DNA of 33,549 nt from positions 1 through 33,549 of the forward strand of contig JAMOPG010000203.1 of the NCBI GenBank assembly GCA_027064715.1. The letters run 5' to 3'. A program made the translations under genes and the position numbers. This document shows, piece by piece, positions 1 to 33,549 of the stretch. Source of the stretch: Desulfobacterales bacterium (lineage in GTDB: Bacteria > Desulfobacterota > Desulfovibrionia > Desulfovibrionales > Desulfothermaceae). Under the pieces are notes generated by a model. It had not been told where the DNA came from. It saw only the letters and a list, made by a program, of their open reading frames with translations, and did not search any database. The number at the start of each line of letters is the position of its first letter. The first letter of the stretch is position 1.

Positions 1-130
1 CCAGTTTTTTCTTTGTTCCCCCAGTGGAGATCAACTCTACATCATGATCTGCTAAAAATCTAGCAAAATCAATAAGTTTTGATTTGTCTGTAACACTTAT
101 TAATGCCCTTTTGATTTTTAGATATTTCAT
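1..130 (-). CDS. purH: Bifunctional AICAR transformylase/IMP cyclohydrolase, N-terminal part, running off the left edge
   Basis: Reverse complement from ATG at 130 reads [43 protein letters not shown]..., matching the PurH N-terminus (RALISVSDKxGLxxFAxxLxxxGxELxSTGGT). Not in the ORF track because it is truncated. Confidence 0.9.
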
Positions 131-229
131 GTCTAATATCCTCCTTCTTTTGACAAAACATCCAATAAAAATCACAGATATTTTGTCAAAGCTTCCAATT
201 TATGGCAATAAATTTTTTTCAATTAAAGT

Positions 230-245
230 TGGAATAGGAGTTGCA
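230..245 (+). promoter_or_regulatory. Candidate sigma54 (-24/-12) promoter for the flagellar operon
   Basis: TGGAATAGGAGTTGCA: GG and GC separated by exactly 10 nt, close to TGGCAC-N5-TTGCA, about 40-50 nt upstream of flgB. Confidence 0.6.
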
Positions 246-286
246 AAAATTTTAATACAAATTAACAAAAAAAATAATAGTAGGAG

Positions 287-694
287 ATGGTTATGAAAAA
301 GTTGTTTGAGCCACATATAGAGCTTGTAAAATATGTAATGGATTTAAGATTGATACGTCAAAATATTGTCGCCAGTAATCTGGCAAATATAGAAAACCCC
401 AATTATAAGGCAAGGCGGATTGATTTTGAAGAGAAGTTACAAGCTGCTTTAAATTTAAAAGAATCTGGGGCTATGGCAAGGACCAATGAAAGACATCTGC
501 CAACTTCGGTTTTGGTAGAGCCAGATTTTTATAAAGAATTGGAGATCAGGGTTGTTCAAGGAGAGGACAGTGTAGATCTAGACAAAGAAATGACTATTCA
601 GGCCAAGAATGTATTGGCATACAAAACACTAAGTAATGTGCTTACAAAGGAATTTCAACTTCTAAAGGATGTTATTGTAGAAGGAGGGAAATAA
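287..694 (+). CDS. flgB: Flagellar basal-body rod protein FlgB
   Basis: 135 aa; N-terminal RLIRQNIVASNLANIENPNYKARRIDFEEKL is typical of FlgB; first gene of flgBC-fliE order. Start may be the ATG at 293. Confidence 0.95.
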   Translation: MVMKKLFEPHIELVKYVMDLRLIRQNIVASNLANIENPNYKARRIDFEEKLQAALNLKESGAMARTNERHLPTSVLVEPDFYKELEIRVVQGEDSVDLDKEMTIQAKNVLAYKTLSNVLTKEFQLLKDVIVEGGK

Positions 695-1137
695 TGGGTA
701 TAAATTTTATGACAGCCCTAGATATTGCTTCTTCTGGATTGTCTGCACAAAGGACACTTTTAAATGTAATATCTATGAATTTGGCAAATATAAACACAAC
801 AAGGACCCAAGAAGGCGGGCCTTATAGGAAAAAAGAGGTTATTTTTCAGTCAGCACCAATAAAGTGGCCGTCTGATAACCTCATGAGAACAGAGCTTGAA
901 AGACAGATTAAGGGAGTTAAAGTAAATAGGATAGTTGAAGATTATGATGGTGTGAGAAAGGTGTATGATCCAAATCATCCTGATGCAGATGAGGACGGGT
1001 ATGTTTCTTATCCTGATATCAATGTAGTGGAGGAAATGGCAAAAATGCTCACAGCTCTAAGAAGTTATGAGGCAAATTTATCAACAGTAACATCAATAAA
1101 GACTATGTTAAATAGTGCTCTTCAGATTGCTAGATAA
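694..1137 (+). CDS. flgC: Flagellar basal-body rod protein FlgC
   Basis: ALDIASSGLSAQRTLLNVISMNLANINTTRT...PYRKKEVIF and C-terminal YEANLSTVTSIKTMLNSALQI; start overlaps the flgB stop. Confidence 0.95.
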   Translation: MGINFMTALDIASSGLSAQRTLLNVISMNLANINTTRTQEGGPYRKKEVIFQSAPIKWPSDNLMRTELERQIKGVKVNRIVEDYDGVRKVYDPNHPDADEDGYVSYPDINVVEEMAKMLTALRSYEANLSTVTSIKTMLNSALQIAR

Positions 1138-1154
1138 AAGGTAAGGAGGAGGGT

Positions 1155-1457
1155 ATGAGCATTAAGTCAATAGCTAACAATGCATATCTAAATGCATTAA
1201 ATACAGAACCAAAAAGATATGCTACTTCTAAACCTAAAGAATCCTTTATGGAAACTATAGAAGAATCATTGAAAAAAGTAAATGATCTTCAGTTAGAAAA
1301 GGATCAAATGATTGAGGAATTTGCAGTAGGCAAAAATGAAAATGTGCATGAGTTAATGATTGCACTTCAAAAGGCAGATATTGCAATGAAACTTACTTCT
1401 GCTGTTAGAAATAAAGTTATGGAGGCATATAAGCAATTGATTAATATGCCTATGTAG
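1155..1457 (+). CDS. fliE: Flagellar hook-basal body complex protein FliE
   Basis: 100 aa; C-terminal HELMIALQKADIAMKLTSAVRNKVMEAYKQLINMPM is diagnostic of FliE. Confidence 0.95.
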   Translation: MSIKSIANNAYLNALNTEPKRYATSKPKESFMETIEESLKKVNDLQLEKDQMIEEFAVGKNENVHELMIALQKADIAMKLTSAVRNKVMEAYKQLINMPM

Positions 1458-1498
1458 CTTATTAAAAAATAAGTTAGCTATGTAGGAGGCTATTTTAA

Positions 1499-3088
1499 AT
1501 GGAAAATCCATTACCCAAGTGGAATCAAAAAATAAAAGATTTGTGGAGTAAAGGAACAACCCCACAAAAAATAATTGCAATTGGAGTAATGCTCTCAGTT
1601 ACCATTATGTTCATTTTTTTAATGGTGTGGTTAAATCAAGAAGAATATGGGGCATTATATTCAAATCTAAAACAGGAAGATTCTGCTGCTGTTGTAAAAT
1701 ATTTAAAAAAGCACAATATAAAATATAAACTGCAAGACAATGGTGGGACTATTTTGGTCCCTAAGGACAAGGTGTATGAGCTCAGATTAGAGATTGCAGG
1801 GCAAGATATATTAGAAAAAGGTGGTGTAGGTTTTGATATATTTTCAAAAAGCTCAATAGGACAAACGGATTTTGTGCAAAGAATCAACTATCAAAGGGCT
1901 CTTCAAGGTGAATTAGCAACTACTATTTCTGCAATACCTGAAATTATAGCTGCCAGGGTTCATTTGGTCCTTCCCAAAAAGTCTCTTTTTTTAGAAGAAC
2001 AGACTCCAGCGTCAGCCTCTATATTGGTCCAATTAAAAAGGGGAAAGGAACTAACAAAAGAACAGATAAAGAGCATAGTAAATCTAGTGGCAACAGCTGT
2101 AGAAGGGCTTTCGCCCGAAAATATCACTCTTATAGACAATAGGGGACGGCTGCTTTATCGATCTAAAAATGAAGGGGAAATGGCTTTAACAACAAGCCAG
2201 ATGGAATATAAATTAAATCTTGAACAGTCACTTACAAAAAAGATTGAGAGCTTACTATTTCCAGTAATTGGGGCAGGAAAGGTTATAGCTCAAGTGAATG
2301 TTGATCTTGATTTAAGTGAACAAAATATTTATAAAGAATTATATGATCCAGATTCATCTGTGGTAAGGAGTGAGCAGAGGGTAAAAGAGTCATCTAAGGG
2401 AACAGCACAGGCAGAGGCATCAAAAGCTGGGCCTCAGTATAAGGCACAGGGTGGAGGAACTACTACCACAGAAGAATCTTCCAGGATGCAGGAGACTATT
2501 AATTATGAAATCAGCAAACAGGAGCAAAGGGTACACATCCCCAAAGGTCAAATATCAAAAATTACAGTTGCTGTGCTTGTTGATGGGAAATATAAAAAAG
2601 GTAAAAATGGAAAACTCATATATGAACCAAGGTCAGATGTTGAATTGGAAAAGATAAAGGATATAGTGAAAAGTGCAGTGGGTTATGATCCAAAAAGGGG
2701 AGATGTAGTAGAGGTGGCCTCCATGCAATTTTCGCCAATAGAGCTTGCAGAGCCAAGTTTTTGGCAGGTAGTGTTAGATTATTTACATAAATTTATAAAA
2801 CCTATTTTAAATACACTAGTATTACTAATCTTTATCTTGTTTGTGCTGAGACCAGTGATACTCTCTATTGTAAAGCCTAAAGTAGAGGAAGAAGTTGCTG
2901 AGATAGAAGAACTACCAGAAGGAGAAGAAACTGAGGCTCCCCCACTGTCAGAAGAGGAGTTAAGAGCACTTGAGTCAAAAAGGCCCTTTGAAGAGATAAA
3001 GCAAAAGGTAGCTGCTATATTGGATAAATATCCAGAGGAGGCTATAGCAATAATTAAAGGTTGGGTAAGAGAAGAATCTAAAAGGTAA
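1499..3088 (+). CDS. fliF: Flagellar MS-ring protein FliF
   Basis: 529 aa; two TM regions, FDIFSKSSIGQTDFVQRINYQRALQGELATTI and RVHLVLPKKSLF motifs. Confidence 0.96.
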   Translation: MENPLPKWNQKIKDLWSKGTTPQKIIAIGVMLSVTIMFIFLMVWLNQEEYGALYSNLKQEDSAAVVKYLKKHNIKYKLQDNGGTILVPKDKVYELRLEIAGQDILEKGGVGFDIFSKSSIGQTDFVQRINYQRALQGELATTISAIPEIIAARVHLVLPKKSLFLEEQTPASASILVQLKRGKELTKEQIKSIVNLVATAVEGLSPENITLIDNRGRLLYRSKNEGEMALTTSQMEYKLNLEQSLTKKIESLLFPVIGAGKVIAQVNVDLDLSEQNIYKELYDPDSSVVRSEQRVKESSKGTAQAEASKAGPQYKAQGGGTTTTEESSRMQETINYEISKQEQRVHIPKGQISKITVAVLVDGKYKKGKNGKLIYEPRSDVELEKIKDIVKSAVGYDPKRGDVVEVASMQFSPIELAEPSFWQVVLDYLHKFIKPILNTLVLLIFILFVLRPVILSIVKPKVEEEVAEIEELPEGEETEAPPLSEEELRALESKRPFEEIKQKVAAILDKYPEEAIAIIKGWVREESKR

Positions 3089-3118
3089 CATGGTGGCAAA
3101 AAATAGAATCGAGGAAAA

Positions 3119-4138
3119 GTGATGCGTGAGATAAAGGATGTTAAAGAGCTTTCAGGAGTAGAGAAGACCGCTATCCTACTTTTGGCCCTTGGGGATAAAT
3201 ATGTACAGAAAATATTTAAGGAGTTAACAAGAGAAGAGATTGTGAAGGTCTCAAGAGCTATGGTGGATTTAGAAAAAATTCCTAAAGAAATTGTAGAACA
3301 GGTGTTAAGGGAGTTTCATGAGACCTTTATTTCAGGTTCTCATGTAATTGTTGGGGGGTCTGATCAGGCGAGAAAACTCTTGTCAAAGGCTTTAGATGGA
3401 AAAACCGTGGAAGAGATAATGAAAAATGTGGAATATGACTATAGACCTCCACCATTTAAAGGTCTTGAAAATTTCAGTCCTACAATTATGGCACAGATAC
3501 TTTCTAATGAGCATCCTCAAACTTTGGCCCTGATACTTGGATATCTTCCCTCTCAACAAGCAGCAGAGGTACTTAAAAATCTTCCCCCAGGGGTGAGGCC
3601 CGAGGTATTGCTTAGACTTGCAAAGTTGGAAACTGTACCACTTGAGATGTTATATGAAGTAGATTCAGTGCTTAGGGAACAGCTTGAAGCAATGGGTGGT
3701 GAAGGTCAAAAGGTTGGTGGTGTACAAGCTGTTGCTGAGATATTAAACTCTGTGGAAAGATCTGTTGAAGAGGAGGTACTTGCAGACATTGAGATGGAAT
3801 CTCCACAGCTAGCTGAAGAGATAAGAGAGTTGATGTTTGTATTTGAGGATATCAAAAATCTTGATGATCGCTCTATAAGAGAGATTTTAAAGGAAATATC
3901 CAATGAAGATTTAACACTTGCTCTAAAAGGTGCATCAGAGGAACTTAAACAAAAATTCTTCTCTAACTTATCAGAACGTGCAGCTGCTATGATTAAAGAA
4001 GACCTAGAGATTATGGGACCTGTCAGGATCTCAGATGTGGAAAAGGCTCAAAAGAACATTGTAAAGGTGGTGAGACAGCTCGAGGCTGAAGGCAGGATTG
4101 TGATAGCAGGAAAAGGAGGCGAGGATGTCCTTGTGTAA
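3119..4138 (+). CDS. fliG: Flagellar motor switch protein FliG
   Basis: 339 aa; LSGVEKTAILLLALGDKYVQKIFKEL, EHPQTLALILGYLPSQQAAEVLKNLP, C-terminal MGPVRISDVEKAQKNIVKVVRQLEAEGRIVI. Confidence 0.96.
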   Translation: MMREIKDVKELSGVEKTAILLLALGDKYVQKIFKELTREEIVKVSRAMVDLEKIPKEIVEQVLREFHETFISGSHVIVGGSDQARKLLSKALDGKTVEEIMKNVEYDYRPPPFKGLENFSPTIMAQILSNEHPQTLALILGYLPSQQAAEVLKNLPPGVRPEVLLRLAKLETVPLEMLYEVDSVLREQLEAMGGEGQKVGGVQAVAEILNSVERSVEEEVLADIEMESPQLAEEIRELMFVFEDIKNLDDRSIREILKEISNEDLTLALKGASEELKQKFFSNLSERAAAMIKEDLEIMGPVRISDVEKAQKNIVKVVRQLEAEGRIVIAGKGGEDVLV

Positions 4139-4853
4139 GGGACGAATCTTTTTGGGTAGTAGTGGTATTGTTGTAGATGAGGTAGAGTTTAGTAAAAAAC
4201 ATGTGGATACGGATTTATGGGATGAGAATATAGAAAAGAAGATTTTAGAAAAAATAAAAAATAAGGCATTTGAACAGGCAAGATCCATTGTTCAAGACGC
4301 ACAAAAACAGGCAATACAGATAAGAAATGATGCCTATGAACAGGGATATAAAGAAGGATATAAAAAGGGCATGGCCAAGGCTCATGAAGAGATTGAAAAG
4401 ATTAAAAAAGATACAGCTGCTAAATTAATTACAATAGTAAATAATATAGAGAATGAGAAGAAAAAAATCTTTGAAAAATATATTGATGAGATATTAAAGC
4501 TTATATTTATAAGTGTTGAAAAATTATCAGATATTGTATTTGTTGAACAAAAAAAGGCAGTTATAAAGGATATATTAGAAGATTGTCTTCAAGAAATAGA
4601 TAACTCTTCACAGGTAAAGATATTTGTAAATGAACAAGACTATCCATTAATAAAAGAGATTATTGAGGAAATAAAGTGTAATTATCCAGATATAAAAAAG
4701 TGGGACATAAGTGTAAAACAAGGTCTAAGTAGTGGTTCTGTGCAAATAGATACAGGGACATCAATGGTTGAAGATGCCTTTTTAAAAAGAAAAGAAAAAC
4801 TGATGGAGATTATAAAGAATATATCATTAGAAGAAGAGTATGAAGATAAGTGA
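4125..4853 (+). CDS. fliH: Flagellar assembly protein FliH
   Basis: 242 aa, position between fliG and fliI, coiled-coil with AYEQGYKEGYKKGMAKAHEE and typical C-terminal IDTGTSMVEDAF. Confidence 0.85.
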   Translation: MSLCKGRIFLGSSGIVVDEVEFSKKHVDTDLWDENIEKKILEKIKNKAFEQARSIVQDAQKQAIQIRNDAYEQGYKEGYKKGMAKAHEEIEKIKKDTAAKLITIVNNIENEKKKIFEKYIDEILKLIFISVEKLSDIVFVEQKKAVIKDILEDCLQEIDNSSQVKIFVNEQDYPLIKEIIEEIKCNYPDIKKWDISVKQGLSSGSVQIDTGTSMVEDAFLKRKEKLMEIIKNISLEEEYEDK

Positions 4854-6144
4854 GGCAATAGAAAATATATCAAAGTTACGTACTGTGGCCCAGTATGGTG
4901 TTGTTAGTAAGGTTGTGGGTCTTATAGTTGAGTGTAAAGGGCTGAGAACTTCTATTGGCTCAGTTTGTGAGATATTAATAGATGAGAAAAAAAAGATTTT
5001 GGCAGAAGTAGTTGGTTTTAGAGATTCCACTGTACTCCTTATGCCTTATGGGGATCTGTTTGGAATAAAGACAGGGGCTAGAGTCAAAAATTTGAATTTG
5101 CCTCCAGTAATTGGTGTGGGCAGTGGTCTTTTGGGGAGGGTTGTGGATAGTTTTGCAAGGCCCATAGATAATAAAGGGCCTGTCAAATATTCCTCTTTTT
5201 ATCCTCTATATGCAGAACCATTGAATCCTTTACTGAGAAGAAGAATTAGCGAGCCACTGGATGTTGGTATTAGGGCAATAAATGGACTTTTGACTCTGGG
5301 AAAGGGGCAGAGAATAGGTATAATGGCTGGCTCTGGGGTGGGAAAATCAACTCTTCTTGGTATGATCGCCAAATATACCACAGCAGATGTAAATGTCATA
5401 TGTCTGGTTGGTGAAAGGGGAAGGGAGGTCAATGAATTTATAGAGGATTCTCTTGGAGAACAAGGGCTCAAAAAGTCAGTGGTGGTGGTTGCTACTTCTG
5501 ACCAATCTCCACTCTTGAGAATGCGGGCTGCTTATACAGCTCAGACTATTGCAGAATATTTTAGGGATCAGTCAATGGATGTGTTACTTATGATGGATTC
5601 TATTACCAGGTTTGCAATGGCCTCCAGAGAGATTGGTTTGTCTGTTGGAGAACCTCCAACTTCAAAAGGCTATACTCCATCAGTTTTTTCACAACTGCCA
5701 AAACTACTAGAAAGGGCTGGGACATCAGATAAAGGCACTATTACAGGTATTTATACTGTCTTGGTAGAAGGGGATGACTTTACAGAACCAATAGCAGATG
5801 CTGTTAGATCTATTGTGGATGGACACATTGTACTCACCAGAGAACTTGCTGATATGGGGCACTATCCTGCAATAGATGTACTAAAAAGTGTTAGTAGATT
5901 AAGAAACCAAGTGATTGATAAAGAAAAGTTATCCCTTGGCAATAAATTATTATCTACTCTTGCTACTTATAAAAGAGTAGAAGATATGATAAATATTGGA
6001 GCATATCAAAAAGGATCAAATAAAGAGATTGATTTTGCTATTGAGAAAATAAATGAAATAAATAAATATTTAGTTCAAGAAATAGAAGAAAAGGCCTCCC
6101 TTGAAGATTCATTTTCCAGACTTAAAAAGATATTTATCCAATAG
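4840..6144 (+). CDS. fliI: Flagellum-specific export ATPase FliI
   Basis: 434 aa; Walker A GIMAGSGVGKSTLLGMIAK, LVGERGREVNEFI, DSITRFAMASREIGLSVGEPPTSKGYTPSVF. Confidence 0.96.
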   Translation: MKISEAIENISKLRTVAQYGVVSKVVGLIVECKGLRTSIGSVCEILIDEKKKILAEVVGFRDSTVLLMPYGDLFGIKTGARVKNLNLPPVIGVGSGLLGRVVDSFARPIDNKGPVKYSSFYPLYAEPLNPLLRRRISEPLDVGIRAINGLLTLGKGQRIGIMAGSGVGKSTLLGMIAKYTTADVNVICLVGERGREVNEFIEDSLGEQGLKKSVVVVATSDQSPLLRMRAAYTAQTIAEYFRDQSMDVLLMMDSITRFAMASREIGLSVGEPPTSKGYTPSVFSQLPKLLERAGTSDKGTITGIYTVLVEGDDFTEPIADAVRSIVDGHIVLTRELADMGHYPAIDVLKSVSRLRNQVIDKEKLSLGNKLLSTLATYKRVEDMINIGAYQKGSNKEIDFAIEKINEINKYLVQEIEEKASLEDSFSRLKKIFIQ

Positions 6145-6161
6145 TTCTTTTAAATCCTGTT

Positions 6162-8861
6162 TTATTCTTTTGGTAATTTTTCTATCTCCAGCCATAATGT
6201 AATTGTTTCTGGGTCATTGGGATCTGTTTTTATCTCAAATCCCAATTTTTTCCCTAATGCGATCATTGCCTTATTATCTCTCAAGGTGTAAGCCATGAGT
6301 CTCTTAGTTCCTCTCATCTTGCAATATCTAATCATCTTATCTAAAAGTATAGTTCCAAGACCCTTTAATTTTAGATCACTCCTTACAACAATGGAAAATT
6401 CTGCCTCCTCATTGTCAGGATCAAAATATGCCCTAACTTCACCCACGGTTTCGTTTTTGTCTAGTCCTTCTGTTAAGTTAATGGCTATAAAGGCCATTTC
6501 TCTATCATAGTCTATTTGTGTTAGATTGGCCATTTGTGTGTGGGTGAATTGGTGAACAAACCCAAAAAATCTCATTCTTAAATCATATTCTGAGAGTTTT
6601 TCCATAAATTTCATATGATTTTCTTCATCTTCTGGGCGGATTGGTCTTATAAATACCTTCAGGCCAGAAGGCAGTGATACATATTCTTCTAAATATTCGG
6701 GATAAGGCCTAATGACCAGCCTTGCATCACCACTTATGTTGGTTTCTTTTATTTTGACCTGTGCGTTTACAGCCATCACCCCTGAATCATTTAGCAATAG
6801 GGGATTTATAAAAATCTCTTTAATCTCTGGAATATCTATAACAAGTTGAGATAATTGAACCAAGGTCAATTTTAGAGACTCAACATCAATGTTGCTAATA
6901 CCACTAATCTGTTCTATTAATTTATAGATGTTGGTATGGATTAAGATCTCTTTGGCAATGGTCATATTAAGGGGTGGAAAACCTGCAGCAACATCTCTGT
7001 TTATTGTTACATGTTTTCCTCCTTCACCAATTACTATTACAGGGCCAAAAACATCATGGTCATAAATACCCAAAAACAATTCAAAGACATCTACTCTCTT
7101 GTATGACTTTTGGACAATGAATCCTTCGATATTTGCCTCTGGGCGATTTTTAATAGTCCTTCCAAGTATTGCTTGTGCTGCCTTTTTCACTTCAGCTTCA
7201 TTGTCAAGATCCCATTCAATAGCCCCTATTTCCTGGGGATTAGGTATATCTTTAGACGCAATTTTTATGCACACTGGATATCCTATTTCCCTTGCTACTA
7301 ATGTAACATCTTCCAAAGAATTTACAAACCTGGTCTCTGGAATGTGTATTGAATATAGGGAAAAGATCTCTTTAATCTCTGGAAGTGATAAAGTATCCCT
7401 TCCTTCTTTTAATGCATTTTTTACAATCATTCTTGCTGGTCGAGGATTAGGAGTGAATTCTTTAGGCACAGAAGGAGGGGTTTCCCTAAGAAGTTCTTGG
7501 TTTCTGCGAAAGTTTACCAGGTCCATGAATATTCTAACAGCCTGATCAGGGGTTTCATAGGTTGGGATTCCTGAAATTGAAAAAATACGCCTTGCCTCTT
7601 TTGTGTTTTTTTCACCAAGCCAGACAGTAAAGATATTTTTCCTGCTTTGGCCAATGGTATTAACAATGGCTCCTGCAATATCCCTTGCTGAAGCAAAGGC
7701 AGTGGGAACATGGATCACCATGATAGCGTCTACATTTTTATCTTTAATTAATGTGTCAAGCACAGCGGAATATACATCGCTTGGTGCATGATCAATTATT
7801 CTAATGGGATTTTCTCCAACAAACATATCTCCCAATTGTTTTTTTAGTTTATCTTTTGTTTCTTGACTAAGTGGAGCAAGGGTTCCTCCTAGCTCTAAAA
7901 GTTTTTTTCTTGCTATATGTGCTGGTCCGCCTCCATTGCTAATTATGGCTAGTTTATCTCCTCTTAAAGGTTTTGTCCTTGCCAGGGTTTCAACAGCACT
8001 GAAAAGTTCACTAATTTCGTAAACTCTGAGCATTCCAGCTCTGCGAAATAGTGCATCATATACAATGTCAATATCTACCTCTACACCTGATTCAAAGGCC
8101 AATATATCTGAGTTGTTATTTTCAACTTTGGCACCTTTTATTACTATTAAAGGTTTATTTCTAGATGCAGATCTTGCTGCAGATATGAATTTTCTTGGAT
8201 TACTGATCTGTTTAACATATAAAAGTATAGAAGAAGTATATGGATCCCCTGCAAGAAAATCTATTACTTCCTCAAAATTTATATCCAGAGAGTCACCAAG
8301 AGACAAGAAAGTTGAAAAACCAATGTGTTTTAGATGAGCCCAGTCAAGTACTGCCACACCCAGAGAATCAGATTGGGAGATAAAGGCAATCTTCCCTGCT
8401 GACACTGTTGTTGTGCCAAATGTAGCATTAAGACCTATTCTTGGAATTATTATTCCAAGACAATTTGGTCCTAAAATTCTCATGGAGTGCTTTTTGGCAA
8501 TATCTAAGCACAGTTTATCTAAACTTTTACCTCTTTCCTCATACTTATTGAGATCACTGCTCATTATCAGGACGGTTTTAGCCTCAGCATTACCTAATTG
8601 TTCCAGATAGTTGGGTATTATTTTAGGTGGCGTGCAAATAATGGACAAATCAGGAGATAAAGGGAGGCTTGCAATATCTGGATAGGCCAGGATTCCACCT
8701 ATTGATCTATATCTGGGATTGACAGGTAGTATAGGACCTGAAAAACCTCCGCTAATCAAATTTTTTATAACTATATTACCAATACTTTTAGGCCTGTTAG
8801 ATGCGCCTATAATGGCTACAGATTTTGGTCTGAAAAGATAATTAAGATCTTTAAGACTCAT
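6162..8861 (-). CDS. Acyl-CoA synthetase (NDP-forming)-like protein fused to a C-terminal GNAT acetyltransferase; Pat/PatZ-like protein lysine acetyltransferase
   Basis: 899 aa; CoA-binding start VAIIGASNRPKSIGNIV, succinyl-CoA-ligase-like core with ISNGGGPAHIA, ATP-grasp region, then GNAT domain RPIRPEDEENHMKFME...LKGLGTILLDKMI. Divergent from acs. Confidence 0.88.
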   Translation of the reverse strand: MSLKDLNYLFRPKSVAIIGASNRPKSIGNIVIKNLISGGFSGPILPVNPRYRSIGGILAYPDIASLPLSPDLSIICTPPKIIPNYLEQLGNAEAKTVLIMSSDLNKYEERGKSLDKLCLDIAKKHSMRILGPNCLGIIIPRIGLNATFGTTTVSAGKIAFISQSDSLGVAVLDWAHLKHIGFSTFLSLGDSLDINFEEVIDFLAGDPYTSSILLYVKQISNPRKFISAARSASRNKPLIVIKGAKVENNNSDILAFESGVEVDIDIVYDALFRRAGMLRVYEISELFSAVETLARTKPLRGDKLAIISNGGGPAHIARKKLLELGGTLAPLSQETKDKLKKQLGDMFVGENPIRIIDHAPSDVYSAVLDTLIKDKNVDAIMVIHVPTAFASARDIAGAIVNTIGQSRKNIFTVWLGEKNTKEARRIFSISGIPTYETPDQAVRIFMDLVNFRRNQELLRETPPSVPKEFTPNPRPARMIVKNALKEGRDTLSLPEIKEIFSLYSIHIPETRFVNSLEDVTLVAREIGYPVCIKIASKDIPNPQEIGAIEWDLDNEAEVKKAAQAILGRTIKNRPEANIEGFIVQKSYKRVDVFELFLGIYDHDVFGPVIVIGEGGKHVTINRDVAAGFPPLNMTIAKEILIHTNIYKLIEQISGISNIDVESLKLTLVQLSQLVIDIPEIKEIFINPLLLNDSGVMAVNAQVKIKETNISGDARLVIRPYPEYLEEYVSLPSGLKVFIRPIRPEDEENHMKFMEKLSEYDLRMRFFGFVHQFTHTQMANLTQIDYDREMAFIAINLTEGLDKNETVGEVRAYFDPDNEEAEFSIVVRSDLKLKGLGTILLDKMIRYCKMRGTKRLMAYTLRDNKAMIALGKKLGFEIKTDPNDPETITLWLEIEKLPKE

Positions 8862-9048
8862 CTTTGGCTCCTTTGTTTTAAGTCATTCTTAACTTAACAA
8901 ATAATTAAAGTAAATAACATATTTCGGGATAGAGTAAAGTTAAATTTAAAGATTTTATAAAAATTATTGATGTGTTAATTATTATCTTTTCAATGTCTAC
9001 AAATAGTGTGGGATTCACATTACCTGTAAAATTCATTTAAAAAAAGGG

Positions 9049-9074
9049 TTGACAAAAATTACTCTTTTTTACAT
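9049..9074 (+). promoter_or_regulatory. Candidate -35/-10 promoter upstream of acs
   Basis: Perfect TTGACA at 9049-9054, followed about 17 nt later by an AT-rich CATAAA(AT) element. The -10 is poor. Confidence 0.35.
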
Positions 9075-9152
9075 AAAATAATCAACCACACGACACTATA
9101 CATTTTTTTTGTTGTTTAACTTTAAAAATTTAAGAATGGAGAGAGGGCGGAC

Positions 9153-11165
9153 ATGGAACCAAAACATTGTGAGGCGAGATGGCAAGAAGAAGAATATTAT
9201 TATCCTTCCCCTGATTTTATTGGACAGGCCAATTGCGCAGATTCTTCTGTTTATGATCGTTTCTGTTTAGACAATTTTCCAGAATGTTTCAAGGAGATGG
9301 CAGAGCTTTTGGACTGGGACAAATACTGGCATACTATATTGGATACATCTGATGCTCCATGCTGGAAGTGGTTTGTGGGGGGCAAATTAAATGCATGTTA
9401 TAATTGCGTGGACAGACACTTAAAAAAATATAGAAACAAAACAGCTATCTACTTTGTGCCTGAACCAGAAGAAGAGAGGATATTAAAGATTACCTATCAA
9501 GAATTGTGGAGAAGAGTAAATGAGATGGCAGCCCTTTTACAAGATTTTTGTGGGCTTAAGGCTGGAGATAGAGTTACTCTACATCTTCCAATGACTCCTG
9601 AATTGCCAATTACAATGCTTGCATGTGCGCGTTTAGGGGTAATACATTCACAGGTCTTTGCTGGATTCAGTGGGAAAGCATGCGCAGATAGATTAGTAGA
9701 TGCTGAGAGTGAAGTACTCATTACCATGGATGTATATTACAGGGCAGGAAGTCTTCTAGATCACAAACAAAAGGCAGATGAAGCAGTAAAAGTTGCAGAG
9801 GAGCAGGGGAAAAAGGTTAAAAAGGTTTTAATCTGGCAAAGATATCCAGGAAAATACTCATCTCCTACTCCACTTGTTGAGGGAAGAGATTTTATAGTAA
9901 ATGATCTTTTGAAAAATTACTATCACAAGGAAGTTAAACCAGTTTCCATGCCAGCGGAAGGGACTTTATTTTTGATGTATACAAGTGGTTCCACAGGTAA
10001 ACCCAAAGGGGTGCAACATTCCATAGGAGGATATCTTTCATATGTTACATGGATGTCAAAGGTAATTCAGGATATACATCCAGAGGATGTGTATTGGTGC
10101 ATGGCGGACATTGGGTGGATTACAGGACATTCTTTTGTTGTATATGGTCCTTTAGCACTTGCAGCATCCACTGTGATTTATGAAGGGACACCCACCTATC
10201 CAGATGCAGAGAGATGCTGGAGAATAGCTGAAGAACTGGGGGTAAATATCTTCCACACATCTCCCACAGCCATTAGGGCACTTAGAAAGGCAGGGGAAGA
10301 TTTGCCTTTAAAATATAATTATGAATTCAAACACATGACCACTGTTGGTGAGCCCATTGAGCCAGAGGTGTGGAGATGGTATTATAAAGTTATTGGAAAG
10401 GGTAAGGCGGTTATTGTGGATACTTGGTGGCAGACAGAAAGTGGAGGTTTTTTGTGTTCCACTGTACCTGCAATAAAACCAATGAAACCGGGAAGTGCTG
10501 GCCCAGGGGTCCCTGGTATTCATCCTGTGATTTTGGATGATGAGGGAAATGAGATACCGCCAGGATCTGGTAAAGCGGGAAATCTCTGTATCAAAAATCC
10601 ATGGCCAGGACTGATGCAAACAATTTGGAAAGACAGGGAGAGATATGTAGATACATATTATGCAAAATATTGCAAGAATCCCAAGAGCAAGGATTGGAGA
10701 GATTGGCCATACATGTCTGGTGATGCAGCAGTAATTGCAGCTGATGGATATGTACGGATTTTAGGTAGAGTTGATGATGTTATTAATGTTGCAGGACATA
10801 GGCTTGGAACAAAAGAGATTGAGTCAGCAGCTTTAACTGTTGAAGAAATAGCAGAAGCTGCAGTGGTTGCTGTATATGATGAGATCAAAGGAACAGTACC
10901 ACATCTATATGTTTCCCTAAAACCAGGATATGATCCTTCAGATGAAATAGCAAAAAAAGTCACAGATGCTGTGTGTGATATTGTGGGTAAAATAGCAAAA
11001 CCAGCAAAGGTATTTATTGTTCCTGATATGCCTAAAACAAGGTCTGGTAAGATTTTGCGCAGGATTTTGGCTGCAATATCTAATAAAAAAGAGGATCTTG
11101 GTGATATTACCACCTTGTCCAATCCTCATGTAATAGAAGAGATTAAAAGGTTGGTGCATGGATAA
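9153..11165 (+). CDS. acs: Acetyl-CoA synthetase (AMP-forming)
   Basis: 670 aa; YTSGSTGKPKGVQHS, DTWWQTESGG, C-terminal PKTRSGKILRRIL acetylation-type motif. Confidence 0.96.
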   Translation: MEPKHCEARWQEEEYYYPSPDFIGQANCADSSVYDRFCLDNFPECFKEMAELLDWDKYWHTILDTSDAPCWKWFVGGKLNACYNCVDRHLKKYRNKTAIYFVPEPEEERILKITYQELWRRVNEMAALLQDFCGLKAGDRVTLHLPMTPELPITMLACARLGVIHSQVFAGFSGKACADRLVDAESEVLITMDVYYRAGSLLDHKQKADEAVKVAEEQGKKVKKVLIWQRYPGKYSSPTPLVEGRDFIVNDLLKNYYHKEVKPVSMPAEGTLFLMYTSGSTGKPKGVQHSIGGYLSYVTWMSKVIQDIHPEDVYWCMADIGWITGHSFVVYGPLALAASTVIYEGTPTYPDAERCWRIAEELGVNIFHTSPTAIRALRKAGEDLPLKYNYEFKHMTTVGEPIEPEVWRWYYKVIGKGKAVIVDTWWQTESGGFLCSTVPAIKPMKPGSAGPGVPGIHPVILDDEGNEIPPGSGKAGNLCIKNPWPGLMQTIWKDRERYVDTYYAKYCKNPKSKDWRDWPYMSGDAAVIAADGYVRILGRVDDVINVAGHRLGTKEIESAALTVEEIAEAAVVAVYDEIKGTVPHLYVSLKPGYDPSDEIAKKVTDAVCDIVGKIAKPAKVFIVPDMPKTRSGKILRRILAAISNKKEDLGDITTLSNPHVIEEIKRLVHG

Positions 11166-11173
11166 GGTTGAAA

Positions 11174-11205
11174 AACAGAGGACAGTTATGTGGCTGTCTT
11201 CTGTT
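11174..11205 (+). promoter_or_regulatory. Intergenic hairpin between acs and the acetate transporter gene
   Basis: AACAGAGGACAG-TTATGTGG-CTGTCTTCTGTT; 12-bp stem with one G-T pair. No immediate U-tract, so possibly a processing or attenuation element. Confidence 0.45.
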
Positions 11206-11256
11206 ATAAAAGGGGGGGTAAATTTTTTTATAATCATTTAAAAAAAGGAGGGTGTT

Positions 11257-11838
11257 ATGAGTGAAGTAAAATTTAGTAATCCAGGAGCTGTGGGGTTAGG
11301 TGGTTTTGCAATGACTACCTTTCTACTTCAGTGCCATAACCTTGGGTGGGTTGGAATAACCCCGGTGTTATGGTTAGGGCTATTTTATGGAGGTGCTGCT
11401 CAACTCATTGCTGGATTTTTTGAATTTAGGGTGGGGAATAATTTTGGGTTTAGTGCATTTGTATCTTATGGGGCATTCTGGATAGCGTTGTGCTTTTTTA
11501 TAATTATGGGGACTAATCCTGAATTGGTAAAGGCCTATCCAGTATTAAAATTCACTGGTAAAGGGCTGGGATGGTTTCTCCTTGGTTGGACTATTTACAC
11601 AGCTATTTTGTTTATAGCCTCTATGAAACACAATACAGCGCTCGCCCTTACATTTTTGACATTGCTTCTCGGATTTATTGGTCTGGATTTTAAAGAACTT
11701 GCAGGGAGCCAAGCTCTGGGAACATTGGCAGCCTGGGACCTGATTGTGTGTGCGTGCTGTGCATGGTATATAATGGCCCATATAATCTTAGCTGATGTTG
11801 GTATTAATCTTCCAGTTGGAAAGCCGTGGATAAAATAA
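11257..11838 (+). CDS. Acetate uptake transporter of the AceTr (GPR1/FUN34/SatP-YaaH) family
   Basis: 193 aa, six predicted hydrophobic segments, FSNPGAVGLGGFAMTTFLLQCHNLG and FGFSAFVSYGAFWIAL motifs; follows acs. Confidence 0.9.
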   Translation: MSEVKFSNPGAVGLGGFAMTTFLLQCHNLGWVGITPVLWLGLFYGGAAQLIAGFFEFRVGNNFGFSAFVSYGAFWIALCFFIIMGTNPELVKAYPVLKFTGKGLGWFLLGWTIYTAILFIASMKHNTALALTFLTLLLGFIGLDFKELAGSQALGTLAAWDLIVCACCAWYIMAHIILADVGINLPVGKPWIK

Positions 11839-11845
11839 TAAAGGC

Positions 11846-11884
11846 AAAAAAGGTGCTAATCTTTTAAGATTAGCACCTTTTTTT
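11846..11884. terminator. Rho-independent bidirectional terminator
   Basis: AAAAAAGGTGCTAATCTT-TT-AAGATTAGCACCTTTTTTT; long stem flanked by A and T runs between convergent genes. Confidence 0.9.
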
Positions 11885-11897
11885 GGGTGAAGTTGTC

Positions 11898-12941
11898 TTA
11901 TTTGAAAAATTTTTTTATCTCTTTTGCTAACTCTTCAGGGGTTAGCTCTGAGAGTTCACTATTTAAGAGTTTTTGCAAAAAATAATCATCTGTTCTGTGG
12001 TCTCTTACCACATTTTGTCTATTTACTATCTTCATGATACATCTAAAATAATCAGGTTTTTCATAAAATGGCCCGCCGAAAAGAGAGAAATTGTAGGTGG
12101 AAATCTTTTTATGGTGAAAATAAGAAAAAAGTCTTTCAAGTCCCAAACTCAAATCCTTGAGGTCTTGTTCATCTAGCTCAGACAGATCTTTTTTATTTTG
12201 CCAGATGACGTGAATTTCGTTTCTTCCCATAGGTGAATAAGCAGATAACCACACACTTTCACCTATTTCCCATATAAATCTTTCCTTTAATTTTTTTTCA
12301 ATAGATATAAGGTCCACAAAATAGCACGAACCATTTTTCTCATAGTATTGCCTGGCTTTATCTAATAAAAGTTGGTGATAAGTGGATGGAATATAAAAGT
12401 TTACTGGTTGAAAATGGGGGTGTGGTGCGCTTGCTCCAGCTGGGAACATGTGGTTGGCATTTATAGTTGGATATTTATATCTGTTGTCATATTGAAAGGT
12501 TGCCTTTAAAAAGTCTATGGAAAGTTTCAGGCCATTAAAAATCATTGAACTAGTAATTTCCCCTATTTTTTTATAGTGTTCAGATGTTATTCGCACAACA
12601 GCATGAAACTTTGTTAAAGGAAATAGATTTGGAAACAAGATTGCATCTTTGAATTTAAGCCGACCTCCTTTGATTATATCTTCTGGGTAAGAGGGCGTTA
12701 ATTTTTCTATATTATCATCGCACAAAAAACATCTTTCTTTGCTTTTTTCTCCAATTTCATCCAGGTAATTATAATCTGTATCAGGATATAAGCTCCATTT
12801 TTTCCCAAGATAGGTATTTATGATGCTCCTTGCACCCGTTAGTGGATCTTCCCTGATTTCCAGATCAATGGTAACTTTATTGAAATTTTCCAATGGGCTG
12901 TGAAACGTGGCTGTTTCATGGTATCTTTTAAACTCAATCAT
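11898..12941 (-). CDS. GalT/HIT-superfamily nucleotidyltransferase-like protein (galactose-1-phosphate uridylyltransferase-like)
   Basis: 347 aa; CFLC Cys pair, LFPNLFPLTKFHAVVRIT, and active-site-like ASAPHPHFQPVNFYIP (HPHxQ). Confidence 0.65.
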   Translation of the reverse strand: MIEFKRYHETATFHSPLENFNKVTIDLEIREDPLTGARSIINTYLGKKWSLYPDTDYNYLDEIGEKSKERCFLCDDNIEKLTPSYPEDIIKGGRLKFKDAILFPNLFPLTKFHAVVRITSEHYKKIGEITSSMIFNGLKLSIDFLKATFQYDNRYKYPTINANHMFPAGASAPHPHFQPVNFYIPSTYHQLLLDKARQYYEKNGSCYFVDLISIEKKLKERFIWEIGESVWLSAYSPMGRNEIHVIWQNKKDLSELDEQDLKDLSLGLERLFSYFHHKKISTYNFSLFGGPFYEKPDYFRCIMKIVNRQNVVRDHRTDDYFLQKLLNSELSELTPEELAKEIKKFFK

Positions 12942-13100
12942 CAGATGCCTCCCTTAAAGATTTTAATTTCTGAGAATGTGCTTTAGATGTTATTTTTTGT
13001 CCTATTTTTCAGACAAATAAACATCTTGAGTTTGATATATTTATTTTGTATTGTAATTTTCTCTTTTTTTCAATAACTTTTTTAAGATGAGGGGAGATGT

Positions 13101-13892
13101 ATGGATAAAAAACACATAATTTTACTTATGGATATTGGTAATACAAATACCAAGGTGGGTATAGCATTTGATGATAAAATTGTTGCCACCTATGTATTGC
13201 CAACCACTTTGAAAGAAACTGCAGACACCTTTGGTTTTAAGATAGTTGCAATGTGTAGGAATTTGAAGATTCAGGTTAGTGAAATTGATCTATGGATGGT
13301 CTGTTCAGTAGTTCCTCCCCTTAATTTAATTATTAAAGAAGCTGGAGAGAAGTATTCCAATTGTAAAGTGATATTTGTACCTGAGGATTTTGCTCTACCT
13401 TTAGAAAATAAATATGCAAACCCATCCGAAGTTGGTTCAGATAGGCTGGTTACAGCCTATGCTGCAAGAGAGCTCTATTCCACACCAGGTCTTATTGTGA
13501 TAGACTTTGGAACAGCTACTACCTTGGAGTGCGTCCAGGATAATTCATATTTAGGTGGGCTTATATGTCCAGGTATTTTTTCTTCTTTGCAGGCCTTAAG
13601 TGTGAAGACTGCAAAACTTCCAAAAATTAGCTTAGAAATGGATAATAGGAAGATGCAAATAGGTAATTCGACAATAACAAGCATGACACATGGTTTTATA
13701 TTTGGTTTTGCAAAGATGGTAGATGGTCTTTGTGAGGAGCTTAAGAAGTTTTTAAAAGGAGAGATCACTATAGTGGCAACAGGTGGTTTTGCCCCTAAAA
13801 TTAAGCCTGTATCAAGATTGATAAATGAGATAAGACCTGATCTTTTGCTTAGAGGACTACTTTTTGCCTCAAAAAATTATTTGGACAAATAA
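13101..13892 (+). CDS. coaX: Type III pantothenate kinase
   Basis: 263 aa; LLMDIGNTNTKVGIAFD, VGSDRLVTAYAA, IVIDFGTATTLECV, GGLICPGI. Confidence 0.94.
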   Translation: MDKKHIILLMDIGNTNTKVGIAFDDKIVATYVLPTTLKETADTFGFKIVAMCRNLKIQVSEIDLWMVCSVVPPLNLIIKEAGEKYSNCKVIFVPEDFALPLENKYANPSEVGSDRLVTAYAARELYSTPGLIVIDFGTATTLECVQDNSYLGGLICPGIFSSLQALSVKTAKLPKISLEMDNRKMQIGNSTITSMTHGFIFGFAKMVDGLCEELKKFLKGEITIVATGGFAPKIKPVSRLINEIRPDLLLRGLLFASKNYLDK

Positions 13893-13900
13893 AACTTTAA

Positions 13901-13920
13901 GGGCAGGATATTTCCTGCCC
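13901..13920. terminator. Hairpin between convergent coaX and eno
   Basis: GGGCAGGA-TATT-TCCTGCCC perfect 8-bp stem located between the two stop codons; U-tract weak. Confidence 0.6.
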
Positions 13921-13928
13921 ACTTATTG

Positions 13929-15206
13929 TTATTTCCAATAATAGTGCGCTCCTTTGCCAAGTTCCATCTCTATCTCAAGGAGTCTATTGTATTTTGCTAT
14001 CCTTTCACTTCTAGACACTGAGCCTGTCTTGATCTGACCTCCATCCATGGCAACAGAAAAATCAGCAATAAAATCATCTTCTGTCTCACCAGATCTGTGG
14101 GAGATCATAAATCTCCAGCCAGCGTCTTTACACATACGGATTGCCTCAATGGTTTCTGTTACAGTACCTATTTGATTTAGTTTTATGAGAACAGAATTTG
14201 CTGTATTTTCTTCAATACCCTTTTTGATATACTTGGTATTTGTAACAAATATGTCATCACCAACAATCTGGATTTTATCTCCAAGTAACTTAGTAATTTT
14301 TGTAAATCCTTCCCAATCTTGTTCTCCCAAGGGATCTTCCCATGAGATTACTGGATATTTTTCAGTCCACTCTTTGCACATATCAATTATCTCATCACTG
14401 GTCTTTTTCCCGCCACCAGACCATTTTAGATCATAAGTTCCAGGTTCCTCTCCTACAAAAGATGATGCTGCAGAATCAAAGGCAAGGGCAATATCTTTTC
14501 CTGGCTCATATCCAGCCTTTTTAATTGCCTCTAATATGAGTTCAACAGCCTCTTCGTTACTTTTAAGATTGGGAGCAAATCCACCTTCATCTCCTACAGA
14601 TGTTGCAAGGTTTTTTTGTTTCAGGATCTTTTTTAAAGAATGAAAGGTCTCTGAGCCATATCTAATGGCCTCAGCAAATGTTGGGGCACCAATGGGCGCA
14701 ATCATAAATTCTTGTATATCCACGCTATTGTCAGCATGTGCTCCACCATTTAAGATATTCATAAAAGGAACAGGGAGCCTCCTTGCTGTGGTTCCACCTA
14801 AATATTTATACAAAGGTAGTCCACACGATTTGGCTGCTGCCCTGCAAACAGCCATGGAAACACCCAGTATGGCATTTGCACCAAGTTTTGACTTATTTTC
14901 AGTGCCATCCAGCTCAAGCATAATTTGATCTATCTTTATCTGCTCAGTGGGGTCCATTCCAATGAGCTTAGGAGTAATTACCTCATTTACATTTTTTACA
15001 GCCTTAAGAACACCTTTTCCCAAATAACGATTTTTGTCTCCATCTCTTAGCTCAAGGGCCTCATTTTCGCCTGTGCTTGCTCCAGATGGCACAGATGCAG
15101 ATACATATATTCCAGATTCAAGACCAACAAATACTCTCACAGTTGGATTACCCCTTGAATCTAGTATCTCCATCGCCTTGATTGTGGATATTTTGTCCTT
15201 CATCAC
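13929..15206 (-). CDS. eno: Enolase
   Basis: 425 aa; [65 protein letters not shown]. Confidence 0.98.
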
Positions 15207-15371
15207 TTTATCCTCCTTTGATTTTAAATAAAATCTTTATATGTCAGATAAAATAGATTTTCCAGTTTTTTATGTCAATTTTTTGCGCACATAAAAATAA
15301 TCTCTTGTTTGACAGCACTCAATATACTTTATACAAAACAAGTTCTATATAAATGTGTTGAGGATCGCTTT

Positions 15372-15980
15372 ATGTTTACCAAAGAATTGGAAATCATTAA
15401 TCGTCATTCTGAGGTTGGTGCCCAGGTCAGGACCCTCTTTTTTAAGGAAAATGCAAAGCTTATTATTGATATCGCAGGATATATTGCAGCATCTTTAGTC
15501 AAAGGTGGAAAGGTACTTATTTGTGGAAATGGCGGCTCAGCAGCAGATGCCCAGCATATGGCAGCGGAATTAGTTGGGAGATTTAGATTAGAAAGACCCC
15601 CATTGCCAGCAATAGCATTGACAACTGATACATCCATACTTACTTCCATAAGTAATGATTACCACTTTAGAGAAGTATTTGCAAGACAGGTCAAGGCACT
15701 GGGCAAAGAAGGAGATGTGTTGATTTCAATTACCACATCTGGAAAGAGCAGAAACATCATATCTGCGATTAAGATTGCAAAGGAAAAGAAATTATTGACA
15801 GTGTGTTTAACTGGACAAAAGGGAATATCGTTATCAGACTTATGTGATTACACTTTAGTAGTTCCTTCAGATGATACACCTGTTATTCAAGAAGTACATA
15901 TAAGTGCCATACATTTGATATGTGAGCTTGTAGATGTTTTTTTGTTTGATGAAGTGAAAAAATTAGAATTATATATGTAA
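15372..15980 (+). CDS. gmhA: Sedoheptulose-7-phosphate isomerase / SIS-domain phosphoheptose isomerase
   Basis: ICGNGGSAADAQHMAAELVGRFRLERPPLPAIALTTDTSILTSISNDY; in-frame ATG at 15372 preferred over the track start at 15309. Confidence 0.92.
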   Translation: MFTKELEIINRHSEVGAQVRTLFFKENAKLIIDIAGYIAASLVKGGKVLICGNGGSAADAQHMAAELVGRFRLERPPLPAIALTTDTSILTSISNDYHFREVFARQVKALGKEGDVLISITTSGKSRNIISAIKIAKEKKLLTVCLTGQKGISLSDLCDYTLVVPSDDTPVIQEVHISAIHLICELVDVFLFDEVKKLELYM

Positions 15981-15992
15981 GGAGGGAAAGTT

Positions 15993-16229
15993 ATGCCAAT
16001 TTATGAATTTATTTGTGAGGATTGTAATAACAAATTTGAGGAACTAGTATTTGGTAATCCAGATAGTGTTAAATGCCCAAAATGCAATGGTGAAAATACC
16101 AAAAAATTAATGTCTGTGTGCAGAAAAAAGATATCTGGAAATGGCTCATCTTTTGAAGGTCAATCTTCATCATCAGGTGGTGGTTGTGCAGGATGTAGTG
16201 GTGGTAGTTGTGCAACCTGTGGTAGATAA
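15993..16229 (+). CDS. FmdB-type zinc ribbon protein
   Basis: 78 aa; MPIYEFICEDCNNKFEELV...CPKC, Gly/Ser/Cys-rich tail. Confidence 0.88.
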   Translation: MPIYEFICEDCNNKFEELVFGNPDSVKCPKCNGENTKKLMSVCRKKISGNGSSFEGQSSSSGGGCAGCSGGSCATCGR

Positions 16230-16264
16230 CTCACATTTTTGAGATATTTTTATACGGTGGAATC

Positions 16265-17194
16265 ATGAATAAATTGAGGATAGCAACCAGGGGAAGTAAA
16301 TTGGCACTTTGGCAGGCCTATTTTATAGGAGATAAGATAAAAGAAAAATATCCTGAGATAGATATAGAATACAAAATAATTAAGACATCAGGAGATAAGA
16401 TATTGGATGTGCCTCTTGCCAAGATAGGTGGTAAGGGGCTCTTTGTTAAAGAGATTGAAGAGGCCTTAATTCGGGGAGATGCTGATATTGCTGTTCATTC
16501 TATGAAGGATGTCCCTTCTATATTACCTGATAAATTGGAAGTGGGGATTATTACAGAGAGGGAAGAACCTGTAGATGTCTTTTTATCAGAAACATATAAA
16601 GATATCCATGAACTCCCTGAAGGTGCAAAAATTGGCACAAGTAGTTTAAGAAGGCAGGCACAGATAAAGCGTATTAGGCAAGATTTAAAGATTGAGGTGT
16701 TAAGGGGAAATTTAGATACCAGATTAAATAAGTTAAAAAAAGGAATGTATGATGCTATAGTGGTTGCCAAGGCGGGTCTAAAGCGTTTGGGCCTGTCTGC
16801 CCAATATTCATGGGAACTTATTCCTCCTAAATTTATTCCAGCAGTGGGGCAGGGTGCACTGGGTATTGAATACAGAAAGGATAGAGAAGATATAAAAGAT
16901 CTTATTTCATTTTTAGATCATTTTGAGACAAAGGTCTGCGTGATAGCTGAAAGGTCCTTTCTTTTTAAGCTGGAAGGTGGATGTCAGGTCCCAATAGGTG
17001 CATATGCTTTTGTTAAAGATAATCACATTGTGCTCACTGGATTTGTCTCTGATTTAGATGGAAAAAAGTTTATTTTAAGGGAAAAAATGGGAAAGTTAAG
17101 TGATGCAAAAAATATAGGATTAGATCTTGCACAAGAAATATTAGATCTGGGGGGAAGACAGATATTAGAGGAAGTTTATAATGAAACAAAATAG
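16265..17194 (+). CDS. hemC: Hydroxymethylbilane synthase (porphobilinogen deaminase)
   Basis: 309 aa; LRIATRGSKLALWQA, KDVPSILP, GTSSLRRQAQIKRIRQDL, LRGNLDTRLNKL, EGGCQVPIGAYA. Confidence 0.97.
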   Translation: MNKLRIATRGSKLALWQAYFIGDKIKEKYPEIDIEYKIIKTSGDKILDVPLAKIGGKGLFVKEIEEALIRGDADIAVHSMKDVPSILPDKLEVGIITEREEPVDVFLSETYKDIHELPEGAKIGTSSLRRQAQIKRIRQDLKIEVLRGNLDTRLNKLKKGMYDAIVVAKAGLKRLGLSAQYSWELIPPKFIPAVGQGALGIEYRKDREDIKDLISFLDHFETKVCVIAERSFLFKLEGGCQVPIGAYAFVKDNHIVLTGFVSDLDGKKFILREKMGKLSDAKNIGLDLAQEILDLGGRQILEEVYNETK

Positions 17195-17206
17195 GTGGGA
17201 GAAAAA

Positions 17207-18712
17207 ATGTTAAAAAGAATAATTTTATTCGTTGTATATATTCTATTTTTTAATAGTATACTTCTTTATGGAGGTGATGATAATTTTATGAAGCAGGTAA
17301 TGGAAAAAGTACATACATTTAAATTAGAAAATGGCATGCAATTTGTTGTGATGCAACGGGAAAAGACACCAGTTGTGAGTTTTGTTACATTTGTAAAAGT
17401 GGGAAGCGTTGATGAAGATATTGGACATACTGGTATAGCGCATATTTTTGAGCATATGGCATTTAAAGGTACAAAGGATATAGGGACAAAGGATTGGAAA
17501 AAAGAGAAGGTGGTATTGGAAGAATTAGATAATGTTTACAGAAAATATATAAGATGTGTAAATGAAGATAAATCAAGTGATAGATGCAAGTTGTTAAAGA
17601 ATAAATTTAACAGATTATTGGAACAGGCAGATTCTTATGTTATACCAAATGAATTTTCAAAGATTATAGAAAAAAATGGGGGAGAAGATTTAAATGCAGC
17701 CACTTCTACAGATTATACAATATATTATTGTTCCTTTCCATCAAATAAGGTGGAGCTCTGGTTTTCCCTTGAGTCTGATAGGCTAAAAAATCCTGTTTTT
17801 AGAGAATTTTATACAGAAAAAGAGGTGATTAGGGAAGAACGAAGGATGAGGATAGATACATCCCCAATGGGCAAATTGATAGAGGGTTTTAGGTCAATAG
17901 CATTTTCCGCACATCCATATTCTCACCCAACCATTGGCTGGGATTCTGACATTATAAATACAACTATTAAAGATGTGGAAGAGTTTTATAAAAAATATTA
18001 TGTGCCTCAAAATATTACCATTGCAATAGTAGGAGATGTGGACATTGAAGAGATTAAAAAATTTGCTCAAATATACTTTGGTTCCATTGAAAAAGGAGAT
18101 GAACCTCCAATTGTTTATACAAAGGAGCCAAAACAAAATGCCAAAAAAGGGATAACCATTTTTGGTAATGCGCAGCCAATATATGTTCGTGGATATCATG
18201 TCCCAGGATATGGGGATAAGGATTATGTTGTATTAAGGGTGCTTGAAGATATCCTGAGTGAAGGAAGAAGCTCAAGGCTATATTCACACCTTGTGCTTGA
18301 GAAAAAGCTGGCCCTTTCAGTTTCTGCTTTTTATGGATTTCCTGGGGAGAGATATCCTTGTTTGTTTGGTGTGCTCGCTATTCCAAATATGGGGGTTAGT
18401 GTTGATAAATTGTCAAAGGCAATTGATGATGAACTAAATGATATATTAAAAAATGGAGTAAAAAAAGATGAGATCCAAAGGGCTTATACCTTAGAGAAGG
18501 CAGAACTTGTGAGACAAATGGAATCAAATCTAGGAATGGCCAGAGAATTGGCATATGCCCAGGCAATTTATGGAGATTGGAAAAACATATTTTTTATTGT
18601 GGAAGAATTTAAGAATGTGAGTTCTAATGATATTCAACACGTTATAAGGAAATATTTTAAGCAAGATAATATGGTTGAGGGAAAATTAATTCCAACTAAT
18701 AACAAAAATTAA
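17207..18712 (+). CDS. Zinc-dependent M16 family peptidase, catalytic-type subunit, with signal peptide
   Basis: HIFEHMAFKGT contains HxxEH; typical M16 fold segments. Track start is GTG at 17195; ATG at 17207 gives a clean signal peptide. Confidence 0.92.
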   Translation: MLKRIILFVVYILFFNSILLYGGDDNFMKQVMEKVHTFKLENGMQFVVMQREKTPVVSFVTFVKVGSVDEDIGHTGIAHIFEHMAFKGTKDIGTKDWKKEKVVLEELDNVYRKYIRCVNEDKSSDRCKLLKNKFNRLLEQADSYVIPNEFSKIIEKNGGEDLNAATSTDYTIYYCSFPSNKVELWFSLESDRLKNPVFREFYTEKEVIREERRMRIDTSPMGKLIEGFRSIAFSAHPYSHPTIGWDSDIINTTIKDVEEFYKKYYVPQNITIAIVGDVDIEEIKKFAQIYFGSIEKGDEPPIVYTKEPKQNAKKGITIFGNAQPIYVRGYHVPGYGDKDYVVLRVLEDILSEGRSSRLYSHLVLEKKLALSVSAFYGFPGERYPCLFGVLAIPNMGVSVDKLSKAIDDELNDILKNGVKKDEIQRAYTLEKAELVRQMESNLGMARELAYAQAIYGDWKNIFFIVEEFKNVSSNDIQHVIRKYFKQDNMVEGKLIPTNNKN

Positions 18713-18726
18713 AAAAGGTAAAGAAA

Positions 18727-20130
18727 ATGAAAAGGATGGTGTTATTTATGGTATTAATGGCTCTTGGCAGTTGTGCAACATATGCTCCCAAAAAATACAA
18801 TGAGCTAAAATTTGACAAAGATATCTCCTGGCCTAATTATAAGATACACAGCTTTGTGTCTAAAAACAAGATAAAATTTTTTGTAATAGAGGACAGTGAA
18901 CTACCCTTAATCAGGATTCAGATGTATGTAAAAGGTGGAAGAAGTGTGGTGCCCTCTGGAAAAGAGGGACTGGATTTTATCCTTGCACAAATGATCTTAA
19001 ATGGTGGAACCAAAAAATATCCAGAAGAGCAGTTTAACGTATTTTTAGAAGATAGGGCAGTGGAATTTTATATAGACTTTGATTTTTTAAATGCGGTTGT
19101 AAACATTGATCTTTTGTCAAAGGACTTTTATGAGGTCATGCCTGTTATTTTGGACTCACTTGCACATCCAAATTTTACAAAAGAGAATTTTGAGTTAGCC
19201 AAAAAAAGATTAAAAAGTATAATTGCCAGGAGAAATGACAATCAGGAGGAGATTGGTCACAGGGAATTTAAAAGAATAGTCTATGGAAAAGATTCCATTT
19301 ATGGCCGCATCCCTACTTATGAAAGTGTGGATAATATAACAATGCAGGATGTTTTAGATTTTCACAAAAGATTGTTTGTGGGATCTAATCTGCTTGTTGG
19401 AATAGTTGGAGATTTACAAGTTAAGGATATAAAAAATCGGGTTTTGGACCTGTTTTCACTTTTTCCAAAGGGTCAAGAGGTAGTTTTTGATTTTCCTGAA
19501 CCACCTTATAATGGTGGGGAAAAATTTATAGTTGATTCAAAAGATTCAAATCAAGCCTTTATTATTTTAGGACATTTGGGAGATTATAGATTAAATCCAG
19601 ATTATGGTGCTTTGCAAGTGATGAATATGGTTTTAAGTGGTGGATTTTCTGGAAGGCTTTTTGAAAATATTAGGACAAGAAAAGGACTTGCTTATTCTGT
19701 TTATAGCCATTTTGGATGTGAGAGATATTTTCCAGGCATATTTTTTGTGGCCTTAAAGACTAAAAATAGCTCAGTAACAGATGCCATTTTGGCAGTTATA
19801 GATGAGCTTAAAAAGATCAAGGAACATGGATGTAGTGCAAAAGAAGTAGAAGATGCTAAAGAACAATTTTTGAACTCCATTGTGTTTAGATATGATTCAC
19901 CTAGAAAGGTTATGGAGAGAAGGCTATATTATGAGTTGAGAGATATGGATCCCAACTCTTTTCTAAAGTTAATTGATGACATAAAAAAGGTAAGTGAAAA
20001 TGACGTATCCAGGGTTGCAAAAAAATATTTGGATGTGGACAAATTGGACATTTTAGTGGTAGGAGATAAGAAACAATTGGAAAACGAACTTAAAGGTCTG
20101 GGAAATTGGAGAGAGTGGGAGTTAGATTAA
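18727..20130 (+). CDS. M16 family peptidase-like protein, non-catalytic-type subunit, probable lipoprotein
   Basis: 467 aa; lipobox-like LGSC near the N-terminus; M16 features (VLSGGFSGRLFENIRTRKGLAYSVYSHFG) but HxxEH position reads DFILAQ. Confidence 0.88.
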   Translation: MKRMVLFMVLMALGSCATYAPKKYNELKFDKDISWPNYKIHSFVSKNKIKFFVIEDSELPLIRIQMYVKGGRSVVPSGKEGLDFILAQMILNGGTKKYPEEQFNVFLEDRAVEFYIDFDFLNAVVNIDLLSKDFYEVMPVILDSLAHPNFTKENFELAKKRLKSIIARRNDNQEEIGHREFKRIVYGKDSIYGRIPTYESVDNITMQDVLDFHKRLFVGSNLLVGIVGDLQVKDIKNRVLDLFSLFPKGQEVVFDFPEPPYNGGEKFIVDSKDSNQAFIILGHLGDYRLNPDYGALQVMNMVLSGGFSGRLFENIRTRKGLAYSVYSHFGCERYFPGIFFVALKTKNSSVTDAILAVIDELKKIKEHGCSAKEVEDAKEQFLNSIVFRYDSPRKVMERRLYYELRDMDPNSFLKLIDDIKKVSENDVSRVAKKYLDVDKLDILVVGDKKQLENELKGLGNWREWELD

Positions 20131-20157
20131 AAAGTAAAAACATAGGAGGGAATAATT

Positions 20158-21420
20158 ATGCATCATACAGAAGAAGCATATAAAAGACTTTTGGAGATTG
20201 GTCGTCCCCCAAACATCAAAAGGCTTTTTCCAAATTCAAAGGCACTTATAGTAAGTGGTAAGGTCATTGACAGGGCAATGCTTAAAAAAGGGAAGGCAAT
20301 GACCATTGCTGCAAATGGGAGAAATTATTTTGTGATAAGGGGGGCTCTGTTAGCTGCGCAACGTGCAAATGCTGCTATAATTTTAGAGATAGCCAAGTCT
20401 GAATCCACATATTGTGCTACTAATTTCTGGAATTTGGCAAGAAGGGTTGATGCACTGTGTAATGAGCTCAATATCACTGTTCCAGTGGCAATTCACGCAG
20501 ATCATTTTACAATAAAAAACAAAGATGACATAGAAAAGGCCAGAAAACAGATTCCATCAATGTTTGATTTTGGTATAACTTCAATTGCCATTGACGCATC
20601 TCATATGCCTGATAGGGATAACTTACTTGCAAATATTGAACTCGCTCAATATATCCCAAAATGGGCAGGATATGAGACAGAGGTTGGAGAGATAAAAGGA
20701 AAAGAGGGATTATCTACCCCAGAAGAGGCCCTATTCTTAATCAGGGGCTTAAATGCCCATTCCATATTCCCAGATTGGATTGCCTTAAATAATGGAACTA
20801 CGCACGGTATACAGGATTCAGAGGCAGGAATCCAGGTAGATTTAACTGCAAAGATACATAAGGCACTGGAACCTTATAAGGTATCAGGTGCCCAGCATGG
20901 CACATCTGGAAATAGCACTCAAAGATTAAAAGAGATAGCTGAAAAGACTCGCACCACAAAGGCAAATGTGGCAACAGCGCTTCAGATGCTCACCTGGGGT
21001 GTAAAGGTAAATGAATATGGAAATGCTGAGCTAGATGAAAATGGCGAATTTATAAAAGAGAAAGACAAGGGTGTAAGTGAAGAGCTGTGGAGGGAGATGG
21101 TGGAATATGCCAAGAAAAATGGTTTAAAAGGTGGAAATTACAAAAAGCTAAACCTTCCTTTTGAAACTGCCCTGTTATCTGAACCAAAGGAAATTAGGGA
21201 GAGAATGACTAAGGCAGTGGAAGAATTTGTATATGATTTAATTGTAAATGTCTTTAATGCAGAAGATACAGCTGATATAGCAAAAGAGATTATTGCCAAA
21301 GCAAATTCCTATGACCTCGGTCCAAAGGCAGAAAAAATTGAAGATGAAAAAGAGTGGAGTATTGAAAAGATAAAGGCAATGGAAGCCAATGTTAAAGATA
21401 GTGGAGATTATGATGATTAG
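20158..21420 (+). CDS. Class II fructose-bisphosphate aldolase family protein (long, divergent)
   Basis: 420 aa; IHADHF, VGEIKGKEG, WIALNNGTTHG, VSGAQHGTSGNS resemble class II aldolase metal/substrate motifs. Confidence 0.8.
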   Translation: MHHTEEAYKRLLEIGRPPNIKRLFPNSKALIVSGKVIDRAMLKKGKAMTIAANGRNYFVIRGALLAAQRANAAIILEIAKSESTYCATNFWNLARRVDALCNELNITVPVAIHADHFTIKNKDDIEKARKQIPSMFDFGITSIAIDASHMPDRDNLLANIELAQYIPKWAGYETEVGEIKGKEGLSTPEEALFLIRGLNAHSIFPDWIALNNGTTHGIQDSEAGIQVDLTAKIHKALEPYKVSGAQHGTSGNSTQRLKEIAEKTRTTKANVATALQMLTWGVKVNEYGNAELDENGEFIKEKDKGVSEELWREMVEYAKKNGLKGGNYKKLNLPFETALLSEPKEIRERMTKAVEEFVYDLIVNVFNAEDTADIAKEIIAKANSYDLGPKAEKIEDEKEWSIEKIKAMEANVKDSGDYDD

Positions 21421-21440
21421 TTGTTGAATAATAAAAAGAT

Positions 21441-21475
21441 AAAGAAGGGAGCAACATTCGTTGCTCCCTTCTTTT
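21441..21475 (+). terminator. Rho-independent terminator downstream of the aldolase gene
   Basis: AAAGAAGGGAGCAAC-ATTC-GTTGCTCCCTTCTTTT; perfect 15-bp stem. Confidence 0.93.
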
Positions 21476-21740
21476 GTTGATGGGTTGTTGTTAGGAAAAA
21501 TCCCAAGTAAATGTCTTTAAAAAATAGTGTATAGATCATGCGGCGGCATATATAACCTCCATATGAGAGAGCATTTCATTATTTGTGTATAATGTTATAG
21601 CCTCTTATTTTAAGTTGTTATATGTGCGACTTCTTGTCTTTCAATCTATCTGTATTTTGTATATGATTTTGAAACAAATTTTGGTAGGACAAAATTAAGA
21701 AGTGTAGATTTCTGAATAAAAAATGATTGGGTTTTAAAAT

Positions 21741-21780
21741 AAAGACCCTCTTTTCTTATTAATAAGAAAAGAGGGTCTTT
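21741..21780. terminator. Perfect 40-nt palindrome acting as terminator for the minus-strand cytochrome gene
   Basis: AAAGACCCTCTTTTCTTATT|AATAAGAAAAGAGGGTCTTT; immediately 3' of the minus-strand stop at 21801. Confidence 0.88.
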
Positions 21781-21800
21781 TACTACAGATAAAAATGTTT

Positions 21801-23060
21801 TTACTTTTGTTTATTCATTATATTTTTTCTCATCTGTTCTGCCAGATGTTTCATTTCAACAAGGGTTTCTTTCATCTTTGCATAGCCATACCAGGTTGTA
21901 TAATCAGGATTCATATGAAATGCTGCCTGGAAGGTCTTCATACGATAGTCCATGAACATTTCATAGAGTTTTTCTTCAATAGGTGTATTAACTTCATAAA
22001 ATGTTAAAAGATCTGGATAAGGCCAAGTTGCCATATTGGTTTTCTTTGGAATAATACCGTCTTTATAAAGCCCTTCTACCAGCTCAATTGCTTCAGCAAA
22101 GATCTTATCAGCAGCCTTAATCATTTGGTCTGCATTTTTTAGATTATTCTCTGCAAAATTGGCAGAATGGCATTTTTCACACCTCTTTAACATCTTAGTT
22201 CTTTCAGCCTTAAAACTAGCTTCATCTAGCCTTGCCATATTTGCCTTTTTTACGAGATCAAGTCTCGGTGTAGGTTTTCCATCTTTGTCTAATACTCCAA
22301 GCGCCTTTAAAATTGTAATCCTATAATCTAGCCACTCTTTATCTTTTTCAGGTAACCTTAGGGCCAAAAATCCCCATCCAGTCATTACCCTGTGATTACC
22401 ATCTGGCATATGACAATCCTGACATGTAGGGCCCCTATGGGATTTTCTATCAGTAAGATAAGCTATTCCGTGTCTGGAATGTGACCAGAATTCCCACTGG
22501 GCATGATCAAATCCAGTATGACAACTTGCGCATGTTTCAGGTTCTTTTGCCTCTTTTACAGAAAAGGCATGTCTTGTGTGGCAGTTTTGACAATCCATGC
22601 CATATTTATAATATTTTCTGAATTCATTGTTTCTTACCTGGTTGTCTGTGATTCCAAGATTGTGACAACCATTACATCCTTTTTGGCCAGCAATAAATGC
22701 TTTTGGTTGCTTGTGGGCAAAATCTGGAAAAGCTGTAATAGGCAAAAGACCTAAGGCATGCTTTCCACTCATATACTGTTTTACTTGTGTTCTGTGGCAT
22801 CTCTTACAAGTTGAAATAGTAGGTAACAGGGCTTTATCAGCATCTGCAGCACATTTATGAGCACTGCCATGGCATGTAGCACAATTTAATCCAGCTTTAG
22901 ACATCTTGCTTTTGTGAAAATCTTTGACGATTCCTGGTGAAATTTTTGCATGGCACGATTCACAATCTTTAACATTTTTTGCAAAACCTTGGGCAGAACA
23001 TAAAAATAAAATTGCAAAACAAATTGCTTCTGAAAGGATTAAAAAGTTTTTGTTTTTCAT
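21801..23060 (-). CDS. Octaheme c-type cytochrome of the hydroxylamine oxidoreductase (HAO)-like family, exported
   Basis: Signal peptide plus eight CxxCH motifs (CESCH, CATCH, CKRCH, CNGCH, CQNCH, CASCH, CQDCH, CEKCH); HSRHG and C-terminal MDYRMKTFQAAFHMNPDYTTWYGYAKM are HAO-like. Confidence 0.85.
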   Translation of the reverse strand: MKNKNFLILSEAICFAILFLCSAQGFAKNVKDCESCHAKISPGIVKDFHKSKMSKAGLNCATCHGSAHKCAADADKALLPTISTCKRCHRTQVKQYMSGKHALGLLPITAFPDFAHKQPKAFIAGQKGCNGCHNLGITDNQVRNNEFRKYYKYGMDCQNCHTRHAFSVKEAKEPETCASCHTGFDHAQWEFWSHSRHGIAYLTDRKSHRGPTCQDCHMPDGNHRVMTGWGFLALRLPEKDKEWLDYRITILKALGVLDKDGKPTPRLDLVKKANMARLDEASFKAERTKMLKRCEKCHSANFAENNLKNADQMIKAADKIFAEAIELVEGLYKDGIIPKKTNMATWPYPDLLTFYEVNTPIEEKLYEMFMDYRMKTFQAAFHMNPDYTTWYGYAKMKETLVEMKHLAEQMRKNIMNKQK

Positions 23061-23111
23061 AACATTCCTCCTATTTTTTAACTTTTGTCCTTACCTTATA
23101 ATTTTTTAAGA

Positions 23112-23141
23112 ATTATATAAAACAACTATTATTATAGTCAA
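23112..23141 (-). promoter_or_regulatory. Candidate housekeeping promoter of the octaheme cytochrome gene
   Basis: Minus strand TTGACT-18 nt-TATAAT about 50-80 nt upstream of the start codon. Confidence 0.5.
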
Positions 23142-23448
23142 CTGAGGATAAGGCTGTGCAAAAGGATCTTTTGATCAGGCTTTAGTTATAAAAAAAACGG
23201 GGAAGAACAACCTATTCTAATTTATAAGACCATACATAAGCAATATCATTAGATCTCAAAATGTCCTCAATGGGTGGAGGAAAATCATGAGCTCTAATAA
23301 CATAAAAAGAAGTTTTCAGGCTCTATCCATATCCAATTATAAAACAGGGCCAACAAGAGAGTGTCGCAGGAAAGTCAACTTGTAAAAGATATAAAATTTA
23401 TACACAAAATAATTGACACAATCCATCATTTTTATAAAAAATCAGCAC

Positions 23449-23655
23449 ATGAAGTTAGAAATAACACCTATACAATTACTTTTGGTTGGTATAGGTATGG
23501 CGTTTTTGATAGAGGGGATGATATATTTTTTATTTCCCTCTAGTATAAAAAATATGTTAGAACATATAAAAGAGATGTCTCCGTTAGTTTTGAGAAATTT
23601 GGGTTTTTTAGCGATGATTACAGGACTTATTATAGTGTATATGGTGATTAAGTAA
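23449..23655 (+). CDS. Small membrane protein, DUF2065-like
   Basis: MKLEITPIQLLLVGIGMAFLIEGMIYFLFPSSIKNMLEHIKEMSPLVLRNLGFLAMITGLIIVYMVIK; two TM segments and IEGxxYFLFP pattern. ATG at 23449 preferred over track start 23413. Confidence 0.75.
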   Translation: MKLEITPIQLLLVGIGMAFLIEGMIYFLFPSSIKNMLEHIKEMSPLVLRNLGFLAMITGLIIVYMVIK

Positions 23656-23658
23656 GAA

Positions 23659-24303
23659 CTACTGCAGTATCTTTGCCACATCTTTAATATATGAAGAGAT
23701 GGCCTCTATATCATCCACCTCTTCTGTTTTAAAAGCAATACCGAAACCCACTTTATCTTGTTTTGAAAAAATACGTTTTATAATTGAAGGTATGGAAAGT
23801 GCTTTATCAATATTGGGCAAGTTAAATTCCACAATCACTTCCTCTCCTGTTTTCAGTTTTTTTGAGTTTTCAGGATCATCAATAACAAATGCACATCCAC
23901 CAACACTTATATCCACAATTACTCCATCGTATTTTTGCTTTTTTCCCTTATCAAAGATCTTTGCAGGGAGCAAAGAGCTTATCCTATCAGCTTTACGAAG
24001 ATTCATAACATCAAATTTTTCAGGCTCTGCAAGAAAAATAATCTCAATGGGCCTAAATTGATAATGCACAACCTGAGTATTTCCTGAATAAATCTTTCCA
24101 TCTGCAAGAAAAATTACAGTTACATATGGTTTATTTATCAATATTTGTTTAATATTGGAGTTTAAATGAGTAGTTGTTAACATAAATCTCTCTCTTACCC
24201 AACCGATATATTTAACTTTTAGTCTTGTTTTTAAATGAGGAATCTCTATTAATACATTGTCTCCAGGATGCAATTTATTCAATATATTATAATTGTCAAA
24301 CAT
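23659..24303 (-). CDS. PilZ-domain c-di-GMP-binding protein (YcgR/flagellar-brake-like architecture)
   Basis: 214 aa; RKADR (RxxxR) followed by DISVGG ([DN]xSxxG), with an N-terminal beta-domain (LHPGDNVLIEIPHLK). Confidence 0.85.
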   Translation of the reverse strand: MFDNYNILNKLHPGDNVLIEIPHLKTRLKVKYIGWVRERFMLTTTHLNSNIKQILINKPYVTVIFLADGKIYSGNTQVVHYQFRPIEIIFLAEPEKFDVMNLRKADRISSLLPAKIFDKGKKQKYDGVIVDISVGGCAFVIDDPENSKKLKTGEEVIVEFNLPNIDKALSIPSIIKRIFSKQDKVGFGIAFKTEEVDDIEAISSYIKDVAKILQ

Positions 24304-24305
24304 AA

Positions 24306-25022
24306 CTATTTCCTCGCTTTATGCAAATAAACTATCCCATAAGTCAAAGGATAATAATTTACATCAGAAAAACCCGAATGTAAAAGTTCTTGTTTTAATT
24401 GAAAAGAGCTGGGAAATTTTAATATAGAGTCTCTTAAATAGGTATAAGCTTTTTTGTTTCTAGAGACCTTATTTCCAATAAAGGGAAGTATAGAAGAGAG
24501 ATAAAGATTATAAAGGCCAAACATGATCTTTTTTTTGGGAGGAGAAAATTCCAATATCAAAAAAGTTCCACCTGGTTTTAACACCCTTAGCACTTCTCTA
24601 TATAACTCTTTTCTAGGACTGACATTCCTTATACCAAATGCAATGGTGACCACATCTATGGAAGATGTTTTTATTGGTATTTTTTTTCCATTTGCACAAA
24701 TAGCTAATTTGGAATCTATTTTTTTGGTTTTTTTAAGTCCTGCTCTGAGCATTTCATAAGAGAGATCTAAACCAATAAGTATAGGCTTTGACTGATAAAA
24801 CCGCTTTGCCAGATAGATTATTACATCCATGGTCCCTGTGGCCAGATCTAAAAAAACAGGTCTTTTTATGCCCTGAATGTTCTCTATACTTTCAATTAAT
24901 TTTTTTCTCCAATATATATCAATTCCAAAACTAAGAAAGTGATTTAAGAAATCATACCATGGCGAGATCTTTGAAAACATTGATGCAATTTGTTTGTCTT
25001 GAAACTTACTCATTCTTTTCAT
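24306..25022 (-). CDS. ubiE: Demethylmenaquinone/2-polyprenyl benzoquinol methyltransferase
   Basis: 238 aa; FSKISPWYDFLNHFLSFGIDIYWRKKLI, FLDLATGTMDVIIYLAKR, AFGIRNVSPRKELYREVLRVLKPGGTFLILEFS. Confidence 0.94.
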   Translation of the reverse strand: MKRMSKFQDKQIASMFSKISPWYDFLNHFLSFGIDIYWRKKLIESIENIQGIKRPVFLDLATGTMDVIIYLAKRFYQSKPILIGLDLSYEMLRAGLKKTKKIDSKLAICANGKKIPIKTSSIDVVTIAFGIRNVSPRKELYREVLRVLKPGGTFLILEFSPPKKKIMFGLYNLYLSSILPFIGNKVSRNKKAYTYLRDSILKFPSSFQLKQELLHSGFSDVNYYPLTYGIVYLHKARK

Positions 25023-25194
25023 TTAATTCATTGTTATAAAGTGGATCCTCTGATATGGTCTTATACACCTCATTGTAGATAGGGGCAAAAAATTGGTGGA
25101 AATTTGTGGGCGAAATTCTGCCTATTTCAATAAATTTAACAATTATCTCTTTTGTCACCTGTATGGCCATTTTTTTTATTGCATCTTGTTTCAT
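25006..25194 (-). CDS. Small conserved-type hypothetical protein, overlapping and likely co-transcribed with ubiE
   Basis: 62 aa; ALQVTKEIIVKFIE-like core (VTKEIIVKFIEIGRISPTNFHQFF); 17-nt overlap with the downstream ubiE start. Confidence 0.6.
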   Translation of the reverse strand: MKQDAIKKMAIQVTKEIIVKFIEIGRISPTNFHQFFAPIYNEVYKTISEDPLYNNELNEKNE

Positions 25195-25239
25195 GGATCA
25201 TCTCCAACTAAAAAAAACTGTTTAAAAAGTTATAAAAAA

Positions 25240-25290
25240 GTCCGGAAGGGGGAAATGGTCTGGCCCACTAACCAGTATCACTTCCGGACT
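25240..25290 (-). terminator. Terminator-like hairpin with large structured apical region
   Basis: Minus strand AGTCCGGAAG...(31 nt)...CTTCCGGACTTTTTTA; 10-bp perfect outer stem plus U-tract. Confidence 0.75.
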
Positions 25291-25332
25291 AAAAAAGAGG
25301 AGAAACCCTCTAAGGCACCCCCTCTTTTTTAT
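25291..25332 (-). terminator. First terminator hairpin immediately after the acidic protein gene
   Basis: Minus strand AAAAAAGAGGGG...CTCCTCTTTTTT arms right after the stop codon. Confidence 0.55.
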
Positions 25333-26303
25333 TCTTCTTCCTCTTTTAGTTCTTCTTCCATTGCCTCTATTTCTTCCCTAATAATCTTTGCAGCTTCTTT
25401 GGGAATCAATACATTTATCTCTTGTCTTAGATCGTCTCTTAAGCCATCAACAACTTCTTTTAAATGTCCTTTTAGCACTTTTTCCCAATTATTAATCTTT
25501 TCACTAAGACCCATTAGCTCACTTTTTATTAAATCCTTAAATTTTTCAATCTCATGCTTTAGGTTATCTATATCTTTTTGAAAAGAAGGTTCATCCACAG
25601 ACGCATGCTTTTGATTTTGGACTTCTGCTAAAATCAACTCTAATTTATTGTTTAATTTTTCTTCAACTGATTTTATCTTTGGATCTATTATTTCTGTTAT
25701 ATGTTGTTTTAAGGTGCCTAATAATTGTTCATTATCAGCAAATGTCTCCTTCGCTGTGGCTTCATTTGCTTTAGCTTCAGTTTCTTCTATAGATTCTGTG
25801 TCTAGTTTTTCATCTGGGGCTTCTGGAATATCTTGATCAGCAATAGTCTTTTCTTCTTCTGTCTTTACTAACTCTTCATCACTGTCTTTATCCTCTTGAT
25901 TTTCCTCAAATAAAGAATCAATTTCATCCTGATTGATTTGTTGAGAATCTACCCCTGACTCTTCATCATCTATATTTAAGTCCTTATCAAGTTTATCAAA
26001 TATAGAGTCTATGTCCAAATCATCTTTTTTTTCTTGTTCAGACTGATACTCTGATGTTTCTGTTTCTTCTGGTTCTTCATCCAGTAAAGTATCTAGTTCA
26101 TCATCTAAAGAGGCCTCTTTATCAGAGCCCTCTTTTTTATCTGTTTTGTCGCTATTTGTCTGTTGTTCATCCCCTTCTAATAATGCATCTAATTCTTTTT
26201 CTAGATCATCAAACTCACTTTCCTCCCCTGATTCTGATTTCTTTTCCCCAGGCTCTTCTACCACTTCTGTTAATTCAATAACCTCTTCATCTTTTTTTGA
26301 CAT
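25329..26303 (-). CDS. Highly acidic, low-complexity/coiled-coil protein with repeated (E/D)(I/L)D(S/A/T)(L/I)(L/F) motifs; function unknown
   Basis: MSKKDEEVIELTEVVEEPGEKK... about 324 aa from ATG at 26303 (track start 26336); Asp/Glu-rich N-terminal half and heptad-like C-terminal half; no signal peptide. Confidence 0.85.
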   Translation of the reverse strand: MSKKDEEVIELTEVVEEPGEKKSESGEESEFDDLEKELDALLEGDEQQTNSDKTDKKEGSDKEASLDDELDTLLDEEPEETETSEYQSEQEKKDDLDIDSIFDKLDKDLNIDDEESGVDSQQINQDEIDSLFEENQEDKDSDEELVKTEEEKTIADQDIPEAPDEKLDTESIEETEAKANEATAKETFADNEQLLGTLKQHITEIIDPKIKSVEEKLNNKLELILAEVQNQKHASVDEPSFQKDIDNLKHEIEKFKDLIKSELMGLSEKINNWEKVLKGHLKEVVDGLRDDLRQEINVLIPKEAAKIIREEIEAMEEELKEEEE

Positions 26304-26339
26304 AAAATTAACTCCATAAAAGTGTAATGGGTACACCGA

Positions 26340-26753
26340 TTATTTTTTATGACACCCTTTGCAACTCAATGGACCAGTGGGTTTATTCTTTACTTTGTTT
26401 TTTGCATGACAGCTGAGGCAACTATGTACACTTTTTTTATCATGAAAGGCAAAATAGGCAGATTTTTTGTTCATCATTTGCGGTCCTTTAGCATTAATTA
26501 AATCATGGCATCCTGAGGACGTGCATTTTAAAGGTGCTTTGGTTTTATCAGTCCACTTATGATGACATGTCTCACAGGGTATTTTCTCATGTTTTTTGTG
26601 TGGCATTATAACAGGTGTGTAAAGGGGATTTTTGGTTTTGCCCAGCGAATCTTTCATTTCAATTTCTTCAGGGGGTTCAATTGCCATAGATCCCACAATT
26701 GCAATGCCAAATAGGAGACACCCTAAAAATACTAGAACTTTTGCTGCTTTCAT
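26340..26753 (-). CDS. Class III tetraheme cytochrome c3-like protein, exported
   Basis: Signal peptide; heme motifs CETCH(H), CTSSGCH (CX4CH), CLSCH, CKGCH; Lys-rich mature part as in cytochrome c3. Confidence 0.9.
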   Translation of the reverse strand: MKAAKVLVFLGCLLFGIAIVGSMAIEPPEEIEMKDSLGKTKNPLYTPVIMPHKKHEKIPCETCHHKWTDKTKAPLKCTSSGCHDLINAKGPQMMNKKSAYFAFHDKKSVHSCLSCHAKNKVKNKPTGPLSCKGCHKK

Positions 26754-26804
26754 TCTTACCTCCTTTTTTAATTTTTTACTTACAAAAATGTCAAGCTTCC
26801 TTTT

Positions 26805-28076
26805 TTATAAGTTGATCCTTTGTACACTATCAATAATCTTGTCCATGTCTTTTAAATCATGGGCAAAGGATGTAAACATGCATTCAAAATTAGAAGGAGG
26901 GATAAAGATTTTTGAGTTTCGCATATGAACAAAAAAATGTGAAAATCTGTTAGTATCAGTTGTTTTTGCATCCTCAAAGTTTTTGATTTTATCTTTTTCT
27001 GTAAAAAATATTGTAAAGGCTGAACCAAACTGATTAATTCTTACTGGGATACTTTTTTCCTTAAAAATGTTATTAAGTTCTTTTACCAAATTGTGAGTAT
27101 AATCTTCAAGATTTTTGTAGTCCTGGTTTTTTAAGATTTTTAATGTAGCAATCCCTGCTGCCATAGCCACAGGATTTCCAGAAAGGGTTCCTGCTTGATA
27201 TATATCTCCAGTAGGGGCTAGATGTTCCATTATCTCTCTTTTTCCACCAAATGCGCCTACTGGAAACCCACCTCCTATTATTTTTCCTAAACAGGTTATA
27301 TCAGGCTCTATTCCAAATATGTTTTGAACTCCACCATAACAGAATCTAAAACCAGTAATAACTTCATCAAAGATGAGAAGGGAGCCATACTTTGAAGTTA
27401 TCTCCCTTAATCCTTTTAAGAAATCCTTTTTTGGTAGAACTAACCCCATGTTTCCAGCAATGGGTTCAACAATTACCCCTGCAATATCCTCTCCATGTTT
27501 TTCAAAGATTTCTTTCACACCATCTATATTATTGAATTCTGCTAACAGAGTATGTTGAACAATTTGTTCAGGAACCCCTGGGGTTCCAGGAATGGAATAT
27601 GTAGCAACCCCTGATCCAGCCTGAGCGAGCAAATGATCCACATGGCCGTGGTAACATCCAATAAATTTAACAATTTTTTCTCTTTTTGTATAACCCCTTG
27701 CAAGCCTTATTGCGCTCATTGTAGCTTCTGTTCCAGAATTCACCATTCTTACCATTTCAATGCTTGGGATAGCATCTGTTATTAGCTCGGCCATTTCTAT
27801 TTCCCAAGGAGTTGGAGCACCAAAACTTGAGCCCAGTTCCAATGCCTGTTTTGCAGCCTTTACTACTTCAGGGTGTGCATGACCTAAAATCAACGGACCC
27901 CATGAGAGCACAAGGTCTATATATTCATCTCCATCAACTGAATAAATCTTGCTTCCTTTGCCTTTTTTAATAAAAAGTGGATCACATCCAACACTTTTGC
28001 ACGCCCTAACTGGGCTGTTAACACCCCCTGGTATTATTTTTTTTGCCTTGTTGTATAACTGGTTTGACCGCTCCAT
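26805..28076 (-). CDS. hemL: Glutamate-1-semialdehyde 2,1-aminomutase
   Basis: 423 aa; [62 protein letters not shown]. Confidence 0.97.
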
Positions 28077-28114
28077 TTTTATTATCTCCTTAAACTGTTC
28101 TAGAAAAAATAAAA

Positions 28115-28597
28115 TTAAAAATATTTCATTGAAGTCTTTTTTAATTCTTCATCACTAAAAAGCATTTCATATTCAGTAAAATGTGTTAACTCTTTAATTT
28201 TATTTACAATAGACAAACAATCTTGTTTGCACCTTCCATGTATCATGGTGTATAAATTATAAGGCCAAGAGGGGTGAGTTTTTCTTACATAACAATGAGA
28301 TATCTCGGGTACTTGGGTAATAATGTCTGCAATATGATCAATTTTTTCCTCAGGCTCAACCTTCCAGGCAACCATCACATTACACTCGTATCCAGCAATT
28401 TGATGTTTTAGTGTAGCCCCAAACCTTCTGATTATTCCCTCTTTTTTGAGATTATTTAAAAAAGAAATTACCTTTTGCTCTGTAGTACCTACCTTTTTGG
28501 CTATTTCAAAAAATGGCATTGGACTATCTGGAATATTTTCTTGTACTATTTTTAGAATTTCAATTTCTACTTTGGTAAACTCAAGGTGATGGCTCAT
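28115..28597 (-). CDS. ahbB: Siroheme decarboxylase subunit (AhbA/AhbB, Lrp/AsnC-like), probably AhbB
   Basis: 160 aa; [24 protein letters not shown] and [14 protein letters not shown]; directly upstream of hemL on the same strand. Confidence 0.8.
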
Positions 28598-28688
28598 ATA
28601 TCCCTATCCTGATCTATAAAAAGTCACGTAAGAATGTATAATATCCAATGAGATTAATTACAAGCAAATTTTCAGTACAAAAAAAGAT

Positions 28689-28722
28689 AAGGAAAATCAA
28701 AAATGTTTTGATTTGTTTCCTT
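28689..28722. terminator. Hairpin in the ahbB/gpsA intergenic region, possible terminator or attenuator
   Basis: AAGGAAAATCAAAA-ATG-TTTTGATTTGTTTCCTT with a small bulge. Confidence 0.4.
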
Positions 28723-28802
28723 GACCATCCCTTTTAAAAAGGTTAGAGACAGGGACAACGTTGTAATTAAAAACAATCTCAAGTGTGATAGAGGAGGCTC
28801 AC

Positions 28803-29798
28803 TTGAACATAGGAGTGGTTGGGGCTGGTTCATGGGGAACTTCATTGGCAAACATGCTTTGTTCAAAAGATTATAATGTAGTATTATGGGTTAGAGAAAA
28901 GGAACTTTTAGATATTATGATATTAAAAAGGGAAAACACCTGGTTTTTACCAGGGATAAAGCTTGATTCTAGGCTTAAATTCTCCAATTCTTTTGAAGAG
29001 GTGGTGAGAAATAAGAATTTTTTGGTGTTCGTTATACCTTCTCAATATACCAGAGGGGTTTTATTAGATATTAAGCCTTTTTTGTCAAAAAACGTGATAG
29101 TGGTGTGTGCCAGTAAAGGCATTGAACTTAATACATTAAAGACTATGTCAGAGGTGTTTTTTGAGGTTCTTGGAGATTTAAATCCCATATATGCCCATCT
29201 CTCAGGGCCGTCTTTTGCAAAAGAAGTTGCTTTATGTCAGCCAACAGCAGTTTCTCTTGGTTGTACAGATGAAGAAAAGGCAAAAATATTACAACAAGCC
29301 TTTTCTACAGATTATTTTAGGGTGTATATCAATCCAGATGTAAAAGGGGTTGAATTGGGCGGTGCTATTAAGAATGTAATAGCCATTGCTGCTGGAATAT
29401 GTGATGGATTAAACTTAGGTTATAATGCAAGGGCTGCGCTTATAACGAGAGGACTTGCTGAGATGGCCAGACTGGGAATAAAATTAGGTGCTAAAAAAGA
29501 GACTTTTATGGGGCTTTCTGGTTTAGGGGATTTAGTATTAACATGTACAGGAGAACTCAGTAGAAATAGACAGGTGGGGCTTAGAATAGGTAGGGGAGAA
29601 AAGTTAAAAGATATTGTAAATAGTATGAAAATGGTAGCTGAGGGTGTAAAGACCGCTGAAGCACTTTATAAACTTGCAAAGAAGATTGGTGTGGATTTAC
29701 CAATTACAGAACAGGTTTATAAAATACTTTATGAAGACAAAGATCCTACACAAGCTACTATTGAACTTATGGTAAGGGAATTAAAGTGTGAATTCTAA
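28803..29798 (+). CDS. gpsA: NAD(P)-dependent glycerol-3-phosphate dehydrogenase
   Basis: IGVVGAGSWGTSLANMLCSKDYNVVLWVRE, SGPSFAKEV, NVIAIAAGICDGLNLGYNARAALITRGLAEMARLG. TTG at 28803 follows GAGGAGG with correct spacing; track start is GTG at 28785. Confidence 0.95.
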   Translation: MNIGVVGAGSWGTSLANMLCSKDYNVVLWVREKELLDIMILKRENTWFLPGIKLDSRLKFSNSFEEVVRNKNFLVFVIPSQYTRGVLLDIKPFLSKNVIVVCASKGIELNTLKTMSEVFFEVLGDLNPIYAHLSGPSFAKEVALCQPTAVSLGCTDEEKAKILQQAFSTDYFRVYINPDVKGVELGGAIKNVIAIAAGICDGLNLGYNARAALITRGLAEMARLGIKLGAKKETFMGLSGLGDLVLTCTGELSRNRQVGLRIGRGEKLKDIVNSMKMVAEGVKTAEALYKLAKKIGVDLPITEQVYKILYEDKDPTQATIELMVRELKCEF

Positions 29799-29891
29799 AA
29801 ATAGAGGACAAAAAATTGTTTCATTGTTTGATAAATAAAAATTTGTTTAAAAAATGTGTTTAATTGTTTCATAAGGGAAGAGTGTAGGGAA

Positions 29892-31868
29892 ATGAGAGTG
29901 GTAAAAGAGCAGAGTGACCAGGAAAAAGGTTTTACTGCTCAAGATTTTACAATTTGTGAAGCCACTGCCCAGATGCTTAAGAGGACTCATAAGGATGGTG
30001 TTTCAACGGTCTTTGAGCGTGCAGCAGAAATGAAGCCCTGTCCTATAGGTTCTGCATCTGCCTGCTGTAAGAATTGTTCTATGGGACCATGCAGACTAAA
30101 TGCAAAAGATCCTTATTCAAAGAGAGGTGTTTGTGGAGCCACTATTGATACCATCCAGGCAAGGAATTTTGCCAGGATGGTTGCAGGTGGTGCTTCTGCC
30201 CATGCAGACCATGGACTGGAGATGTTGGATATCTTCAGAGACGTGGTTAATGGAAAGATCAAGGATTATCAGATTAAAGATCCAATTAAATTGATTGAAG
30301 TAGCAAAATCTATTGATATAGAGACAGAAGGGCGCTCTATTGAAGAAATAGCAAAGGATTTATATGAAGAATTAAAGAAGACATTTACCCAGATTGAAGG
30401 TGAAATTCCCTTTGTTAAAAGGGTTCCTGAGGCAACTAGAGAGATATGGAGAAAATTGGGGATTGTTCCAAGAGGCGCAATGAGGGAAATTATGGAGACC
30501 ATGCACAGGACTCATATTGGTGTGGATCAGCATTATGAGAATATAGCCCTACAATTTAGTAGGTGTGCATTGGCTGATGGTTGGGGTGGCTCTATGGTTG
30601 CCACAGAGATCTCTGACATCCTTTATGGTACTCCCTCGCCTGTGTTGGCGAATGTCAATATGGGGGTATTAAAAGAGGATTATGTTAATATTATTATTCA
30701 TGGCCATGAGCCAAACCTTTTTGAGTCAATGTTGGCATCAGTAAATGATTCAGCCTTAATCGAGGCAGCAAAAGAGGCGGGTGCCAAAGGTATAAATATT
30801 GCTGGGATGTGTTGTTCAGGTGCAGAAATTTTATCCAGGCATGGAATATCTCATGCTGGTAATTTTTTATCCACAGAATATGTACTTGCAACTGGTGCTG
30901 TGGACGCCATGGGTGTGGATGTTCAGTGTATTATGCAGGGCCTTAGCACTGTTGCTAAATGTTATAATACATTCTTGTTCACCACAAATCCAAGGGCAAA
31001 GATTGAAGGTGCAGAATACATTGAATTAGATGAACACAATCCAAGAAAATGTACTGATGAGATCGTAATGAGGGCAATTGCAAGGTTTAAGAATAGAAAC
31101 GTAAAAGTTGAGATTCCTCAAATTGTAAATCCTGGTATTCATGGTTTCTCTTATGAATATATTAAATACATGTTAGGTGGTACATTTAGGGCATCATATA
31201 AGCCACTTAATGAGAACATTATAAATGGGAAAATTAGAGGACTCGCTGGTGTAGTTGGATGCACCAACCCTAGAGTAAAACACGATTATATCCATGTTGA
31301 ATTGGTCAAAGAACTCATAAAAAATGATGTGTTAGTTCTCCAGACAGGTTGTTCCCAGATCGCCTTGGCCAAGGCAGGCCTTTTGGTACCTGAAGCTGCT
31401 CATTTAGCTGGTGATGGTCTTGCTGAGGTATGTGAAGCTGTTGGTATGCCACCAGTGTTAGGTCTGGGTTCTTGCGTAGATAATAGCCGAATCTTGATAG
31501 CTGCATCAGAGGTGGTAAAAACAGGTGGGCTTGGAAACTCTTTAGCAGATCTACCACTTGCAGGAGCAGCACCAGAATGGATGAGTGAAAAGGCTATATC
31601 TATTGGTCAATATTTTGTTGCATCTGGTATATATACGGTCTTTGGCGTGACCTTCCCAGCTATGAAGGGTACTAAATTTTATGACTTACTTTTTGGTGGT
31701 TTGGAAAAGATGGGCCTAGGATACTGGGGCTTTGCGGAAGATCCATATGAGATGGCAAAACTCATGATTGCCCATATTGATAAGAAGAGAAAGGCCTTAG
31801 GTATTGATAAGGCAAGAGAAAGGGTACTATTTGATATGGCAGTAAGACGTGAATTAGAAGCTATATAA
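29892..31868 (+). CDS. cooS: Anaerobic Ni-Fe carbon monoxide dehydrogenase catalytic subunit
   Basis: MKPCPIGSASACCKNCSMGPCRLNAKDPYSKRGVCGAT, GMCCSGAEILSRHGI, VQCIMQGL, VVGCTNPRVKHDY; ATG at 29892 preferred over track start 29856. Confidence 0.95.
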   Translation: MRVVKEQSDQEKGFTAQDFTICEATAQMLKRTHKDGVSTVFERAAEMKPCPIGSASACCKNCSMGPCRLNAKDPYSKRGVCGATIDTIQARNFARMVAGGASAHADHGLEMLDIFRDVVNGKIKDYQIKDPIKLIEVAKSIDIETEGRSIEEIAKDLYEELKKTFTQIEGEIPFVKRVPEATREIWRKLGIVPRGAMREIMETMHRTHIGVDQHYENIALQFSRCALADGWGGSMVATEISDILYGTPSPVLANVNMGVLKEDYVNIIIHGHEPNLFESMLASVNDSALIEAAKEAGAKGINIAGMCCSGAEILSRHGISHAGNFLSTEYVLATGAVDAMGVDVQCIMQGLSTVAKCYNTFLFTTNPRAKIEGAEYIELDEHNPRKCTDEIVMRAIARFKNRNVKVEIPQIVNPGIHGFSYEYIKYMLGGTFRASYKPLNENIINGKIRGLAGVVGCTNPRVKHDYIHVELVKELIKNDVLVLQTGCSQIALAKAGLLVPEAAHLAGDGLAEVCEAVGMPPVLGLGSCVDNSRILIAASEVVKTGGLGNSLADLPLAGAAPEWMSEKAISIGQYFVASGIYTVFGVTFPAMKGTKFYDLLFGGLEKMGLGYWGFAEDPYEMAKLMIAHIDKKRKALGIDKARERVLFDMAVRRELEAI

Positions 31869-31895
31869 TATTGGGCTAAAAGATATGGGACTAAT

Positions 31896-31932
31896 AAAAA
31901 GGGATTTGCCCTTGAAGGCAAGTCCCTTTTTG
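31896..31932 (+). terminator. Rho-independent terminator downstream of cooS
   Basis: AAAAAGGGATTTGCC-CTTGAA-GGCAAGTCCCTTTTT. Confidence 0.88.
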
Positions 31933-31955
31933 TATTTAAATTTTGGAGAGCAGAT

Positions 31956-32831
31956 ATGGAAAATGAAAGACTTAAAGCCAAAATCCTTTTAGAATCCTTA
32001 CCTTATATAAGAGAATTTTATAAACAGACCATTGTGATTAAATATGGTGGGCACGCCATGAAAGATGAGAATCTAAAAAAGGCCTTTGCCTTAAATGTTA
32101 CATTGTTAAAATACATTGGAATTAATCCAGTAATTGTCCATGGTGGTGGCCCTCAGATAGGTAAGATGTTGAAAAAATTAAATATTGATTCTAAATTTAG
32201 AGAAGGTCTAAGGGTCACAGACGATGTTACCATGGATGTTGTAGAAATGGTATTGGTGGGAAAAGTAAATAAGGAAATTGTCAATTTGATCAATTTAATG
32301 GGCGGAAATGCTGTTGGGCTGTCAGGAAAAGATGGATGGATTATCAAGGCTAGAAAACTTGAGATGGTGATCTCTAAAGATAATACTCCGCCAGAGATAA
32401 TTGATTTAGGTAAAGTTGGAGAAGTAGTTTCTATTCACAATGAGCTTATAACCACGTTAGAGGATAAAGGCTTTATTCCTGTTATAGCACCTGTTGGTGT
32501 TGATGGAGATGGAAATACCTACAATATAAATGCTGATGATGTTGCTGCTGCTATTGCTGGCTCTTTAAAGGCCAAAAGATTAATTTTACTTACTGATGTG
32601 CCTGGTATTTTGTCAAATGGTGAACTTATATCCTCAATTTCCAGAAAAGATGTCATGGAAGCTATACAGAGAGGTATTATTACTGGTGGCATGATCCCAA
32701 AAGTCAAATGTTGTATTGAGGCCTTAGAAGAAGGGGTTGAAAAAACACATATAATTGACGGTCGAATAGAAAATTCTATCTTGTTAGAGCTGTTTACAAA
32801 TGCTGGTATAGGAACTGAAATAGTGAGGTAA
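31956..32831 (+). CDS. argB: Acetylglutamate kinase
   Basis: 291 aa; [61 protein letters not shown]. Confidence 0.96.
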
Positions 32832-32921
32832 AAAATTGATTTGGGAGCCCACTTTGAATAAAGATCAAAAAGATTATATAAAATATTAAGTTATCCCAAC
32901 CAAAATGATGGGAGGGAGAAG

Positions 32922-33256
32922 ATGGAGGAAGCCGAATCACTTCCTGAACCAGTTATCTCTAATGAGATAAAAGAAATAGAATTTGATGAGATGTGGCATT
33001 TTATCCAGTCAAAAAAAACAAAATATGGATTATCAAGGCGTTGGATCGTAGCAGAGGGTGAACTATTGCCTGGGTTATTGGCAATCGTGATGCTTCAACC
33101 TTCAGACGGTTATACAAAAAACTTGAACAATTGAAGGATTGTGTTTTTTATACAGATGATTGGGAAGCTTTTAAGAAGGTATTGTCGCGAGAGCGCCATA
33201 TAATAGAAAAAAGAGGAACAGTGACAATTCCTGAAATTTTTGCCCAATATCAGTAA
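32922..33256 (+). pseudogene. Degenerate IS1-family transposase (InsB-like DDE part)
   Basis: Frame A: EIEFDEMWHFIQSKK; after a frame change at an A8 run (33011-33018): NKIWIIKALDRSRG*TIAWVIGNRDASTFRRLYKKLEQLKDCVFYTDDWEAFKKVLSRERHIIEKRGTVTI...; in-frame TGA at 33059-33061; N-terminal zinc-ribbon part and canonical C-terminus missing. Confidence 0.9.
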
Positions 33257-33320
33257 AGATTTTTATCTATCTTTAGATGAACATTCTTAAGATTTATTAT
33301 ATATATTTACGCACTTTTAC

Positions 33321-33549
33321 TTACAATTCAAGTTGTTTTAATTTTTCCTCGAATTCAGATAAAGAATCTACTCTAATGGCCAGTTTAAGCAGGCTTTTTA
33401 AAACCTCTCTATTTACAATTGCTTTAATTTTAACAGCTAAATCTGGTTTAATAAGGCCAAACCTCTCTATCAAGGCCTCAATGACCATTTCTTGAGCCTC
33501 TAAAATCATGCCTTCCATACGTCCTTCCATACGTCCTTGTTCTATCCAT
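33321..33549 (-). CDS. C-terminal part of an Rpn-family (recombination-promoting nuclease/putative transposase)-like protein, running off the right edge
   Basis: Open to the edge: WIEQGRMEGRMEGMILEAQEMVIEALIERFGLIKPDLAVKIKAIVNREVLKSLLKLAIRVDSLSEFEEKLKQLEL; GRMEGRMEG repeats and terminal helix are typical of Rpn C-termini. Confidence 0.65.
   Translation of the reverse strand, partial: WIEQGRMEGRMEGMILEAQEMVIEALIERFGLIKPDLAVKIKAIVNREVLKSLLKLAIRVDSLSEFEEKLKQLEL
33511..33534 (-). repeat. Two tandem 12-bp repeats encoding GRME-type units
   Basis: CCTTCCATACGT x2 on the plus strand. Confidence 0.9.

Follow-up and report, generated by a model that had tools for sequence, protein, structure and literature searches.

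Why does an acidic protein carry, within its linker, four copies of a helix resembling the one that FliM carries once, at its N-terminus? The window in which this question arises is the whole stretch of DNA that was analysed, 33,549 nucleotides from a Desulfobacterales bacterium assigned by GTDB to the Desulfovibrionales (assembly GCA_027064715.1, contig JAMOPG010000203.1). An earlier note on this DNA regarded the four-motif protein as a possible scaffold for response-regulator receiver domains. That first reading is partly supported; the probable relation of the C-terminus of the protein to PopZ was missed. The explanation favored here, with a probability of roughly 0.55, is a self-assembling scaffold of PopZ-like type, with FliM-like docking helices that its flexible region acquired in the Desulfovibrionales.

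All four FliM-like motifs are present in a single reading frame on the minus strand, as originally described. The interval first given for them, 25902-26213, contains the motifs but is limited to the motif-bearing part of a gene that extends over 25329-26303 on the minus strand (Table 1); starting instead from a GTG at 26336, further upstream, would lengthen the product by 11 amino acids. The protein, which begins with MSKKDEEVIELTEVVEEPG and is referred to here as the scaffold protein after its putative role, consists of 33% aspartate and glutamate over the whole ORF, and its orthologs display the same layout. Searches of Pfam and NCBIfam give no match above the cut-off. Baculo_PEP_C, Prominin, and Enterotoxin_b are weak Pfam matches that appear to be chance matches to the coiled coil, and the family profile, when searched against PDB sequences, returns coiled-coil noise only. 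AlphaFold (14 sequences) predicts short helices at residues 27-43, 66-74, 98-109, and 125-134, matching the four motifs, which are separated by low-confidence linkers and followed by two long helices that reach the C-terminus. The block-mean pLDDT of the long helices is mostly 80-92, dropping where the helical region begins and at the break that divides it; the model as a whole has a mean pLDDT of 65 and a pTM of 0.30, and its use is restricted to local secondary structure. The linker is acidic, of low pLDDT, and contains few prolines. Such an architecture is compatible with the scaffold role proposed at the outset.

Table 1. Coordinates of the putative scaffold gene, its sequence elements, and its immediate neighbors in the window
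Feature	Position	Strand	Remarks
Conserved 62-aa gene, possible partner (VTKEIIVKFIEIGRISPTNF...)	25006..25194	-	Directly downstream; same neighbor in most Desulfovibrionales loci inspected
Acidic scaffold gene	25329..26303	-	324 aa; ATG start at 26303
Two long predicted helices, coiled coil	25335..25808	-	Residues 166-230 and 238-323; AlphaFold
C-terminal PopZ-H3H4-like helical segment	25347..25454	-	Residues 284-319; end is LRDDLRQEINVLIPKEAAKIIREEIEAMEEEL
Helical motif 4, NQDEIDSLFEE	25902..25934	-	Residues 124-134; nearest to FliM
Helical motif 3, LDIDSIFDKLDKDL	25977..26018	-	Residues 96-109; AlphaFold helix
Helical motif 2, LDDELDTLL	26082..26108	-	Residues 66-74; AlphaFold helix
Helical motif 1, DLEKELDALL	26178..26207	-	Residues 33-42; AlphaFold helix
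N-terminal linear motif EEVIELTEVVEE	26253..26288	-	Residues 6-17; conserved in the order
Tetraheme cytochrome c3-type gene	26340..26753	-	Directly upstream; Pfam PF02085, E 4.8e-19; conserved neighbor

The pattern [DE][LIV][DE]x[LI][LFI] matches four times in residues 18-190, compared with a mean of 0.067 in composition-shuffled sequences and no shuffle out of 20,000 that reached four, a test that is post hoc because the motifs were chosen from the same sequence. Much less affected by this choice is a comparison of the window protein with two same-genus orthologs (37% overall identity), in which invariant residues make up 31 of the 44 motif positions (70%) but 11 of the 129 positions (8.5%) in the surrounding acidic sequence (Fisher P = 5e-15). 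The alignment of orthologs, suggested earlier as a check, thus reveals conserved motifs on a fast-evolving acidic background. Throughout the Desulfovibrionales, 50 orthologs harbor 100 EIDALL-type motifs where 9.6 are expected, although such counts are non-independent in related proteins. The number of copies varies from 0 to 5, with variants such as ELEDLF, DLDDLF, and EIDQIF, and motif 1 is the best-conserved copy across the order (FExELEDLF and the like). The array of four is conserved within the source genus and is a feature of that genus; most orthologs contain one to three motifs, and a few members outside the genus have four or five.

The two ends of the protein are conserved more widely. 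In a survey of 150 Desulfovibrionales genomes with a 45-position C-terminal profile, the C-terminus of the scaffold protein is found in 138, nearly always in single copy; the nearest named relatives belong to Desulfohalobiaceae bacteria and Desulfothermus okinawensis, within the same order. The conserved C-terminal helix follows the pattern P-x-x-AA-x-(I/V)-(I/V)-REEI-x-A(L/M), also written LIPxxAAxIIREEIxAL. The second conserved end is an N-terminal ELTEVVEE-type motif. The IELTEVVEE segment, which had been put forward as a second linear motif, is real and conserved: its tight pattern is present in 14 of 25 Desulfovibrionales proteins, in 7 of 23 of the valS-linked proteins described below, and in none of 2,950 unrelated ORFs. 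The ortholog in the record of Desulfothermus okinawensis (L006, L013, L023; G001:C10:63773-64490) has its N-terminus and its middle in separate frames, and its C-terminus is absent from the frame, which suggests a frameshift or an assembly error.

Relatives of the scaffold protein occur beyond the order. A phylum-wide search with a full-length profile yields mostly coiled-coil matches, and its short N-terminal matches led to a family of valS-linked proteins elsewhere in Desulfobacterota that are acidic and share the same two ends. The first five relatives examined all lie immediately upstream of valS. A second sample, drawn from valS itself, comprises 28 loci from other Desulfobacterota genomes with usable upstream sequence, of which 14 to 18 have a gene of this kind immediately before valS in the same orientation; the lower count is defined by a leave-one-out E < 0.01 or by independent discovery (L081), and the higher one includes weaker matches. 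The PopZ-like ending in this sample was first judged by eye and then scored with profiles that omit each protein and its near relatives. In the source genome, the neighbor of valS is divergent and unrelated, with no scaffold gene directly upstream.

Some of the valS-linked relatives are fused to a receiver domain (L082, E 1.3e-24; L091, E 5e-20; L095, E 7.5e-11; L079, E 2.7e-4). Like the window protein, the receiver-scaffold proteins (L079, L082, L085, L091, and L095) contain an acidic linker and a C-terminal segment of the same kind, and valS-linked members, including some of these, harbor an ELTDVVEEG-type motif. They differ in their N-terminal receiver, in their position next to valS, and in having few EIDALL-type motifs, which are near chance among the valS-linked relatives (4 versus 1.1 expected). 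The fusions provide an indirect link between the scaffold and receivers. Two valS-linked members (L049:4507-5469 and L081:698-1471) apparently have the C-terminal segment repeated in tandem, which would raise the valency of oligomerization. At the contig end of L050 (7078-9085), tandem YPRGRGGS / IPAGAGEA reading frames are typical of a CRISPR-like repeat array.

Candidate clients of the motifs are suggested by their likeness to FliM. Motif 4 (INQDEIDSLF) is close to the N-terminus of the FliM encoded elsewhere in the same genome, MSKILNQEEVDALLKGL (ILNQEEVDALL), in agreement with the resemblance first noticed for the last motif, and it retains the QDEIDxLF signature of FliM. The scaffold protein shares with the CheY-binding segment of FliM an EIDALL-type amphipathic helix, in four copies that are predicted as helices by AlphaFold, and lacks the FliM middle domain and SpoA domain of Pfam. 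The N-terminal segment of FliM binds CheY (PMC6946799), PopZ of Caulobacter binds the response regulator CpdR (PMC11519897), a canonical stand-alone CheY is encoded in the genome at G000:C218:2775-3113, and the relatives carry receivers in cis. Together with the FliM-like helices, these observations make receivers plausible clients and, by analogy, the docking of CheY on the motifs plausible. A role confined to flagellar CheY is doubtful, since five of seven family members from genomes without FliM retain one or two motifs (one of the seven read by eye). Motif number is lower in the absence of FliM (rank test P 0.02; 6 FliM-less versus 44 FliM-bearing genomes, with no phylogenetic correction), an association that is too weak to decide the matter. 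A connection with motility had been suggested from two features that are indeed present in the window, a PilZ gene at 23659-24303 and, at 694-6141, a flagellar operon (rod/FlgC-like, FliE, FliF, FliG, FliH, and FliI), but the operon lies ∼20 kb away and constitutes weak evidence.

The MinD-like ATPase FlhG is a candidate partner equal to the receivers because it also contacts FliM through the N-terminus of FliM (PMC12826062). The genome encodes FlhF and FlhG as well as ParA, all named by eye from their sequences, with FlhG at G000:C142:39150-39632. HubP and other polar landmarks recruit ParA-like ATPases. A polar scaffold on which the EIDALL-type helices dock FlhG or ParA instead of receivers, and thereby place flagella or chromosomes, is a client-specific version of the favored explanation, with which its confidence overlaps; it is considered unlikely, though the best of the alternatives. 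The interaction of FlhG with FliM and the ATPases present in the genome are in its favor, as is the distribution of the family, which is absent from 5 of 12 FliM-less genomes versus 7 of 138 FliM-bearing ones (Fisher P 8e-4), a comparison confounded by small or reduced genomes and by a diverged genus in which the C-terminus scores close to the threshold. The motifs that persist in FliM-less members argue against it, and the fusions found in the relatives favor receivers.

The proposed relationship to PopZ is based on the C-terminal segment and on gene order. An HMM built solely from the C-termini of valS-linked Desulfobacterota proteins was run on 9,669 ORFs from the fetched loci. Following its own members, it ranks all four PopZ ORFs from alphaproteobacterial plasmids (best E 0.002) ahead of all unrelated ORFs, and likewise 27 Desulfovibrionales ORFs, with the first unrelated ORF at E 2.5; both counts overstate independence, as the four PopZ ORFs derive from three genera, two of them from one genus, and some of the 27 are the same gene fetched repeatedly. 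The window protein itself scores 7.8 bits (E 1.8), and the link is carried by a same-genus ortholog at E 6e-4. None of ten column-shuffled profiles reproduces the ranking of PopZ and Desulfovibrionales ORFs. Three PopZ ORFs enter the top 30 of a reversed profile, at E values around 1 or higher; helix composition therefore accounts for some of the HMM signal. The Caulobacter PopZ sequence, verified against PDB 6xry for residues 1-134, is absent from the best 90 matches of the HMM. Pfam PF10691 (PopZ, DUF2497) matches neither the window protein nor anything else in its genome; DUF2497 is the best Pfam match for the C-termini of three relatives at 16-17 bits, below the 27-bit cut-off.

PopZ and the scaffold protein have in common an acidic disordered linker, a short N-terminal docking region, and a C-terminal helical segment in which a conserved proline precedes a REEIE-type helix. 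In Caulobacter and Agrobacterium (PMC5686542), as in the Sinorhizobium and Shinella loci, popZ is found upstream of valS, the same position as that of the relatives of the scaffold gene, and Caulobacter PopZ contains DDEVLELTDPI, the VLELTD segment of which resembles the N-terminal motif. Differences are evident as well. Helix H1 of PopZ (MEEILASIRRI type) is absent from the window protein and from all aligned orthologs, the linker is proline-poor in place of the proline-rich linker of PopZ, a long coiled coil precedes the C-terminus, FliM-like helices occupy the linker, and the gene neighborhood in Desulfovibrionales is another one. The scaffold protein is, as judged from sequence, probably a PopZ-like distant homolog of PopZ. 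It is not filed as a true PopZ because H1, the proline-rich linker, and the valS linkage are lacking and the score falls below the Pfam cut-off.

Convergence of amphipathic helices offers another account of the similarity. The protein would then be a scaffold that binds receivers but has no kinship with PopZ, acting as a multivalent hub or sink for CheY and ending in an ordinary coiled coil. The closeness of motif 4 to the FliM N-terminus in a genome that encodes CheY agrees with this account, as do the short and weak PopZ similarity of the window protein itself and the PopZ ORFs caught by the reversed profile. Convergence leaves unexplained why the genes of the relatives sit beside valS, however, and the C-terminus is conserved far beyond a generic coiled coil; the ELTEVVEE motif, which formed no part of the profile, is common to both groups. 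An origin unrelated to PopZ is judged improbable, even more so than docking confined to ATPases. Equally improbable are motifs that serve as generic helix-forming acidic stretches, or stickers, tuning self-association with no dedicated client, as the wide variation in copy number and exact sequence across the order might suggest, given the specific motif residues that are invariant within the genus and the FliM signature kept by motif 4.

The favored PopZ-like scaffold with FliM-like docking helices would represent, within Desulfovibrionales, a family of PopZ-like scaffolds that are acidic and for the most part disordered. In PopZ, repulsion within an acidic linker counterbalances a helical oligomerization domain (PMC9512792); by analogy, the C-terminus of the scaffold protein would drive assembly while its linker displays docking sites. 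The C-terminal helices may oligomerize to form an assembly in the cytoplasm; if PopZ is a guide, this assembly would most likely be a polar microdomain. The acidic linker would hold this assembly open and expose the FliM EIDALL-type amphipathic helices as multivalent docking sites, for which the most likely clients are receiver domains (CheY and other response regulators) or FlhG. The N-terminal ELTEVVEE motif may represent a separate, older docking element.

PopZ has been stated to occur only in alphaproteobacteria (PMC9512792), and a literature search for PopZ in sulfate reducers found no report. A broader proposal, held tentatively and at somewhat less than even odds, is that PopZ is not an alphaproteobacterial invention: a valS-linked PopZ-type scaffold, often fused to a receiver, would be widespread in Desulfobacterota, and the Desulfovibrionales gene, located instead in a haem/quinone cluster, would have acquired FliM-like helices to which receivers or ParA-like ATPases are recruited. 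If true, the origin of the condensate-forming scaffold PopZ moves further back, sulfate reducers acquire a candidate cell-pole organizer, and a flagellar docking motif reused in tandem on a scaffold is provided by nature. These implications would follow from a conserved protein that is near-universal in Desulfovibrionales, with relatives that occupy, in other Desulfobacterota, the place popZ has beside valS.

The gene neighborhood in related loci has a recurrent order consisting of hemL, the tetraheme cytochrome c3-type gene, the scaffold gene, the 62-aa gene, and ubiE/menG. Haem, quinone, and cytochrome genes surround the scaffold gene in the window (16265-28597), namely those for porphobilinogen deaminase, a multihaem cytochrome, ubiE, the cytochrome c3-type protein, hemL, and the siroheme decarboxylase AhbB. 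The 62-aa gene sits between the scaffold gene and ubiE, and its product is possibly a partner of the scaffold protein; single homologs of it show marginal matches to ROS/MUCR (E 0.2) and DUF2680 (E 7.5e-4).
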